Shown here piece by piece: positions 1 through 64,000 of a DNA stretch of 64,000 bases. This DNA is from Caldifarciminota bacterium (GTDB lineage: Bacteria > Hydrothermota > Hydrothermia > UBA1063 > CAJXJZ01): the NCBI GenBank assembly GCA_026986775.1, contig JALSNX010000020.1, positions 1-64,000 on the forward strand. Direction: 5' to 3'. Each line of letters opens with the position of its first letter. Position 1 is the stretch's first letter. The notes beneath the pieces are model-generated. The model made no database searches, was not told the origin of the DNA, and worked only from the letters and a program-made list of their open reading frames with translations. Position numbers and translations under genes: made by a program.

Positions 1-172
1 GCTTTTTATTTACATACACCTTCTTCCCTGCATGTCGTAATAACCATGAAGCGTAATTACGATTATAACTCGTAAGATTAACGAATTCATCCAGTATCCT
101 GCTCTTGTCCCTCTTTCTTTTGGCTTTTTTGTACCTTTTGGCGTATAATAATGTTATCTTTTTTCTGCTCAT
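1..172 (-). CDS. Transposase/integrase N-terminus, partial (runs off left edge)
   Basis: Reading the minus strand from an ATG at 172 gives 57 open codons to the window edge. The start is supported by AAAGGAG about 9 bases upstream. The peptide is very basic at first (KRYKKAKRKRDKSR) and continues with ILDEFVNLTSYNRNYASWLL. This is the N-terminal helix-turn-helix pattern of a common DDE integrase-core transposase family (K-x-ILDEF-x-x-LTGYNRKYA-x-x-LL). The catalytic domain would lie outside the window, so DDE residues cannot be checked. It is too short at the edge for an ordinary gene call. The family assignment rests on recalled sequence pattern only. Direct repeats and an inverted repeat lie upstream of it, as expected for the end of an insertion sequence. 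Confidence 0.72.
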   Translation of the reverse strand, partial: MSRKKITLLYAKRYKKAKRKRDKSRILDEFVNLTSYNRNYASWLLRHAGKKVYVNKK

Positions 173-201
173 AATACAGAACTCCTTTGTGAATATAATC
201 T

Positions 202-247
202 TACCCTCCTTCTTCCTTTTGTTGCCTTTATTAGAAGAAGGAGGGTA
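202..247. repeat. Perfect 14-bp inverted repeat upstream of the transposase
   Basis: TACCCTCCTTCTTC at 202-215 is exactly reverse-complemented at 234-247, with an 18-base loop. It lies between the putative IS terminus and the transposase Shine-Dalgarno. A transcript entering the element from outside would fold this stem before reaching the transposase, which is a known way for insertion sequences to block read-through expression. That role is inferred. Confidence 0.6.
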
Positions 248-259
248 CGATATTTTACT

Positions 260-319
260 CGTTTCGTGTAGTTTTTATCATGAGCCAATGATATACCTTT
301 CGTGTAGATTTTTAATGAG
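260..319. repeat. Two direct repeats at IS terminus (260-284, 296-319)
   Basis: The two copies share TTTCGTGTAG followed by a run of T, then A and ATGAG on the plus strand. They differ by one or two short indels. Spacing between copy starts is 36 bases. They are best explained as transposase binding sites at the end of the element whose transposase begins at 172. Confidence 0.55.
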
Positions 320-332
320 GCAACTCGGTTTT

Positions 333-368
333 TTGAATTTTTGAGTGAGTATCTTTATAATTGATAGT
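333..368 (+). promoter_or_regulatory. Leaderless-type promoter for the gene at 369
   Basis: The -35 TTGAAT is at 333-338, the spacer is 17 bases, and the -10 TATAAT is at 356-361. Seven bases separate the -10 from ATG 369, so transcription should start at or next to the start codon. No Shine-Dalgarno precedes the ATG. The -35 lies just outside the inferred IS terminus. Confidence 0.7.
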
Positions 369-2108
369 ATGCAGAGTAATAAATTTTTAATAGGGCTTAA
401 AGGTTTTGCAAGGAGTCCCCTGTTTCTTCCATTTATTCTCTACTTTGCTTTTGCCAGTGTGATACTCTACATGTCGCTTGATAAGGCTGTTCATTCACAG
501 AGGCTACTTCAGCGTGCACTCAGTGAGAAAACTGCGAATATAGTCAATACGGGAATAAGTGGCACACTTTCCACATTTGCACAGCAGATTCTTGAAACAG
601 GGGGAGATCAGGATAAACTGAATGCACTTGTACTTGGTCTCAGAAGTAACTGGCCTACTCTTTCTGTGAAAGTGCTTGATAAACAGGGCAAGACCACCTG
701 GCAGTCAAGTAAGGTGAAGAACCTGAAGGTGCCTGATAATTTTGTTGGTGATGACCTCTATGCATATACGTTCTACACTCCTGATGGGGATAAATACTTT
801 ATTGTCCTGAAAGTAAACCTTAAGGACTCCCGAAAAGTTATAATGTATATCCCTCTAACACCTGAAATTCTTTCACACATTACAGCCGGCATACCAGCTT
901 TGATAGGCATTTACTACAAAAAGCAACTTATTGCTGCCAATGAAGGGAAGTTCCCCCAGATAAAGGACAGAATACCCGCTCTTTTCCAGTCTGATTCATA
1001 CAAATCTGTAAAATTTGGTAATTTTGAAATGATTGTTGTTCCCAAAGTTACACTGCCAATACTCAAGAAAGGTCCGCTTTACTTCACGGTTATACTTTTT
1101 GTACTTGTGGCTGTGTTTATATTTATATGGGCAGGTTTTTTATCCCAGATGGAGGCTATTGCACACGAAAATATTAGAGAAAAGAATTTCCTTTACAATT
1201 TCTCCTCTCTTTCGGCATCTCTACTGGGTATCGCTCCCACAAATGAAAAGACCACTCTTGAGAATGTCCTGAAAACTTTCTGTACCAGGTATGGATTTGT
1301 TGGTGCCTGTGTCCTTGATAGTGACCTTTCAATTGTTACCCGATACCCTGAGGCAAAAGACCCCGGGATTTTTATGAACGAAATTATGCATGTTGATTTT
1401 AAGCAGGATGAGACCCAGGGAGTTTCAGGAGTTAAGCACTTTGTCATTGTTGCTCCTATACCTGTTGAGAGGGGAGTTAAGGTAGGCTGGATTGTCTTTC
1501 TATCAAAAATACCATTGCATAAGGAACACCCAGTTTTTGCTGCAGCTACACTATTTGGCTCTATTCTGGGGCTTTCTATCTCTCGTGTTGAGACACTTAA
1601 AATGCTGAGAAGAATTGCTTTCCTTGACCCTGTGAGTTATGTATTCAATATGAAGTATTTTGTTAACATTGCCAAAGAAGAACTTGACCTTTCCCATAGT
1701 GCTGGACATCCTCTTTCCCTGATGGTGCTTGATGTGGATGGTTTTCAGGAATATGTTGAAAGTTATACAGAAGAAGATGCCAACAGCGTTATAAAGGCGA
1801 TAGGAACTATCCTGTCAAGGACTCTGAGGGGACAGGATACAATTGCGAGGGTTGGTAATGCTCAGTTTGCTATTTTGCTTCCGAGAACGACACTTGAACA
1901 GGCAATAATGCTTGCTCAAAAAATTAAGAAAAGGGTGGAAAATTATCCATTTCCACGTGAAAAGATTACGGTAAGCGTTGGTGTTACTTCAGCATCTGCA
2001 TTTAAGAAAGATACTTTAAAGAGCCTTATTCAGCGGGCTCAGCAGGCGATAAATACCGCAAAAATGGAAGGTGGAAACAAGGTCATCTCCATAAATCCTG
2101 ATATCTAA
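369..2108 (+). CDS. Membrane sensor protein with degenerate GGDEF domain
   Basis: Predicted 579-residue inner-membrane protein. A transmembrane segment lies at about 17-36, followed by an extracytoplasmic sensor-like region to about 230 and a second segment at about 235-258. A cytoplasmic GAF-like region (about 290-400) and a GGDEF-type domain (about 415-575) follow. The GGDEF core fold is recognisable (LDPVSYVFN, VLDVDGF, SVGVTSAS). The signature loop, however, reads VGNAQF at about 495-500 in place of GGDEF, so diguanylate cyclase activity is probably lost. It may sense GTP or act by protein contact. I chose ATG 369 over an in-frame GTG at 345 because the GTG lies inside a strong promoter. 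It is a single gene ended by a hairpin shared with the convergent malic enzyme gene. Confidence 0.85.
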   Translation: MQSNKFLIGLKGFARSPLFLPFILYFAFASVILYMSLDKAVHSQRLLQRALSEKTANIVNTGISGTLSTFAQQILETGGDQDKLNALVLGLRSNWPTLSVKVLDKQGKTTWQSSKVKNLKVPDNFVGDDLYAYTFYTPDGDKYFIVLKVNLKDSRKVIMYIPLTPEILSHITAGIPALIGIYYKKQLIAANEGKFPQIKDRIPALFQSDSYKSVKFGNFEMIVVPKVTLPILKKGPLYFTVILFVLVAVFIFIWAGFLSQMEAIAHENIREKNFLYNFSSLSASLLGIAPTNEKTTLENVLKTFCTRYGFVGACVLDSDLSIVTRYPEAKDPGIFMNEIMHVDFKQDETQGVSGVKHFVIVAPIPVERGVKVGWIVFLSKIPLHKEHPVFAAATLFGSILGLSISRVETLKMLRRIAFLDPVSYVFNMKYFVNIAKEELDLSHSAGHPLSLMVLDVDGFQEYVESYTEEDANSVIKAIGTILSRTLRGQDTIARVGNAQFAILLPRTTLEQAIMLAQKIKKRVENYPFPREKITVSVGVTSASAFKKDTLKSLIQRAQQAINTAKMEGGNKVISINPDI

Positions 2109-2135
2109 GAATGAAGGATGTCGTTTTATAAAAAA

Positions 2136-2160
2136 GCCCTCCAGGATGGAGGGCTTTTTT
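2136..2160. terminator. Bidirectional intrinsic terminator
   Basis: GCCCTCCA and TGGAGGGC pair with a 3-base loop (2136-2154). T-runs follow on the plus strand and A-runs precede, so it can serve both the GGDEF-like gene and the convergent malic enzyme gene. Confidence 0.85.
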
Positions 2161-2190
2161 ATATTATAATTTGAGATATTATAATTTGAG
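2161..2190. repeat. 15-bp tandem duplication
   Basis: ATATTATAATTTGAG occurs twice head to tail (2161-2175 and 2176-2190), in the short space between the terminator and the malic enzyme stop codon. It looks like simple slippage; no function is evident. Confidence 0.7.
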
Positions 2191-2200
2191 GATGAACTGG

Positions 2201-3544
2201 TTAAATATCTTCTGGCAGGGGTTTTATAAACTTTTCCATGTGAACGTGTGTCATATCTCTTGCACGCTTGATTTTCTCCTCAGCCATTCTGTATAGTTCA
2301 TCTTTAGTGAAGGTTCTTCTTGCAACTCCCTGCTCAATGGCTTTCATAGCAACAGCAACGGCCTCTCTTGGATACACTTCCCATTCATCCATACTGGGTA
2401 TAATATAATCTTCTCTTAAACCTTTATCCTCTGCAACTTTTGCAAGTTCATAGGTGGCAGCAAGGCACATTTCATCAGTTATAGTTTTTGCTCTTACATC
2501 CAGTGTTCCTCTGAATATGCCGGGGAATCCAAGTGAGTTATTGACCTGATTGGGAAAATCAGACCGACCTGTTGCAACAACTTTAGCACCAGCCTCCTTT
2601 GCTTCCCATGGCCAGATTTCCGGGACCGGGTTAGCAGCGGGGAATGCTATGGGGTCTTTTGCCATGCTCTGTATGTGTCTTTTTGTAACAACCCCGGGAC
2701 CAGGTTTAGAGTAACCAATAAAGGCATCCATACCCTCAAATGCTTCATCCATCCCACCACGTCTATCTTCTCTATTTGTTTTTATTACAAGTTCGTAATT
2801 ATAGGGAAATTTTTCCTTGAGGTCCTCTCTGTCCCTGTAAACAATACCATGTCTGTCTACTAAAATAATGTTGCCCGGGTCAACGCCTGCAAGCACCAGA
2901 AGTCTCAGAGTTGCAAGGCCAGCTGCACCTGTTCTCAACATCACTATCTTCAGTTTTTTGAAATCCCGACCCGTTATCTTGGCAGCATTTATCATTCCAG
3001 CCACGGTAACTGCCGCTGTTCCCTGCTGGTCATCATGCCATACGGGAATGTCCATTTCTTTTCTGAGCCTTTCCAGTATATAGAAGCACTTTGGTTTTGC
3101 TATGTCTTCAAGATTTATGCCACCAAAAGCAGGTTCAAGTGCTTTTACTATTTCTATGAATCTGTCAGGGTCCTTTTCGTTTAAGCAGATTGGTACAGCA
3201 TCTACACCACCGAGGTGTTTGAATATAAGAGCTTTACCCTCCATGACAGGCAGTCCTGCCCATGGGCCTATGTCTCCGAGCCCCAGTATTCTCGTACCGT
3301 CTGATATTACAGCAATTGTATTTCCCTTTGCCGTATGTTCATACACTAACTCTCTGTTTTCGTGTATAGCTTTACATGGTGCAGCAACTCCGGGTGTGTA
3401 CCATATGGCAAAGTCCTTACAGTCCCTTACAGGTACTCTACTTACCATTTCTATTTTTCCCTCAAAGTAAGGGTGGAGTTTCAGTGCGTCTTCCTGTGGC
3501 TTTTTCGCCTTTTTTAGCAGTCTTTCTACTTCTTTTTGTTCCAT
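2201..3544 (-). CDS. NAD(P)-dependent malic enzyme
   Basis: Oxidative decarboxylation of malate to pyruvate and CO2 with NAD(P), linking the C4-acid pool to pyruvate. The 447-residue length fits the short prokaryotic class. Family motifs are clear: YTPGVAAPC near residue 50, GDIGPWAGLPVMEGK near 95, the FGGINLEDI metal-binding segment near 145, VWHDDQQGTAAV near 165, and ATGRSDFPNQVNNSLGFPG near 345. The Rossmann loop reads LRTGAAG where the family usually has GAGAAG, so the first glycine is replaced by arginine. ATG 3544 is preceded by GGAGGA at good spacing. It is monocistronic, with its own promoter at 3577-3605 and a shared terminator downstream. Confidence 0.93.
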   Translation of the reverse strand: MEQKEVERLLKKAKKPQEDALKLHPYFEGKIEMVSRVPVRDCKDFAIWYTPGVAAPCKAIHENRELVYEHTAKGNTIAVISDGTRILGLGDIGPWAGLPVMEGKALIFKHLGGVDAVPICLNEKDPDRFIEIVKALEPAFGGINLEDIAKPKCFYILERLRKEMDIPVWHDDQQGTAAVTVAGMINAAKITGRDFKKLKIVMLRTGAAGLATLRLLVLAGVDPGNIILVDRHGIVYRDREDLKEKFPYNYELVIKTNREDRRGGMDEAFEGMDAFIGYSKPGPGVVTKRHIQSMAKDPIAFPAANPVPEIWPWEAKEAGAKVVATGRSDFPNQVNNSLGFPGIFRGTLDVRAKTITDEMCLAATYELAKVAEDKGLREDYIIPSMDEWEVYPREAVAVAMKAIEQGVARRTFTKDELYRMAEEKIKRARDMTHVHMEKFIKPLPEDI

Positions 3545-3576
3545 GGATTGATTCCTCCACGTTTTCTTGTTTCAAT

Positions 3577-3605
3577 ATTTTATGCCTTATTGAATGAATA
3601 GTCAA
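3577..3605 (-). promoter_or_regulatory. Promoter of malic enzyme gene
   Basis: On the minus strand TTGACT (3600-3605), a 17-base spacer and TAAAAT (3577-3582) precede a leader of about 30 bases carrying GGAGGA. This is a conventional leadered promoter. Confidence 0.65.
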
Positions 3606-3728
3606 TTGAACATTTTAGCAATAAAATGGACTGATTTTTGGTTTTACGGGTGTATAGGGAGTTCCATGCGCTGTGTTGCTTGCAGTTATAACCTGCTATA
3701 AAATAAATAACTCTAAAGGAGGAAAAAC

Positions 3729-4796
3729 GTGAAGAAGGATAGAGAGAAGTTTCTCAAAGATATAGTGGATGCAATAAGTCCATCGGGGTATGAAGGAGAT
3801 GCAGTGAAGGTCTGGAGAAAGAGGGCGAAAAAATACACAAATGTCGTAAGAGGTGACCTCCATGGTAATTCTATAGCGGTTCTTAATGAAGAAAAACGTC
3901 CTAAAATCATGCTTGCAGGACACATAGATGAAATTGGCCTTCAGATTACATACATTGATGAACAGGGTTATCTCAGATTTGCACCCATAGGAGGATGGGA
4001 CCCCCAGATTCCACAGGGACAGAGGGTTGTTATCAAAGGTAAAAAAGGTATTGTTAAAGGTGTAATAGGCAAGAAGCCAATTCATTTATTAAAAGGGCAG
4101 GAAAGAGAAAAGGTTGTCAGCATTGAACAGATGCACATTGATATAGGTGTATCTTCAAAAAAAGAGGCTGAAAAGCTTGTGGAAATCGGAGCTCCTGCTG
4201 TTATAGACTATTATTATGACAGGCTTTCAGGTGAAACAGCAGTGGCGCGTGGTTTTGATAACAGGGTTGGTGCATTTATTGTTCTTGAAGCCCTTGGAGA
4301 GCTGGTAAAAGAGGCTGAAAGCCTCAATTCATCCGTATATGCTGTCGCCACTGTTCAGGAAGAAATAGGACTCAGAGGTGCAAGAACCAGTGCATTTGGC
4401 ATTGACCCGGATATTGGTATTGCCGTAGATGTTACCTTTGCCACAGATTATCCGGGTATGGACAAAAACAGGTTTGGAGACATTAAATTGGGAGGAGGCC
4501 CTGTTATTGCGAGGGGACCCAATATAAATCCAAAAGTGTTTGAACTTCTCGTAAAAACGGCAGAGGAAGAGAAAATACCATATCAGGTAGAGGCTATACC
4601 GCATGGCACAGGGACTGATGCCAACGCCATTCAGGTAACACGTTCTGGAGTTGCTACTGGCCTTGTGTCTATACCCAATAGATACATGCATACACCATGT
4701 GAACTTGTAAATCTTGATGACCTTGATAATATAATAAAACTCCTTGCAGGATTTATAAGGAGAGTTAAAAATATTGAGGACTTTTTGCCCTATTAG
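3729..4796 (+). CDS. M42 family aminopeptidase (cellulase M / glutamyl aminopeptidase type)
   Basis: Cytosolic co-catalytic di-metal aminopeptidase that trims peptides. The protein has 355 residues, the usual size for TET-type M42 peptidases. Visible metal and catalytic residues are His65 and Asp67 in AGHIDE, Asp177 in GFDNR, Glu211-Glu212 in VQEEIG, Asp234 in AVDVT and His321 in YMHTPCE. The GTG start is supported by AAAGGAGG directly upstream. It heads a run with panB, panC, panD and a secreted C25 peptidase, with only 4 bases to panB. Its position next to pantothenate genes has no obvious metabolic meaning. Confidence 0.92.
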   Translation: MKKDREKFLKDIVDAISPSGYEGDAVKVWRKRAKKYTNVVRGDLHGNSIAVLNEEKRPKIMLAGHIDEIGLQITYIDEQGYLRFAPIGGWDPQIPQGQRVVIKGKKGIVKGVIGKKPIHLLKGQEREKVVSIEQMHIDIGVSSKKEAEKLVEIGAPAVIDYYYDRLSGETAVARGFDNRVGAFIVLEALGELVKEAESLNSSVYAVATVQEEIGLRGARTSAFGIDPDIGIAVDVTFATDYPGMDKNRFGDIKLGGGPVIARGPNINPKVFELLVKTAEEEKIPYQVEAIPHGTGTDANAIQVTRSGVATGLVSIPNRYMHTPCELVNLDDLDNIIKLLAGFIRRVKNIEDFLPY

Positions 4797-4800
4797 ATAG

Positions 4801-5601
4801 ATGAAAAAGATTACGGTACTTGATTTTCTGAAAAGTAAGAAAGAAGGCCGGAAACTGGTATTACTTACTGCATATGATTATACATTCGCACGTCTTCTTG
4901 ATGAGACAGGTGTGATAGATGGTATTCTGGTAGGCGATTCTCTTGGCATGGTGATTAAAGGAGAAGAGGATACGCTCAGTGTAGATATAGAGGAGGTAGC
5001 GTATCATGTAATGTCAGTCAAAAAGGGGGTAAAAAGGACTTTTATAATAGCAGATATGCCATTTGGAAGTTATCAACCTTCTTTTGAGAAAGGTGTTGAA
5101 AATGCCGTTTATCTAATTAAAAGTGGAGCGGACGCAGTGAAAGTTGAAGGTGGCTCTGAAGTTGTGCCCTTTATAAAAAAACTTGTAAGCTCAGGTATCC
5201 CTGTTATGGGACATGTGGGTATGACACCTCAATATAAAAATGTTTTTGGAGGATACAGATTAAGAGGACGTGACAGAGAAACTGAAGAAAAAATAAAGGA
5301 AGATGCTGTTTCCCTTGAAGAGGCCGGTGTATTCTCAATAGTTGTGGAGATGGTTCCTGAAAGATTGGGAATGGCCATAACTGAGAGTGTAAAGGTTCCC
5401 ACCATAGGCATAGGAGCAGGAAGGTACACAGATGGTCAGATTCTTGTTCTCTACGATGTTCTCGGATTATATAGAGACCTTGATATTAAATTCGTAAAGA
5501 GGTATACTGATGGTTATGTTATTTTCAATAATGCTATTAAAAGATATGCTGAAGATGTAAGAGAAGGAAGATTCCCCACAGAGGAGAATGTATATGATTA
5601 A
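4801..5601 (+). CDS. panB: Ketopantoate hydroxymethyltransferase
   Basis: First committed step of pantothenate synthesis: transfers a hydroxymethyl group from methylene-tetrahydrofolate to 2-oxoisovalerate, giving ketopantoate. The 266 residues cover the whole (beta/alpha)8 barrel. Diagnostic segments are [15 protein letters not shown] with the magnesium-ligand aspartate, [21 protein letters not shown] and PTIGIGAG. The gene starts 4 bases after the M42 peptidase stop and runs into panC with a short overlap, so the three pan genes are translated as a set. Confidence 0.96.
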
Positions 5602-6445
5602 AGTCTTAAACCGTATCTCTGAGGTAAGAGAATTCACCGATACAGCAAGGAAAGAGGGGAAAACGGTTGGATTTATACCCACAATGGGCTATCTTCATGA
5701 GGGTCATCTATCTCTTGTGAGATGTGCAAGAAAGGAAAATGATGTTGTCATAGTGTCTATTTTTGTAAATCCCACACAGTTTGGGCCCAATGAAGATTTC
5801 AAAGACTATCCAAGAGATATAGAAAGGGATCTGGCATTACTTGAAAAAGAGCATGTTGATGCTGTATTCGTTCCAGATACAGAGGAAATGTATCCTGAAA
5901 AACCTCTCACAACGGTTCATGTAAATAAACTCACAGAACATCTCTGTGGTGCTAAGAGAGAAGGACATTTTGATGGGGTTTGCCTTGTTGTGGCTAAATT
6001 GTTTAATATAGTAAGTCCCCACAGAGCTTATTTCGGTAAAAAAGACTATCAGCAGTACAGAGTTATAGAGAGGATGGTGAAAGACTTAAATTTTGACGTT
6101 GAAATAGTGTCATGCCCAATAGTAAGGGAAAAAGACGGGCTTGCAATGAGTTCAAGAAATGTGTATCTTTCGGATAGGGAAAGAAAAGATGCAGTTTGCC
6201 TGTATCAATCTCTAAAGCTTGCTGATAGGCTGATTAAAAATGGAGAGCGTGATGTTTCAGTTATAGTTAAGAAGATGAAGGACTTTATAAGTGGTTTTGA
6301 GAGTGTCAAAAAGATAGACTATATTGAGGTGGTTGACAAGTACACCCTGCAACCTGTTTTTAGAATAGAGGGCAGAGAACTCATTGCACTTGCCGTTTAT
6401 GTGGGGAAAGCGAGACTTATTGATAATATGGAGGTAGAACTATGA
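5594..6445 (+). CDS. panC: Pantothenate synthetase (pantoate--beta-alanine ligase)
   Basis: ATP-dependent condensation of pantoate with beta-alanine. The 283-residue protein has the HIGH-type nucleotidyl-transferase motif ([14 protein letters not shown]), [36 protein letters not shown] and the late MSSRN loop. An ATG at 5588 is also in frame. I prefer ATG 5594 because GAGGAGA at 5581-5587 is then at normal distance and the protein begins [12 protein letters not shown], like other PanC proteins. It overlaps panB by 8 bases and panD by 4 bases (ATGA). Confidence 0.95.
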
Positions 6446-6762
6446 TGCTCTTCATGTTAAGAGCCAAGTTGCATAATGTTAAGGTGACGGACAAAAAACT
6501 CTATTATAATGGAAGTATAACCATAGGTGAAGAACTCTTGAAGAAAGCTGGTTTTCTTGAGGGAGAGAAGGTTGAGATATACAATATGAATAACGGGAAA
6601 CGATTTTCCACCTATGTTATAAAAGGCAGGGGAAGTGAGATAGTTTTAAATGGTGCAGCCGCAAGAATGGGAGAAATTGGTGATGCTTTAATTATAGCCT
6701 CCTATGCACTTATGACAGAAAAGGAGGCAAAAAGGCATAAACCGAAGGTGGTAAAATTTTAG
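6442..6762 (+). CDS. panD: Aspartate 1-decarboxylase precursor
   Basis: Makes beta-alanine from aspartate, supplying PanC. The enzyme self-cleaves between Gly24 and Ser25 to form a pyruvoyl cofactor, and that site is present in YYNGSITIG at exactly these positions when translation starts at ATG 6442. Other family features are [10 protein letters not shown], Tyr22, and the [12 protein letters not shown] stretch. ATG 6442 overlaps the panC stop and follows GGAGGT; an ATG at 6445 is also possible. The full panBCD set in one operon indicates complete pantothenate synthesis from oxoisovalerate and aspartate. Confidence 0.94.
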
Positions 6763-6772
6763 GAGGTGCTGT

Positions 6773-9700
6773 ATGAAGTGGTATCGTGTGGTGGTGAGTG
6801 TACTTGTTGCAAGTATGCTCACAGCAGGCGTCCTCCAGATAGGAGGACAAAAAGGAATCAGGGTGCTGGATAAGTCCAGCACAGGGATGGTAGTGACCAT
6901 GGGGTTGGATAACCTGAAGTACGAGACCTTCAACCTTGGAGGGAGAAATTTCACGAGGTTCTATCTGAAAGATGGAGGGATGGGTGAGATAAACGAAACA
7001 GGAAAGCCAAATCTACCTGCAATACGGAGGTTTTTTGAGGTACCTGAGGGTGCAGATGTGTCTTTTAGGATACTTTCGTATGATAAGGAGGAAGTATCTC
7101 TTAAGGAAGCGGGAATAGAGAATCCTATTATGCCGTCATATCCCCCGGTTCCCAAAGTAAAAGGTGCAGAACCCAAACTTGTGATAGATGAGGATCTTTA
7201 TAAAACCGATGCTTACTGGCCCAAAAATATAGTATCCGTAAAGAAGGTGGGAGTGGTAAGGGGACATAATCTTTATGTGGTTGAATTTTACCCCGTTCGT
7301 TACAATCCTGTTAAGGAGAAACTTGAGGTTGTAAAGAATATAACGATTAACATAGATTATGGCAGTGGAAACGCCGCATACACGATGAACAAGATACAGA
7401 GGAAGTATTCTCCCTTTTTTGAGCGGATGCTTGCGAAGAAGGTAATAAACTATGGAATATTTGAAACGAAGTTGAACCCATCATTGCCTGTTACATATCT
7501 TATAATAACACCTTCCCAGTATCTTGACAGTTTGCAGAGTTTTATAACATGGAAGAAGCAGATGGGATATCATGTACATGTAGCCACAATACCAGATACA
7601 ATACCATCTGGAGACACTCTAACAGTAAAGCAGTATATACAGGATGCATATGACAACTGGACAAATCCACCTACATTTGTTCTTTTAGTGGGAGATGTTG
7701 GTGATATTTCAAACTGGTGGTCAGACCAGGCAGATAATCCAGCCAATGACCTTGGATATGCCCTGGTAGATGGGACAGATTATTTTCCGGATATTTATGT
7801 CGGGAGGTTTTCAGCCACCACAGATTCCATGGTGGGTGTAATTGTGAGGAAGGTTGTAACATATGAGAAGACGTTATGGGGACAGGATACAGCATGGGCG
7901 CAGAAAGCATTCTTTATAGCAAGTGCTGATAATTCATGGCACCAGGTAGCAGAAAGTACACACCTTTACTGTATGGATATAGTGCGCAATTATGATATGA
8001 CAGCAGACAGTCTCTTTGCCTATTATACCTCTGGTGCTCCTACTATCATTACGAATACAGTAAATGACGGCAGAGCATTGCTTACCTATTCCGGTCATGG
8101 AAGTGAGACGGGCTGGGCAGATTACAGTGACCTCCAGTACAGTGTTAGTGATTTATATAGCAATCTGACAAATGGAGTTAAAACTCCATTTGAGCAGACT
8201 TATGCATGTCTGACTGGTTCATATGCATCCAGTCAGTATCCAGAGTGTTATCAGGAGGCATGGCTGAGAGCAGCTGACAAAGGTGCAGCAGCTGCATTTG
8301 GTTCTTCAGTTACTTCTTTGTGGGATGAGGACGACATCCTTCAGAGGAGAATGTTTGATGAGATTTTTGACACGGGATATGTGTGGGTAATGGGTGCTAT
8401 TAATGCAGCAAAGATGGATTTCTACGCACATTATGGTGATAATACAGGAAATGTTGGAACGTTAAGATACTTCCAGATGTATAATCTTTTTGGTGACCCG
8501 TCTATGTATATCTACACTCATGTGCCATATCAATTCAATGTTTCACACGCACCTACCATGCCATTTGGAAGTGTTAGTTTTCAGGTAACCGTGTCTGATA
8601 CCAATGGCAATGTGGAGGGAGCCCTTGTATCTGCTGTGCAGAATGGTAAACTTCTTGATGCAAGGTACACAGATGCCACGGGATTGGCCACACTCACTTT
8701 AACAGTGACAACGCCTGATACTGTTTATATTACAGTAACCGGTTATAATCATAAACCCTCTGTCAGTTATGTTATACCTTCTGGGGAGGGTGCATACGTT
8801 TCTGTGTTAAGGACTGTTATTGATGATGCATCTGGTAACAATAATGGAAGGATAAATCCCGGTGAGGATATTACTCTTAAGACGTTGCTGAAAAACTGGG
8901 GCCAGGATACAGCGTATAATGTTTATGCAAAACTTACCACATCATCTTCTCATGTAACTATAACACAGGATTCAAGTAATTTTGGAACGATTGTACCTTC
9001 TGATTCAGTCTGGGGTGCAGAGGATTATGTTTTCACGGTGAGCGGTGATGCCATAGACCAGGAAGTCTTGTCTTTCCATCTTGTTTCAATTTATCAGGAT
9101 ACTGGAGCAATAGATACGACAGTTTCAAACCTCAGTTTTATTGTATATGCACCTGTTCTGTCGGCAGGTCCATTGATGGTAGTAGATACGTTCTCTCAGG
9201 ACAATAATGATAATGTAGCACAGCCGGGCGAAGAGATAGATCTTATTTTCAGTGCAATAAACTCAGGGCATGAAGATATTCATGGAGTAACTGCAACGCT
9301 TTCAAGTTTTGACCCTTACATTACCATTCCAAGTGAAGGTTCAACTGCGAGTTATGGAGATATTCCAGCTGGTTCTACAGGTCAGCCTTCTCAGCCTTAC
9401 AGGTTACTTATAGATAACTCGTGCCCGGACCCACATGAGGCAGAACTCTATGTGACATTCCAGGGTGATGGTTATACTTTCGTGGATACCATAAAACTGT
9501 TCATAGGAAATACGGGGTATTTTACGGATGTTGAAGGTGCTGATACAGCAGACTGGACACAGGGAAATCCATGGCATGTTTCAGAAAGAAGATATCACTC
9601 TGCAACACATTCATTCTATTTTGGTGATGAGGGTACAGGGCAGTATCCAGCCAATGCCAATGCTTCTTTAGTGTCACCTTACATTAAAGTGGGTCCTGAT

Positions 9701-11287
9701 GCTAAACTCGTATTCTGGACATGGTATGATTTTGAAAACAACTATGATCATGGTTATGTTGAATACTCCGTGGATAGTGGTGCCACCTGGACAGAACTTG
9801 TGAATTATACAGGTGCAGCAGACTGGCAGAGGGTGGTTTTAGACCTATCCGCTGTTACGCCTGGTACGGATGTCCTTATAAGATTTAGAGGTACAAGTGA
9901 TGGTTCTGTTCAGCATGAAGGCTGGTATGTGGATGATATAAGAATAACACCTCCTGAAGCACCCACGAGCATTTACATGAAGGACATAATGGTTATGGAT
10001 ACAACACAGGGTAATGGAAATGGCATTATGGATCCGGGCGAGACAGTTACACTCAGGATAAAATTGTCCAATATGGGACAGGCAGCAGTCGGAGTTTCTG
10101 GTATACTGAAATCTTCAAGTTCAGATGTACAGATAATTGATTCAGTGTCCGATTTTGGAGATATAGGGACTGACTCAATGAAAGATGGGGATTTCACGGT
10201 GAGTATTTCCTCTGACGCCCATATAGGGTCTGTAGCAGACTTTTCACTTATCGTAACGGCTAATAGTGGAACATATAATGATACAATAAACTTTACCCTT
10301 TTTGTAGGAGATGAAAGGCTTATATACACCGGCCCTGACACCTATGGATACTATATTTACGACATGTTTGATGGTTATTCTGAATCACCTGATTACAACT
10401 GGGTTGAAATAAAGGATATGGGAAGTATTGCGGCCAATGGTGATGACTCTACCGATGTAATATCACTACCGTTTACGTTTAAATATTATGGAACAGATTA
10501 CAATGAAATATCCATCTGCTCAAATGGATGGATTGCTATGGGCAATGCAGGAAGTGATGCTTATTCAAATACATCGTTACCGAGTTCCTCAACGCCAAAC
10601 AATGTAATTGCATTGTTCTGGGATGACCTCAGTCCAACTTCTTCAGGGAGTGGTAAGATATACTACTATTACGATAGCACCAATCACAGCTTTATAGTTG
10701 AATGGGACAGTGTTTACCATTATAACTCTACAATACCTGAAAAAGGTGAAATTATCCTCTATGACCCTGCATATAATCCCACCCTTACAGGTGATGGTGA
10801 GATTGTAATGCAGTATGCCATACCATTAGGGCAGCAGGATGTGACAATAGGTATGGAAAATCAGGATGGAACAGTGGGATTACAGTACATGTATGACAGT
10901 ATTTACGATATACATGCCAATGAAGTAAGAGCAGAATTTGCCATCAAAATCACAACAGACACTCCTGTATATGTTGGTGTGGAAGAGAATGCAGTTACAC
11001 TTGGTCCCACGAAGTTTGCACTTCTGGGTAATTTCCCCAATCCGTTTAGCAAAATTACCACGATCAAGTTTGCTATACCTCATGAAACAGAAGCAAGATT
11101 AAGCATATATGACATAAGCGGAAGGAAGGTAAGGACACTGCTTAATGGAAAACTCAGGAGAGGATTTTACACAGTAGAGTGGAATGGAAGAGATGACAGA
11201 GGAAGGAAGGTAAAGAGTGGAGTGTACTTCTACGTACTGAATGCAGGGAAGTTCAGGAAATCAAGGAAGATGATAATGGTGAAATAG
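6773..11287 (+). CDS. Secreted gingipain-like C25 cysteine peptidase with sorting domain
   Basis: A 1504-residue exported protease. It starts with a signal peptide (about 1-22), then a propeptide to about 230. The C25 catalytic domain (about 238-585) has the catalytic dyad His442 (SGHG) and Cys479 (TYACLTG), with LLVGDVGD and DYFPDIYVGR upstream. The rest is beta-rich: Ig-like/CARDB-type repeats (NNNGRINPGED, GNGIMDPGETV), a jelly-roll module near 920-1060 and further repeats. The last 80 residues form a Por/type IX-like C-terminal domain (GNFPNPF, YDISGRKVR, KSGVYFYVL, KKRKMIMVK-like end). Such proteins degrade external protein in related phyla. It is preceded by AGGAGG and followed by a strong hairpin. 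Confidence 0.9.
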   Translation: MKWYRVVVSVLVASMLTAGVLQIGGQKGIRVLDKSSTGMVVTMGLDNLKYETFNLGGRNFTRFYLKDGGMGEINETGKPNLPAIRRFFEVPEGADVSFRILSYDKEEVSLKEAGIENPIMPSYPPVPKVKGAEPKLVIDEDLYKTDAYWPKNIVSVKKVGVVRGHNLYVVEFYPVRYNPVKEKLEVVKNITINIDYGSGNAAYTMNKIQRKYSPFFERMLAKKVINYGIFETKLNPSLPVTYLIITPSQYLDSLQSFITWKKQMGYHVHVATIPDTIPSGDTLTVKQYIQDAYDNWTNPPTFVLLVGDVGDISNWWSDQADNPANDLGYALVDGTDYFPDIYVGRFSATTDSMVGVIVRKVVTYEKTLWGQDTAWAQKAFFIASADNSWHQVAESTHLYCMDIVRNYDMTADSLFAYYTSGAPTIITNTVNDGRALLTYSGHGSETGWADYSDLQYSVSDLYSNLTNGVKTPFEQTYACLTGSYASSQYPECYQEAWLRAADKGAAAAFGSSVTSLWDEDDILQRRMFDEIFDTGYVWVMGAINAAKMDFYAHYGDNTGNVGTLRYFQMYNLFGDPSMYIYTHVPYQFNVSHAPTMPFGSVSFQVTVSDTNGNVEGALVSAVQNGKLLDARYTDATGLATLTLTVTTPDTVYITVTGYNHKPSVSYVIPSGEGAYVSVLRTVIDDASGNNNGRINPGEDITLKTLLKNWGQDTAYNVYAKLTTSSSHVTITQDSSNFGTIVPSDSVWGAEDYVFTVSGDAIDQEVLSFHLVSIYQDTGAIDTTVSNLSFIVYAPVLSAGPLMVVDTFSQDNNDNVAQPGEEIDLIFSAINSGHEDIHGVTATLSSFDPYITIPSEGSTASYGDIPAGSTGQPSQPYRLLIDNSCPDPHEAELYVTFQGDGYTFVDTIKLFIGNTGYFTDVEGADTADWTQGNPWHVSERRYHSATHSFYFGDEGTGQYPANANASLVSPYIKVGPDAKLVFWTWYDFENNYDHGYVEYSVDSGATWTELVNYTGAADWQRVVLDLSAVTPGTDVLIRFRGTSDGSVQHEGWYVDDIRITPPEAPTSIYMKDIMVMDTTQGNGNGIMDPGETVTLRIKLSNMGQAAVGVSGILKSSSSDVQIIDSVSDFGDIGTDSMKDGDFTVSISSDAHIGSVADFSLIVTANSGTYNDTINFTLFVGDERLIYTGPDTYGYYIYDMFDGYSESPDYNWVEIKDMGSIAANGDDSTDVISLPFTFKYYGTDYNEISICSNGWIAMGNAGSDAYSNTSLPSSSTPNNVIALFWDDLSPTSSGSGKIYYYYDSTNHSFIVEWDSVYHYNSTIPEKGEIILYDPAYNPTLTGDGEIVMQYAIPLGQQDVTIGMENQDGTVGLQYMYDSIYDIHANEVRAEFAIKITTDTPVYVGVEENAVTLGPTKFALLGNFPNPFSKITTIKFAIPHETEARLSIYDISGRKVRTLLNGKLRRGFYTVEWNGRDDRGRKVKSGVYFYVLNAGKFRKSRKMIMVK

Positions 11288-11311
11288 CACAGAAAGGCAG
11301 ATATAAAAACT

Positions 11312-11340
11312 AAAAAGCGGGGGCATTGCCCCCGCTTTTT
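11312..11340. terminator. Bidirectional intrinsic terminator
   Basis: GCGGGGGC and GCCCCCGC pair around ATT (11317-11335), flanked by A5 and T5. It ends the C25 peptidase gene. The stop codon of the convergent DUF72 gene (11339-11341) falls in its T-run, so it also serves that gene. Confidence 0.9.
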
Positions 11341-12034
11341 ATATCCCGCAGAGTCTGGCGAAGTAAAGAGCGTTTTCGTACATGCCTGTGTCGTTATTGA
11401 AGAAGAAAAAAGCTGCTTCTGGTTTTGTCTCAACAACCCTGTGGTAGTAATTAGTTAATTCCTCTTTAGAGTATATGTACCTGTACCAAGTTGTCCTGCC
11501 ATGAAATCTCACATACACTTTCCCTTTTACATTAAACAAACTCTCAGGCAAGTTGGGAGCACTTACTGATACGATTGTGATACCCCTATTGTAAAATGGC
11601 TCAATATGTTGTTCATTAAACCACTCGGGATTCCTGAATTCCACGGCTATTTTCCCTGTCTGGGGCACAGTTGATTCAAAAAAGTCAATAATCCGTTGTT
11701 TTGAGTCAGGTCTCAGTGATGGAGGAAGTTGAAAAAGATAAAACTCTATATAAGGTTCAAGTTCTATAAACAGGTCCTTGAACTTTTGCCATACATCTTT
11801 AGCGTTTTCGTTAAATCTGTGTATATGTGTTATAAATCTGTGAACCTTCACAGAAAATTTAAGCCCCCTTTCACCGTAAGATGCCCAGGATTTTATATAG
11901 GATTTATAGGGAAACCTGTAAAAACTTGCATTCAGCTCAACAGCATTAAAGGGTGTGTTTTCAACATACCACTTGAGATTACGTCCTTTATTCCATGCAT
12001 AGCTCCATCCGGATGTACCGACGTAGAGGCGCAT
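11339..12034 (-). CDS. DUF72 (YecE-like) family protein
   Basis: A 231-residue TIM-barrel protein of the DUF72 family, which has no settled biochemical function. Family hallmarks are YVGTSGWSY at the N-terminus, FNAVELNASFYR, FQLPPSL, IAVEFRNPEW, VYVRFHGR and FFFNND near the C-terminus. It is slightly shorter than typical members but looks complete. It starts 4 bases after the stop of the small lipoprotein gene without a Shine-Dalgarno, so it is probably translated by coupling. Its stop codon lies in the T-run of the terminator. Confidence 0.88.
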   Translation of the reverse strand: MRLYVGTSGWSYAWNKGRNLKWYVENTPFNAVELNASFYRFPYKSYIKSWASYGERGLKFSVKVHRFITHIHRFNENAKDVWQKFKDLFIELEPYIEFYLFQLPPSLRPDSKQRIIDFFESTVPQTGKIAVEFRNPEWFNEQHIEPFYNRGITIVSVSAPNLPESLFNVKGKVYVRFHGRTTWYRYIYSKEELTNYYHRVVETKPEAAFFFFNNDTGMYENALYFARLCGI

Positions 12035-12038
12035 GTAT

Positions 12039-12233
12039 TTACTTTAGAGAGTCTTCTATTGATTTGAGCTTCCTTAAGTGTTCTTCTTCTATTTTCTTTA
12101 TCTTTTCCTTGCTCCGTTTGTATGTTCTGAGTGGTTCCCCGTATGCCTGCTGTATTATATTGTTTTCTTTCTTTTTACACCCGGGAGCCATTAAAAACAT
12201 GAATACCAATAAGATAAGGGCATATTTACTCAT
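12039..12233 (-). CDS. Small lipoprotein (64 aa)
   Basis: The N-terminus is a lipoprotein signal peptide: a short basic start, a hydrophobic core and the lipobox APGC, with lipidated cysteine at residue 19. The mature part is about 45 residues, highly charged and helical, with repeated K/E and L positions (KIKKIEEEHLRKLKSIEDSL) suggesting a coiled coil. No family is recognised. ATG 12233 sits 6 bases after a TATAAT box with no Shine-Dalgarno, so the message should be leaderless. It leads a two-gene unit with the DUF72 gene. Confidence 0.75.
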   Translation of the reverse strand: MSKYALILLVFMFLMAPGCKKKENNIIQQAYGEPLRTYKRSKEKIKKIEEEHLRKLKSIEDSLK

Positions 12234-12268
12234 ATTGAAATTATAAACACGGATTCTCGTAATTTCAA
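12234..12268 (-). promoter_or_regulatory. Leaderless-type promoter of the lipoprotein gene
   Basis: On the minus strand TTGAAA (12263-12268), a 17-base spacer and TATAAT (12240-12245), then TTCAAT and the ATG. The predicted transcript starts at the start codon. It is divergent from the promoter at 12283-12311. Confidence 0.75.
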
Positions 12269-12282
12269 GTTATGTTCATTCT

Positions 12283-12311
12283 TTGATTATCCCTTACAGA
12301 GTGCTTATACT
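12283..12311 (+). promoter_or_regulatory. Promoter of the PpiD-like gene
   Basis: TTGATT (12283-12288), 17-base spacer, TATACT (12306-12311). A leader of about 30 bases with AAGGGGGA precedes ATG 12346, so this one is a standard leadered promoter. Confidence 0.65.
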
Positions 12312-12345
12312 TTAAAAACGAACATATAAAAAGGGGGATTAGTGT

Positions 12346-14175
12346 ATGTTCATGAACAAACTGCGTAAGCAGACCAAGTATTTTTTATGGGTAGTGGTGT
12401 TCGGTTTTGTTATGTGGATTGCTTTTGACCTCGGGGCAAACCTTGTTTTAAAGAAAAGAGGAAAGCCCTGGCAGAAGGGTATAATAGCAAAAGTTGATGG
12501 CAGGGAAATACCTTACAGGGTTTTTGAAGCGAGGTATCAGAAAGTATTGCAGGACACGTTGAAAAAAATAGGTGATCGTCAGCTTTCATACGATGAAGAG
12601 CGGAAGATAAAAGAAGATGTCTGGAAAAATATGCTCGGATCTATTAGATATATGGACCTTTTAAAGAAAAGGAAACTTAAGTTTAATGATGATGTGTATC
12701 TTTCTTTAATGCAGAGTATACCACCACAGGAACTTTTACAGGATACAACTTTCAGGGATTCTACGGGCAGATTTGATTATAGAAAATACAGGCAGGCTAT
12801 GGGAGACCCCAGAAATGCTGCATTTTTTGTAAACTATGAATACAGGTTGAGGAATGAGATAATCCCGCGTGAAATAAATGTAATTGACATCTACTTTGCT
12901 CTGGATATGACGGATGCAGAACTCAAGAAGTTTATGGCACTTGATATGGAAAGAAGGAAATGTAAATACTTTCTCATAAAGCCATTTGATGTACCTGATT
13001 CGCTCATAAGTTACAGTGAAGACGAGATAAAAGACTATTATAATCTTCACAGAGATGAGTTTAAAATACCCAGAAGATACAAACTGCTCGTGGTAAGATT
13101 TCCTATCAGGCCATCTGCAACCGATACAATTGATGCGAAAGAAAAACTCAATGATGTGCTCTTTTCTCTGTCGCAGGGAGATACCTTTGAACTTCTTGCA
13201 AAGGATATGAGCGATGACCCATCAGCAAAAAATGGTGGTGATATTGGCTGGATAAGGGACTCCGGTAAATATGCGTTTTTATATAGCATTATGAAGAAAG
13301 CACCTCTGGATACAGTTATTGGTCCATTTAAAAATGGTGGTTCTTTCTATATTGCGATGAAGGTTGACGAAAGAGGTGATTCCATGCATGTAAAGATTAT
13401 ACGTTCTGACATAAAAGTCCAGGACCAGACTGTCTATGATTTACGGGATGCAGCCACGAATTTTGCAGAGGAAGCAAAGAATAGCGATTTTCGTGAAGTT
13501 GCAAAAGAGAACAATTACAGCATAATAGAAACAGGTTACTTTAAAGAAAATGCAGCCTTTGCACGTGGTGTAGGTCTTTTAAGAGGCAGGGTAAAAGAAC
13601 TCATTAAGAACAGTAAGAAGGGTGAGGTTGTGGGGCCTATTAATGTTGGAGGTGCATTTGTTGTGTTTAAGGTAGATGACATAAAAGATTCTTACATACC
13701 ACCCTATGATAGTGTAAAGACAATCGTAGAGAAACAACTTAAATGGCAAAAGAAACTCAAAAAGGCAGAAGAACTTGTGAAAAAAGCAAGAGAAATTGTA
13801 AAGGTAAATCCTGATACAGTTGCTTACTGGGATTCTGCAAAGGTGGTTGTAAAGCCTGCACGTGCCACCGTAGGTGACCCGCGGCCATTTACTTTAACAG
13901 GACTTGTAGACTATAACATTGGTAAAAACGTTAAATTCAAGAGCGTGGCATTTGCTCTCAATAAAAAAGAGTTGTCCGGTGTATACACAGATGAAAGAAT
14001 AGGTGCGTTTTTCATCTATCTTGAGGATATTATAGAGAACAAGAATATCTATCCTTTTGTTATGAATATGAAGAAGTCCAATCTGTTTAATAGCCTTTTT
14101 GAAGAGGACCTTATGACAGAAATTGCTGGAACCACGGGAGTTAAGGATTACAGGGAATATTTCCTTGCAAACTAA
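12346..14175 (+). CDS. PpiD/SurA-like membrane-anchored peptidyl-prolyl isomerase
   Basis: Predicted periplasmic folding factor anchored by an N-terminal helix. The 609-residue protein begins with [18 protein letters not shown], the short basic tail plus single membrane segment typical of PpiD. A SurA-like N-terminal helical region (about 45-190) follows. A parvulin/PPIC domain lies at about 230-330 ([37 protein letters not shown]). A second, more degenerate parvulin-like segment runs at about 345-470, then a charged C-terminal region. It likely helps fold exported proteins such as the large secreted peptidase. Either ATG 12346 or ATG 12352 could be used. Enolase follows after 10 bases. Confidence 0.82.
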
Positions 14176-14185
14176 AGGGGGAATT

Positions 14186-15466
14186 ATGGTGAAGATAAAA
14201 GACATTAAAGCCAGAGAGGTTCTGGATTCAAGGGGAAACCCAACGGTACAGGTTGATTGTATGCTGGATAATGGGGTTGTAGGTCGTGCTACAGTCCCAT
14301 CGGGCGCATCAACTGGAAAGCGTGAAGCCCTTGAGTTAAGGGATAAAGATGAAACCAGATATAAAGGAAAGGGTGTGCTTAAGGCAGTGGAGCATGTAAA
14401 TACCGTGATAAAAGATGCCATTGTGGGTATGGAACCTTATAATCAGGCAAATATTGACCGGGTTTTGATTGAACTTGATGGTACAGAAAATAAATCACGT
14501 CTTGGAGCGAATGCTATCTTGGGGGTTTCAATGGCATGTATGAAAGCGGCAGCCAGCAGTTTAAATCTGCCACTGTTTCAGTATATAGGAGGACTTAATA
14601 CAACAATGCTTCCTGTTCCTCTTATGAACGTTATAAACGGTGGGGAGCATGCAGATAATAATCTGGATATACAGGAGTTTATGATAGTTCCGGCAGGTGC
14701 CCCTTCATTTAGAGAAGCTCTGAGAATGGCATCTGAAACATTTCATACACTGAAGGGTATTTTGAAGAATAGGGGACTTGCTACTTCTGTGGGAGATGAG
14801 GGAGGTTTTGCGCCAAATCTCAAATCCAATGAAGAGGCCTTTTCCCTTCTTGTAGAAGCCGTTGAGAAGGCAGGTTACAGAGCAGGAGAAGACATATACA
14901 TTGCCTTTGATGCTGCAGCCAATTCTTTTTATCTGGGAAATGGGAAATACAGGTTTGACGGAAGAGAAGTTACCAATGAGGAGCTTGTGGATATTTATGC
15001 AGAAGTTGTTAAAAAGTTTCCCATAATAAGCATTGAAGATGGGATGGCTGAGGATGATAAGGAGGGCTGGAAAATTCAGTTCAACAGACTTGGAAACAGA
15101 GTCCAGCTGGTAGGAGATGATATTTTTGTCACCAACCCAAAATTAATAGAAAATGGAATTAAAGAACAACTTGCAAATTCCGTGCTTATAAAATTAAACC
15201 AGATAGGCACTGTTACAGAGACTCTAAAAGCCATTTCGCTTGCGCATAAGAATGGCTGGACAGCAGTAGTTTCGCACCGCTCTGGCGAAACATGTGATAC
15301 TACAATTGCTGACCTTGCAGTGGGTGCATCAACTGGAATGATTAAAACAGGCTCTCTATCACGTTCCGAGCGAATTGCCAAGTACAATAGACTCATTGAG
15401 ATAGAGGAGATGCTTGGAAAGGTGGCATACTACCCCGAAAAGACCGTTTTTAATCCGAAAAAATGA
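14186..15466 (+). CDS. eno: Enolase
   Basis: Interconverts 2-phosphoglycerate and phosphoenolpyruvate. From ATG 14186 the protein is 426 residues, the normal enolase length. An in-frame ATG exists at 14123, but it lies inside the upstream gene, and AAGGGGGAATT stands right before 14186. Signatures include [40 protein letters not shown], the metal ligands in FDAAAN, ISIEDG and [15 protein letters not shown] with the catalytic lysine, and SHRSGET. It overlaps the following ftsB-like gene by 4 bases, the same gene order (eno-ftsB) seen in gamma-proteobacteria. Confidence 0.97.
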
Positions 15467-15714
15467 GAAGATTGCTCAACATTATACTTAAGGGGGTTCT
15501 CCCCCCTTTTTTTGTGGGGTGGTGCCTTTACTTCACTGGTAAAAGCATTTACGAGTATATTTATTACAGGAGACTTCTTGCAGGTCTTGAAAGAGAGATT
15601 TTATACATCAAAGCAAAAACTGCTGTACGGGAGTCAAGGATTGCGTTTTTGAAAACAGAGGAGGGGAAGAAAATTTTCCTTGAGCAGGTCCACAGGTCTC
15701 TTGAAAAAGAGTAA
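15463..15714 (+). CDS. FtsB/DivIC-like septum formation protein
   Basis: An 83-residue protein with one membrane segment (about 8-30) followed by a leucine-spaced helical region ([18 protein letters not shown]) that can form a coiled coil, then a short C-terminal tail. This is the architecture and size of FtsB/DivIC, bitopic division proteins that link FtsL and FtsQ. The coupling to enolase through an ATGA overlap supports the assignment by gene order. Sequence similarity is weak at this length, so another small coiled-coil membrane protein is possible. Confidence 0.6.
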
Positions 15715-15715
15715 A

Positions 15716-15750
15716 TTGACTGACCAGTCATTCGGATTTAGAATTACCCC
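15716..15750 (+). promoter_or_regulatory. Leaderless-type promoter with palindromic operator (efflux operon)
   Basis: TTGACT (15716-15721), a 17-base spacer and TAGAAT (15739-15744) end 6 bases before ATG 15751. The palindrome TGACTG-AC-CAGTCA (15717-15730) overlaps the -35 box and spacer. This resembles operators of TetR/AcrR-family repressors of efflux pumps, placed to block RNA polymerase. No TetR gene is in the window, so the regulator would be encoded elsewhere. Confidence 0.7.
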
Positions 15751-16992
15751 ATGGATTTAGGTGTTCTTATAAGGTCTGCTTTTTTATCTCTATTTGCCAC
15801 AAAAAGTCGCTCTCTTCTTACTACTTTAGGTGTAATTATTGGGGTCACCACTGTTATTGCCATGGTTTCTATTGTAGATGGTATAAACAAATACGTTTAC
15901 AGTGCCCTGTCGGTTCTGGGCACAAAATCCGTGTATATTCAGAAATACAAATGGCTTAATGTTGGAAACAGAAGAGAAGAGTTCAGAAAATGGTCAAGGT
16001 ATCCAGACTTTACATTTGAGGATGTGGAGTTTGTGAAGTCTTTGCCTTTTATAGAAGATGCGGCGGCTGTCCAGAATGTTTTATCTTCCATTCGCATACG
16101 ATACAGAGGTGAATCTGTAAGCGGTGCCCTTGTAGGTGTTGATGATGCATCATTCAGGGTGTTGAATGAGGAGCTTTCATCGGGCAGGTGGTTTTCTTAT
16201 ATGGACGTTATAGAGCGCAGACGGGTGTGTATAATCGGCTATGAGGTCAGGGACGTGCTTTTCGATAATGAAGATCCTATTGGTAAGACCATAAGGATAG
16301 GACGCCACTCTTATGTTGTAATTGGAACACTGAAGAAGAAGGGAAGCACACTTGGAAATTCTCAGGATAACATGGTGTATATTCCTGTAACTTTGGCCCA
16401 GAATTATGCAAGGAGGTGGAGGATGCGACTTTGGGGTTCTCTTTCAATTGTGGCATTATTTAAGGATGATGTTGAGCTTGAGCAGGGTATAGAAAAACTC
16501 AGGATTGCACTCAGAAAAAGGCGGCATTTGAGTTTTGATGAAGACGACAATTTCTTTATAAATACACAGGAGCAAATCGTGTCAGCATATAGAAAAATTA
16601 CGGGTGGTATATACCTTGCTATGATAGCAATTGCCTCACTCTCCCTCCTTGTTGGCGGTATAGGAATTATGAATATTATGCTTGTGTCTGTCACGGAGAG
16701 AACAAGGGAAATAGGTATTAGAATGGCTGTAGGTGCCCGAAGGAAGGATATACTTCTCCAGTTTCTTGTGGAGGCAAATATCCTTACACTGACTGGTGGA
16801 ATAATTGGAGTTGCACTTGGATTTATTCTTGCAAAGATTATAGCCCTCCTTACGCCACTTAAGGCTTCTGTTGCACTGTGGTCAGTTATACTTGGTGTCG
16901 GGTTTTCCATGATTGTGGGTATATTTTTCGGTCTTTATCCGGCAAATAAAGCCTCAAAACTTGACCCTGTTGAGGCTTTAAGATACGAATAA
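15751..16992 (+). CDS. MacB-type ABC transporter permease
   Basis: Permease subunit of a tripartite efflux or lipoprotein-export pump. The 413-residue protein has the MacB/FtsX layout. A first membrane helix is followed by the GVIIGVTTVIAMVSIVDG stretch (about 25-45). A large periplasmic domain spans about 50-275, and three C-terminal helices follow (about 285-310, 340-365, 380-400). Conserved MacB pieces include GGIGIMNIMLVSVTERTREIGIRMA and YPANKASKLDPVEALRYE at the end. There is no Shine-Dalgarno; ATG 15751 is 6 bases behind the -10 box. The ATPase partner is encoded last in the operon (19949-20626), separated by membrane, OM and adaptor genes. Confidence 0.92.
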   Translation: MDLGVLIRSAFLSLFATKSRSLLTTLGVIIGVTTVIAMVSIVDGINKYVYSALSVLGTKSVYIQKYKWLNVGNRREEFRKWSRYPDFTFEDVEFVKSLPFIEDAAAVQNVLSSIRIRYRGESVSGALVGVDDASFRVLNEELSSGRWFSYMDVIERRRVCIIGYEVRDVLFDNEDPIGKTIRIGRHSYVVIGTLKKKGSTLGNSQDNMVYIPVTLAQNYARRWRMRLWGSLSIVALFKDDVELEQGIEKLRIALRKRRHLSFDEDDNFFINTQEQIVSAYRKITGGIYLAMIAIASLSLLVGGIGIMNIMLVSVTERTREIGIRMAVGARRKDILLQFLVEANILTLTGGIIGVALGFILAKIIALLTPLKASVALWSVILGVGFSMIVGIFFGLYPANKASKLDPVEALRYE

Positions 16993-17006
16993 GAAGGAGG
17001 TTTTGC

Positions 17007-17648
17007 ATGGATTTTTTAAGAGTATTTTATGCGCCGAAAGAAATAAGGTATACAGGTAAAAAGTGGGTAGCCTTTTTTGTTGTAGCATTGGGTGTGGTCT
17101 TTGTAACACTTATGCTGAATGTTCATTTCAACTACGAGGGCATCATGAAGGCTGTAACTGAAAGACTTTCTTCAATGTCAGATGAACAGAAGGCACAGGT
17201 TCTCAAGATGTTGTCGTCTAAAAGGATGATTATTCAGGGAGTGATAAGTCTCATAATTACACTTCCCCTTAAACTCCTTTTCATGGCCGGTATCATTTAT
17301 TTTATCAGGATTCTGATGGGTAAAGAGAATTTTGCTATACCCCTCTTTGCAGCAAGTGTTTATACTTACATACAGGCTGCCGGAGACTTTCTTAAGTTTC
17401 TACTGTCAGTAATATTCAAAACTTTCCCCTTTCTCACAGACCCTTCCATTTTAGTGAGTAAAAAAGGATTTTTTTCTGGATTTTTGTCTGTCTTTGATAT
17501 TTTTACCATCTACGCCATGTATGTGGCCGCTTTAATAGTTTCAGAAGAAGAAAAAGACCGAAAAATGTACTACTTTATCATTTTAATTGGACTTCTTGTG
17601 CTCTGGGGTGTTATAAAAGGCTTTATGATTAAAGTGGGAGCAAAATGA
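17007..17648 (+). CDS. YIP1-family-like membrane protein
   Basis: A 213-residue integral membrane protein with about five predicted helices (about 22-40, 75-100, 108-130, 155-175, 185-205). It opens with FLRVFYAPKEIRY, the amphipathic 'F-x-P-x-x' start often found in bacterial Yip1-domain proteins. Its role in an efflux operon is unknown; it may assist the neighbouring permease or be an unrelated passenger. It has a strong AAGGAGG before ATG 17007 and shares an ATGA overlap with the TolC-like gene downstream. The family call is moderate. Confidence 0.6.
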   Translation: MDFLRVFYAPKEIRYTGKKWVAFFVVALGVVFVTLMLNVHFNYEGIMKAVTERLSSMSDEQKAQVLKMLSSKRMIIQGVISLIITLPLKLLFMAGIIYFIRILMGKENFAIPLFAASVYTYIQAAGDFLKFLLSVIFKTFPFLTDPSILVSKKGFFSGFLSVFDIFTIYAMYVAALIVSEEEKDRKMYYFIILIGLLVLWGVIKGFMIKVGAK

Positions 17649-18835
17649 GTAGTTTGCTTTGTCTTTTTGTGATAATCGGTTTGAGCACTCTGCAACTTAC
17701 ACCTTCAAAGGTAGAATCCCTTATTACATCAACACCCCAGAATAAAGTGAGTTTTTACGAATACAGATTGCAAAAAAACATGTTTCACAGGAGTGCCATT
17801 GCCTGGTTCTTTACCCCTGAGTTGAGTTATACCAAGAATAAACTCAATGAACAGAATGCTCTTTACAGTGAAGGTCTATCTTTTAATGTAAGCATTTTCA
17901 GTCCCCAGAGACTCTCATCTTTAAGTGAAAGCTATTTTGCTCTCAGGCAGAATGCGATCTCTCGTAAAATTGAGAGAAATAGTGTCTTTATAAGTGTTAT
18001 TGAAGACCTCTTTGATTATGAGTATACACGTCAAAAACTTGCGTATGATTCATTGAATGTGAAGTATGCAGAAAAGATGCTGGAACTTTCTCGCGAAAGA
18101 CTTTCTCTTGGACTTTCCGATTCACTGGACTTTCTCAGGGCTTTTGATAACCTTTCAAACATTAAACTCAGTCTATTTGAAGATAGTGTAAATTTAACGG
18201 TTCTGAAGGAGAAGATAAAAGACTTCCTTGGCATTCAGGATAATTTTACAGTTGTGCTGGATTCTTTTATACCTCCAGATATTGATAGTTTAAGTCCTCT
18301 TGAAAGTAAAAACGTTCTGCTCAATGTAGAGTTAAAGAAATCTGCACTGACAGGTACATATCTTGCCCTTCTTTCAATTCTGCCAGAGGTTGGATTTAAG
18401 TACTCGTGGGACTATACAGGCGATATATTTCAGAGCAATCTTGATGAGTTTGAATATACGAAGGCGTTTAAAGTGTATCTCTTCATAAACCCATTGAATG
18501 TTGTCTTCAATATTAATGATGCCCTGTTGCGCTATAAAAAAGCACAATGGAATCTTAGAAAAACAATTATTCAGGAAAAACAGAAATTCAGGGAATACAG
18601 TAAAATGCTTCATATTCTCAATAAAAGGCGCGAAGTATTAGAAAACAGGGCCATTATAAAGGAGAGAAGTTTTGCTCTTGCCCTTGAAAAATACTCAGAG
18701 GGTGAGATCTCTTTTCAGGATGTTTTGAAGGAACAGGCAGATTACATGGCTTTAATATCAGAGTATCTGAAGGTTAAACTTGATATAATCAAATTGCGCT
18801 ATAATATGTGGTATAATTTTGGAGGTTCAAGATGA
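17645..18835 (+). CDS. TolC-like outer-membrane efflux protein
   Basis: Outer-membrane channel subunit of the efflux pump. The 396-residue protein has an N-terminal signal sequence (about 1-17). Two repeats of long amphipathic helices alternate with short beta segments. Examples are LSESYFALRQNAISRKI, YAEKMLELSRERLSLGLSDSLDFLRAFDNL (about 145-175) and the C-terminal RSFALALEKYSEGEISFQDVLKEQ (about 340-365), the typical OEP 'Y-x-x-G-x-x-x-x-x-D-x-L' pattern. It overlaps both neighbours by 4 bases, so translation along the operon is tightly coupled. Length is slightly short for TolC but complete in pattern. Confidence 0.86.
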   Translation: MSSLLCLFVIIGLSTLQLTPSKVESLITSTPQNKVSFYEYRLQKNMFHRSAIAWFFTPELSYTKNKLNEQNALYSEGLSFNVSIFSPQRLSSLSESYFALRQNAISRKIERNSVFISVIEDLFDYEYTRQKLAYDSLNVKYAEKMLELSRERLSLGLSDSLDFLRAFDNLSNIKLSLFEDSVNLTVLKEKIKDFLGIQDNFTVVLDSFIPPDIDSLSPLESKNVLLNVELKKSALTGTYLALLSILPEVGFKYSWDYTGDIFQSNLDEFEYTKAFKVYLFINPLNVVFNINDALLRYKKAQWNLRKTIIQEKQKFREYSKMLHILNKRREVLENRAIIKERSFALALEKYSEGEISFQDVLKEQADYMALISEYLKVKLDIIKLRYNMWYNFGGSR

Positions 18836-19971
18836 AGAAAATCCTGGCAATTTTGAGCATAATAATACTGTTTGGGGTGTTTGTTTATGTCAACAAAAGA
18901 AAAAAAGAGGGATACAAGGAGGTAAATGTTGTAGTTGTCAGTAAGAAGGATATAAGAGAATGGGTGGAAGGCGACGGTGAGGCAAAACCGGTTAAGCTTG
19001 TGAATGTTGGTTCTGATGTCACTGCTCGTATAGAAAAGATTTTAAAGAGGGAAGGGGATACCGTCCATAAGGGAGACACACTTTGTATACTTGACGCGTC
19101 CACCTATCTTGCCAAGGTGAAGGAAGTAAAGGCAAAACTTGAGATGGATACCTATTCATTTGAAAACAGCAGACAAAATTATGAAAGGTCGTTAAGGCTG
19201 TACCAGAAAGGGCTTTTATCCAGAAAAGCCTTTGAAGATGCAAAATTGAGCTTTGACAGGTTAAGTGCCGTGTTGAAACAGGATAGCTCTCTTCTTGAGC
19301 AGGCAAAGAGAAATCTTGCCAGAACAGTAATCACTTCGCCAATAGACGGAGTGGTTCTTGCGGTAAATAAGGAGGAAGGAGAGATGGCGATTGTTGGAAC
19401 TGTTAACACTCCCGGCTCTGTAATAATGACTGTGGCTGAGATGGACAGGATGGAGGTTAAAGGATATGTGGACGAGACAGGAATTTTGAAGGTAAGACGG
19501 GGACAGAAGGTTGTGATTAAACTGGATGCATTTGCAGGAAGACGGTTTAAAGGAGAGGTCTACAGGGTGGTGGGAATGCCAGAAAGTGCGGGGCAGGGCA
19601 ATGTTGTTACGTATCCTGTGTATGTTAGAATAAAAGATAGTGTCAGGTTACTTCCTGGTATGTCTGCATCCATACGGATAATGGTGAATGAGGCTTTGGA
19701 TGTCCCATCAATTCCTGTTGAAGCAATAGGCAGGGATAAGAAAGGATATTATGTGTGGAGAGTTGAAGGATATGTATGCAGGAAACAGAGAATTGAAAAG
19801 GGTGCGGAGAGTTTTGAGTTTGCTGAGATTGTGAAGGGATTAAATATTGGAGATACTGTTATTGTCGGTCCTCTTTCAGCCATGAGAGAGCTTAAAGACA
19901 GTATGAGAGTGAAAATTAAAGAGGTTATAAAGAAAGTCGGAAGGAGACATGGACGTTTTAATAGAACTTAA
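18832..19971 (+). CDS. MacA/HlyD-family periplasmic adaptor
   Basis: Membrane-fusion protein connecting the inner-membrane pump to the TolC-like channel. The 379 residues comprise an N-terminal membrane anchor (about 4-20) and a lipoyl half (RIEKILKREGDTVHKGDTLC, about 63-85). A helical hairpin (about 95-160) is followed by the second lipoyl half (ITSPIDGVVLAVNKEEGE, near 170) and beta-barrel and membrane-proximal domains (about 200-370). It starts at ATG 18832 within the TolC-like stop and overlaps the ATPase gene by 23 bases. Confidence 0.91.
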   Translation: MKKILAILSIIILFGVFVYVNKRKKEGYKEVNVVVVSKKDIREWVEGDGEAKPVKLVNVGSDVTARIEKILKREGDTVHKGDTLCILDASTYLAKVKEVKAKLEMDTYSFENSRQNYERSLRLYQKGLLSRKAFEDAKLSFDRLSAVLKQDSSLLEQAKRNLARTVITSPIDGVVLAVNKEEGEMAIVGTVNTPGSVIMTVAEMDRMEVKGYVDETGILKVRRGQKVVIKLDAFAGRRFKGEVYRVVGMPESAGQGNVVTYPVYVRIKDSVRLLPGMSASIRIMVNEALDVPSIPVEAIGRDKKGYYVWRVEGYVCRKQRIEKGAESFEFAEIVKGLNIGDTVIVGPLSAMRELKDSMRVKIKEVIKKVGRRHGRFNRT

Positions 19972-20626
19972 AAACATAATCAAAGTCTATAACACGGGGA
20001 AGGTAAGTGTAAGGGCATTGGATGGTGTGAGCTTTAGTGTTGGATCTGGCGAAATGCTTTCCATAATGGGGCCTTCTGGCTCAGGAAAATCAACCCTTAT
20101 GCATATTATTGGCTTTCTTGATAGGCCTACAGATGGTAAATATTTTTTCAAAGGTCAGAATACCACAGGTTTTTCAGACGAAGACCTTGCACGGATAAGG
20201 AATAAAGAGATAGGATTCGTTTTTCAGAGTTTTAACCTGCTTGGTAGGTTTACAGCACTTGAAAACGTAGAGTTGCCACTTGTATATGCAGGAATGAGAT
20301 CAAAAGATCGTAAAGAGAAGGCCATGTATATGTTAGAAAAGGTTGGCCTTTCGCACAGGGCACACCATACGCCTCTTGAGATGTCAGGTGGAGAAAGACA
20401 GCGGGTTGCTATAGCCCGTGCACTGGTGAATAATCCATCGCTTATTCTTGCAGATGAGCCAACCGGTAATCTGGATTCAAAAACAGGGGTGGAAATAATG
20501 GATATTTTCAAAAGGTTACATGAAGAAGGGAAAACTCTTATTATAGTAACCCATGACCCTGAAATTGCAGGGATATGTGAGCGTATTGTTAAAATACGAG
20601 ATGGTAGAATTGTTGAGGACTTTTAG
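19949..20626 (+). CDS. MacB-type ABC transporter ATP-binding protein
   Basis: ATPase subunit driving the efflux permease at 15751. The 225-residue protein has Walker A GPSGSGKST (residues 41-49), a Q-loop (FQSFNLLGRF), the ABC signature MSGGERQRVAIARAL, Walker B LILADEPTGNLDSKT and the switch His in VTHDPE. It belongs to the LolD/MacB type by its GPSGSGKSTLMHIIGFLDRPT segment. In MacB the ATPase and permease are one chain; here they are separate and at opposite ends of the operon. Its stop overlaps the convergent pseudopilin stop by 4 bases, with no terminator hairpin between. Confidence 0.95.
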   Translation: MDVLIELKNIIKVYNTGKVSVRALDGVSFSVGSGEMLSIMGPSGSGKSTLMHIIGFLDRPTDGKYFFKGQNTTGFSDEDLARIRNKEIGFVFQSFNLLGRFTALENVELPLVYAGMRSKDRKEKAMYMLEKVGLSHRAHHTPLEMSGGERQRVAIARALVNNPSLILADEPTGNLDSKTGVEIMDIFKRLHEEGKTLIIVTHDPEIAGICERIVKIRDGRIVEDF

Positions 20627-21144
20627 TATTTCTGCCAGTTGTGACCACCGGCACCTGACACGAAATCAACCACTCCTGGATGTGGGCGTGGACAGTCTCT
20701 GCGTCTCAATCTCTTGCCCACATAGGAAGCCTTTTTAGCAAAAAAGTATCCCTGTGCATCTGGCTCAGCGCCAAAATAAGAGTCCCCATATCTATGTTTC
20801 GTAACAGCAGTGTATGTGGAATATACACCCCTGTCTGTTCTTATATAAAGATACACACCCTTTGAGAGATTTATCTGGTCAACTTTTCTATTGTGGCGGT
20901 CCCAGAGGTTCACTGTACCTGTTGGCGCCCAGAATCCTCTTGTTCTTATATAGAGAAATTCACCGTTCTCAGATGCGTAAAGCTCTTCAGTCATAACTGC
21001 AACACGCAGATCTGATAATGCAGCCTGATTAAATGCACGGATCCTGTATTTTGCAAATTGGGGAATTGCAATGGCTGCAAGTATTGCAATAATTGCAATA
21101 ACTATCAGTAACTCTATCAACGTAAAACCTCTTTTCGTACACAT
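20623..21144 (-). CDS. Type IV pilin-like / pseudopilin protein
   Basis: Prepilin with a 6-residue leader (MCTKRG) cleaved before FTLIELLIVIAIIAILAAIA; the essential Glu5 of the mature protein is present. The mature part continues as an amphipathic helix and a 140-residue C-terminal domain rich in aromatic and basic residues, unlike major pilins of known families. It may be a pilus subunit or a type II secretion-type pseudopilin. An upstream in-frame ATG at 21162 exists, but its codons overlap the -10 box. ATG 21144 is 6 bases after that box, implying a leaderless mRNA. No other pilus gene is in the window. Confidence 0.85.
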   Translation of the reverse strand: MCTKRGFTLIELLIVIAIIAILAAIAIPQFAKYRIRAFNQAALSDLRVAVMTEELYASENGEFLYIRTRGFWAPTGTVNLWDRHNRKVDQINLSKGVYLYIRTDRGVYSTYTAVTKHRYGDSYFGAEPDAQGYFFAKKASYVGKRLRRRDCPRPHPGVVDFVSGAGGHNWQKY

Positions 21145-21179
21145 AATATTTTTATAACACAATGTGCACGAATTGTCAA
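21145..21179 (-). promoter_or_regulatory. Leaderless-type promoter of the pseudopilin gene
   Basis: On the minus strand TTGACA (21174-21179), 17-base spacer, TATAAA (21151-21156), then AATATT and ATG 21144. The spacer starts ATTCGTGCACATTGT. The same -35 plus spacer, with few changes, precedes the small gene at 48123. Confidence 0.75.
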
Positions 21180-21183
21180 TATT

Positions 21184-22815
21184 TTATTTAATCAGGATAA
21201 TCGGTCTTTTGTGGTTTCCCTCCTGTTTAAAGAATATGCCACCTGTTTTAAGAAAAGTTTTTCTGCCGAGAATATCCACAGCCCGGGGCATGGAGATGTC
21301 CGAGTTTTTGACATGTTGTATTGCTGTAAGCTTTGGCTGTTTTCTCAAGGATCTGCTTGAATTTCCGTAATCAGTTTCTTTTATTAAGGTGAAAACAACA
21401 TCGCGCTCTTTATCGGCATAAAATGCCTTAACATGTACATTATATAGAGCATCATCATACAGTGGTAAAAGCAGGGAAGCTTTGCTTTCAAGTTCTCCAT
21501 TAAGTGAAATGTCTTTAACAAAGGTCCCCGCCAGTGTGTACTCCTTTACGAATATGTTGTATTTTATTTTCTGATTAGCATCTGTCCCTATAATAATGCT
21601 TGGGAGGGTATTTTTTACAATTGGCTCGTAGGTTATATATAATGGATCGTCTGTCTCATCGCCGATGATAAAGAACTTACCGTTAATCATAACTTTTTCC
21701 TTTGATTCTGTTTTGTAGCTGGCGTATTCTATATTGCTGGCCAATTCCGTTTTCTTAAAGCTCAGCCGGGTTTTATCAAGATAGATATGAGAATTTGTTG
21801 GTTTTACAAAGAGGAGTTTTGTCCCGGGATTTACTGCGAATTTGTATGTTCCATCACCTGCTTTGATATAACCGGTGGACCTGATGGTAATAGGATTACT
21901 AAAAGACTGCCATTTATCATTACAGAGCATGCCCCGTACAGGATAAAGTTCAAGCAAACTATCTATATACTGCCATACATTCTGGCCGAGACGGATGTTA
22001 AAGTGGTTAAGGTACCACTTTTTCTCTGTATCTTCATTGGCACCAAGAGATACTCTGAAAGTATGTCCATTGGGAAAGGAAACATGTGCACTTTGAAATG
22101 TAACTGCACCGTCGTTGCCTCCATGCTCATTGTCTCCTCCATGCAGGGCAAGGTATGCGCCGCCCAGCCACAGGGGGAAAGGCCCATGGTCCCATCCTGA
22201 GAGTGTGTAATAGTAGATATACTGATTATCGGGGTCCTGGGAAATTCTCTCCTGAAATCTGTACATATAGGCTGTTTGTAAAACAAAAGTTGCAGGTGTA
22301 GCCTGTCCTATAATAAGGGCAAGCCATGTAGTATAGACATTACTAAACACTAAGTCGGCCAGTGGAGAGCCGTAGTACGGTGTTGACAGGGAAATTATCT
22401 TCCTTGGTGCACCGAGAGCGTTATAGTAAACAAGGGCAGCCTGGGCATCCACGCCGCCCTTACTGTGAGCTATAATTACGATGTTTCTTGTATTATAATA
22501 TTTTTCAATGTTTTCAATTTGCCGGGCAAGAACCCTGCCGTTGTACCACATTGAAGATTCGTCTCCCAGATGAACGAAGGCAGTTCTGTATCCTGCGTTG
22601 TATGCTAATTCATACATTTTGTTATGGCCATAGTGACTTACATCACCAAACCATATCTTCTCATCATCATGTTTTCCGTGGACAAATACCAGCACCGTAT
22701 TTTTGGGAGTTGGAGGTTCTGCTCCACGATACCATGGCAGGGGTGATGAATCATTGACTCTTATCGGGTTTTCCAAAGCTAATATAGAAATCACCAATGC
22801 AAATATCATGTTCAT
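21184..22815 (-). CDS. Secreted alpha/beta-hydrolase (lipase-like) with vestigial sorting domain
   Basis: A 543-residue exported hydrolase. A signal peptide (about 1-14) is followed by an alpha/beta-hydrolase domain. It has an oxyanion-loop-like VFVHGKHDDEK, the nucleophile elbow AHSKGG (Ser near 118) and STPYYGSPLADLV, as in triacylglycerol lipases and PGAP1-type hydrolases. A late GGNDGAVTFQSAH segment resembles the lipase Asp region. The C-terminal half is beta-rich. It ends with VDILGRKTFLKTGGIFF and a PIILIK tail, which resembles the last strands of a type IX-like sorting domain but lacks the usual NPF start. ATG 22815 follows GGAGGAACAAG and overlaps the DUF296 stop by 4 bases. Confidence 0.75.
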   Translation of the reverse strand: MNMIFALVISILALENPIRVNDSSPLPWYRGAEPPTPKNTVLVFVHGKHDDEKIWFGDVSHYGHNKMYELAYNAGYRTAFVHLGDESSMWYNGRVLARQIENIEKYYNTRNIVIIAHSKGGVDAQAALVYYNALGAPRKIISLSTPYYGSPLADLVFSNVYTTWLALIIGQATPATFVLQTAYMYRFQERISQDPDNQYIYYYTLSGWDHGPFPLWLGGAYLALHGGDNEHGGNDGAVTFQSAHVSFPNGHTFRVSLGANEDTEKKWYLNHFNIRLGQNVWQYIDSLLELYPVRGMLCNDKWQSFSNPITIRSTGYIKAGDGTYKFAVNPGTKLLFVKPTNSHIYLDKTRLSFKKTELASNIEYASYKTESKEKVMINGKFFIIGDETDDPLYITYEPIVKNTLPSIIIGTDANQKIKYNIFVKEYTLAGTFVKDISLNGELESKASLLLPLYDDALYNVHVKAFYADKERDVVFTLIKETDYGNSSRSLRKQPKLTAIQHVKNSDISMPRAVDILGRKTFLKTGGIFFKQEGNHKRPIILIK

Positions 22816-23237
22816 CTTGTTCCTCCTTTTAATCTGAGCAGTTTAAGATTGCCAACTTTTTCTCTTTTTACTTCAAAGTTTCCCTTAAATAATACCATTT
22901 CTACGGTATTGCATACAGTAGCACTTAAAAGATGCCCTCCTGCTACAGTCCCATCTTTTGTTCCCAGTGTTATATGAAAATGAAAGAAAGGGTCTGTATT
23001 GGGTGTTATAATGCCGCTAATTCCAAGTAGTTCTGCAGGTTCTTTTAAAGAATGAACCTCATATTCTTTACCATTCCAGTAACCCATTTCCACCTTTTTC
23101 AGCATCCCCAGTGCTGTTACTACAGTCATAAAGGAAGTGGATTCAAATTTTCCTCTTAACTGTTTTAAATTACTTAAAAGGTCTTCTCCATCTTCCATTA
23201 TAACGAGAACTAAATCCCTCTCTTCTGTGACAATCAC
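22812..23237 (-). CDS. PPC/DUF296-domain protein
   Basis: A 141-residue single-domain protein of the PPC (DUF296) fold. In plants this domain is attached to AT-hook DNA-binding proteins; in prokaryotes it stands alone and its role is unclear. Family pattern: a GEDLLSNLKQL helix after the first strand, FMTVVTALGMLKKVEMGYWN, then LLGISGIIT, HFHITLGTKDGTVAGGHLLSA with the conserved His and Gly residues, and a final strand. It is translationally coupled on both sides by ATGA overlaps, with the Fe-S membrane protein upstream and the lipase downstream. Confidence 0.82.
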   Translation of the reverse strand: MIVTEERDLVLVIMEDGEDLLSNLKQLRGKFESTSFMTVVTALGMLKKVEMGYWNGKEYEVHSLKEPAELLGISGIITPNTDPFFHFHITLGTKDGTVAGGHLLSATVCNTVEMVLFKGNFEVKREKVGNLKLLRLKGGTR

Positions 23238-24088
23238 TTAATCCCTCCTGTTATAACACCTTTTGGAATCTTTTCCTTTTTCAGCACAGGGATCCCCATA
23301 AAACTGGCTGTTATGACATTTTCAGGACACACATCTATGCATTTGAAACATCTTATACAATCAAAATGATTTGGGTCCTCGTAAATCCTTATGTCCATAG
23401 GGCAGACTTCTCTGCATTCATCACATTTTGAACACCTAAGAGTATCCACCTTCATGGATAGAAGACTTGCTCTGTTTGTAAGCCCCCATATAGCGCCCAG
23501 TGGACATACAAATCTGCAAAATGGCCTTTTAACAGCCATAAATAGCATAATAAAGAAAATAAGGACACCTAATTTAAAGTAAAAATGCCACCCAATAAGA
23601 CTTATAAGGTCGTTCCTCATCGGAGAGAGCATAACCGGTATCCCGCCTTCCAGTGTACCTGCAGGACAGAATTTACAGAACATGGGTTCTCCTGACAGAT
23701 ATACCCATGGTATTATGATTACAAGCAGTATGTATTTGAGATAACCATAATTTTTGCCAATGCGAATCTTAAAGGACCCTATTTTATACAGAAGTTCCTG
23801 TATGAATCCAAATGGACAGAAAAAACCGCAAGGTAATCTACCGAGGATTCCACCAAGTCCAAGAATAAATCCGCTTATATAATATGGAATCTGTCTTATT
23901 GCAATAAAATGTTGCAGGGTACCTATGGGACATGCAAATCGTGAAAGAGGACAGGCATAACAGTTAAGAGCAGGACAAAAAAACTGCTTGAATTTTCCCT
24001 GATAAATACCGAATTTTTGAAGTACAGCGTAATTGCTATTTATAAGAAGAAGAGAAAGTGTCTGTATTATTCTTCTTATGCGGTTCAT
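23234..24088 (-). CDS. NapH/YccM-like 4Fe-4S membrane protein
   Basis: A 284-residue inner-membrane protein with about five helices. It contains cysteine motifs CGFFCPFGF (near 87), CKFCPAG (near 136) and CRFVCPLGA (near 195), typical of NapH/CcoG/RsxA-like proteins. Two ferredoxin motifs lie near the C-terminus: CSKCDECREVCP and CIRCFKCIDVCP. An additional N-terminal cluster, CPALNCYACPLSRFACP, is present. It probably transfers electrons between a quinol or ferredoxin and a periplasmic partner. It follows the 45-residue CxxC protein by 7 bases with no Shine-Dalgarno. Confidence 0.85.
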   Translation of the reverse strand: MNRIRRIIQTLSLLLINSNYAVLQKFGIYQGKFKQFFCPALNCYACPLSRFACPIGTLQHFIAIRQIPYYISGFILGLGGILGRLPCGFFCPFGFIQELLYKIGSFKIRIGKNYGYLKYILLVIIIPWVYLSGEPMFCKFCPAGTLEGGIPVMLSPMRNDLISLIGWHFYFKLGVLIFFIMLFMAVKRPFCRFVCPLGAIWGLTNRASLLSMKVDTLRCSKCDECREVCPMDIRIYEDPNHFDCIRCFKCIDVCPENVITASFMGIPVLKKEKIPKGVITGGIK

Positions 24089-24095
24089 GTCCGTA

Positions 24096-24233
24096 TTATT
24101 CTATGCCTATACAGGAAAGGCACAGAAGATTTGCATTAAATTCTGTTTCAACATGGTCTTCATGCCTTATTCCTGTGGTGATAAGGTAAAACGATAACAG
24201 AATTAAAACCAGTGCCGCAAGAAGCCTTTTCAT
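24096..24233 (-). CDS. CD1871A-like 45-residue CxxC membrane peptide
   Basis: A tiny gene: 45 residues with an N-terminal membrane helix (about 3-21), a short charged linker and a C-terminal NLLCLSCIGIE. This matches the pattern of the small 'CD1871A family CXXC motif-containing' proteins (helix plus N-x-CLECIGIG-type tail). Those often sit next to 4Fe-4S membrane proteins, as here. The CxxC could be a redox disulfide or bind a metal for the NapH-like partner; this is inferred. The start ATG 24233 lies 7 bases from a TATAAT box, so the operon mRNA is predicted to be leaderless. Confidence 0.75.
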   Translation of the reverse strand: MKRLLAALVLILLSFYLITTGIRHEDHVETEFNANLLCLSCIGIE

Positions 24234-24269
24234 TATTGTAATTATAAAAGGTGATGCATGAATATTCAA
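24234..24269 (-). promoter_or_regulatory. Leaderless-type promoter of the CxxC/NapH operon
   Basis: On the minus strand TTGAAT (24264-24269), 17-base spacer and TATAAT (24241-24246), followed by 7 bases (TACAATA) and ATG 24233. It is divergent from the SufT-operon promoter. Confidence 0.75.
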
Positions 24270-24306
24270 CTTCATAGATATTTAAAGTTGTTCCACAATG
24301 CAGTCA

Positions 24307-24335
24307 TTGATAGAACGGTTGTGTGAGAATATAAT
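24307..24335 (+). promoter_or_regulatory. Promoter of the SufT-like/Mrp/Tdh operon
   Basis: TTGATA (24307-24312), 17-base spacer, TATAAT (24330-24335). A leader of about 20 bases with AAAGGAGG precedes ATG 24361, so this promoter is of the leadered type. Confidence 0.75.
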
Positions 24336-24360
24336 AATTTTACTTTTAAAGGAGGCATTT

Positions 24361-24675
24361 ATGGTTAAGAAGGAAGATATTATTGAGGTTTTGAAAACCA
24401 TATACGACCCAGAGATTCCTGTAAACATCTGGGACCTTGGTCTTGTCTATGGAATAGAGATAGAGGATAATGGTGATGTTGAAATAACCATGACCTTAAC
24501 AGCACCCGGATGTCCGCTTGCTTCCTCCATAACCTACATGGTTCAGGACAAAGTAAAGGCACTTAAAGGAGTTGGTGACGTAAAGGTTAATCTCGTGTGG
24601 GAGCCGCCATGGAGTATTGATAGACTCACAGAAGAGGGAAAGAAGAAACTTAGAGAATTCGGGTACAACGTGTGA
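24361..24675 (+). CDS. SufT/MIP18-like (DUF59) Fe-S assembly protein
   Basis: A 104-residue DUF59 protein implicated in maturation of iron-sulfur proteins. Hallmarks are VLKTIYDPEIPVNIWDLGLVY, the VEITMTLTAPGCPLA segment with the conserved cysteine, and VNLVWEPPWSIDRLTEEGK. An in-frame ATG lies at 24298, but ATG 24361 is preceded by AAAGGAGG and begins at the usual family N-terminus. It leads an operon that also encodes the Fe-S carrier ATPase Mrp, which itself has a DUF59 domain. Confidence 0.92.
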   Translation: MVKKEDIIEVLKTIYDPEIPVNIWDLGLVYGIEIEDNGDVEITMTLTAPGCPLASSITYMVQDKVKALKGVGDVKVNLVWEPPWSIDRLTEEGKKKLREFGYNV

Positions 24676-25973
24676 TGAAAGAGAAAATCGTTATATATGC
24701 AGGTTACATTTATAATGGGACAGAATTAAAGGAAAACGTCACCCTTGAAATCTCAGACGGAAAAATCACATCCATTAAAGAAGGATTTTCTGAAGTAGGG
24801 GATGCCTACTTATTAGACAAAAGAGAACACTTTGTATTTCCAGCTTTCATAAACACTCATACTCACAGTGCCATGACAGGTATGAGGGGGCTTGCTGATG
24901 ACCTCCCCCTGATGGAGTGGTTGAATAAGTATATATTTCCCGTAGAGTTAAAGCTTGTGGACAGAGAGTTTATAAACACGTTTTTCCCTCTTGCCCTTGT
25001 GGAGATGATTCATTCCGGGATTTCTACATTTGCTGATATGTATTTTTTTCAGGATGAGGCTGCATTATGGGTGAAAAAGGCTGGTTTGAGGGCAGTTTTA
25101 GCTGAAGGAGTTATTGATTTTGGTACTCCAAACAAAAAAGAGGTGAAGGAACAACTTGCCTATACCGAGGATTTTATTAAAAGCTTTAGGGAAGATGAAA
25201 ACGTTATTCCAGCAATAGGACCCCATGCACCCTATACCTGTTCTCCTGAACTTCTTAAAAAATCATGGGAAATAGCGGAGAAATACGATGTTCCCTATCT
25301 TATACATGTATCTGAAACACAGGCAGAAGTGGATATGGTTCTTGAAAAGTATGGAAAACGACCTGTAGAGCATCTGGACAGTCTGGGTGTTCTTGGAGAA
25401 AGGGTTATAAGTGCCCATTCTGTGCACTTGAGTCCTTCAGAAAAAGAGATTTTCAAAGAGAAAAAAGTTGGAGTTTCTCATAACCCTCAATCCAATATGA
25501 AACTTGCATCAGGAATTGCTCCCATAAAAGAGTATCTTGAAAAGGGCATTAAGGTCAGTGTGGGAACGGATGGAGTGGCCTCAAATAACAATCTTGACTT
25601 TATAGATGAACTTCGTACAGCCTCACTACTTCAAAAAATAAGTACAAACGATCCAACCGCTCTATCTGCTGAGGAGACGCTCAGGATTGGCACCATTGGT
25701 GGTGCTCATGTTCTCAGGTTAAAAAACGTAGGCAGGATAGAAGAGGGGTATTGGGCTGATATAGCCATTTTAGACCTTTCGTCCGCAAATTTAACTCCTG
25801 TTTATAATCCGATTTCTCATTTGATTTATGCAGCCAGTGCCCATGACATAGACACCCTTATTGTTATGGGAAAGATAATTATGGAAAACAGAGAAATCAA
25901 GACCCTTGATGAAGGAGAAATAAAGAAAAAAGCAAGGATGTACAGTAATAAAATAAAGGAACTCGTGCTATGA
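24675..25973 (+). CDS. mtaD: 5-methylthioadenosine / S-adenosylhomocysteine deaminase
   Basis: Amidohydrolase of the Atz/Trz-MtaD group, converting MTA or SAH to the inosyl compounds in SAM by-product recycling. From ATG 24675 the protein has 432 residues. The metal site is visible as NTHTHSAMTG (His62, His64), HVSETQAEV, SAHSVHL and VGTDGVASNNNLD. DLPLMEWLNKYIFP and a C-terminal composite beta domain (GRIEEGYWADIAILDL) support the subgroup. It starts on the TGATG junction with the SufT-like gene and shares ATGA with the next gene. Substrate within the subgroup cannot be fixed by inspection. Confidence 0.88.
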   Translation: MKEKIVIYAGYIYNGTELKENVTLEISDGKITSIKEGFSEVGDAYLLDKREHFVFPAFINTHTHSAMTGMRGLADDLPLMEWLNKYIFPVELKLVDREFINTFFPLALVEMIHSGISTFADMYFFQDEAALWVKKAGLRAVLAEGVIDFGTPNKKEVKEQLAYTEDFIKSFREDENVIPAIGPHAPYTCSPELLKKSWEIAEKYDVPYLIHVSETQAEVDMVLEKYGKRPVEHLDSLGVLGERVISAHSVHLSPSEKEIFKEKKVGVSHNPQSNMKLASGIAPIKEYLEKGIKVSVGTDGVASNNNLDFIDELRTASLLQKISTNDPTALSAEETLRIGTIGGAHVLRLKNVGRIEEGYWADIAILDLSSANLTPVYNPISHLIYAASAHDIDTLIVMGKIIMENREIKTLDEGEIKKKARMYSNKIKELVL

Positions 25974-27355
25974 AGATTAAATTTTTAGGTGCTGCTAAAA
26001 CCGTCACTGGTTCCAAATATCTTCTGACACATAAGTCTGGAAGAAAGGTTATTATAGACTTTGGAATGTTTCAGGGACCACATGAGATTGAGAAGCGAAA
26101 CAGAGATGATTTTGGGGTTGATTTTACCTCGGTGGATGCCATACTCTTAACCCATGCACATCTTGACCATGTTGGGATGTTGCCTGTTCTATCCAAAAAG
26201 GGTTTTAATGGTAAAATAATCGCCACTCCTGCTACCTATGATATTGCCAATATTGTACTTCTTGACTCTGCACACCTTCAGCAGGAGGAGGTGGAGACGG
26301 AAAACAGGCGAAGAATGCGTCGTGGAGAGCCACAGGTTGAAGCCCTGTATGGTGTTAAGGATGCCACAGAAATAGCAAGAAAATTTCTCTACCCTGTTTC
26401 CTATGGTGAAACTATTGAAGTGTTCCCGGATTTCAACGTTACTTTTCGTGATGCAGGACACATACTTGGTTCTTCATTTCTGGAGATAGAAACAGAGGGC
26501 AAAAAACTCATATTTTCAGGTGACCTTGGAAATTACAATAAGCCTGTGATAAGGGACCCTCAACCTATTTCCTTGACGGATGCCGATTTTGTGTTTCTTG
26601 AATCCACTTATGGAAACAGGAATCACAAATCCATTGAAGAGTCAAAACACGAACTGCTTGAAGCCATAAAAGAAACCTATCGTCGTGGAGGAAATGCTTT
26701 AATTCCTTCTTTTGCCATAGAGAGGACACAGGATATTCTGTATTTCTTGAGAGAGTTTTATGAAAGAGGTAAACTTCCACCTGTTAAGGTTTTTCTTGAT
26801 AGTCCCATGGCCATTGAGACGAATACGATATTCAGAATACACAAAGAGTGTTATGATGAGGAAGCGAGAAAGTTAATTGAGGAAGGAAAGGACCTTTTTA
26901 AATTTCCGGGCCTTAAAATAACCCGGTCGGTGCAGGCTTCAAAGGAGATAAACTATGTAAAACATGGTGCGGTTATAATTGCGGGTTCTGGTATGTGTAC
27001 GGGGGGTAGGATAAAACATCACCTCAAACACAATCTCTGGCGGGAAGAGTCATCGGTTATATTTGTTGGATATCAGGCAAAAGGAACACTTGGCAGAAAG
27101 ATAGTGGATGGAGAGAAGGTAGTAAAAATATATGGAGAGGAAATTGCCGTTAAAGCCAGGATCTACACTATAGGAGGTTTTTCTGCACATGCAGACCGTC
27201 GTGAACTTTTATCCTGGCTTTCATCTGTTAAAAAGGGTGCTACAGTTTTCCATGTTCATGGCGAAGAGGAATCGCTCAACGCCATGAAAGAGGCTGTAGA
27301 ATCCATGGGATATAAGGGATATATCCCGGAATATCTTGAAGAAATAGAAATTTGA
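25970..27355 (+). CDS. MBL-fold beta-CASP ribonuclease
   Basis: A 461-residue metallo-beta-lactamase-fold RNA nuclease of the CPSF73/YSH1-like bacterial group. Motif 2 is THAHLDHVG (His62, His64, Asp66, His67). Further signatures are DAGHILGSSFLEI with its His, FSGDLGN with the bridging Asp, and the beta-CASP insert (FLESTYGNR, IPSFAIERTQDILYFL, VFLDSPMAI, IIAGSGMCTGGRIKHHL). The C-terminal motif is GGFSAHADRRELLSWL. It is likely an endo- or 5'-exoribonuclease in RNA turnover. It overlaps the deaminase stop by 4 bases and precedes mrp by 18 bases. Confidence 0.92.
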   Translation: MKIKFLGAAKTVTGSKYLLTHKSGRKVIIDFGMFQGPHEIEKRNRDDFGVDFTSVDAILLTHAHLDHVGMLPVLSKKGFNGKIIATPATYDIANIVLLDSAHLQQEEVETENRRRMRRGEPQVEALYGVKDATEIARKFLYPVSYGETIEVFPDFNVTFRDAGHILGSSFLEIETEGKKLIFSGDLGNYNKPVIRDPQPISLTDADFVFLESTYGNRNHKSIEESKHELLEAIKETYRRGGNALIPSFAIERTQDILYFLREFYERGKLPPVKVFLDSPMAIETNTIFRIHKECYDEEARKLIEEGKDLFKFPGLKITRSVQASKEINYVKHGAVIIAGSGMCTGGRIKHHLKHNLWREESSVIFVGYQAKGTLGRKIVDGEKVVKIYGEEIAVKARIYTIGGFSAHADRRELLSWLSSVKKGATVFHVHGEEESLNAMKEAVESMGYKGYIPEYLEEIEI

Positions 27356-27373
27356 AAATAGGAGGATTTTCAA

Positions 27374-28420
27374 ATGGCAAAATTGCAGGACGTGTTTAAC
27401 AAACTGAAAGAGGTCAGAATAGAAAAGCTGGAAAAAGATATTGTGGCATTGGGACTTGTAAGGGACCTTGCAGTAGAGGGCAATGTTGTGTCCTTCAGTT
27501 TGCGGGTGCCTCTTGGCGAAGATGCCCTAGAACTTGAAAAAAGAACCATAGAAAAAGTTAAAGAACTTGATTGGGTGGAAAAGGTTGATATTAAAGTGGA
27601 AAAACACAGGGTTGAAACGCCAAAGTTTGGAAAGGAGGCAGAAAAGCCCAAAGGACCGCAAAAGATTGAGGGAATAAAACACATTGTTGTTGTGGCAAGT
27701 GGTAAAGGTGGAGTCGGCAAATCAACCGTTGCAGCAAATCTTGCACTGGCACTTTCGCTTAAAGGTAAGAAAGTGGGGCTCTTTGATGGGGATATTTATG
27801 GTCCATCAATACCCAAAATGTTTGGCATTGAAGGTCTTGTCCCAAGAGTGAAAGATAATAAGATGATACCTGTAGAAAGGTATGGACTTAAGCTTCTTTC
27901 AATAGGACTTATGCTTGATGAGGATACGCCGGTAATATGGAGGGGACCACTTGTTCATAAGGCCTATCAGCAGTTCTTCTTTGATACAATATGGGGAGAG
28001 CTGGATTATCTCGTGGTTGACTTCCCGCCCGGCACGGGTGATGCCCAAATTAGTGCACTGCAGCTTGTTAAAATAGATGGTGCTGTTATTGTTACCACGC
28101 CTCAGGATGTGGCCCTTATAGATGTGAAAAAGGCAACCAATATGTTCGTGAAGATGCAGGTTACCGTTATTGGAGTGGTTGAAAATATGAGTTACTTTAA
28201 GTGTCCAAAGTGTGGTGAAATCACAAGGATATTCGGTCAGGGAGGTGCAGAAAAATTAGGAAAAGAAATGGGACTCCCCCTTCTGGGACAGATACCGATT
28301 GACCCTGATATAGTCCAGCAGGGTGATGTTGGTATGCCTGCTGTGGCAATGGGTATGGACCACCCTGTTGCAAAAGAGTTCATCAAAGTCGCCGAGAAGG
28401 TACTTAAGACATTTGAGTAA
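27374..28420 (+). CDS. mrp: Mrp/NBP35-family Fe-S carrier ATPase
   Basis: Cytosolic P-loop ATPase (348 residues) that carries and delivers Fe-S clusters. A DUF59 domain fills residues about 1-75. The deviant Walker A SGKGGVGKST follows at about 113-122, then GLFDGDIYGPSIPKMFG, WRGPLVHKA, DYLVVDFPPGTGDAQ and the cluster-binding FKCPKCGE (CxxC) near 275. AGGAGG precedes ATG 27374. Sharing an operon with a stand-alone DUF59 protein supports a role in cluster assembly. Confidence 0.95.
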   Translation: MAKLQDVFNKLKEVRIEKLEKDIVALGLVRDLAVEGNVVSFSLRVPLGEDALELEKRTIEKVKELDWVEKVDIKVEKHRVETPKFGKEAEKPKGPQKIEGIKHIVVVASGKGGVGKSTVAANLALALSLKGKKVGLFDGDIYGPSIPKMFGIEGLVPRVKDNKMIPVERYGLKLLSIGLMLDEDTPVIWRGPLVHKAYQQFFFDTIWGELDYLVVDFPPGTGDAQISALQLVKIDGAVIVTTPQDVALIDVKKATNMFVKMQVTVIGVVENMSYFKCPKCGEITRIFGQGGAEKLGKEMGLPLLGQIPIDPDIVQQGDVGMPAVAMGMDHPVAKEFIKVAEKVLKTFE

Positions 28421-28431
28421 AAGGAGGGCAT

Positions 28432-29475
28432 ATGAAAGCCATTTTTAAGCAGGAGCCAGCCCCGGGGGCACAGGTTAAGGATGCTCCTATTCCGGTTCCC
28501 GGTCCCGATGAGGTTCTGGTTAAGGTAAAGGCTACAACCATATGTGGAACTGATGTTCATATATACACGTGGGATGAATGGTCCCAGAGTAGAATAAAAC
28601 CTCCCATGATATTCGGACACGAGTTTTCGGGCGAGGTAGTGGAAGTTGGGAAAAATGTGAAAAGTATCAAGCCAGGCGACTTCGTTTCAGCAGAGACCCA
28701 TATAGCCTGTGGACATTGTTATCAATGCAAAACCGGAAATAAGCATCTGTGTGAGAATGTAAAGATATTAGGTGTGGATGTTGATGGTGCATTTGCAGAA
28801 TATGTGAAAATACCTGAAGAAAATGCATGGAAGAATGATGCGAGTTTACCTCCTGAGGTTGCTGCAATGCAGGAACCTTTTGGCAATGCAGTACATGCGA
28901 CGTTGATTGAGGATGTGGCAGGAAAAAGTGTATCAGTGTTTGGAGCAGGTCCGATAGGAATAATGTCAGCAATGGTTGCCCGTGCCTCAGGAGCAAGTTT
29001 CATAGTTATAGTGGAACCTGATGAATACAGAAGAGACCTTGCATCAAAAATGGGTTTTAAGCATGTCATAAATCCTCTTGAAATTGACCCTGTTGAATAC
29101 ATTTTTGATCACACCTCCGGTCTTGGGGTTGATGTTTTTCTTGAAATGTCAGGTGCCCAGAAGGCAATAGAAGAGGGCTTGAAATCCACGCGTAAGGGTG
29201 GCAGAGTATCCTTCCTTGGAATACCTAAATCTCACATTACTCTTAACTTTGCGGAGGACATTGTTTTTCGCGGGGTACGTATGTACGGTATCAATGGAAG
29301 GTTAATGTTTGATACATGGTATAAGGTAAAAGCTCTCCTGGACTCAGGACTTGTAGATTTGAAACCCCTTATAACGCACAGATTTACATTTGATGAAATA
29401 GATAAGGCAATGGAGCTTCTAATTAATAAAAAAGCGGGTAAGATAGTGCTTTATCCCGAAAAAGTGGAGGAATAA
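28432..29475 (+). CDS. tdh: L-threonine 3-dehydrogenase
   Basis: Zinc-dependent medium-chain dehydrogenase oxidising threonine to 2-amino-3-ketobutyrate with NAD. The 347 residues match thermophile Tdh length. Catalytic zinc residues are Cys38 (ICGTDVHIYTWDEW, a Tdh-specific stretch) and His63-Glu64 (FGHEF). The structural zinc is bound by Cys93, 96, 99 and 107 (ACGHCYQCKTGNKHLC). The NAD motif is VFGAGPIGIM. Strong AAAGGAGG before ATG 28432. It is the last gene of the operon; the convergent dapF-like gene ends 8 bases away and no hairpin is visible between. Confidence 0.92.
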   Translation: MKAIFKQEPAPGAQVKDAPIPVPGPDEVLVKVKATTICGTDVHIYTWDEWSQSRIKPPMIFGHEFSGEVVEVGKNVKSIKPGDFVSAETHIACGHCYQCKTGNKHLCENVKILGVDVDGAFAEYVKIPEENAWKNDASLPPEVAAMQEPFGNAVHATLIEDVAGKSVSVFGAGPIGIMSAMVARASGASFIVIVEPDEYRRDLASKMGFKHVINPLEIDPVEYIFDHTSGLGVDVFLEMSGAQKAIEEGLKSTRKGGRVSFLGIPKSHITLNFAEDIVFRGVRMYGINGRLMFDTWYKVKALLDSGLVDLKPLITHRFTFDEIDKAMELLINKKAGKIVLYPEKVEE

Positions 29476-29482
29476 GAAAAGG

Positions 29483-30253
29483 TTATACAAAGATAATTCC
29501 TCTTGAGACTACCTTTGGAATGGCAATAAGTCCCACAAAGTTGTCTTCTTCAAAGTATTTGTAAGCTCCACCTTTAAAATATATTCTCTCAATATTCTCC
29601 ATTTTCACGAATTTATGAAGGAGATATACTGCAGCTGCACCTGTGGCGCACGACTCTGTCTCTCCTACACCACGCTCAAAAACCCTCACATGAATGTTAT
29701 TGTTTTCTCTGAAAACAAATTCAACATTGGTTCCGTGAGGAAAATCGCGATGCGTTGCAATTCTGGGTGCAAGGAAAGAAAACAGGGCCTCTTCAGGTTT
29801 TTCCTCTATAATAAAATGGGGATTTCCAGGTACTTCTGTGTAAAACCCTTCATATACTCTATCTTCCACAACAATCTGCATTTTCTTTATTCTATCATCA
29901 AGTGGTGATACAAGGGCGCCCCATTCAGTATCACCGAATGGTTTGACTTTTCTTTCACCTTCCTCTGTCCGCACAAAAAGTTCCTCTCTCTGATGTTTTA
30001 TGAATTCATATAAACCACCGGTGGCAATAAGTGAATTTCCACATATAGAAGAATGGGATCCATCTCTGTTAAAATATTTTACTGTAAAGCTTTCCTCGTA
30101 CCTTTCATAAAATACTACTCCATCTGCATTTATCCCCTGATGCAGGGACGTGATTTCCGGGATGAGATTTTTAACGATCTTTACCAGTGAAAGTGATATG
30201 AAAAGAAAATCATTTTTGTTGGTATGAAGCTTTATATAAGGTACTGGAATCAT
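29483..30253 (-). CDS. dapF: Diaminopimelate epimerase-like protein
   Basis: Cofactor-independent epimerase fold, expected to convert LL- to meso-diaminopimelate for lysine and cell wall. The 256-residue protein retains both catalytic cysteines (ICGNS near 73, ETESCATGA near 205) and GNPHF. Some flanking motifs are unusual: YIKLHTNKNDF instead of F-x-K-M-x-G-x-GNDF, FNRDGS instead of YNADGS, and CGNS instead of CGNG. It might therefore be a DapF-related amino-acid racemase. ATG 30253 has a GGAGAGA upstream and overlaps the cysteine synthase stop by 4 bases, so the two are co-translated. Confidence 0.78.
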   Translation of the reverse strand: MIPVPYIKLHTNKNDFLFISLSLVKIVKNLIPEITSLHQGINADGVVFYERYEESFTVKYFNRDGSHSSICGNSLIATGGLYEFIKHQREELFVRTEEGERKVKPFGDTEWGALVSPLDDRIKKMQIVVEDRVYEGFYTEVPGNPHFIIEEKPEEALFSFLAPRIATHRDFPHGTNVEFVFRENNNIHVRVFERGVGETESCATGAAAVYLLHKFVKMENIERIYFKGGAYKYFEEDNFVGLIAIPKVVSRGIIFV

Positions 30254-31206
30254 AAAAGTTCTCTCTCCTTTAACCAGTCAGGATTATAAACTTTTGAAAG
30301 GTATTTTAATCCGGAGTCTGGAACAATTGTTACGATTATTGCATCTTCTGGAAGACCCTTGGCTACTTCTATTGCTCCAAGTACATTTGCTCCAGTGGAG
30401 CCTCCACCAAAGATCCCCTCTTTACTTGCCAGTTCTCTTGTCATTCTAAAAGCATCTTTATCGTTCACCCTGATCATGTCATCTATAATTGAAAAATCTA
30501 TAATAGGCAATAGCCTTTCGTCTCCAAGACCTTCAATTTCGTAGTCTTTTGCATCTGTGAGCTTTCCGGTTTTGAAATAGTCATAAAACACAGAACCCTC
30601 AGGGTCCACCGCAATGCACTTTACTTTGGGATTCATCTCTTTAAGAAATTTACAGACCCCCATAAACGTGCCCCCTGTACCCATTCCAGCCACAAAATGG
30701 GTTATGCGTCCTCCAGTATCTTCCCATATTTCAGGACCTGTGGTGTAATAGTGGGCCATTACATTGTCAATATTCTCGTGCTGGTCCACGTAAAAAGCAT
30801 CAGGAATGCTACGTGCTATTTCTTTGGCCTTTGCGTCTCTGTCTTTAAGTGTACCTTCCACAAGAACTACCTCTGCTCCAAAAGCTTTAAGATGGTCAAG
30901 TTTTTCTTTAGAGACCTTGTCTATGACTGTGAGGATAACTCTATATCCCATAACAGCTCCATACAGTGCAAGTGCCACACCTGTGTTTCCGCTCGTTGCT
31001 TCCACAATTGTGGCTCCTGGCTTTAGTTTTCCCTCTCTACGAGCCTTTTCAAGAATATACAGAGCAATGCGGTCTTTTATACTGCCTCCAGGATTAAAAT
31101 ACTCTATTTTTGCAAGTATGGTGGCTTTTATTCCTTCTGTGACTCTGTTAAGTTTTACCAGAGGGGTTTTACCGATGGTGTGTAAAATATTCTCTTCGTA
31201 TTTCAT
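30250..31206 (-). CDS. Cysteine synthase / cystathionine beta-synthase-type PLP enzyme
   Basis: PLP enzyme of the O-acetylserine sulfhydrylase group, making cysteine from an activated serine and sulfide (or cystathionine from homocysteine). From ATG 31206 it has 318 residues. Lys44 in GGSIKDRIALY is the PLP lysine, EATSGNTG binds the substrate carboxylate, and GMGTGGT and GGGSTGA bind cofactor phosphate. The C-terminal DSGLKYLSKVYN is typical of the CBS-like branch. No Shine-Dalgarno is present. The ATG lies 9 bases after the encoded CCA end of tRNA-Ser on the same strand, so both are probably one transcript. Confidence 0.9.
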   Translation of the reverse strand: MKYEENILHTIGKTPLVKLNRVTEGIKATILAKIEYFNPGGSIKDRIALYILEKARREGKLKPGATIVEATSGNTGVALALYGAVMGYRVILTVIDKVSKEKLDHLKAFGAEVVLVEGTLKDRDAKAKEIARSIPDAFYVDQHENIDNVMAHYYTTGPEIWEDTGGRITHFVAGMGTGGTFMGVCKFLKEMNPKVKCIAVDPEGSVFYDYFKTGKLTDAKDYEIEGLGDERLLPIIDFSIIDDMIRVNDKDAFRMTRELASKEGIFGGGSTGANVLGAIEVAKGLPEDAIIVTIVPDSGLKYLSKVYNPDWLKERELL

Positions 31207-31215
31207 AAACAAAAA

Positions 31216-31309
<94 letters not shown>

Positions 31310-31318
31310 AGCATTAAA

Positions 31319-31347
31319 ATTATAAAAGAAAAAAGCCGTATCTTCAA
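31319..31347 (-). promoter_or_regulatory. Promoter of tRNA-Ser (and probably cysteine synthase)
   Basis: On the minus strand TTGAAG (31342-31347), 17-base spacer, TATAAT (31319-31324), with 9 bases to the mature 5' end of the tRNA. No separate promoter is possible in the 9 bases between the tRNA and the cysteine synthase gene. Confidence 0.75.
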
Positions 31348-31349
31348 TT

Positions 31350-31991
31350 TTATTTAAATACCTCACCTGCCTCCATGTACCACAGCAAAAGGTCAAGATA
31401 TTCTGGGGGTATGCTTACATCCCGCGCAAAGTCCATGAATCTTTCTTCAATTTTCAAGTATTTTAGTGGAGTTAAAGTGTCAGGTATCCTGTCAAGATAT
31501 CCGAACCTTACCATATTTCTCATTATGTGTCTGTCCAAAATGGCGATATCCCTGTATAATCCTATATTTCTCAAAAAATGAGAGGCTTCTTTGTATCCAT
31601 ATCCTTTCACAGTTTTCACAAGGAGTTTTCGGGTTTCTTTTATGTTATGTTCGTCTATCATGTCTATTATAGAAAAATAGCCGTTATTAAAGAATTTATT
31701 CCGGGATTCCTCTATGTATCGTGCCTTATTTCTGTAAAAACGTACTCCTTTTAAGTATGGTTCCATATCTTTGTGTGTACCTCTGTACAGAATGCCTGAT
31801 TGGGATAGCTCTGTAACCGCTTTCCATGCAACCTTTGCTTTTGACTGTGGAGTGAGAAGACAGAAAACAAATTCGTGAAAGATTTTTAGATGACTTTTGC
31901 TGCTCCACAGAGAATTAAATTCATTTATCCTCTCCTCAATAAGGGGTTTTATTTCCTCGTATTGTTTGTAAAGGTATTTAAAGTTTTTCAA
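31350..31991 (-). CDS. ogg: 8-oxoguanine DNA glycosylase/lyase, Ogg2 type
   Basis: Base-excision repair enzyme removing 8-oxoguanine; the Ogg2 branch is common in archaea and thermophilic bacteria. The 213-residue helix-hairpin-helix protein contains FCLLTPQSKA near the N-terminus. The HhH segment KGYGYKEASHFLRNIG carries the conserved lysine, and AILDRHIMRNM carries the catalytic aspartate. The start codon is TTG (31991); the upstream gene ends 14 bases away, so it is probably translated by coupling. Length is normal for Ogg2. Confidence 0.85.
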   Translation of the reverse strand: MKNFKYLYKQYEEIKPLIEERINEFNSLWSSKSHLKIFHEFVFCLLTPQSKAKVAWKAVTELSQSGILYRGTHKDMEPYLKGVRFYRNKARYIEESRNKFFNNGYFSIIDMIDEHNIKETRKLLVKTVKGYGYKEASHFLRNIGLYRDIAILDRHIMRNMVRFGYLDRIPDTLTPLKYLKIEERFMDFARDVSIPPEYLDLLLWYMEAGEVFK

Positions 31992-32005
31992 CGTAATTAC
32001 TCTAT

Positions 32006-32575
32006 TTAAGACTTAAGCAATTTCACGTAGTCAAAGCTAATTGGAAATTCGTTTATTACGTAGAGTTTAAACTGGCTTTCACTGGAAGGGACGAGATTGT
32101 TGAGTATTACTATTCCTTCCCTGGGGTCAATAGTGAACACATATATATTATTTTCCTCAAATAGCTGGTACATATCCCTGTCTTTTGCAATTTCTCTGAG
32201 TTTGCGCTCTTCAAAATCAACTCCATCAATCAGGATATCTGCATGAAATTCCTCATTGTAGAGATGGTGTGCAAATGATTTAAAGAGGTGTAACGTATAT
32301 TTTTCGTCATCACCACCCATGATTATGATAAGAGACTGGGGAGAAAATTCCTTTATTTTTACGGCAAGGTGGTTCAGCTCACCAATGTGAAGAGGAATGT
32401 TTATGAACCTTCCACTTGTTGCTGACAGAAAAGCAGATTCAATGCTTGCTGCAAGAATATTATTCAACGTATTGTCTTCAAAAGTAACAGCGATCTTATT
32501 ATAATTTGCCAGAATTCTATAACCTATAATGTTACCCAGATAAACCCTTCGCTGCATGAGTGTTGTAAGTTCCAT
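32006..32575 (-). CDS. Unrecognised 189-residue protein
   Basis: I do not recognise a family. No signal peptide or membrane segment is visible. The first 70 residues read like an alpha/beta sensor fold (RVYLGNIIGYRILANYNKIAVTFEDNTLNN). A middle segment has strand-loop-helix character (SLIIIMGGDDEKYTLHLFKS), and the end again has beta strands (IYVFTIDPREGIVILNNLV). There are no obvious catalytic motifs. Three consecutive ATGs begin the frame; GGAGG immediately before the first suits the third (32575). It precedes ogg and is separated from rimO by 54 bases with its own TATAAT. Confidence 0.6.
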   Translation of the reverse strand: MELTTLMQRRVYLGNIIGYRILANYNKIAVTFEDNTLNNILAASIESAFLSATSGRFINIPLHIGELNHLAVKIKEFSPQSLIIIMGGDDEKYTLHLFKSFAHHLYNEEFHADILIDGVDFEERKLREIAKDRDMYQLFEENNIYVFTIDPREGIVILNNLVPSSESQFKLYVINEFPISFDYVKLLKS

Positions 32576-32635
32576 CATCATCCTCCAGCATTATAGAGTA
32601 GATTTCATATATTGTTACACAGAATGTTTGTAAAG

Positions 32636-33868
32636 TCAAGAGGTGGTGATTAAGCCTGCATTTTCTTTATAAAATAATCTTTTTCTGTATATTCTGCCGC
32701 TATTCAATGGTTTCTGGAACCTTACTGTCAGGTCAGCTACAGGTGCGTCAAATTCTGTTCTACCTATCGTATTTGTATCTGCTATTACCCTGACTCTCTT
32801 TTTATTGAGGGCTTGCTGGGCTTCTTCCATTAAAATTGAGGCAAGTAAATGTGCCCTCTGAAAACGTTCCTCTTTTATGTCTTCATCCACCTGACTCATG
32901 GAAAAGCTCTTTGTTCCCTCTTCGCGAGAGTATTTGAATACACCTATTCGCTCTATTCTGGCATCTTCAAGGAAATTAAGGAGTTTGTTAAAGTCAGATT
33001 CGCGTTCTTCCGGGAAACCCACTATTATTTCAGTACGTATAAAGGCTTCTGGAATGATTTTTCTTGCATTTTCAATGGCTTTTTTAACAGCCCTTTCTCC
33101 GCCTGATCTACCCATAAGTCTGAGTATCCGATGGCTTGCATGTTGTATGGGAATATGCAGGTATCTTGCAATTTTTGGGTTGTCTCGTATAAATTCCAGG
33201 AGTTCTCTTTTTACCCCCTGGGGATGAAGGTACATCAATCTTATCAGTTTCAGGTTTCTTATTCCTACAAGGAGCTTTAACAGAGGTATAAGGTCTTTAT
33301 AAAGGGTGAGGTCTTCACCAACAAGGATTATTTCCTTTTTACCGATGTTTACCAGTTCCTCAACCTCCTTATGTATGCTTTCAATATTTCTATATCTTGG
33401 TTTACCACGAATGGCGGGTATTGTACAGTAGGTACATCTTCTTGAACAACCCTCCTGAATTTTTACATAAGCGTATGGCAGATTCTCTCTACATACCCTG
33501 TCTCCACTATATAAAAATCTCTGTTTTTTTGAAAAATCAGGTACGTAAGCGTTATTTATAACCTCATCTATTCTGCTTATGTCATCTCCCCTTACAAATT
33601 TTATATCCGAAATGTTGTGTTTCAGTCTCTCCACGAGACAACCTGTGATTATAACTCTTTCTTTTCCGTATTTTGAAGCGAGCTCATTATAGGTTTCCAT
33701 TGATTCGGAAATGGCATCTTTTATAAATGCGCAGGTGTTAATGAAGATATAATCCGCCGAATCAGGTGACTTTACAAAGTTGTGTCCTCTGTCCTGTAGC
33801 TTTTTTATGTAGTATTCAGTATCAACTTCATTTTTAGGGCATCCCAGCGTGACAAAGGTAAAATTCAT
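32636..33868 (-). CDS. rimO: Ribosomal protein uS12 methylthiotransferase RimO
   Basis: Radical-SAM methylthiotransferase that modifies an aspartate of ribosomal protein S12. The 410 residues contain the N-terminal cluster cysteines Cys10 (TLGCPKNEVD), Cys46 (NTCAF) and Cys77 (TGCL). The radical SAM site Cys141-Cys145-Cys148 (EGCSRRCTYCTIP) and a C-terminal TRAM domain (GRTEFDAPVADLTVRF) follow. LGCPKN rather than the MiaB form and the FDAP segment favour RimO. It overlaps the phosphoesterase gene by 4 bases at the end of the amidase-hisC-nusB run. Confidence 0.9.
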   Translation of the reverse strand: MNFTFVTLGCPKNEVDTEYYIKKLQDRGHNFVKSPDSADYIFINTCAFIKDAISESMETYNELASKYGKERVIITGCLVERLKHNISDIKFVRGDDISRIDEVINNAYVPDFSKKQRFLYSGDRVCRENLPYAYVKIQEGCSRRCTYCTIPAIRGKPRYRNIESIHKEVEELVNIGKKEIILVGEDLTLYKDLIPLLKLLVGIRNLKLIRLMYLHPQGVKRELLEFIRDNPKIARYLHIPIQHASHRILRLMGRSGGERAVKKAIENARKIIPEAFIRTEIIVGFPEERESDFNKLLNFLEDARIERIGVFKYSREEGTKSFSMSQVDEDIKEERFQRAHLLASILMEEAQQALNKKRVRVIADTNTIGRTEFDAPVADLTVRFQKPLNSGRIYRKRLFYKENAGLITTS

Positions 33869-34596
33869 CTTCCAATTTCAAGTCTTGTGGCAAGTTGAAG
33901 CGGTAATCCTGCTTCTTTAATTTTACGTTGTTGTTCTTCAAAGGAATAGTGCACTCTATAAATCTGAAATACCTTTTTGTCGGTATCCAGAATGGCGAAT
34001 GACGCTCTATTGTCTCCATCTCTGGGTTGGCCCACGCTTCCGGGATTTAAAATATACCGCCTGGAGGAATCAAGATGGATAGTATAATCATCAATTGGTA
34101 TAACCTCCTGACCGATATATTCAAAACCGCCCGGAACATGAGTGTGACCGAAAAGCATTACTGCAAACTCTGCACTCTCAAATTCAATCTGTGCCTCGTA
34201 CGGACTTAAAATATAATCCCAGTATTCAGGCGCTGAAATGGAGGAATGTGTTATTGTTATACCTGGTTCTATTTCCTGAGTGTATGGGAGTGATTTCAGG
34301 AAGTTCAGATGTGGAGAGTTCTTGAGTTTGTTTCGTGTCCAGATAATTGCTTCTCTTGCAATTTCGTTGAAAAAGGACAGTTCACTGTCATCTATTATTG
34401 CTCTGTCGTGATTTCCTGCTACACCATAACTCATCCTGCTCTTGAGCATCATGATGCATTCCTCAGGATTGGCGCCGTATCCCACCACATCTCCGAGAAA
34501 CACCAGTCTGTCATAACCAATAGAGGAGGCTTTGTCAAGTACTGCCTCAAAAGCTTCAATGTTTGCGTGAATATCTGCAATCACAAGATATTTCAT
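33865..34596 (-). CDS. Calcineurin-like metallophosphoesterase (YfcE/MJ0936-like)
   Basis: A 243-residue di-metal phosphoesterase. The metal-binding motifs are in order: IADIHAN, FLGDVVGYGANPEECI, AGNHDRA, ITHSS and FGHTHVPGG, with NPGSVGQPRDGDNRASFAI near the end, as in YfcE/MJ0936-type cyclic-nucleotide or phosphodiester phosphatases. The physiological substrate is unknown. It shares 4-base overlaps with nusB upstream and rimO downstream. Confidence 0.9.
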   Translation of the reverse strand: MKYLVIADIHANIEAFEAVLDKASSIGYDRLVFLGDVVGYGANPEECIMMLKSRMSYGVAGNHDRAIIDDSELSFFNEIAREAIIWTRNKLKNSPHLNFLKSLPYTQEIEPGITITHSSISAPEYWDYILSPYEAQIEFESAEFAVMLFGHTHVPGGFEYIGQEVIPIDDYTIHLDSSRRYILNPGSVGQPRDGDNRASFAILDTDKKVFQIYRVHYSFEEQQRKIKEAGLPLQLATRLEIGR

Positions 34597-35021
34597 CCTT
34601 TTACCCCCTTATCTTTTGCTATTTTATCAAGAACGCCGTTTATAAGTCCTGTTGCCCCTTCTGCCGCAAAGACCTTTGCCAGTTCAACAGCCTCATTAAT
34701 AGCCACTTTGTAAGGAACGTTGCCCTGAAATAGCAGTTCACATACGCCTATCCTGAGAATATTTCTTTCCACAACGTTAAGCCTCTCAATATCCCATCCT
34801 AAAAGGTGTGAAGATATAATTCTATCTATACTGTACCTGTTTTTCACAACACAATTTACTATCTCTTTAATAAACTTTTTATCTTCCTCTTTTTGAACGT
34901 GCTCTCTTTCAAAGGCATGAGATAGAGTATCTTCTGCTTTTTCCCATTTCTCCATGAGGTCAAGTTCATATAGAGCCTGAAGAGCCACTGAGCGAAGCTT
35001 TCTCCGTCCTTTAAGTTTCAT
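34593..35021 (-). CDS. nusB: Transcription antitermination factor NusB
   Basis: A 142-residue all-helical protein that binds boxA RNA with S10 during rRNA antitermination. Visible family features are RRKLRSVALQALYELDL at the start, IDRIISSHLLGWDIERLNVVERNILR in the middle, and PYKVAINEAVELAKVF with GATGLINGVLDKI near the end. It overlaps hisC and the phosphoesterase gene by 4 bases each. Confidence 0.95.
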   Translation of the reverse strand: MKLKGRRKLRSVALQALYELDLMEKWEKAEDTLSHAFEREHVQKEEDKKFIKEIVNCVVKNRYSIDRIISSHLLGWDIERLNVVERNILRIGVCELLFQGNVPYKVAINEAVELAKVFAAEGATGLINGVLDKIAKDKGVKG

Positions 35022-36115
35022 CTCAGGATCTCTTTGAGAATTTTTACGAGTTTCTGATTTTCTTTCATCGTTCCTATGGATATTCTGAGATAGTCGTATA
35101 TTCCATATGGATCAAGTGGTCTGACCACCACCCCATTTTTGAGCAATTTTTCATGCACCATCTTTGTTTTATCACCAAATTTGACCATGATGAAATTTGT
35201 AAAAGTAGGGACATATTTTAGTCCCATATGGTTGAATTCGGAAGAAAGATATTCTATACCCTCTTTTGTGGTTCTTAAACTTCTTTCTACATGCTCATTA
35301 TCATCAAGAGCGGCAATTGCTGCAATCTGGGCCATTCTGTTTAAATTAAATGGAAGTCTTACTCTCTGTATTGCCTCATAGATCTGGGGTGTGGTGAAAC
35401 CATATCCAATTCTGAGCCCTGCGAGACCGTATATTTTTGAGAATGTTCTGAGAATTACCACGTTGCGACCTTCTCTTATATACTCCATGGTATCTGGAAA
35501 GTCAGTAAAATAGGAAGCATATTCATAGTAAGCCTCGTCAAACACAATGATAACATCTTCTGTAACTTTCTCCATAAATTCGTGGATTTTTTCTGGGGGT
35601 ATTACGTTTCCCGTGGGGTTGTTGGGGTTTGCAATAAAAACTATCTTTGTATCATCAGGCATAATCCTGAGAATATTATCAAGGTCCACGTATCCCTCTT
35701 TATGAATATCAGGCTCTATAACACTTGCGCCCACTATGTTTCCAACCACTCTGTACATTATAAAAGTGTGTCTGGGTGCTATTATCGTTTCACCTGGATT
35801 TACAAAGGCAATGGCAAGCTGTAACATTATTTCAACAGAGCCGTTACCAAAAAGTATATGGTTTTCCTGTACTTTGAACCTGTGGCTTATTTTCTTTTTC
35901 AGTGAATAAAATGAGTCGTCTGGATAAAGATACATGCTTTCTGCTGCCTTTTTTATTGCTGATACAGCCTTTGGAGATGAACCAAGAGGGTTTTCATTTG
36001 ATGCTAATTTGTATATTTCAGAGGTGATGCCAAGTTCCCGTGCCACTTCTTCTATGGGTTTGCCGGGAACATAGGGCCTTACGCTGCGGAGTTTCCATCT
36101 GGCAAGTGGATGCAT
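35018..36115 (-). CDS. hisC: Histidinol-phosphate aminotransferase family protein
   Basis: Class II-type PLP aminotransferase, 365 residues. Features are LASNENPLGSSPKA, FGNGSVEIMLQL, IANPNNPTGN, VFDEAYYEYA, and the PLP lysine Lys227 in RTFSKIYGLAGLRIGYG, plus VVRPLDPYGIYDYLRISIG at the C-terminus. This is the HisC pattern; no other his gene is nearby, so an aromatic aminotransferase role is also possible. The start at 36115 overlaps the amidase gene by 37 bases and is supported by AGAGGAG at correct spacing. Confidence 0.88.
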   Translation of the reverse strand: MHPLARWKLRSVRPYVPGKPIEEVARELGITSEIYKLASNENPLGSSPKAVSAIKKAAESMYLYPDDSFYSLKKKISHRFKVQENHILFGNGSVEIMLQLAIAFVNPGETIIAPRHTFIMYRVVGNIVGASVIEPDIHKEGYVDLDNILRIMPDDTKIVFIANPNNPTGNVIPPEKIHEFMEKVTEDVIIVFDEAYYEYASYFTDFPDTMEYIREGRNVVILRTFSKIYGLAGLRIGYGFTTPQIYEAIQRVRLPFNLNRMAQIAAIAALDDNEHVERSLRTTKEGIEYLSSEFNHMGLKYVPTFTNFIMVKFGDKTKMVHEKLLKNGVVVRPLDPYGIYDYLRISIGTMKENQKLVKILKEILR

Positions 36116-37998
36116 GTTTGCTCCTCTGTGAAAAGTTTTAATTTCAATATATTGGTAGGTATATGGATATATCCGTCTTTTACAGGAATTGTTAAAAGGT
36201 CATGTTCAGCCCTTACAAAGGACCCTTCAGTTTCAAGTTTTTCAAGAGTCAATGGCTCGTCGGCAAAGTAATGCTCAAACCCCAGAAAGATAAGGTATGA
36301 GTAAAGGTGTGCTTCGTACCTGTTCATATTAAAGGGTATGTTTATAATAATTCTTCTGCCAGAAGGGTGAATTGCAAAATAGTCAGAAGATTCCTTAATC
36401 TCCAGTGATGGTATATCCAGTTTGTAAAAATAAGACGATATTCGTTTAAGTATTTCAAGGGTATCTGTGTCTCTGTAATAATGGTAGAGGATAAGTCTAT
36501 TTTCTTTTGACTGTACCTTTATGGCCAGGTCTGGCTTTTCGCTGACGGTTTTATGAACTATGTAGGGTTCATTATCCCAGCCGGGAAATTCTGTTATAAT
36601 GTCTTTTACCAGAGCTCCTCCTGAGAGGAGTACATTTTTAAAAATTGAGGAGAACATCTGGACACTACCGTCATGAGCTGTATTTTTCATTGATGCCCGT
36701 AGAAGTATGCGCTTCCTGGAAATGCCGGGAAATATTGGCCTCATTTCTACATAATAATTTTCTTTGGGCTCTGGTGAGACAAGATAAAAAGGATAATACC
36801 CTTTCTTTAAGAATGTAATGTTATCATCTACTTCTGTTTTGAAAACCCCCAATTTTCCGGAAATAGTATAACCCCTTTCATGCTTTATAAGAGTATTTTC
36901 AAGTGGAAGGCCGCCACCGTGCACAATTCCTGCAATCTCGTCGTTTCTTAGGTCTTCTATGCTGTGAACATTAGTTATTGCCTGAAAGCCTTTAAATGAA
37001 ACCTCAATTTCGTTCTCAGGTATGTCTGTTTTCAGAAGGATATACACACTCCCTCTCTCCTCAACAGTATCGGAGCTTTTTATAACCTCTCCATTTTTTG
37101 CTTTTATTCTTACTTTCAACCCTCTTTTCGCGTATTCTCCCCGATTATCAAAAAATGATAGATGCACCAGTTTTAGATTGCCAAATTCTCTCACACTCTG
37201 ACTGAAGGATACAATTGGAACGTACTCTGGATTTGTATATCTAAAGGGAAATATTTCAATTCCCTTTGGGGTTGTTCCCTTTATGTGAAGCTTTTTCCAT
37301 GAAGCAGGATAGAGCACCTTTATGTATTCTTCTTCTATGGTATAGTGTCCCCATGAAGTATCGTCAATCGTAACTTCTAAAGAGGCAATATTTATATCTT
37401 TACGGGAAATTACGATTTCGCGGGGAGTGTGTCTTTTAAGTGTAAGTCTAAAATTGCAACCATCCTCTAATACCCACTTTATACCTTCATATAAAAGCTT
37501 TGCCTCTTCTTTAAGATATGAATCACTCCGCAACCTTTTTTCTTCATCAGGATTGATTATATATCCCGGTTCAACAAGAACTGAAAACGGAGAAGATTTA
37601 AGCACAGTGTATCGGGCAGGCATAGGACCAAAGGGAATCTGCCCCCGGTGTTTTGAAAATACTTCCGCAAGTTTTCTGCCCAGAGATACAGAGGGACCTT
37701 CAAACTCAAAGGGTACAAAAACTTCAAAACGGTTTACATGAGTATTTCTTTCAGAGTTTGCATTGTGATGTATTGATAAAAATAGACATGGTGAGAGCTT
37801 TCTGGCAATTTCCACCCGCTCTTTTAGTGTCAGAGTGACATCCTTTGTTCTTGTAAGAAAAACCTCAAAGCCATCGTTTTCAAGTAATGTTTTTAAAAAA
37901 TAGGCAACACGGAGATTAACGTCTTTTTCCAGAAGGCCTGTTGGGCCCACTGCTCCCTGTTCTTTTCCACCGTGTCCGGGGTCTATGAGAATCTTCAT
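36079..37998 (-). CDS. N-acetylmuramoyl-L-alanine amidase-domain protein, no signal peptide
   Basis: The N-terminal 180 residues form an Amidase_3 domain: zinc ligands in DPGHGG (His9) and LLEKD, the SIHHNA motif and the catalytic glutamate in LVEPGYI. Residues about 195-639 are beta-rich and unrecognised, with Ig-like segments and a late stretch (NRYEAHLYSYLIFLGFEHY). Amidases of this kind cut peptidoglycan outside the cytoplasm, yet the protein begins directly at MKILIDPGHGG with no signal sequence. Export would need another route, or it acts inside. ATG 37998 lies 12 bases from a TATAAT box, implying a leader of about 5 bases. It heads the hisC-nusB-rimO run. Confidence 0.82.
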   Translation of the reverse strand: MKILIDPGHGGKEQGAVGPTGLLEKDVNLRVAYFLKTLLENDGFEVFLTRTKDVTLTLKERVEIARKLSPCLFLSIHHNANSERNTHVNRFEVFVPFEFEGPSVSLGRKLAEVFSKHRGQIPFGPMPARYTVLKSSPFSVLVEPGYIINPDEEKRLRSDSYLKEEAKLLYEGIKWVLEDGCNFRLTLKRHTPREIVISRKDINIASLEVTIDDTSWGHYTIEEEYIKVLYPASWKKLHIKGTTPKGIEIFPFRYTNPEYVPIVSFSQSVREFGNLKLVHLSFFDNRGEYAKRGLKVRIKAKNGEVIKSSDTVEERGSVYILLKTDIPENEIEVSFKGFQAITNVHSIEDLRNDEIAGIVHGGGLPLENTLIKHERGYTISGKLGVFKTEVDDNITFLKKGYYPFYLVSPEPKENYYVEMRPIFPGISRKRILLRASMKNTAHDGSVQMFSSIFKNVLLSGGALVKDIITEFPGWDNEPYIVHKTVSEKPDLAIKVQSKENRLILYHYYRDTDTLEILKRISSYFYKLDIPSLEIKESSDYFAIHPSGRRIIINIPFNMNRYEAHLYSYLIFLGFEHYFADEPLTLEKLETEGSFVRAEHDLLTIPVKDGYIHIPTNILKLKLFTEEQTCIHLPDGNSAA

Positions 37999-38038
37999 GA
38001 TCAGTTTTAAATTATAACTAATTATTATTGAATTGCAA
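37999..38038 (-). promoter_or_regulatory. Promoter of the amidase-hisC-nusB-rimO operon
   Basis: On the minus strand TTGCAA (38033-38038), 16-base spacer, TATAAT (38011-38016), then 12 bases to ATG 37998. The predicted leader is only about 5-6 bases. It is divergent from the promoter of the gene at 38088. Confidence 0.6.
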
Positions 38039-38043
38039 AGTTA

Positions 38044-38087
38044 TCACAGGGTTACTGTGAACGGGGCAGAGAGTTTATAATAATTTC
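38044..38087 (+). promoter_or_regulatory. Inverted repeat and leaderless-type promoter of the barrel gene
   Basis: TATAAT at 38076-38081 ends 6 bases before ATG 38088. No good -35 is seen at 17 bases (TACTGT at 38053-38058). Instead an inverted repeat TCACAG-GGTTA-CTGTGA spans 38044-38060 and covers the expected -35 position. This suggests an activator-dependent or repressed promoter. The repeat also lies just upstream of the divergent amidase promoter. Confidence 0.55.
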
Positions 38088-39269
38088 ATGACCATAATGA
38101 CATATCTGCTATTTGCACTGTTAGGTGGGCTTTCAGGGAACATTGGCTTTTACAGTGAGGGATACCTTTATAAACAGAATCCATTTGTTGTTGTTGAAGG
38201 TAAAATTTTATTCAAATATAACCTTACTCCGCATATATGGATAGACTTTGATGGTTCTTTATATCGCACTTTTGAAAAGGACACACTGTCCTACAGGGAC
38301 CCTTTTTCAAGACCACAGTATTATCCATATTCTTATGATACTCAGCCGGTTATCACTCATTACAGATTATTTGAGGTAAGATTTCTTAGAGGTTTTATTG
38401 CCCTGAGGCACAAAAACCTTGAAATAAAAATAGGCCGTGACACACTTAAATGGCCGTCTTTGCTTTTTATATATGGGAATGAGTATCCATTTGACTTTCT
38501 TTACCATATAAGATACAGCAAAGGGGCGATTTCATTTGCGAGTTTTAATGCGGGTCTTCAGGATACTTTTGAATTAAAGAGACTTGCAGCACAACTTGTT
38601 GTATTAAAACCACTTGAGAATCTCAAATTATTTTTAGCAGAAGGTGTAATTTATACAAGACCCAATCTCTTAAAGTATGTAAATCCTGTGGCACCTTATT
38701 ATGTAATTCAAAGAACAAGTGATGATGGACCTGAGGATCTCATGGGACTTGTTGGCTTTGAGTACAGAGGAGTAAGATTTTTCTTTTTAAACGATGATTT
38801 TATTATAGATAGAGGTGGGACCTCAAAATACGGAACTGAACTTGGAATAAGATACAAAAGCCTTGACTTCAGTTTTATCAGGATCCCAAGGTACACCTAT
38901 ACACATTACACAGATACCAACAACTGGGCGATAAATAATGTACCAATTGGCTATCCTTACGGTCCAGATGTACTTGATTTTTATCTCAAAGCTAACATGG
39001 GTAAAATCAGGATTGAACTCTGTTATCTGAATCATGGTGAAGGAATTATGACAGAGCACTGGCTACATTCAGGAATGCCCAAAAATCCTCCTGTTCCATC
39101 CGGGGTTGTTGAGAAAATACAGGGTGTTAGCATAAAAAAGGTGCTGGGAGAGGAAAAAGAGATAGGAGTTTTTCTCTACAGGTTCAAAAATTACAGGAAT
39201 GTGCCAGATATGAGAGAAACAAGGATGGGCATTTATTTCAAGTTGAAATTCCTCAAAAAAGTGCTCTAA
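38088..39269 (+). CDS. Outer-membrane beta-barrel protein, Wzi/capsule-assembly-like
   Basis: A 393-residue exported protein: a short hydrophobic signal (about 1-18), then alternating amphipathic strands throughout, ending in a hydrophobic/aromatic strand (MGIYFKLKFLKKVL). Segments such as IKIGRDTLKWP, RYSKGAISFASFNAG, EDLMGLVGFEYRGVRF and the long extracellular-type loops resemble capsule-assembly (Wzi-like) barrels. The function is not certain. ATG 38088 is 6 bases after a TATAAT box without Shine-Dalgarno, so translation is predicted to be leaderless. tilS starts 7 bases after it. Confidence 0.65.
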   Translation: MTIMTYLLFALLGGLSGNIGFYSEGYLYKQNPFVVVEGKILFKYNLTPHIWIDFDGSLYRTFEKDTLSYRDPFSRPQYYPYSYDTQPVITHYRLFEVRFLRGFIALRHKNLEIKIGRDTLKWPSLLFIYGNEYPFDFLYHIRYSKGAISFASFNAGLQDTFELKRLAAQLVVLKPLENLKLFLAEGVIYTRPNLLKYVNPVAPYYVIQRTSDDGPEDLMGLVGFEYRGVRFFFLNDDFIIDRGGTSKYGTELGIRYKSLDFSFIRIPRYTYTHYTDTNNWAINNVPIGYPYGPDVLDFYLKANMGKIRIELCYLNHGEGIMTEHWLHSGMPKNPPVPSGVVEKIQGVSIKKVLGEEKEIGVFLYRFKNYRNVPDMRETRMGIYFKLKFLKKVL

Positions 39270-39275
39270 TCAACG

Positions 39276-40580
39276 GTGAAGAAATATCTTCTCGGGAAAA
39301 TTGTCAGATTTGTAAAAGAATGGAATCTATTAAAAGGTGGTGAAAAGGTACTTGTTGCCCTGTCAGGTGGAGCAGATTCAATTTTTATGACAGAGATGTT
39401 CTTTGACCTTGCTCGCATATTTAAGTTAAAATTTGAGTGTATTCATATAAATCATGGTATTAGGGGAGAAGAAGCAAAAAAAGACGAGGAATTTGTTCGT
39501 GAGTATTGCACGAATAGAGGGCTTTTCCTTACAGTAAGGCATGTTGAGGGGCTTAAAAATACGCAATCTGGGCTGGAAGAGCGTGCAAGGAAGGAACGCT
39601 ATAGAATTTTCTATGAGGTACTGAGAGAGAGAGATCTTGATTTAATAGCAACGGCGCATACCATGGACGACAATGCGGAAACATTATTGTTCAATCTCAT
39701 AAGAGGAGCGGGTGTGAGTGGTTTGGCTGGAATTCCACCCTCACATGGGAAGGTGATAAGACCCATACTCTGTGTAGAAAGAAAAGATATTTTAGAGTAT
39801 CTTGAGAGCGTGGGGGAAGGCTATGTGATTGATTCCACCAACCTTGAGGATAAATATACACGTAACTACATAAGGAACAGGGTTCTACCTCTATTTGAAC
39901 ACATAAACCAGGCTTACAGGAAACATCTCTTTCAAACATCACTGATTATGCGGGATATTGAGATATGGAGTAAAAAAAAGGCTGATGAGCTTACAAAAAA
40001 AATACTGCATTTTAGCAGCTTTGCCCATGTTTATGGAATAAAAAATGCCAGTTTACCAGCTTTTGTTTATCTTAACCTTATTAGAGATTATTCACCTGCG
40101 CCATCTTACGAGGAGGTATCACAGTTTCTGGCGATGTTAAGAAGAGGTAGAGGAAAAATGATGCTTAAAGACGTAGAAGTATCCCTCAGTGAGGGAGAGC
40201 TCGCCTTTTTAACCGGTAAATATACGTTAGACAGTACTTTTGTTGAATCAGATGATGTAATCGTGAACGTTGAGATGAACTATGAGATAAGGGTAAGTGA
40301 GGGAAAAGCTGAAGGGAAATTTGAATGTCAGATAGATGAGACATTTTTGCCTTTTACCATAAGAACACGATGGGAAGGAGACAGAATTTCGGGAAAGAAG
40401 TTGAAAGACCGTTTCATTGACCTCAAAATACCATACTGGAGAAGAAGATTCTGGCCTGTTTTTGAAAAAAACGGTGAAATCTTTTTTGTTCCTGGAGTCT
40501 TTAAAAAAGAGATAAAAACTGGAAACCTGAAAGTGGAGGTAAAAAAATATGACGCAAAAAGATTCTCCATTTTTGATTGA
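39276..40580 (+). CDS. tilS: tRNA(Ile)-lysidine synthase
   Basis: N-type ATP pyrophosphatase that converts the wobble cytidine of tRNA-Ile(CAU) to lysidine. The 434-residue protein has the PP-loop LSGGADS (residues 29-35), HINHGIRGEEAKKDEEFV, TAHTMDDNAETLLFNLIRGAG, RPILCVERKDI and DSTNLEDKYTRNYIRNRVLP. A TilS C-terminal domain follows (RWEGDRISGKKLKDRFIDLKIP). The start is GTG 39276, close behind the barrel gene stop, without a clear Shine-Dalgarno. It overlaps hpt by 32 bases, a gene order (tilS-hpt-ftsH) shared with Firmicutes and others. Confidence 0.94.
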   Translation: MKKYLLGKIVRFVKEWNLLKGGEKVLVALSGGADSIFMTEMFFDLARIFKLKFECIHINHGIRGEEAKKDEEFVREYCTNRGLFLTVRHVEGLKNTQSGLEERARKERYRIFYEVLRERDLDLIATAHTMDDNAETLLFNLIRGAGVSGLAGIPPSHGKVIRPILCVERKDILEYLESVGEGYVIDSTNLEDKYTRNYIRNRVLPLFEHINQAYRKHLFQTSLIMRDIEIWSKKKADELTKKILHFSSFAHVYGIKNASLPAFVYLNLIRDYSPAPSYEEVSQFLAMLRRGRGKMMLKDVEVSLSEGELAFLTGKYTLDSTFVESDDVIVNVEMNYEIRVSEGKAEGKFECQIDETFLPFTIRTRWEGDRISGKKLKDRFIDLKIPYWRRRFWPVFEKNGEIFFVPGVFKKEIKTGNLKVEVKKYDAKRFSIFD

Positions 40581-41073
40581 GGAGGAGAAAATAAAAGATA
40601 GAATAAAAGAGCTTGCTCTGGAAATAAAGAGGGACTACGAAGGTAAAAGACCTCTATTTGTTGGTATCCTGAAGGGTGCATTTATCTTTCTTGCAGACCT
40701 TGTTCGGGCCATTGACATGGACCTTGAAATAGATTTCCTTGCTGTATCAAGTTATGGCAAATTCACAGAAACCACAGGTGAAGTTGAAATTCTCAAGGAC
40801 CTTCAGATACCAGTGAAAGGACGACATGTGATAATTGTTGAGGACATTGTGGATACAGGCCTTACACTGAAATACATAAAGGATATGATACTCTCCCGTG
40901 GCCCTGCCAGTCTGAGGATATGCGCGCTTTTAGATAAAAAGGAAAGAAGAAGAGTGGATATTGATGCCGATTATGTGGGTTTCTCTGTGCCTGACAGGTT
41001 TCTTGTGGGATACGGTCTTGATGTTGCTGAAAAGTACAGAAACCTTCCATATATAAAGGAGATTGAAAGTTGA
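40549..41073 (+). CDS. hpt: Hypoxanthine phosphoribosyltransferase
   Basis: Purine salvage enzyme forming IMP or GMP from base and PRPP. The 174-residue protein shows the PRPP motif VIIVEDIVDTGLTL, GILKGAFIFLADLVRAI, SSYG in the flexible loop and PDRFLVGYGLDVAEKYRNLPYI at the C-terminus, all typical of HPT. ATG 40549 lies inside the tilS 3' end and is preceded by GGAGGT. The stop overlaps the TTG start of ftsH. Confidence 0.95.
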   Translation: MTQKDSPFLIEEEKIKDRIKELALEIKRDYEGKRPLFVGILKGAFIFLADLVRAIDMDLEIDFLAVSSYGKFTETTGEVEILKDLQIPVKGRHVIIVEDIVDTGLTLKYIKDMILSRGPASLRICALLDKKERRRVDIDADYVGFSVPDRFLVGYGLDVAEKYRNLPYIKEIES

Positions 41074-42899
41074 ACACAAACTGGTTTAAAACCCTCTTAA
41101 TCTGGCTTATACTTTTCTTTTCAGTGGTTGTTATAGCAAACTATCTCACCGCTCAACAGAAAACGGTAAACATAGGTTTTTCTGAATTTATGGATGAGGT
41201 TGAAAAAGGGCATGTAAAGAGCATTCTGATAGAGGGCAATGATGTGAAAGGTGTTTTAAAGGTTCCATTAAAGGTGAACGGCACAGAATTTACATCCTTT
41301 AAAACGAGAATTCCCTATGAAGACCCTGAACTGGTACGAGACCTTGTAAAGCGCGGAGTTGAAGTTAATGCAAAAAGCAGAAAACTTTACTGGGATATAT
41401 TGATAGGCAACCTACCATGGATTATACTCCTTGGTGTGTTCTGGTTTTTCCTTATGGGTAGATTGGGAGCAGGTCCAAAGGATGCCATAAAGTTTGGAAA
41501 AAGCAGTGTGAAAGTTCTTAAAGAATCCAAGCCTAAGGTTACATTTGAAGATGTGGCCGGCTGTGAAGAGGCAAAAGAGGAGTTGCGTGAGGTAATAGAT
41601 TTTCTCAAACATCCTGAAAAGTACCGTAGAATAGGTGCGAGAATACCCAAAGGTGTGCTTCTTGTAGGACCGCCGGGAACCGGAAAAACTCTCCTTGCAA
41701 GGGCTGTGGCTGGTGAGGCTGAGGTTCCATTTCTTTCAATTTCAGGTTCGGAGTTTGTGGAACTGTTTGTTGGAATTGGTGCCGCGAGGGTAAGGGACCT
41801 CTTTGACCAGGCCAAGGCAAATAGCCCATGTATAGTATTCATAGATGAGATTGATGCAGTGGGAAGATTAAGGGGAGCCGGTCTTGGTGGTGGACACGAT
41901 GAAAGGGAGCAAACTCTCAATCAATTGCTTGTTGAGATGGATGGCTTTGATGCATCAGAAGGAATAGTTGTGATGGCTGCCACCAACAGGCCGGATATTC
42001 TGGACCCCGCTCTTTTGAGGCCAGGGCGTTTTGACAGACAGATAGTTGTTCCAGTGCCAGATATACACGGCAGGGAACAGATCTTAAGAATACATGCAAA
42101 GAATGTACCTATCGGTGATGACGTTGATTTTGAACTTATAGCGCGCCAGACTCCTGGTTTTACCGGGGCAGACCTTGCCAATCTGGTTAATGAGGCAGCA
42201 CTTCTTGCTGCAAGGGAAAACAGTGTCAAAGTTTTGATGAAGCATTTTGAAGAGGCCAAAGACAAGATAATTATGGGAGTTGCCCGAAAAAGTGCGGTAA
42301 TAGAAGAAGAAGACAAGGAAAGAATAGCCTACCATGAATCAGGTCATGCTATAGTCTCAAAGAAGTTAAAGTATGCTGACCCTGTTCACAAGGTCACCAT
42401 TATACCACACGGAAGGGCACTGGGGGTCACACAACAGTTACCTGAAAGGGATAGGTATCTTTATCCAAAAGAATACATCCTTGACCAGATAACCGTTCTT
42501 CTTGGTGGACGTGCAGCCGAGAAACTTATATATGGAAGTGAGTCCACTGGAGCGGCCAATGACCTTGAAAGAGCCACCCAACTTGCGAGGAAAATGGTTT
42601 GTGAATGGGGAATGTCTGAAAAGGTGGGGCCTGTTGTGTGGGGCAAAACAGAGGAAGAGGTATTTTTAGGACGTGAACTTGGTGTAAAGAAATATTATTC
42701 AGATGATACTGCAAAATTGATTGATGAGGAGATAAAGCGTATCGTGGAAGAGGCAGAACAAAGGGCATTGAATATCTTAAAAGACAATAAAGATGCGCTT
42801 AAAATTATGGTGGAGAAGCTACTTGAAAAAGAGGTAATTTCAGGTGAAGAACTTGAGGAGATTCTAAATGGACAAAGAGAAAGCAGAGAAGATACTTGA
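41070..42899 (+). CDS. ftsH: ATP-dependent zinc metalloprotease FtsH
   Basis: Membrane-anchored AAA+ protease for membrane-protein quality control. The 609-residue protein has two N-terminal helices (about 7-27 and 108-128), Walker A GPPGTGKT (200-207), Walker B FIDE (257-260), the second region of homology ([20 protein letters not shown]) and the zinc site HESGH (422-426). [25 protein letters not shown] follows. The start codon is TTG 41070, overlapping hpt, with GGAGA upstream. The 3' end overlaps the HD-protein gene by 32 bases. Confidence 0.97.
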
Positions 42900-43455
42900 A
42901 CTGTTTGAGCACTTTGAACGCCTTAAAAATACGCCGAGAACAGGCTTTACTTATTTTGGAATAAAACATCCTGAATCAGTGGCTGAACATTCTTATATGG
43001 TGATTCTTATTACGCTGATTATGGCATTGATGCTTGAGGAGAAAGGTGAAAAGATAGATATTAAAAAGGCTCTTATTATGGCCATCTTACATGAGGCAGG
43101 AGAGGTATTTATTGGTGATTTACACAAGATGACAAGAAGATATATCGGGAATGAGAAGGTTGAACAGGCAGAAGAAAAAGCAGCATTTGACCTGTTCTCT
43201 CTATTACCAGACCAAATTAAAGCAAAGTTAATGGATATTTATCTGGAGTTTAACAGGAGAAAGTCCAGGGAAGCGGTGCTTGTGTCGTCAGCGGATAAAC
43301 TTGAACTGTTGCTATTCGTATATTTACTTGAGAAATGGGGGTATTCCAACCTTGGAGATTTTTTTGAACATTCTGGCAATCTTAATATGATAAAAGAGCC
43401 ATTTATGCGTTTCATGGTTGATGTTCTTCTGGAGAAAAGGGAGAAAAAAGTATGA
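42868..43455 (+). CDS. HD-domain phosphohydrolase (YfbR-like), HE variant
   Basis: A 195-residue helical protein of the HD family that includes deoxynucleotide 5'-nucleotidases (YfbR). The layout is right: RTGFTYFGIKHPESVAEHSY with the first His (His41), the core motif, GDL after it, and the late SSADKLELL aspartate. The core reads LHEAGEVFIGDL (His75-Glu76), so the usual aspartate of HD is glutamate. It may still bind metal. It overlaps ftsH by 32 bases and rpe by 4. Confidence 0.78.
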   Translation: MDKEKAEKILELFEHFERLKNTPRTGFTYFGIKHPESVAEHSYMVILITLIMALMLEEKGEKIDIKKALIMAILHEAGEVFIGDLHKMTRRYIGNEKVEQAEEKAAFDLFSLLPDQIKAKLMDIYLEFNRRKSREAVLVSSADKLELLLFVYLLEKWGYSNLGDFFEHSGNLNMIKEPFMRFMVDVLLEKREKKV

Positions 43456-44093
43456 AAGTATCACCATCTATAATCGCCACAGAGTTTTTAAATCTGAAGC
43501 ATACATTAAAAGAACTTGAAAAAGCAGGTGCAGACTTTATTCATCTTGATGTAATGGATGGTGTGTTTGTTAATAATATCACCTTTGGACCCGATATAGC
43601 CGCTGAAATAATGGAAAATACAGCAATACCGGGCGATACGCATCTTATGATTCAGAATCCCGAAAAGTATATAGACAGGTTCCTTGAGGTTCGCACGGAG
43701 TATGTGACTTTTCATATTGAATCTGAAGGCAATAAAGACAGGATCATTGACAGAATAAAGGAAAAGGGGAAAAAAGCTGGAATTACGCTTAACCCGGCTA
43801 CTCCCCTTTCTGAAATAGAGCCCTATCTGAAAAAAGTGGACCTTGTTCTTATCATGACCGTACACCCAGGATTTTATGGTCAAAGGTTCAGAGAAGATGC
43901 GTTTGAAAAACTGAAGTTGATTAAAAAAATAAGAGATTCTAAAGGGTATGATTTTCTGATAGAGGTTGATGGTGGAATAAACGATAAAACTGCACCTTTG
44001 GTCGCACCATATGTGGACATAGTAGTTTCAGGGTCCTTCATCTTTAAAGGCGATAATATTAGAGATAGGATTTCGTTCTTGAAACAACTTTGA
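43452..44093 (+). CDS. rpe: Ribulose-phosphate 3-epimerase
   Basis: Interconverts ribulose-5-phosphate and xylulose-5-phosphate. The 213-residue TIM barrel has SPSIIATEFLNL, FIHLDVMDGVFVNNITFGP with metal and catalytic residues, DTHLMIQNPEKYI, TVHPGFYGQRF, EVDGGIND and VVSGSFIF near the C-terminus. It overlaps the HD gene by 4 bases and ends before the rpsP promoter. Confidence 0.96.
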   Translation: MKVSPSIIATEFLNLKHTLKELEKAGADFIHLDVMDGVFVNNITFGPDIAAEIMENTAIPGDTHLMIQNPEKYIDRFLEVRTEYVTFHIESEGNKDRIIDRIKEKGKKAGITLNPATPLSEIEPYLKKVDLVLIMTVHPGFYGQRFREDAFEKLKLIKKIRDSKGYDFLIEVDGGINDKTAPLVAPYVDIVVSGSFIFKGDNIRDRISFLKQL

Positions 44094-44107
44094 GATTGGT
44101 TTATAAT
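44079..44107 (+). promoter_or_regulatory. Promoter of the rpsP-rplS ribosomal operon
   Basis: TTGAAA (44079-44084), 17-base spacer, TATAAT (44102-44107). The -35 lies inside the 3' end of rpe. A leader of about 27 bases with GAGGAGG precedes GTG 44141. Confidence 0.75.
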
Positions 44108-44140
44108 TTTTAAACTATCATAAGAGGAGGTTTGGACTAA

Positions 44141-44392
44141 GTGGTTAAAATTAGATTGCAGCGAGTTGGAAAGAGAAATAGACCGCACTACAGACTGGTG
44201 GTTATAGATTCAAGAGAAGCAGTTGGCGGTAAAATTTTGGCCAATGTAGGTTCATATGATCCATTGAAAGAGGTGATACAGATAAATCTGCCAGAAGTAG
44301 AAAGATGGATATCTCTCGGAGCACAGCTTACTCCGAGAGCCAAGGCACTCATAAAACTATATACCAAATCCACTCATGTGGTAAAATCCTAA
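44141..44392 (+). CDS. rpsP: 30S ribosomal protein bS16
   Basis: An 83-residue ribosomal protein with the S16 start [39 protein letters not shown] and the [15 protein letters not shown] segment. The start is GTG with GAGGAGG upstream. It opens the classic rpsP-khpA-rimM-trmD-rplS operon. Confidence 0.97.
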
Positions 44393-44406
44393 AAGGAGGT
44401 AGTAAC

Positions 44407-44646
44407 ATGGGAGAGATTAAAGATCTCATAGAGTACATCGCAAAGGAACTCGTAGACCATCCTGATCTCGTATCCGTGAAAGAAATACCTGGCGAAAAAA
44501 CAGTCATCTATGAACTCAAGGTTGGAGAGGGTGACCTCGGTAAGGTGATTGGTAAAGAAGGAAGAACGGCAAAGGCCATCAGAGCCATCATTGCAGCTGC
44601 TGCAATGAAGAAAGGCAAGAGGGCCGTCCTGGAGATACTTGAATAG
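44407..44646 (+). CDS. khpA: KH-domain RNA-binding protein KhpA
   Basis: A 79-residue single KH domain protein that binds RNA with partner KhpB and affects cell elongation and ribosome function in other bacteria. The [18 protein letters not shown] helix-loop-helix carries the KH signature. ATG 44407 follows AAAGGAGG; an in-frame ATG at 44305 lies inside rpsP and is rejected. Confidence 0.93.
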
Positions 44647-45148
44647 TGAAGTATCTCTTGTTGCAGTTGCCAGAATAATAAAGCCTTTCGGGCTAAGAGG
44701 TGAAGTCAAACTTCACCTCTTAGCCGATTTAAAAGATTTCCTTACCTATCAAGAATTCCTTGTAAAAGAAAAATTCTTCCTTAGAAGACTTGTCCCTGTC
44801 AGTACTCGTGGTGGAGGCACTATAATGCTTTTTGAAGGTTATGCATCACGTGATGATGCAGAAGCGTTACGTGGAAAAACCCTTTATATCAGGGAAGAGG
44901 ACCTCTTAGAGAAAAACCATATTGATGAGTTTTATTCTTTTGACCTTGAGGGTCTTTCTGTGGTTGACATAAATGATATAGAAATAGGAATTGTCAGAGA
45001 GATGGTTGACTTAAATGGAAGATGGTACCTTGATGTTGCAGGTGAAAGGGATGTCTTGATACCATTTGTTAAACCCCTTGTCAAAAGGGTGGAGTGGCAG
45101 AGCAAAATAGTAAGAGTTGATTTACCTGAAGGGTTCCTTGATATATGA
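44639..45148 (+). CDS. rimM: Ribosome maturation factor RimM
   Basis: Binds S19 and the 30S head during assembly. The 169-residue protein starts [18 protein letters not shown] (the RimM signature), has a barrel domain, then [14 protein letters not shown] and the C-terminal PRC-like domain with [13 protein letters not shown]. The start is most likely TTG 44639, inside the khpA stop region, with GGAGA 4 bases upstream. A perfect 16-bp hairpin lies in codons 18-29. Confidence 0.93.
44691..44725 (+). repeat. Perfect 16-bp hairpin inside rimM coding sequence
   Basis: GGCTAAGAGGTGAAGT (44691-44706) is followed by CAA and its exact reverse complement (44710-44725). The stem codes for residues in [12 protein letters not shown]. 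No T-run follows, so it is not a simple terminator. In the mRNA it lies about 50 bases after the rimM start. Confidence 0.8.
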
Positions 45149-45885
45149 AAATTACCATAATAACCCTGTTTCCCGAGATGTTTCAGGGAGTATTTGATTT
45201 TGGACCTGTCAGAATGGCAAAAGAAAAGGGACTTGTCAAAATAAACTTTCTCAATCTCAAAGACTTTGCACCCACTCCAAAGGACGTGGATGATTATCCG
45301 TATGGTGGTGGTTCGGGAATGGTAATAAAACCTGAACCAGTGAAAAAATCACTTGAAAGGGCAGGCTCTGGCTTCAGAATTCTTACCACCCCCAAGGGAA
45401 AAAAATATAATCAGGCTCTTGCCAATGAGATTTCGCGAAAGGAGCATATTGTTATTTTTTGTGGAAGGTATAAGGGCGTTGATGAACGTGTAAGAGATAT
45501 GTTTGACCTTGAAGTTTCGGTTGGCGATTATGTGCTATCTGGAGGAGAAATCCCGGCCATGATAATTGTGGATTCTGTTGTCAGACTCCTTGAGGGTGCA
45601 ACTTCAGATATTAACTCCGTGTTGACTGACTCTTACCAAAGCGGTATACTATCAGAACCTCAATACACAAGGCCACGTGTATTTGAGGGTAAAGAAGTTC
45701 CTGATGTTCTTTTATCAGGCAATCACGGGGCTATAGAAAGGTTTAAAAGGAAGATGGCTTTGAGGGAAACCCTTTTGAAGCGGCCAGAACTTTTATTTAA
45801 GGCTGACTTAACAGAAAAAGATTACAAACTTCTTATTGAGATTTTAAAGGAGGCAAGAAATGAGCGACATAATGAAGGAAATTGA
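45145..45885 (+). CDS. trmD: tRNA (guanine-N1-)-methyltransferase TrmD
   Basis: SAM-dependent SPOUT enzyme making m1G37 in tRNA, preventing frameshifts. The 246-residue protein has [73 protein letters not shown] in the trefoil knot, and [21 protein letters not shown]. It overlaps rimM by 4 bases and rplS by 26. Confidence 0.97.
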
Positions 45886-46234
45886 AAAACAGTTTATGAG
45901 GGATGACGTTCCAGATTTCGGACCCGGTGATACAGTAAAGGTGTGGTTGAGGATAAAAGAACTGAAAGAAGACCCGAAAACCAGAAAGATAGTGGAGAAG
46001 GTAAGGTTACAGCCCTTTGAAGGAGTTGTTATACGTCGCAGGGGAAGTGGTCTGAATGAGACATTCACCGTGAGGAAAGTAACACAGGGTATAGGTATTG
46101 AGAAAATAATTCCGGTACATTCTCAGGTTTATGAGAGAATTGATGTTTTAAGGAGAGGAAAGGTAAGAAGAGCAAGGATATACTATCTCAGAGAAAGAAG
46201 AGGAAAGGCAGCAAGGATTAAGGAAAAAAGATAG
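45860..46234 (+). CDS. rplS: 50S ribosomal protein bL19
   Basis: A 124-residue L19 protein located at the subunit interface. Recognisable parts are [80 protein letters not shown]. The start ATG 45860 lies within trmD and is preceded by AAAGGAGG. A strong terminator follows. Confidence 0.97.
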
Positions 46235-46253
46235 GATTAATTTCAATTTGTTG

Positions 46254-46286
46254 AAAAAAAGCCCCACTCAAGTGGGGCTTTTTTTA
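46254..46286. terminator. Bidirectional intrinsic terminator
   Basis: GCCCCACT and AGTGGGGC pair around CA (46261-46278), with an A-run before and a T-run after. It ends the ribosomal operon and the convergent secreted-protein gene. Confidence 0.92.
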
Positions 46287-46303
46287 TTTTATTTTATTTG
46301 GCT

Positions 46304-47830
46304 TTATTGTATTTTCAGGAATTTTCCCCGATATGTGATGTTCTTGCTTTTTACAACAACAAAGTAAAGTCCATTTTTCAGGTTATTTATATTTAAATTG
46401 GCTCGACCGTTTCTGAATTGTAATGGTTTTGAAACTATGACCCTTCCACTTATATCAATAATATTTGTAAGAACGATGTTTTCCAGTTTACCAGCAGAGA
46501 TTGAAAGCATGTTTCCATTACGTGAGGTGATGAGTTTTGAAGTCATGCCATTCTTTGCTATATTTTTCTCGTCAATCTGGACATTAGACATGTAATCCAT
46601 AAAGAACATTGTGCTGTCATAGTAAAAGATCGGGGTAGAATAATGGCTGTAATCTGTATGCCATACAATATAAGGAGTATTATAATCAGCACGATTTGCT
46701 ATTTTCATGTGGTAATATGGTGATAAGTTAAATATATAGGTATGGACGGAACTATCTGAGACTTTAACAGGGGTATTAAATGTAATAGAGTCACCTGTGC
46801 TGTTAATAAGAATCTCGTCATAAAATATGTCAGTGTACCCCGCAGTTGTGGCAGAATAGGCAAGATTAAATCCACCATAACTCCAGATTACAGACCATTT
46901 CACAATATCAAGGTTGTTGATATTGTCATAGTCTGAGTTATAAGGGTAATCTACGGTTGTATGGGTTGCCCAGTTATCCGTTGAATATGCTATTTTCAAT
47001 AATCCTGTGTCTGTATAGGCAATTAAGTCCATGGTTTCGGATAGACTTGCTGCTATATGGGTTTGTCCATTAATCGGGATGCTTTCAAAAGATGCCCTTG
47101 CGGCAAGATTATCGCCCATTGTATCAATATATGAAGAAAAGTAGATTGTATACGTGCCGTTGCTTGTATCATTGTATTCATAAGCAAGAAGCAGTTTAAC
47201 AGAATCACCGTAGTCATAACTGCTGAAACTCTTAAGTTTTCTTATTCTATCTGTGTTGGTATTCACAAATTGGTCTATCAGAGTAGTCCAGGAAGCACCG
47301 AGGTCACGGCTCCTCATAATTACGTATCTCACTGTGTCTCCTTTCCATCCAAGTGCTGCCACATAAAAATAGGCACCAGGTGTATGTCCACTGCTTTTTG
47401 CTGCTGTAAAATATGCACTCTCAATAGAATCCAGGTCAAAATAGAAGCCTCTATTTTGCCACTGGTATGTTGAGTACATTTCTTTTGCAAGAAAAGCCGC
47501 GTAGTTAGCATGTTCAAAAAAGTATGGTATATACAGAGTGTCTGCAAAATAAGCTATATCCATTGGCAGGGCATCTGCACCACCCGGAGCATAACCTGCA
47601 CTTCCCTGAAGATAATTCCATGAGGCGCCATAATCACTTGTTGTATATGTGTGGATGTAGCCAGTATCGTTAAATAAGGTGGTTCTCACTGTGAAAAATA
47701 GTTCTGAATCGTTTGGAACTACAACATCATAACTTACCGGCATAGTGTCTTTGGTCCAAACATTCAGGTCCGTATTCCATGCCCATAACATAATGGGCAG
47801 TATCATTCCTATCACTAATTTTTTTATCAT
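46304..47830 (-). CDS. Secreted Asp-box (BNR) protein with type IX-like sorting domain
   Basis: A 508-residue exported protein. The signal peptide spans about 1-17. The body contains Asp-box repeats (TSDYGASW near 65, SRDLGASW near 175, and a weaker STDNWAT near 285), indicating a beta-propeller like sialidase/photosynthesis-factor folds. The final 80 residues are a type A sorting-like domain (IIDISGRVIVSKPL, NLKNGLYFVVVKSKN, GKFLKIQ). No catalytic residues are evident, so binding or an unknown enzymatic role is possible. It has a leadered promoter and AAAGGAGGGGG before the ATG. Confidence 0.75.
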   Translation of the reverse strand: MIKKLVIGMILPIMLWAWNTDLNVWTKDTMPVSYDVVVPNDSELFFTVRTTLFNDTGYIHTYTTSDYGASWNYLQGSAGYAPGGADALPMDIAYFADTLYIPYFFEHANYAAFLAKEMYSTYQWQNRGFYFDLDSIESAYFTAAKSSGHTPGAYFYVAALGWKGDTVRYVIMRSRDLGASWTTLIDQFVNTNTDRIRKLKSFSSYDYGDSVKLLLAYEYNDTSNGTYTIYFSSYIDTMGDNLAARASFESIPINGQTHIAASLSETMDLIAYTDTGLLKIAYSTDNWATHTTVDYPYNSDYDNINNLDIVKWSVIWSYGGFNLAYSATTAGYTDIFYDEILINSTGDSITFNTPVKVSDSSVHTYIFNLSPYYHMKIANRADYNTPYIVWHTDYSHYSTPIFYYDSTMFFMDYMSNVQIDEKNIAKNGMTSKLITSRNGNMLSISAGKLENIVLTNIIDISGRVIVSKPLQFRNGRANLNINNLKNGLYFVVVKSKNITYRGKFLKIQ

Positions 47831-47865
47831 GTTTCCCCCTCCTTTTGGGTTAATGTATAACTTTA

Positions 47866-47894
47866 AGTATGCACTATAAACAAACAGGAGTCAA
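47866..47894 (-). promoter_or_regulatory. Promoter of the Asp-box protein gene
   Basis: On the minus strand TTGACT (47889-47894), 17-base spacer and CATACT (47866-47871), followed by a leader of about 35 bases containing AAAGGAGGGGG. Confidence 0.5.
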
Positions 47895-48087
47895 ATTGTT
47901 TAGAAGAGAAAAGAATGAAGTAATATACTTTTTTTATACTATTTCCGAAAAAAGCCCACTTTCTCAATCTGAGTAGTGTATCTTTCTACTTTTTCCCGCT
48001 AAGTATGTTCACGACGTGAAATATTAGCAGGATGAGTGGAATAGATACAAATTTCCAACAATTACGTAGTCTCAAACGGGACCCCTG
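47895..48087. other. Intergenic region with a short palindrome
   Basis: No gene is visible. The only structured element is TTCACG-A-CGTGAA at 48008-48020, a perfect 6-bp palindrome about 75 bases upstream of the -35 of the small gene at 48123. It could be an operator. The rest is AT-rich sequence without strong repeats. Confidence 0.4.
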
Positions 48088-48122
48088 TTGACAATTCGTA
48101 CACTATGTTCCATAATAACAAT
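48088..48122 (+). promoter_or_regulatory. Leaderless-type promoter of the 84-residue gene
   Basis: TTGACA (48088-48093), a 17-base spacer beginning ATTCGTACACTATGT, and CATAAT (48111-48116) are followed by AACAAT and ATG 48123. The -35 and first half of the spacer nearly repeat the pseudopilin promoter at 21151-21179. Confidence 0.72.
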
Positions 48123-48377
48123 ATGGAAACGATTTATGACCATGTGGATAAAAAGACTGCTGATGAGTTTATGCGGAAGTACCTTCCAATGTGGCTTAAA
48201 GAGTTTTCCCGTTATACCCAACAGAATCACTATGTTGTTATAATGGTGTATTATCGTAACACCGGTAATCTTGTGAAAGCCCAAGAATACTTTAATAAGC
48301 TTTCTCCTGGATATCAATACCTTTTTAAAAAATACCTTGACTTTCCCATAGAAAAAGCCTTTAAGATTAGAACCTGA
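48123..48377 (+). CDS. Unrecognised 84-residue protein
   Basis: No family recognised. The peptide is soluble and helix-rich, with many aromatic residues (METIYDHVDKKTADEFM, RYTQQNHYVVIMVYYRNTGN, KLSPGYQYLFKKYLDFP). A TPR-like 'GNLVKAQEYFNKL' stretch is visible in the middle. An upstream in-frame ATG at 48105 is inside the promoter, so ATG 48123 is chosen: it stands 6 bases after the -10 box and has no Shine-Dalgarno. The strong promoter argues that this is a real gene. It is convergent with the broken metallopeptidase gene near the CRISPR array. Confidence 0.6.
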   Translation: METIYDHVDKKTADEFMRKYLPMWLKEFSRYTQQNHYVVIMVYYRNTGNLVKAQEYFNKLSPGYQYLFKKYLDFPIEKAFKIRT

Positions 48378-48389
48378 AAACCTCATTTA

Positions 48390-48873
48390 TTAAACTCCTG
48401 CATTTGTGTCACCGATAATAAAACTTAACTCTCTATTCAACTCGTCAAACCACTTGTATTCTGGGTAGCCACTTATTATTTTCCCAATTACATTAACAAT
48501 TTACATTAACAATATCATCAAATTTCTCTGTATATTGTTGTTTTGCAATATTCAAAAGCATTCCTGCTTCTGGATAGCCGTATGTGTCCTGTAATATCTG
48601 GTTAATAAAATTCAATTTTTCTTTATTATAGCCAAGTGACTCAATAAATTTTGGATATGTTGTTCGGGCGAGAGCCTCAACTAAAGTTTCAACGATGATC
48701 TCGCTGTTGTGCGTAGGGTTTTCTATATACATAGGTGTCTGCCCGTGTATAATTTCATGCCGGAGATTCTTAATAGCCCGCTCCTCATCCAAAGATGTGC
48801 AACATTGTCCCTTAATTTTCTCAGGGCTTCCAGGAACCCACCCAGAAGGTCCTGTGAAAGATACACATTCCGC
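48390..48873 (-). pseudogene. Broken zinc metallopeptidase-like gene (5'-truncated, frameshifted)
   Basis: Two blocks of one protein can be read on the minus strand. Codons from 48873 to 48493 give a frame containing NLRHEIIHGQTPMYIENP, with the HExxH zinc motif and a downstream Glu-rich helix. This frame ends prematurely at VNVNC. The missing end (VIGKIISGYPEYKWFDELNRE and on to a stop at 48390) is in another frame. A 13-bp tandem duplication at 48488-48513 separates them; removing one copy restores one continuous frame. The 5' end is also missing: an in-frame stop lies at 48874-48876 and a decayed CRISPR repeat begins at 48883. A translated 99-residue fragment from TTG 48792 remains possible. 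Confidence 0.65.
48488..48513. repeat. 13-bp tandem duplication causing a frameshift
   Basis: TTACATTAACAAT occurs twice head to tail (48488-48500 and 48501-48513). The 13-base length shifts the reading frame of the metallopeptidase-like gene. Being perfect, the duplication appears recent and could revert by slippage. Confidence 0.85.
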
Positions 48874-48882
48874 TTATTGATA

Positions 48883-48912
48883 CTGCTTTTGTCCCTTAAG
48901 TAGGCTCCTAAC
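48883..48912. repeat. Decayed CRISPR repeat at the array's old end
   Basis: The stretch TCCCTTAAGTAGGCTCCTAAC matches the second half of the repeat consensus (CCCTTTTAGGTAGGCTCAGAAC) with several changes. It lies 36 bases before the first recognisable repeat, exactly one spacer length. It is therefore a degenerated terminal unit of the array. Confidence 0.65.
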
Positions 48913-48948
48913 CACGGGCCTATTTTGATATATATGTGAAAAACTCGC

Positions 48949-51900
48949 ATTTCCATCCCTTATAGGTAGGCTCAGAACCAGGTAATAATTGAAAGGGAAG
49001 AAGTTAAGTTTTTCTGTTTCCATCCCTTTTAGGTAGGCTCAGAACCAACAGTAAGAAGTTATATTCCACTTACATTGTCTTAGTTTCCATCCCTTTTAGG
49101 TAGGCTCAGAACATAAACAAAATTCAAGCTTACGTTACCAGAACTTATGTTTCCATCCCTTTTAGGTAGGCTCAGAACCTTGTAAAGCCTGTTTTGCCTG
49201 TAATGTTCCTTTGCTCTGTTTCCATCCCTTTTAGGTAGGCTCAGAACCAAAAGCCGATTGTACTCCGTATCATTTGGAGTTAGTTTCCATCCCTTTTAGG
49301 TAGGCTCAGAACGCCGCAAGCAAGATGAAAGAGGTCGTGGAAGAAATTATGTTTCCATCCCTTTTAGGTAGGCTCAGAACGAAACACTACGATAACAGAT
49401 GTTAGAGACGAACTTGAGTTTCCATCCCTTTTAGGTAGGCTCAGAACGATTTAAAAGTCGCCGGAGAAAAGGTAGAATAGAGATTGTTTCCATCCCTTTT
49501 AGGTAGGCTCAGAACTCCCCATGCAATGAAAAGTAAATTATGAAGTCTCTGGGTTTCCATCCCTTTTAGGTAGGCTCAGAACTCTCGCATACATATCTTC
49601 AAGATTTCCAGTATCGCCAGTTTCCATCCCTTTTAGGTAGGCTCAGAACCCGCAGAAGGGCATAAAATTTTCTGTCTGCAAGTCGTTTCCATCCCTTTTA
49701 GGTAGGCTCAGAACTTACCTCCTTGTCAACCTTTATTTCTTTACCCTCCATGTTTCCATCCCTTTTAGGTAGGCTCAGAACAGGTTTTTGCCTTACCTTC
49801 ATTTTTAAAAAAGGGGGTTTCCATCCCTTTTAGGTAGGCTCAGAACAGTAGTGTCAGAAAGAAGTATTGATATAGAAAAACCGTGTTTCCATCCCTTTTA
49901 GGTAGGCTCAGAACTCCGCCATATATCCGCTTTCTTTACCCTGCAAAGCCCAGTTTCCATCCCTTTTAGGTAGGCTCAGAACCATGTCGCTATGAGTCGG
50001 ACCGTGTCTGTATATGTGGTTTCCATCCCTTTTAGGTAGGCTCAGAACCAAATCTTGCAAAATCATTGATTGGATATATTAAAGGTTTCCATCCCTTTTA
50101 GGTAGGCTCAGAACTGAATGAACCAGATATTTTAAAAATAACACAGTATCGTTTCCATCCCTTTTAGGTAGGCTCAGAACGTTTTTCTACGAGGTTTATT
50201 ACCATACAAGGTGTAGGTTTCCATCCCTTTTAGGTAGGCTCAGAACTCCGAAACTCCACCACAGAACCCTGAGCCTCAACTTCGTTTCCATCCCTTTTAG
50301 GTAGGCTCAGAACGTTCTGGTAGCTCTGGTGTTGACTGGGGAGCTGTAGTGTTTCCATCCCTTTTAGGTAGGCTCAGAACGGTTCTGGTTCTTGGTCACT
50401 TCAGGCACAGTATGACGAGTTTCCATCCCTTTTAGGTAGGCTCAGAACTCAAGATGAACTTTCACCTCGTGCATATCAAGAGGAGTTTCCATCCCTTTTA
50501 GGTAGGCTCAGAACTTTGCCATGTACTTACGAAGGAAACGACTCGGCTTTCGTTTCCATCCCTTTTAGGTAGGCTCAGAACCCGTCGGCGGTCTTGTTAT
50601 TTCAGCTTTAGGTTCTTTGTTTCCATCCCTTTTAGGTAGGCTCAGAACGGCAAAACCAGCCACAAAGGAAGGAAGCCAAAAACGGTTTCCATCCCTTTTA
50701 GGTAGGCTCAGAACGGTTACCACTAATAACCGATAGATAATGTGTATAAGTGTTTCCATCCCTTTTAGGTAGGCTCAGAACTTGCTGCTGTTTGGGAAAA
50801 TCGCAAGCAAAACATCTTGTTTCCATCCCTTTTAGGTAGGCTCAGAACCATTGATAAGGTCATCAAGTGTATCCTTTCGTATGTCTTGTTTCCATCCCTT
50901 TTAGGTAGGCTCAGAACCCACCAGTATTTTAATCATGTCCTCTTGCTCTTTTGGTTTCCATCCCTTTTAGGTAGGCTCAGAACAATTTGAACTTGTTGAC
51001 AGTGATTATAATGCGCAGGACAGTTTCCATCCCTTTTAGGTAGGCTCAGAACAACCATTTGGGTAATGTTATCACGAGATTACAAACAAAGTTTCCATCC
51101 CTTTTAGGTAGGCTCAGAACTCAATCCTGACAATGTTGGGCTTGTTCTCTGTCATCTGTTTCCATCCCTTTTAGGTAGGCTCAGAACGCTCTTTATTGCA
51201 TCAACAAGCCTGTTTGCTATCGCAGTTTCCATCCCTTTTAGGTAGGCTCAGAACCCAGTCAAGCATCCAGCATTGCGCATTGGCATATATGGGTTTCCAT
51301 CCCTTTTAGGTAGGCTCAGAACGAAATTGAGGATGATACTGATGAAAACGATGAAACTCCGTTTCCATCCCTTTTAGGTAGGCTCAGAACAGGGTCATTT
51401 AAAGCAGTGCCAAGTTGAATTACACTGTTTCCATCCCTTTTAGGTAGGCTCAGAACTACTTGATAAATTAACTGTGTCTTTTCATACTGCATAGTTTCCA
51501 TCCCTTTTAGGTAGGCTCAGAACGTTTTTCTACGAGGTTTATTACCATACAAGGTGTAGGTTTCCATCCCTTTTAGGTAGGCTCAGAACCCGTCCCCGTT
51601 ATCATCATATTGAGCCTGTAAAGACCAGTTTCCATCCCTTTTAGGTAGGCTCAGAACAGAGATTACGAGACCACCCACGGTTTTCTGGACAACGGTTTCC
51701 ATCCCTTTTAGGTAGGCTCAGAACCACCCACAACGAGAGCGATAAGACCGCCAAATGCGGTGTTTCCATCCCTTTTAGGTAGGCTCAGAACAGGGTGGAG
51801 ACTGTGCGGGTAAGGACGAGTGATGTTCCGTTTCCATCCCTTTTAGGTAGGCTCAGAACATTTTAGAGGATGTTCTTCTTGCAAAGGCCACGAGAAGTTT

Positions 51901-54052
51901 CCATCCCTTTTAGGTAGGCTCAGAACGATTACAACCGACAAAAGACTTCTGGACGGAGCAATATGTTTCCATCCCTTTTAGGTAGGCTCAGAACCTTTAA
52001 GAATGTGAGGATTAGACCTGACGGCTCTCGTTTCCATCCCTTTTAGGTAGGCTCAGAACTAATCCTGAATATATTACTAATGTGATGTGGAAATAGTTTC
52101 CATCCCTTTTAGGTAGGCTCAGAACCAAGGACTATGTGGAAAAAGTCAAAAAGGAGATGGCAGTTTCCATCCCTTTTAGGTAGGCTCAGAACCAAGCCAT
52201 TGATACAAATTTCCAAAAACTTTACTTTCGTTTCCATCCCTTTTAGGTAGGCTCAGAACTTGACAATGAAAGGATCCTGTGTATCATAGTTGCCCGGTTT
52301 CCATCCCTTTTAGGTAGGCTCAGAACGCAAAAATGGCTTGCACTCACGGCGCCAGAGCAGGGTTTCCATCCCTTTTAGGTAGGCTCAGAACGACCAACCT
52401 ACAAACTCATACCTTGTATTATATCGGTTTCCATCCCTTTTAGGTAGGCTCAGAACTCCCCGTTATCATCATATTGAGCATGTAAAGACCAGTTTCCATC
52501 CCTTTTAGGTAGGCTCAGAACCCAACCAATCCCGTATCTGCTGAGGAACAGAAATCGGTTTCCATCCCTTTTAGGTAGGCTCAGAACGCAACAATCACAC
52601 GTGGTGGATTTCCAAAGAGCTTAAACGTTTCCATCCCTTTTAGGTAGGCTCAGAACACAATTTACGAGTATAACCCCACCAACGTCCAAGATGTTTCCAT
52701 CCCTTTTAGGTAGGCTCAGAACAAAATATACGTCAAACCCAAGCTTCCTGGACATACGTTTCCATCCCTTTTAGGTAGGCTCAGAACGAGAGTCTCAAAG
52801 ATGAACGCTTTGAATATGAAACTAGTTTCCATCCCTTTTAGGTAGGCTCAGAACTAAACAGGGCAAAGATGAAATCCTGAAGATTGCCAAGTTTCCATCC
52901 CTTTTAGGTAGGCTCAGAACGCCGCAAACACACTTTCAGATTACTTTATGAAAAGGGCGTTTCCATCCCTTTTAGGTAGGCTCAGAACCCGTCCCCGTTA
53001 TCATCATATTGAGCCCGTAAAGACCAGTTTCCATCCCTTTTAGGTAGGCTCAGAACAAGATACAGGTATTTTTTCACTTTAAGGGTATTTCCGTTTCCAT
53101 CCCTTTTAGGTAGGCTCAGAACACAGAAGATATTTAAGCACTTCTATGATTGTTAGTATTGTTTCCATCCCTTTTAGGTAGGCTCAGAACGAACTTTGAC
53201 TTGTGTCTTATTTAATGGTAATTTTGCAGTTTCCATCCCTTTTAGGTAGGCTCAGAACGTTGATTTATTCAAAAAAGCAAAGGGGGAATTATGAGGTTTC
53301 CATCCCTTTTAGGTAGGCTCAGAACTAAGAGATTGATGAATATCACATAATCCACCTTATGTGTTTCCATCCCTTTTAGGTAGGCTCAGAACTCTGCATT
53401 TTTCGCTCCATTGGGTCGGTCAGGGCTTGTTTCCATCCCTTTTAGGTAGGCTCAGAACTTCTGGACATACTAAAAAAACGAAGAACACTCTTAGTTTCCA
53501 TCCCTTTTAGGTAGGCTCAGAACAAGAAACAAGTTATAAGATACATAAGGAACAACTTTGTTTCCATCCCTTTTAGGTAGGCTCAGAACCATGTCCTTTT
53601 GAATTACAAATTATAGAAGGAGAGGGTTTCCATCCCTTTTAGGTAGGCTCAGAACTTTTCATCTTCTGCCTCCCATCTTAATAGCATCGCAGTTTCCATC
53701 CCTTTTAGGTAGGCTCAGAACCTGGATCATTTACCATAGAAGATGTCTGGCAGAGAAGTTTCCATCCCTTTTAGGTAGGCTCAGAACGGTAAAGCTTGCA
53801 CTTGATTACTCTCAGAGAGGCTAGTTTCCATCCCTTTTAGGTAGGCTCAGAACGTTGCCATATGGCGACCCAATTGGGCTTACGATTCGTTTCCATCCCT
53901 TTTAGGTAGGCTCAGAACTGTTTCATATTTCACCGTTCCTTGCCGTTCCCGTTCCTGTTTCCATCCCTTTTAGGTAGGCTCAGAACTGCGAAAGACGGAG
54001 CGGTGCTTGCAAAAGGTGTCAAGTTTCCATCCCTTTTAGGTAGGCTCAGAAC
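48949..54052 (-). CRISPR. CRISPR array, 77 repeats and 76 spacers
   Basis: I count 77 copies of a 30-base repeat. On the plus strand it begins GTTTCCATCCC, continues TTTTAGGTA and ends GGCTCAGAAC. Spacers are about 35-39 bases. The first copy (48949-48978) has two changes (G1 to A, T14 to A); the others I read match the consensus. The changed copy and the decayed unit before it mark the leader-distal end, so the leader is at the right and transcription is on the minus strand. The crRNA 5' handle would then be ATGGAAAC, close to the ATTGAAAC handle of type I-B/III systems. No cas gene lies in the window. Some spacers are duplicated (see findings). Confidence 0.97.
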
Positions 54053-54262
54053 CAATTTATATTATTGTTCCCCAATTATTTGCGCTTTTTATCAAAGAAC
54101 AATTATCACCATGCTACTTTTAATAGTTTGAGGCAGTTTCCGTGAACTGTCAAGACTTCTGTGAAATTTTATGTTTACTTCGTACCCCTGTGATTTTTAC
54201 GCTACTGGAGGTTGAAGTAAATTTGCTCCTTTGGTATAGGTTATATTTTTAATAAGCCTGTT
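54053..54262 (-). promoter_or_regulatory. Probable CRISPR leader
   Basis: This AT-rich, gene-free stretch follows the last perfect repeat at the end with no decay. On the minus strand a possible promoter TTGTTC, 16 bases, AATAAT lies within about 60 bases of the first repeat. No coding frame is supported here. Its leader identity rests on its position at the conserved end of the array. Confidence 0.6.
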
Positions 54263-54291
54263 TTGTTCAGACAGGGGTCTTCTTTTATAAT
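54263..54291 (+). promoter_or_regulatory. Promoter of the phosphodiesterase gene
   Basis: TTGTTC (54263-54268), 17-base spacer, TATAAT (54286-54291), then a leader of about 20 bases with AAAAGGGGGAA before ATG 54312. Confidence 0.65.
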
Positions 54292-54311
54292 TTTCAAAAA
54301 AGGGGGAATTT

Positions 54312-55493
54312 ATGAAGGCATGGGTTTTACCTGAATACGGGAGAAGGTCAATAGTTGAAATACCGCACTTTATTCTTGAATATTTTGGTGCTGAAAGGCA
54401 CCCACTTATGGAGAATCATTCAGATTCTGTGACATTCAGGGAGTTTAAAATTAACATGGAAAAATCGCATCTTCTCTTTGTTCTAATTGATGGTCTGGGA
54501 TATAAGCTTTTTAACAGATTAAAGGAAGAAAATGCTGTTCCTTTTCTCTCATCTCTTAACTTTACATATCTTACAAGCACTTTCCCATCTACCACAGCAA
54601 CTGCACTGGTGAGCCTTTCAAGTGGCCTTGTTCCTTCAGAGCATGGTATTCTGGGGTTTAAGATGTTTTTACAGAGACCCTACACCACAATGAATACCAT
54701 TTTTTACACAGTGGAAGGACTGAAGGATACAAAAGTGCCTCTTAAGGAAGATGAGTTTATGCCGAAGTACTATATTTATGAAAGCCTTGCAAGAAAGGGC
54801 ATAAAGGTTTATCCTTTTTTGAAAAAGGACTTTATTGGCTCTTCATTTTCCAGAATTGTTTATGGTTTTAAAGAAAATGTCCCGCATGTACATGATGTAG
54901 ACCTTGTTGTGGTGGCGTCTAAAATTTTTAAAAAGGGTGGCGGAAGAAAGTTTATTTCCCTCTATACTCCCACGCTTGATTCTCTTTCTCATACTTATGG
55001 ACCTTATTCTGAAGAAGTAACAGCATTTATGCGTTTTTTTGATAGTGTGCTTGAGAGATACTTTTCACCTGTCCTCAACGATACTTTGCTGATTATTTCA
55101 GCGGACCATGGTCATATTGATACATCTTACGAGGGTGCGATTAATATCTGTGAAAGGGAAAGTATTTACAAGCGTATTATAGGCTATCCTGCAGGTGAAC
55201 CAAGAGCCGTGTATCTGAATGTAAGAAACAAAAAGGACTTCGTCAGAGACCTTAAAGAGGAGTTTGGTGATAAATTGAATGTAATGCTCAGACAGGATGT
55301 TGAGCACGAGGGTCTATGGGGAGGTAAGTTAAAAGATGAGTTCAGGGTGAGAGCAGGTGATGTGGTAATAATTCCGAAGGAAAATTACTATGTTGTATGC
55401 AAAGATGAACCAGAAAGCGTCTTGAAAATGAAGGGCAGGCACGGAGGCCTGTCCCTTGAAGAAATGCTGGTTCCTTTTATATACAGTAACTGA
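54312..55493 (+). CDS. Alkaline phosphatase-superfamily phosphodiesterase (NPP-like)
   Basis: A 393-residue protein of the type I phosphodiesterase/nucleotide pyrophosphatase fold. The metal and nucleophile motifs are LFVLIDGLG (near 60), TSTFPSTTATALVSLSSG with the nucleophile threonine (near 93), EHGILGF, YTPTLDSLSHTYGP with metal Asp/His, and ISADHGH (near 265), with KGRHGGLSLEEM at the end. There is no signal peptide. The substrate is unknown. It stands alone between the CRISPR leader and a convergent lipoprotein gene. Confidence 0.85.
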   Translation: MKAWVLPEYGRRSIVEIPHFILEYFGAERHPLMENHSDSVTFREFKINMEKSHLLFVLIDGLGYKLFNRLKEENAVPFLSSLNFTYLTSTFPSTTATALVSLSSGLVPSEHGILGFKMFLQRPYTTMNTIFYTVEGLKDTKVPLKEDEFMPKYYIYESLARKGIKVYPFLKKDFIGSSFSRIVYGFKENVPHVHDVDLVVVASKIFKKGGGRKFISLYTPTLDSLSHTYGPYSEEVTAFMRFFDSVLERYFSPVLNDTLLIISADHGHIDTSYEGAINICERESIYKRIIGYPAGEPRAVYLNVRNKKDFVRDLKEEFGDKLNVMLRQDVEHEGLWGGKLKDEFRVRAGDVVIIPKENYYVVCKDEPESVLKMKGRHGGLSLEEMLVPFIYSN

Positions 55494-55496
55494 CTC

Positions 55497-57167
55497 TTAT
55501 AGTTTAGAAGCAAAGAGTATCTCGGTGCGTAGTCTGTTCTTTATATTCGGGTCTTCTCCGATGTGAGAGAATATTATGTTGGCATTCTTGTCAAGTACAA
55601 AGTATGCTGGGACTCCGGATACGTAAAAGTATTTGCGCAATGCATTACAGCCATAAGCCTGGGTAAAATAGAATGCGTTTTTGTCAAGGAATTTTTCCAC
55701 TTCATCTTTTGAATTGGTGGAGCATGCCAGAAATCCAAATTCTTTTCTGTCTTTCAACTCAAGATATAATTCGTTTTCAAAGGGTATCTCTTTCCTGCAG
55801 TGAGGACAATATACAGACCAGAATTTGATTATCCATGCTTTGCCATGGAGTGCGTGGGTATGTAAGGTGCCACCTTTTAAGAGAGTGAATCTTACCTCTT
55901 TATTTATGGGTTTTGCTTTCTTTTGTAATACAGGCTTGAGCATAGAAAAGAGGCTATCATCATCAGGATTGTTGAATACATTTCTTGCCACCGTGTCAAC
56001 AGGATTTTTGGACAGTAAAGTAAGGGCCGCATCCTTACAGTCTTTTGAAGAATATTTTCCTGTGATTTTATAGATGTCAATAATCTGTCGGTAACCCTCC
56101 TCAGTGTAATAATGGGGTATATTATAGTTATCACACTTTTTGAATTCTGAAATGGCATCTTTGTATTTCTTGTTTCTTTTAAGATAATAACCTTTTGCAA
56201 AATGATAACTTATAAGGTCTGAAGTGCTCCAGAGTTTTACAAGGTATGATGGACTTCCGAATTCATTGATAAAAGTTCTTTTAACTATGTTAATGGTATC
56301 GTTTTCGTCAATGTAAGGAAAGAGTTCGGGAATGTAATAGGTAAGTTGTAATGTGACTGATGTTACTGGAAATTTCTTGATGGAGGTAAATAACTCTTTG
56401 AGATACTTTTTGTTTTTATTGCCCTTCAGGGTTGTATCTGCGAGGAATGCCATAAATTGAAGTGCATACTGATTATCGGGATGTTTTATTATAAGGTTTT
56501 TGTAAATATTGAGCATGGTGTCCTGTTTTATTTTACCTGTGGATAGAAGGTAATAATAGACTCTCGGTGAATTTTTGCCATAGGGCCATCTCTTCAGATA
56601 AAAAGTTATGGTTGAATCAAGAAGCGGAAAATCCTTTTGTGTTCCCTTTTTAATCTCATACATGATTTTGATGAGGTAGTAGGTTTCCATTTCATCTAAA
56701 GAATCACGGTTTTCATAAAATTCTTCTGCCATATCATAGAGTTCTTTGGGAGATATGGAATCAAGATAAAATAGCATGTAGGTTACAATCGGGGACTTTA
56801 TGTTTTTAATGATTGAAATCATGCCCGCTGGCAGAGTATAAAAGTGTCTGAAATAAGAAAGAGCAATGTTCACCGATGAATTGGCTTTTGTTGTGTCAAT
56901 TCCCCAGAATTTCACGGTGGAATCTGAATGCTCATAGTATCCTATAAAACCATAGGCCGTATTTGTGGGAGTGAATTTCTTCTGCTTTAGTATAATAAAA
57001 CTATCGCTGTCACCGAAAACTTCAAGTATGTATAACTTTTTATCTGTTTGAGGTAGGTTCACTGACTCTCCAGAGTGATACATATAATGCAACTCTGTTG
57101 ATATATTTTTGTTTTTACATCCATACAGTGTTATCAGTGTCAGGACAATAAAAAACATTCTCTTCAT
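55497..57167 (-). CDS. Lipoprotein with C-terminal TlpA-like thioredoxin domain
   Basis: A 556-residue envelope lipoprotein. The signal peptide ends in a lipobox with Cys16 (ITLYGC). A central helical region (about 130-400) has TPR-like repeats (FAKGYYLKRNKKYKDAISEF). The C-terminal 130 residues form a thioredoxin fold with active site WSVYCPHCRKEIP (CPHC near 445) and a cis-Pro loop (SGVPAYFVLD). This is the pattern of TlpA/ResA-type thiol reductases that reduce exported proteins or cytochrome precursors; here the client is unknown. It overlaps cinA by 4 bases. Confidence 0.85.
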   Translation of the reverse strand: MKRMFFIVLTLITLYGCKNKNISTELHYMYHSGESVNLPQTDKKLYILEVFGDSDSFIILKQKKFTPTNTAYGFIGYYEHSDSTVKFWGIDTTKANSSVNIALSYFRHFYTLPAGMISIIKNIKSPIVTYMLFYLDSISPKELYDMAEEFYENRDSLDEMETYYLIKIMYEIKKGTQKDFPLLDSTITFYLKRWPYGKNSPRVYYYLLSTGKIKQDTMLNIYKNLIIKHPDNQYALQFMAFLADTTLKGNKNKKYLKELFTSIKKFPVTSVTLQLTYYIPELFPYIDENDTINIVKRTFINEFGSPSYLVKLWSTSDLISYHFAKGYYLKRNKKYKDAISEFKKCDNYNIPHYYTEEGYRQIIDIYKITGKYSSKDCKDAALTLLSKNPVDTVARNVFNNPDDDSLFSMLKPVLQKKAKPINKEVRFTLLKGGTLHTHALHGKAWIIKFWSVYCPHCRKEIPFENELYLELKDRKEFGFLACSTNSKDEVEKFLDKNAFYFTQAYGCNALRKYFYVSGVPAYFVLDKNANIIFSHIGEDPNIKNRLRTEILFASKL

Positions 57168-58366
57168 ATTAGCATCCTCCTTGCTAAGTCAAGTGCCCAT
57201 AATGCTGCCTGTTTTTTTATTTCCTCCCTTGAACCCTTAAAGTTCTTTTTTATTACTTTAGTCGTTTTACCATCTGTAAAACCGATATAAACCAGTCCCA
57301 CAGGCTTTTGGGGTGTACCACCTGTGGGGCCTGCAATTCCTGTGGTGGAAATACCTATGTAGGTTTTCAATAAATTACGGACACCTTCTGCCATCTGACG
57401 GGCTATCTGTTCTGAAACTGCTCCATATTTCTCTAAAGTGTCCCTGCTACAGCCGAGTATATTTGCCTTTACGTCGTTTGAGTATGCAATTATACCACCA
57501 ATGAAATAGGCACTTGAGCCTGAGACCTGTGTTATCAGATGACCTATAAGCCCTCCTGTGCATGACTCTGCCGTGGCGACGGTAAGATTTTTCCCTTTCA
57601 TTATTTTACCGAAAACTTCTGGTAATTCCTCGTCGTTATCAGAGTAAAGGTCTTTTCCCAGTTTTTGCTTTAAAAGGGGCTCTATCCTGTAAAGTTCTTC
57701 TTCATTGTTATACCTGAGTTTGAGTTTTACTCCATAAATAGAGGGATAATATCCCACTTCTATCCTGCCTTCTGGGTCTATCTTTTGGATTATATCCTGC
57801 AGGTTTACCTCTCTCGTGCCAAATGTCCTGTAAATTTTAACAATACCGCGTTCGGTGGGTATTAATTTCAGGCTATTGAAAGCATTTAATAGAGTTGGTT
57901 CAAGTTCCCTTGGGGGACCCGGTAGAACTATAATTGTGGTATTATTTTTCTGGCATATCAGGCCCGGTGCAAGGCCAGCGGGATTTTCCACGGTTTTACA
58001 CTTCTCAGGATAAAAGGCATAATTTTTATGTAGAGGATTATCTGGTAGCCCCCATTCTTTGACGCGTTTTTCTATACTCTCATGGAGTTTAGCATTGAAT
58101 ATGAGTTCCTCATTCAGAAATATGGCCAATGCCTTTCGTGTTACGTCGTCACGAGTGGGGCCAAGTCCGCCTGTAACGAACACTATTTCATAATCCTTTC
58201 CTCCATTGAGAGCATCCACTATAGCCTGGATATTATCTTTTACCGTAATCTCTCTTTCAATAGTGATACCGAATTTCTTTGATTCTTCTGCAATTATGGC
58301 AAGATCTTTATTTACTATATCCCCACACAGTATCTCATTCCCAACAGTAACAACAACCCCTTTCAT
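57164..58366 (-). CDS. cinA: CinA (NMN amidohydrolase / ADP-ribose pyrophosphatase)
   Basis: A 400-residue two-domain protein. The N-terminal MoaB-like domain (about 1-170: VVTVGNEILCGDIVNKD, FVTGGLGPTRDD, VLPGPPREL) has ADP-ribose pyrophosphatase activity in homologues. The C-terminal domain (about 245-400: ATAESCTGGLIGHLITQVSGSS, TGIAGPTGG, VGLVYIGF) is a nicotinamide-mononucleotide amidohydrolase. The two together suggest NAD by-product recycling. ATG 58366 lies 9 bases after a TATAAT box, so the message has almost no leader. Confidence 0.94.
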   Translation of the reverse strand: MKGVVVTVGNEILCGDIVNKDLAIIAEESKKFGITIEREITVKDNIQAIVDALNGGKDYEIVFVTGGLGPTRDDVTRKALAIFLNEELIFNAKLHESIEKRVKEWGLPDNPLHKNYAFYPEKCKTVENPAGLAPGLICQKNNTTIIVLPGPPRELEPTLLNAFNSLKLIPTERGIVKIYRTFGTREVNLQDIIQKIDPEGRIEVGYYPSIYGVKLKLRYNNEEELYRIEPLLKQKLGKDLYSDNDEELPEVFGKIMKGKNLTVATAESCTGGLIGHLITQVSGSSAYFIGGIIAYSNDVKANILGCSRDTLEKYGAVSEQIARQMAEGVRNLLKTYIGISTTGIAGPTGGTPQKPVGLVYIGFTDGKTTKVIKKNFKGSREEIKKQAALWALDLARRMLI

Positions 58367-58381
58367 AGTATTTCAATTATA
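58367..58381 (-). promoter_or_regulatory. -10 element of cinA, near-leaderless
   Basis: On the minus strand TATAAT (58376-58381) is followed by 9 bases and ATG 58366. The -35 is weak (about TTTTTA). No Shine-Dalgarno is visible. The predicted leader is at most 2-3 bases. Confidence 0.45.
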
Positions 58382-58407
58382 AGCCTATTTAAATGTTTTA
58401 AAAACAA

Positions 58408-58485
58408 GTGTCTTGACAGTACGATATGATTTTACTAAATATCAAGACACAGATACTTGACAGAACGAGAATTGAGTATTATAAT
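58408..58485 (+). promoter_or_regulatory. Consensus promoter and inverted repeats before peroxiredoxin
   Basis: The promoter is fully consensus: TTGACA (58457-58462), 17-base spacer, TATAAT (58480-58485). Upstream, GTGTCTTGA (58408-58416) and its reverse complement TCAAGACAC (58442-58450) form a 9-bp inverted repeat. A third related copy ACTTGACAG overlaps the -35. TTGACA at 58413 could also be a second -35, but its -10 would be weak (TAAATA). The layout suggests a regulator binding the repeats, perhaps in response to oxygen. Confidence 0.75.
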
Positions 58486-58523
58486 AATTACAAATCAATA
58501 AGGATTAAAAAAGGAGGAGAAAG

Positions 58524-59183
58524 ATGGAAGAAAGAGGAATACCGGTACTGGGAGAAAAGTTCCCTGAAATGGAAGTAAACACAACACATGGAAGGATGAA
58601 ACTGCCGGATGCTTTCAAGGGTAAATGGTTCGTTCTCTTCAGTCATCCTGCTGATTTTACACCTGTGTGTACAACTGAATTCTATGCGATGCAGATAAGG
58701 CTTGAGAAGTTTAAGGAACTCGGTGCTGAGGTTATAGGATTGAGTGTTGACCAGGTGTTCTCCCACCTCAAGTGGATGGAGTGGATAAAGGACAATCTTA
58801 ATGTGGAAATTACATTCCCTGTTATAGCAGATGATACAGGTGCCGTTGCAAAGAAACTTGGTATGATACCTGCTGGAGCAACAGCAACGGCAAGGGCTGT
58901 GTTCATAGTTGACCCTAAGGGAACTATTCGTGCAATAGTTTACTATCCTCCTGAAGTTGGAAGGGACTGGGATGAAATACTCAGGGCTTTGAAGGCTCTT
59001 CAGACTTCTGACAAGCATAAAGTTGCACTTCCACACAAATGGCCTGATAATGAACTTATTAAAGATAGGGCTATTGTGCCACCTGCTGGCACTGTTGATG
59101 CTATTAAGGAAAGAGAGGAAGCAAAGAAGAAGGGTGAAATTGAGTGTTATGACTGGTGGTTATGCCATAAAGAATTGAAGTAA
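58524..59183 (+). CDS. Peroxiredoxin, archaeal/Prx6-like type
   Basis: Thiol peroxidase reducing hydrogen peroxide and organic peroxides. The 219-residue protein has the peroxidatic Cys49 in [13 protein letters not shown] and the conserved Arg in [13 protein letters not shown]. The C-terminal extension carries two cysteines (Cys208 and Cys214, [12 protein letters not shown]), as in the thermophile Prx6-subfamily enzymes that form a resolving disulfide. AAAGGAGGAG precedes the ATG. It leads a cluster with superoxide reductase, a ferritin-like protein and rubredoxins, so peroxide produced by superoxide reductase can be removed next door. Confidence 0.95.
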
Positions 59184-59189
59184 ATTGTA

Positions 59190-59214
59190 AAGGCGGGCAA
59201 CTGCCCGCCTTTTT
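59190..59214 (+). terminator. Hairpin terminator after peroxiredoxin
   Basis: AAGGCGGGCA and TGCCCGCCTT pair around AC (59190-59211), followed by T's. The next gene starts only 23 bases later with no room for a full promoter, so this is probably a partial terminator that lowers downstream expression. Confidence 0.85.
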
Positions 59215-59236
59215 GTTAATAAAAAGGAGGTGGAAT

Positions 59237-59605
59237 ATGTTGAAAGATATGATACAAACAGGTGACTGGAAAGGTGAAAAACATGTGCCTGTTATAGATG
59301 CACCGGATAAGGTTAAAAAAGGTGAGGTTGTCAAAGTAGAGGTGAGTGTTGGAAAGGAGATACCCCATCCAAATACAATGGAACATCATATTTCATGGAT
59401 AGAACTCTACTTTAAACCAGATGATGAAAAATTTCCTGTAATGGTAGGACGATGTGGGTTTATGTCGCACGGTGAGGGCCAGGCGCTTGCTGAACCTCAT
59501 GTGGTAGTGACATTAAAACTTTCTAAGTCGGGAACTTTTTATGCTCTTTCCTATTGTAATATCCATGGTCTCTGGAGTTCAGAGAAGAAGATTGAGGTTG
59601 AGTAA
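59237..59605 (+). CDS. sor: Superoxide reductase (neelaredoxin/desulfoferrodoxin type)
   Basis: Reduces superoxide to peroxide without forming oxygen, an anaerobe strategy. From ATG 59237 it has 122 residues; an in-frame ATG at 59213 lies in the terminator. The Fe(His)4Cys site is complete: His16 (EKHVP), His44 (IPHPN), His50 (MEHH), Cys107 and His110 (YCNIHG). The conserved Glu14-Lys15 are present. The N-terminal desulforedoxin domain is absent, so this is the one-iron class. AAAGGAGG precedes the start. Confidence 0.95.
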   Translation: MLKDMIQTGDWKGEKHVPVIDAPDKVKKGEVVKVEVSVGKEIPHPNTMEHHISWIELYFKPDDEKFPVMVGRCGFMSHGEGQALAEPHVVVTLKLSKSGTFYALSYCNIHGLWSSEKKIEVE

Positions 59606-59611
59606 ATTTTC

Positions 59612-59627
59612 GGGGGCATCTGCCCCC
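59612..59627 (+). other. GC-rich hairpin between sor and the ferritin-like gene
   Basis: GGGGGCA-TC-TGCCCCC forms a 7-bp stem with a 2-base loop. No T-run follows, so it is unlikely to terminate. It may protect or separate the upstream and downstream parts of the mRNA. Confidence 0.6.
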
Positions 59628-59647
59628 ATGAAGTAGAGGAGGAGTTT

Positions 59648-60136
59648 ATGGACCTTGAAAAATATACACTGAAAGACCTCTTCGTTATAGCAATAAATTC
59701 AGAAATAGAGAGCAAAAAGGTGTATGAAAGGCTGGAGGAAAGAGTGGACAATATTCTGCTTAAGGAAAGGTTTCAGTTCCTTGCCAAAGAAGAAGATAAA
59801 CACAGATCTTATCTTGAGAAAAGTTTTGCGAAAAAATTTCCTGGCGAAAAAATTGAGTTATCTTCTACTATCACAACCCCTTTGCCAGAAATTAAAGCAG
59901 ATGATGATATGCCCATAAGTGAAATTCTGCAGAGCGCCATGGATGCTGAGATGGCAGCCCGTGAGTTTTATTTGAGCCTTTCTGAGAAAGTTGAGGAAGA
60001 GGAACTTGTTAAAATGCTGAAGATATTTGCTGACATGGAACTTGGACATTATAGACTGCTTGAGATAGAGAAACAACTTGCAGAAAAATTTGAGGACTAT
60101 GAGGCCATGTGGCCTGAATTTCATGTGGGACCATAG
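59648..60136 (+). CDS. Rubrerythrin-like di-iron ferritin-fold protein
   Basis: A 162-residue four-helix protein with the ferritin-like carboxylate/His pattern: [38 protein letters not shown] and [13 protein letters not shown]. It lacks the rubredoxin domain of classic rubrerythrins; electrons may come from the separate rubredoxins encoded next to it. The likely role is peroxide reduction or iron handling. AGGAGGAG precedes ATG 59648. Confidence 0.85.
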
Positions 60137-60144
60137 GGGGTATT

Positions 60145-60837
60145 ATGAATAAAAAAGCACTTCACAAGATTAGTTATGGGCTGTATGTTGTATCATCTCT
60201 CAGTAAAAATGGAGAATACAATGGCCAGATAGCCAATACGGTTTTTCAGATAACGTCAGAGCCCGTTAGAATTGCAGTTTCTCTTAATAAAGAAAATCTC
60301 ACCCATAAGTATGTAAGTGAGAGTGGAGTCTTTTCTGTGTCCGTTCTTGCTCAGGATACCCCTCTGAAATTTATAGGAAAATTTGGTTTTAAAAGTGGCA
60401 GAGACATAGATAAGTTTGAAGGGACTGAGTTTAAAAAGGGAACACTTGGAACTCCTATAGTTCTTGACCATACCATAGCATATCTTGAGGCAAAGGTTAC
60501 AGATAAACTTGATGTGGGAACCCATACCATTTTCGTGGGTGATGTTGTTGATGCGGACGTATTACTTGAAAAACCACCCATGACCTATGATTATTATCAC
60601 AAGGTTAAACGGGGGACAGCACCTAAAACAGCTCCCACGTATATAGAAGAACAGAAAAAAACCGAAAAAAAGACCTACAAAAAGTACAGATGTAAAATCT
60701 GTGGTTATGTTTATGACCCTGAACTTGGTGATGCATCGCAGGATATAAAGGCAGGTATACCATTTGAGGAATTACCTGATGATTGGACCTGTCCTGTATG
60801 TGGCGCTCCTAAAGAGGATTTTGTTGAAATAGATTGA
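60145..60837 (+). CDS. Flavin reductase-rubredoxin fusion (high-molecular-weight rubredoxin)
   Basis: A 230-residue two-domain electron carrier. Residues about 1-160 form a flavin reductase-like FMN-binding domain ([48 protein letters not shown]). Residues about 178-230 are a rubredoxin with both CxxCG knuckles ([11 protein letters not shown] and [11 protein letters not shown]). Such Hrb proteins feed electrons from NAD(P)H-linked partners to oxygen- or peroxide-reducing di-iron proteins. Here it probably serves the superoxide reductase and ferritin-like protein upstream. The gap to the upstream gene is 8 bases. Confidence 0.92.
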
Positions 60838-60847
60838 GGAGGGAAAA

Positions 60848-61009
60848 ATGAAGAAATACAGATGTACAATATGTGGATATATTTATGACCCTGAAGAAGG
60901 GGATCAGGAAAATGGAATAGCACCCGGTACACCATTTGAAAAACTACCTGATGACTGGACCTGTCCCCTGTGCGGGGCAGATAAATCTCAATTTGAAGAG
61001 ATAGACTGA
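60848..61009 (+). CDS. Rubredoxin (53 aa)
   Basis: A short gene encoding a 53-residue rubredoxin. The iron ligands are Cys6, Cys9, Cys39 and Cys42 in [14 protein letters not shown] and [16 protein letters not shown]. It has GGAGGG before ATG 60848 and is the last gene of the oxygen-defence cluster. It is similar to the rubredoxin domain fused to the preceding flavoprotein and may have arisen from it by duplication. Confidence 0.95.
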
Positions 61010-61013
61010 AAAT

Positions 61014-61041
61014 AAAGGGCGGTGTTCATACATCGCCCTTT
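61014..61041. terminator. Bidirectional hairpin terminator
   Basis: AAAGGGCGGTG and CATCGCCCTTT pair with one G-T pair and a TTCATA loop. It closes the rubredoxin gene. The stop codon of the convergent glycosyltransferase gene (61026) lies in its loop. Confidence 0.8.
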
Positions 61042-62225
61042 ATCAATTTTACATATTGTCTCTGGTAGTTCTCCCATGTAAATTTTAAAACGCTTTTTCT
61101 AATGCTTTCAGACATTGAAAAGAGTTTTTCCCTGTTTGTGAAAAGGTCGTGCAGTATTTCTATGGTTTTTTCTATGTCATCGGGTTCTACTATAAACCCA
61201 TTTGCATTGTTTTCAATAATGTCGGGAGCAATGGAATAGGGGCTTGCAACAGGTACAAGGCCCATGGCCATTGCCTCTAAAAGAGCAAGACCTGATGCAT
61301 CATACAACGTTGGAAAATAGAAGACATCCATATTCTGATAAATATTAAAGAGGGTATTGTGATTTACAAAACCATAAAGATTAACGTTTTGAGGAAGATT
61401 TTTTAGTATCCTTTTTGAAACCGCATTACCGAATACGTGAAAATCCGCAAAAGACGTTGTTTTACTCGCCACCTCTTTTAAGAAGTGAAAGCCCTTGGAG
61501 AAAGACAAAAGACCGCAGAAAGCCACATTGAGTCTTTTGGTGGCGCTATGTTTTTTATGTTTATTTTTCACGTTATCTGTATGGTTAAACCCATAGAAAA
61601 CGATAGTTATTTTGTTTTCATCCACTTTATTTTCCAGCAGTGTTTTTTTTAGGAAAGTTGAAGGTGCCACCACAATATCTGCATATTTAAACTCCTCTGA
61701 ATAATGAGATATCATTGTTTCTGAATAATTTAGAGGGAAATACTGTCTGTATTCAGGATACTTTTCATACAGTTTTTTTATCCATAAAGGGTGTGGCTGT
61801 GCTGCTTCAAGTATCAGGGTTTTTTTGCTGGTGTATTCTTTTTTGAGTTTCGGATACAGGTAGAATGCATTGGTATGGAAGGTGATTATATGGGTGGTAT
61901 CATCAGTGATGAGGTTGAGCAAATTTTTCTGAAAAATTAATTGTTTCTTAAAAAGTAATCTGTTTCTCATTCTCATGAAGATATTTAATCTTGCCCATAA
62001 ACTTAATAAAAACTCCCATGATAGGTTGAGGCAGTGAACATTCTGGTGATGGATACGTGGAGAGAATCTTGTTTTTTTTAGGTCCAGAAATGTTTTTTTA
62101 ATGAAATTAGGTAGGCATGTATGGTAAAGTCCTGTATAAAAATTGTATGGTATTCTGTACTTTTCCATGCCTTCTACCAGTCTGTAAATGTGCTGTCTGG
62201 AATGATGGTATATAAGAACCTTCAT
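61026..62225 (-). CDS. Glycosyltransferase, GT4 family
   Basis: A 399-residue GT-B glycosyltransferase acting on a cell-surface polysaccharide or lipid carrier. The C-terminal Rossmann domain has AFCGLLSFSKGFHFL, a VNLYGFVNH segment, MDVFYFPTLYDASGLALLEAMAMGLVPVAS with the donor-binding E-x7-E-like pattern, and GFIVEPDDIE. The N-terminal acceptor domain begins MKVLIYHHSRQHIYR. Its neighbours are another GT4 enzyme and a polymerase, all on the same strand and overlapping, which indicates a polysaccharide gene cluster continuing to the right. Confidence 0.88.
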   Translation of the reverse strand: MKVLIYHHSRQHIYRLVEGMEKYRIPYNFYTGLYHTCLPNFIKKTFLDLKKTRFSPRIHHQNVHCLNLSWEFLLSLWARLNIFMRMRNRLLFKKQLIFQKNLLNLITDDTTHIITFHTNAFYLYPKLKKEYTSKKTLILEAAQPHPLWIKKLYEKYPEYRQYFPLNYSETMISHYSEEFKYADIVVAPSTFLKKTLLENKVDENKITIVFYGFNHTDNVKNKHKKHSATKRLNVAFCGLLSFSKGFHFLKEVASKTTSFADFHVFGNAVSKRILKNLPQNVNLYGFVNHNTLFNIYQNMDVFYFPTLYDASGLALLEAMAMGLVPVASPYSIAPDIIENNANGFIVEPDDIEKTIEILHDLFTNREKLFSMSESIRKSVLKFTWENYQRQYVKLIKGDV

Positions 62226-63316
62226 GTCCTGAGTATTTTATATAGTAAGGTTGCGTGTTTTTCCCATGAAAAGGATAAAATCCTGTTTTTCCCTTTTTCT
62301 ATTAGTTTTTTTCTGAGTTCTGTGTCTTTTATTAACATATCCATTTTTTTCGCAATATCTTCTGGGTCAAGTGGGTCTATATATAAGGCTGCATCCTGAC
62401 ATATTTCTGGAAGGGAACTTGCCCTTGAACTTATGACAGGTGTATTAAAATACATTGCTTCAAAGGGGGTAAGTGGGAATGCTTCAAGCAATGTAGTTGT
62501 TATGTAAAAAACTGCATTTTCATAAAGATCTTTCAGGTACCTGTGTTCAACGGCTCCTAAAAAGTGTATTTTATTCCATACAGGTTTATTCCTAAAGGGA
62601 CCTGTAATTTTCTCAAAATATTTTTTATCCATTATTTTACCGGCAATAACAAGATGAAGTTCTGGATATTTTTTGTGAAGAATCTCAAATGCCTTAAGTA
62701 GCGCAGGATAGTTCTTGTGATACGTGATATTTGATACTGCCAGAATGTAGGGTTTGAAACCATCTGTAGGGAAAGGTTCATAGGCCTGCTCCATATTAAC
62801 TCCACTGTAAAGGACATAAAAGTTAGGCTTTTTCATCTTCACGGCTTTTTTTAGAAGATTGTAGGATATGAAAATTGTTCTATCTGCCCGCATAATTGAG
62901 AACCTTGCAATTATCCTCTGAAACAGCCTTTTTAGATTATAGGATATGCTTTTTGATTTGATAACATTGAAGAAAAGATTCGGATTCTGGAAAACAAGCA
63001 CCTGTTTCTTTAAAGTAAAAAAGCAAGCCACATTACCAGGCATATAAACTACATCTATACTGTATTTCTTTGCAAGTATGGGGCACATTATCTGCTCGGT
63101 AATGAATCTTATATGGTATGGGAGATATGGAAAGTTAATGAAAATTGTCCTGTTTTTTCCAAGGAAGGAGGAAAGTTCAGTGTAATTTTTGGTATTGGTC
63201 CATATTATAAGATATACGTCTTTATGGATATCTCTGAGGGCTTTTAACTGATTTTTCAAATACTCCAGCCCTCCACCGAAAAATGCGCTCTGAGCATTTA
63301 CAAGTATGCGTATCAT
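62222..63316 (-). CDS. Glycosyltransferase, GT4 family
   Basis: A 364-residue GT-B enzyme. Features are the N-terminal VNAQSAFFGGGLEYLKNQLKAL glycine-rich loop, YILAVSNITYHKNYPALLKAF at the inter-domain start, HLVIAGK, IHFLGAVEHRYLKDLYENA and LLEAFPLTPFEAMYFNTPVISSRASSLPEICQDAALY. The last stretch contains the E-x7-E motif typical of GT4. It overlaps both neighbours by 4 bases. Confidence 0.9.
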   Translation of the reverse strand: MIRILVNAQSAFFGGGLEYLKNQLKALRDIHKDVYLIIWTNTKNYTELSSFLGKNRTIFINFPYLPYHIRFITEQIMCPILAKKYSIDVVYMPGNVACFFTLKKQVLVFQNPNLFFNVIKSKSISYNLKRLFQRIIARFSIMRADRTIFISYNLLKKAVKMKKPNFYVLYSGVNMEQAYEPFPTDGFKPYILAVSNITYHKNYPALLKAFEILHKKYPELHLVIAGKIMDKKYFEKITGPFRNKPVWNKIHFLGAVEHRYLKDLYENAVFYITTTLLEAFPLTPFEAMYFNTPVISSRASSLPEICQDAALYIDPLDPEDIAKKMDMLIKDTELRKKLIEKGKNRILSFSWEKHATLLYKILRT

Positions 63317-64000
63317 TTTCTTGAGTTCTGAAGGTTAAGAAGATAAAGTGAAACCAGTGGAAGGAAAAGATAAATGCCCTGGACGAAGATCTGAGGAAAG
63401 TAGCCACGGGATATAATCTGGAAGATGTAGAATAAAAAGATGGAGTAAGACATAAGAACAAACTCATTTTTCCGGTATTTCCTGTAAGTGATGTATGCTG
63501 TTTTGAAGATCAATGCTAACAAGGCCATAAATACAATAACTCCAGGTATTCCAAAGTTGGCATAGTATTCTCCAATATTCGGTACAGCATATCCAAAAAA
63601 CCTGCCTCCTGTAATCTTCCACAGTATTTTCAAAAATTCAGGGTATGGTTTTTGTGGCCAGATTACCCTTGGTATGGGAAGAATAAGGGTGTAAAGGAAA
63701 CTTTCTCCAAGTAAAAATGGATGATGATGGGGAATATATCGCATAATTGCGGCTGTGGGTTTAAAAAGGGAAAATGATGAAGTGAAGAATGCCATGATAA
63801 ATTCAGTATTGAGTGAGAGAGATGATAGTGACGGAGCTCCTCTTAGATAGGCGATGATAGAAAATACAAATAAGGCTGAGACGAAAAGTGCAATAATATG
63901 GAATTTTTTGAGTGTTTTTTCCGTTCTTCTCAGATAGTACAGGATTATACTGCCACCATAAATAAGTATAATATATCTTACTCCCCGCGTAAGAAACAAA
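63313..64000 (-). CDS. Polysaccharide (O-antigen-type) polymerase, partial
   Basis: The C-terminal 228 or so residues of an integral membrane protein that continues beyond the right edge. At least six hydrophobic helices are visible. A loop contains FTSSFSLFKPTAAIMRYIPHH, ESFLYTLILPIPRVIWPQKP and GRFFGYAVPNIGEYYANFGIPGV. The latter resembles the large loop of oligosaccharide-repeat-unit polymerases (Wzy/oligosaccharide repeat unit polymerase family). It is coupled to two glycosyltransferase genes. The internal ATG near 63997 should not be taken as the start. Confidence 0.75.
   Translation of the reverse strand, partial: LFLTRGVRYIILIYGGSIILYYLRRTEKTLKKFHIIALFVSALFVFSIIAYLRGAPSLSSLSLNTEFIMAFFTSSFSLFKPTAAIMRYIPHHHPFLLGESFLYTLILPIPRVIWPQKPYPEFLKILWKITGGRFFGYAVPNIGEYYANFGIPGVIVFMALLALIFKTAYITYRKYRKNEFVLMSYSIFLFYIFQIISRGYFPQIFVQGIYLFLPLVSLYLLNLQNSRK

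What the first reader, a model, noticed from the sequence alone, without database searches (positions are those of the whole stretch)
51590..53026. Three near-identical spacers that differ at one codon of the putative target
Spacers at 51590-51627, 52457-52491 and 52989-53026 share CGTTATCATCATATTGAG and TGTAAAGACCA-like ends. They differ only around one site (GCCTGT, GCATGT, GCCCGT); one is 3 bases shorter. Read on the opposite strand they encode W-S-L-(Q/H/R)-A-Q-Y-D-D-N-G-D, so all changes hit one codon and alter the residue. The spacers sit apart in the array. This suggests repeated sampling of a protein-coding target that varies at that position, such as a phage receptor-binding or diversity-generating gene, or escape variants being re-captured.
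Basis: partly seen in the sequence, partly recalled or inferred. Interest (0 to 1): 0.66.

Follow-up and report, generated by a model that had tools for sequence, protein, structure and literature searches.

The report
CRISPR array re-sampling one viral gene
A bacterium's CRISPR memory array holds three copies of almost the same viral snippet, most likely captured separately from variants of one viral gene, plus a fourth, older snippet from a related version of that gene; this is a clear but fairly ordinary trace of repeated infection by related viruses.

Summary
Spacers at 51590-51627, 52457-52491 and 52989-53026 share one PAM-side boundary and differ only at crRNA positions 11-12 (CAG/CAT/CGG; Q/H/R); the middle one is 3 nt shorter at the far end. 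They sit in a 77-repeat array that shares repeat, leader and trailer with a second array beside a complete type I-B cas operon. That fixes the reading frame, shows the segment is conserved between diverged viruses, and makes Q the likely ancestral residue. Spacers 18-21-24 and 38-39-40 also match pairwise in the same order, suggesting repeated infection by related viruses. I favour independent capture of one protospacer site from several alleles (about 0.72); internal duplication plus mutation is the main rival (0.2). A hypervariable or diversity-generating residue is weakly supported: two changes share a codon by chance about 6% of the time, many target adenines are untouched, and the changes lie outside the reported I-B seed. 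Escape-and-recapture is possible but unproven. No protospacer was found in the viral, phage, plasmid or genome collections searched.

The parts
48949..54052 (-). CRISPR array: 76 perfect 30-nt repeats GTTCTGAGCCTACCTAAAAGGGATGGAAAC (49016-54052) plus a degenerate terminal repeat at 48949-48978; 76 spacers, 75 of them between perfect repeats (35-39 nt), numbered W1-W75 from left to right; transcription leftwards
54053..54232 (-). Leader: 96% identical over 120 nt and 89% over 180 nt to the leader of the second array on contig C1, so new spacers enter at the right-hand end
51590..51627 (-). Spacer W39 (38 nt), oldest of the trio: WSLQAQYDDNGD
52457..52491 (-). Spacer W52 (35 nt), middle: WSLHAQYDDNG; G12T; 3 nt shorter at the PAM-distal end
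52989..53026 (-). Spacer W60 (38 nt), newest of the trio: WSLRAQYDDNGD; A11G
50381..50418 (-). Spacer W21: its reverse complement (+ strand) encodes GSGSWSLQAQYDD; six differences from W39 over 26 nt, all synonymous; crRNA on the opposite gene strand
50181..50216 (-). Spacer W18, identical to W38 (frame-1 reading YTLYGNKPRRK)
51524..51559 (-). Spacer W38, identical to W18 and adjacent to W39
50582..50618 (-). Spacer W24 (KEPKAEITRPPT), homologous to W40 by synonymous changes
51658..51694 (-). Spacer W40 (reverse strand EITRPPTVFWTT), homologous to W24, adjacent to W39
52588..52626 (-). Spacer W54 (FKLFGNPPRVIV), possible diverged homolog of W18/W38 at the same offset from the spacer start; marginal by itself (P about 0.065)
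49448..49485 (-). Spacer W7: overlaps a spacer of the second array (C1_4) by 26 identical nt on the same strand, shifted 9 nt; its 5' flank in the target is therefore ...CATATAGTT

Best explanation
The window array is a second, remote array of the genome's type I-B CRISPR-Cas system. Cas1-Cas2-Cas4 captured the same protospacer site of one viral protein-coding gene at least three times, in the order Q allele, H allele, R allele, during separate encounters with related viruses. An older spacer (W21) came from a diverged homolog of the same gene segment. The fixed 5' boundary is set by the PAM and the variable 3' boundary by spacer trimming. Shown: sequences, order, frame, homology among spacers, shared leader and repeat with the I-B locus. 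Inferred: viral origin, independent acquisition, and the cause of the allele changes. My preferred cause is sampling of standing or mildly selected viral variation at a favoured acquisition site, with CRISPR escape as a possible but unproven driver.
For: Identical PAM-side boundary, two allele changes and a 35 versus 38 nt far end in non-adjacent spacers with unrelated neighbours. A far-end length difference needs no special event under re-acquisition. All 76 internal repeats are perfect and exact duplicates elsewhere (W18/W38; C1_48/C1_49) show no mutations, so the arrays do not mutate quickly. W21 carries the same peptide by 6/6 synonymous changes (P about 2e-5 against a 1/6 synonymous rate; 8 shared residues, 0/400 shuffles). 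In a search of 147 genomes of the phylum the degenerate motif occurs only in these four spacers. Repeated sampling is seen elsewhere: W24/W40 are homologous, W7/C1_4 overlap by 26 nt, and the pairs 18-38, 21-39, 24-40 lie in two blocks in the same order (permutation P = 5.5e-5, post hoc). A complete I-B operon (cas8b, cas7, cas5, cas3, cas4, cas1, cas2) adjoins an array with the same repeat and leader.
Against: No protospacer was found, so viral origin, PAM and allele frequencies are not demonstrated. In a survey of 24,090 spacers, duplicate spacers were classed as duplication far more often than re-acquisition (695 against 8; PMC11472070). W39 and W60 have the same length and differ at one base, so that pair alone could be a mutated duplicate. 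The genome is a multi-contig assembly (30 contigs), and reads could not be checked.
Confidence: 0.72

Rival explanations
1. The three spacers are copies made inside the array by repeat-mediated recombination or replication slippage, which later gained two substitutions and, in one copy, a 3-nt deletion at the spacer-repeat junction.
For: Duplication is the commonest source of repeated spacers in a large survey (PMC11472070). Exact duplicates exist in both arrays (W18/W38; C1_48/C1_49 in tandem). W39 and W60 have equal length.
Against: None of the neighbouring spacers is duplicated with them, so block duplication followed by selective loss would be needed twice. The deletion would have to stop exactly at the repeat edge. 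All internal repeats are perfect, and the exact duplicates carry no mutations. W21 shows that the array also sampled this gene segment independently.
Confidence: 0.2
2. A narrower version of the main reading: the H and R alleles are CRISPR escape mutants selected by the older spacer W39, and the host recaptured each one. (Its probability is contained in that of the main reading.)
For: The Q spacer is oldest. H and R are each one step from Q. Changes between homologs are 6 synonymous:0 non-synonymous, but 0:2 within the trio (Fisher p = 0.036), as expected if the recent changes were selected.
Against: Positions 11 and 12 lie just outside the 10-nt type I-B seed reported for Haloferax (PMC4326828), and position 12 is one of the flipped-out crRNA bases in I-E Cascade (PMC5965380). 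Single mismatches there should escape poorly. Two changes are too few to separate selection from chance.
Confidence: 0.2
3. The target residue is diversified by a diversity-generating retroelement or is a hypervariable receptor-binding residue.
For: All changes in the trio fall in one codon and alter the residue.
Against: DGR mutagenesis replaces adenines (general knowledge), but one change is at a G and the other adenines of the segment, including the AAC codon, are unchanged in all three spacers. The residue is also Q in the diverged homolog W21. Two random changes share a codon with P about 0.06.
Confidence: 0.03
4. The copies are an assembly artefact that merges arrays of several strains.
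For: The genome is held as 30 contigs, and repeat-rich arrays can mis-assemble.
Against: Each unit has unique neighbours within about 67 bases and all repeats are clean. Merged strains would still mean that different alleles were captured.
Confidence: 0.05

Closest known systems
Type I-B CRISPR-Cas (Cas8b/TM1802, Cas7/Csh2, Cas5, Cas3, Cas4, Cas1, Cas2)
   Same: Complete operon in the same genome next to an array with the same repeat, leader and trailer; spacer lengths 35-40 nt
   Different: The window array stands apart from any cas genes; a type III-A-like Cas10/Csm3 set lies in the same cas region and might also use the crRNAs
Re-acquired or independently acquired near-identical spacers in one array (classified in SpacerPlacer, PMC11472070; CRISPRStudio notes separate acquisition as a source of near-identical spacers, PMC6267562)
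   Same: Same target site represented more than once, with small differences
   Different: Here three alleles, a length variant and a synonymous homolog of the same segment occur in one array
Hot-spring virus-host arms race with variants in protospacers (e.g. TC-CHP58 cyanophage, PMC6129581)
   Same: Target variants inside protospacers, including non-synonymous ones
   Different: There the virus was in hand; here only the host's record is seen and the alleles are inferred from spacers

Membership tests
Type I-B CRISPR-Cas system | Cas8b large subunit with Cas7/Cas5 of the I-B type | tested here: met
   PADLOC Cas8b 4.6e-92, Cas7b 2.9e-90, Cas5b 7.1e-53; Pfam Cas_TM1802 9.7e-98
Type I-B CRISPR-Cas system | Cas3 and the adaptation genes cas4, cas1, cas2 beside an array with this repeat | tested here: met
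   Pfam hits to Cas3 C-terminal, Cas4, Cas1 and Cas2; array starts at C1:171631 directly downstream
Type I-B CRISPR-Cas system | The window array uses the same repeat and leader, i.e. is likely served by this adaptation module | tested here: met
   Identical repeat; leader 96% over 120 nt, trailer 95% over 150 nt. Functional use not testable here
Independent re-acquisition of one protospacer | Common PAM-side boundary with variable far end | tested here: met
   Same 5' start TGGTCTTTAC; lengths 38, 35, 38
Independent re-acquisition of one protospacer | Alleles present in the target virus population | tested here: inconclusive
   No target found in IMG/VR, GTDB genomes, INPHARED phages or plasmids
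Diversity-generating retroelement target | Substitutions confined to adenines of a template, spread over many codons | tested here: not met
   One change is at G; the other adenines are unchanged
CRISPR escape mutation | Change in the PAM or seed that abolishes interference | not testable with these tools
   Changes at positions 11-12, outside the reported 10-nt I-B seed (PMC4326828); effect on interference unmeasured

The most novel reading that the evidence does not exclude
The array is a dated log of successive infection waves by one virus group: each wave left spacers at the same few homologous sites (alpha: W18, W38, possibly W54; beta: W21, W39, W52, W60; gamma: W24, W40), in the same order, across viruses that differ at most third codon positions. 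This would mean that acquisition or selection focuses on conserved sites strongly enough to recur in diverged viruses, perhaps through priming by the older homologous spacers.
Probability: 0.25. Interest if true: 0.55.

Novelty: new member of a known kind. Interest (0 to 1): 0.36.

Why it matters
One array that stores several alleles and a synonymous homolog of the same gene segment gives evolutionary information about an unseen virus: its reading frame, which residues are conserved, and the order in which alleles appeared. It also gives a compact test of whether I-B systems repeatedly favour the same protospacer site, and whether changes just outside the seed let viruses escape.

Tried and rejected
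The IMG/VR scan for the degenerate W-S-L-x-A-Q-Y-D-D motif gave two chance hits, neither a matching gene. The GTDB scan of the motif gave ten loci, none a plausible homolog. AQYDDNGD in IMG/VR gave two contigs with a related viral protein (371-aa open frame) that lacks the WSL part; taken as chance. Scans for EITRPPT, GRWWGY, RPPTVFWT, the 26-nt W7/C1_4 overlap and the W18 peptide gave nothing convincing. BLAST of the 72 distinct window spacers against phages gave only E >= 0.3; tblastn of the joined peptides against phages and plasmids found nothing. Arrays of a same-genus genome and two other array types of the same genome share no spacers with this array. GRWWGY (C1_35/W55) is within chance for 6-residue matches (0.32 pairs expected per shuffle). 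No Rfam match in the region.

Full report
What is there. The window carries a CRISPR array at 48949-54052: 76 perfect copies of a 30-nt repeat plus one degenerate terminal copy at 48949-48978. The degenerate end is on the left. On the right, the 120 nt outside the last repeat are 96% identical to the leader of a second array on contig C1, so the array is transcribed leftwards (repeat GTTCTGAGCCTACCTAAAAGGGATGGAAAC) and new spacers enter on the right. The second array (51 copies, same repeat, same trailer) lies directly downstream of cas8b-cas7-cas5-cas3-cas4-cas1-cas2 of subtype I-B. A Cas10/Csm3 type III set lies in the same cas region. The window array is therefore a remote array most likely served by the I-B system.

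The three spacers. In crRNA orientation all start TGGTCTTTAC. They differ at positions 11 and 12 (CAG, CAT, CGG), and W52 lacks the last three bases. By array order Q is oldest, then H, then R; H and R are each one step from Q.

A fourth spacer of the same gene segment. W21 (50381-50418), read on the opposite strand, encodes GSGSWSLQAQYDD. Over the 26 shared bases it differs from W39 at six positions, all synonymous. With 1/6 of single changes synonymous in this stretch, six of six has P about 2e-5. An 8-residue match between two spacers was not seen in 400 dinucleotide shuffles of all 122 distinct spacers of the two I-B arrays, and a 7-residue match was seen in 4. In a search of 147 genomes of the phylum the degenerate motif was found only in these four spacers. 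So the frame W-S-L-x-A-Q-Y-D-D is real, the segment is under purifying selection, and Q is the likely ancestral residue.

Independent capture or internal copying. The PAM-side end is fixed and the far end varies, as expected when Cas1-Cas2-Cas4 take the same site more than once. Internal copying would need two non-adjacent single-unit copies without their neighbours, two substitutions, and a 3-nt deletion ending exactly at a repeat. All internal repeats are perfect, and the exact duplicates in both arrays show no mutations. The general prior is against re-acquisition: a survey of 24,090 spacers classed 695 duplicate events as duplications and 8 as re-acquisitions (PMC11472070). I keep copying at 0.2.

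Is the codon special? Two random changes fall in one codon with P about 0.06, and in one codon, both non-synonymous and not stops, with P about 0.03. Between W39 and W21 the changes are 6 synonymous and 0 non-synonymous; within the trio 0 and 2 (Fisher p = 0.036). This is suggestive of selection on the recent changes but rests on two events. A diversity-generating element is unlikely, since one change is at G and the many other adenines are unchanged. Escape is possible, but positions 11-12 lie outside the 10-nt seed reported for Haloferax I-B (PMC4326828), and position 12 is one of the crRNA bases flipped out in I-E Cascade (PMC5965380).

A wider pattern. W18 is identical to W38. W24 and W40 encode the same 7 residues (EITRPPT, or VGGLVIS on the other strand) with only third-position changes, on opposite strands. 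W21 pairs with W39. So blocks 18-24 and 38-40 hold three homologous pairs in the same order (permutation P = 5.5e-5, chosen after seeing the data). W54, two units from W52, reads FKLFGNPPR at the same offset as YTLYGNKPR of W18/W38 (marginal alone, P about 0.065). W7 overlaps a spacer of the second array by 26 nt with a 9-nt shift. Together these look like repeated infection by a group of related viruses that are sampled at recurring sites.

What could not be shown. No protospacer was found in IMG/VR, GTDB genomes, phage or plasmid records. The target's identity, the PAM and the allele frequencies therefore remain open.

Verdict. A correct and well-spotted observation, best read as repeated capture of one gene segment from related viruses by an ordinary I-B system.

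Noticed in passing
window 50181-50618 and 51524-51694: Three homologous spacer pairs (W18=W38, W21~W39, W24~W40) lie in two blocks in the same order, two of the pairs on opposite strands; looks like two infection episodes by related viruses.
   Followed up: yes
window 49448-49485 and L041 (second array, spacer C1_4): Two spacers in different arrays overlap by 26 identical nt with a 9-nt shift on the same strand, which reveals the 5' flank (...CATATAGTT) of the W7 protospacer.
   Followed up: partly
L041, array C1:171631-174996: Spacers C1_48 and C1_49, close to the old end of the second array, are identical and adjacent, a probable tandem duplication.
   Followed up: no
window 48300-48950 and L041 6989-7830: The sequence beyond the old end of both arrays is 95% identical over 150 nt, and the open frames beyond it look related, so array plus flank was probably copied to a second place in the genome.
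   Followed up: no
L039 6336-10251 and L042 10921-12984: Two further CRISPR loci with other repeats and their own cas1 genes; at the C19 locus the spacers are unusually long (40-58 nt) and a protein that looks like a CARF-type sensor joined to a sigma54-type AAA domain lies among the cas genes (read by eye, not tested).
   Followed up: no
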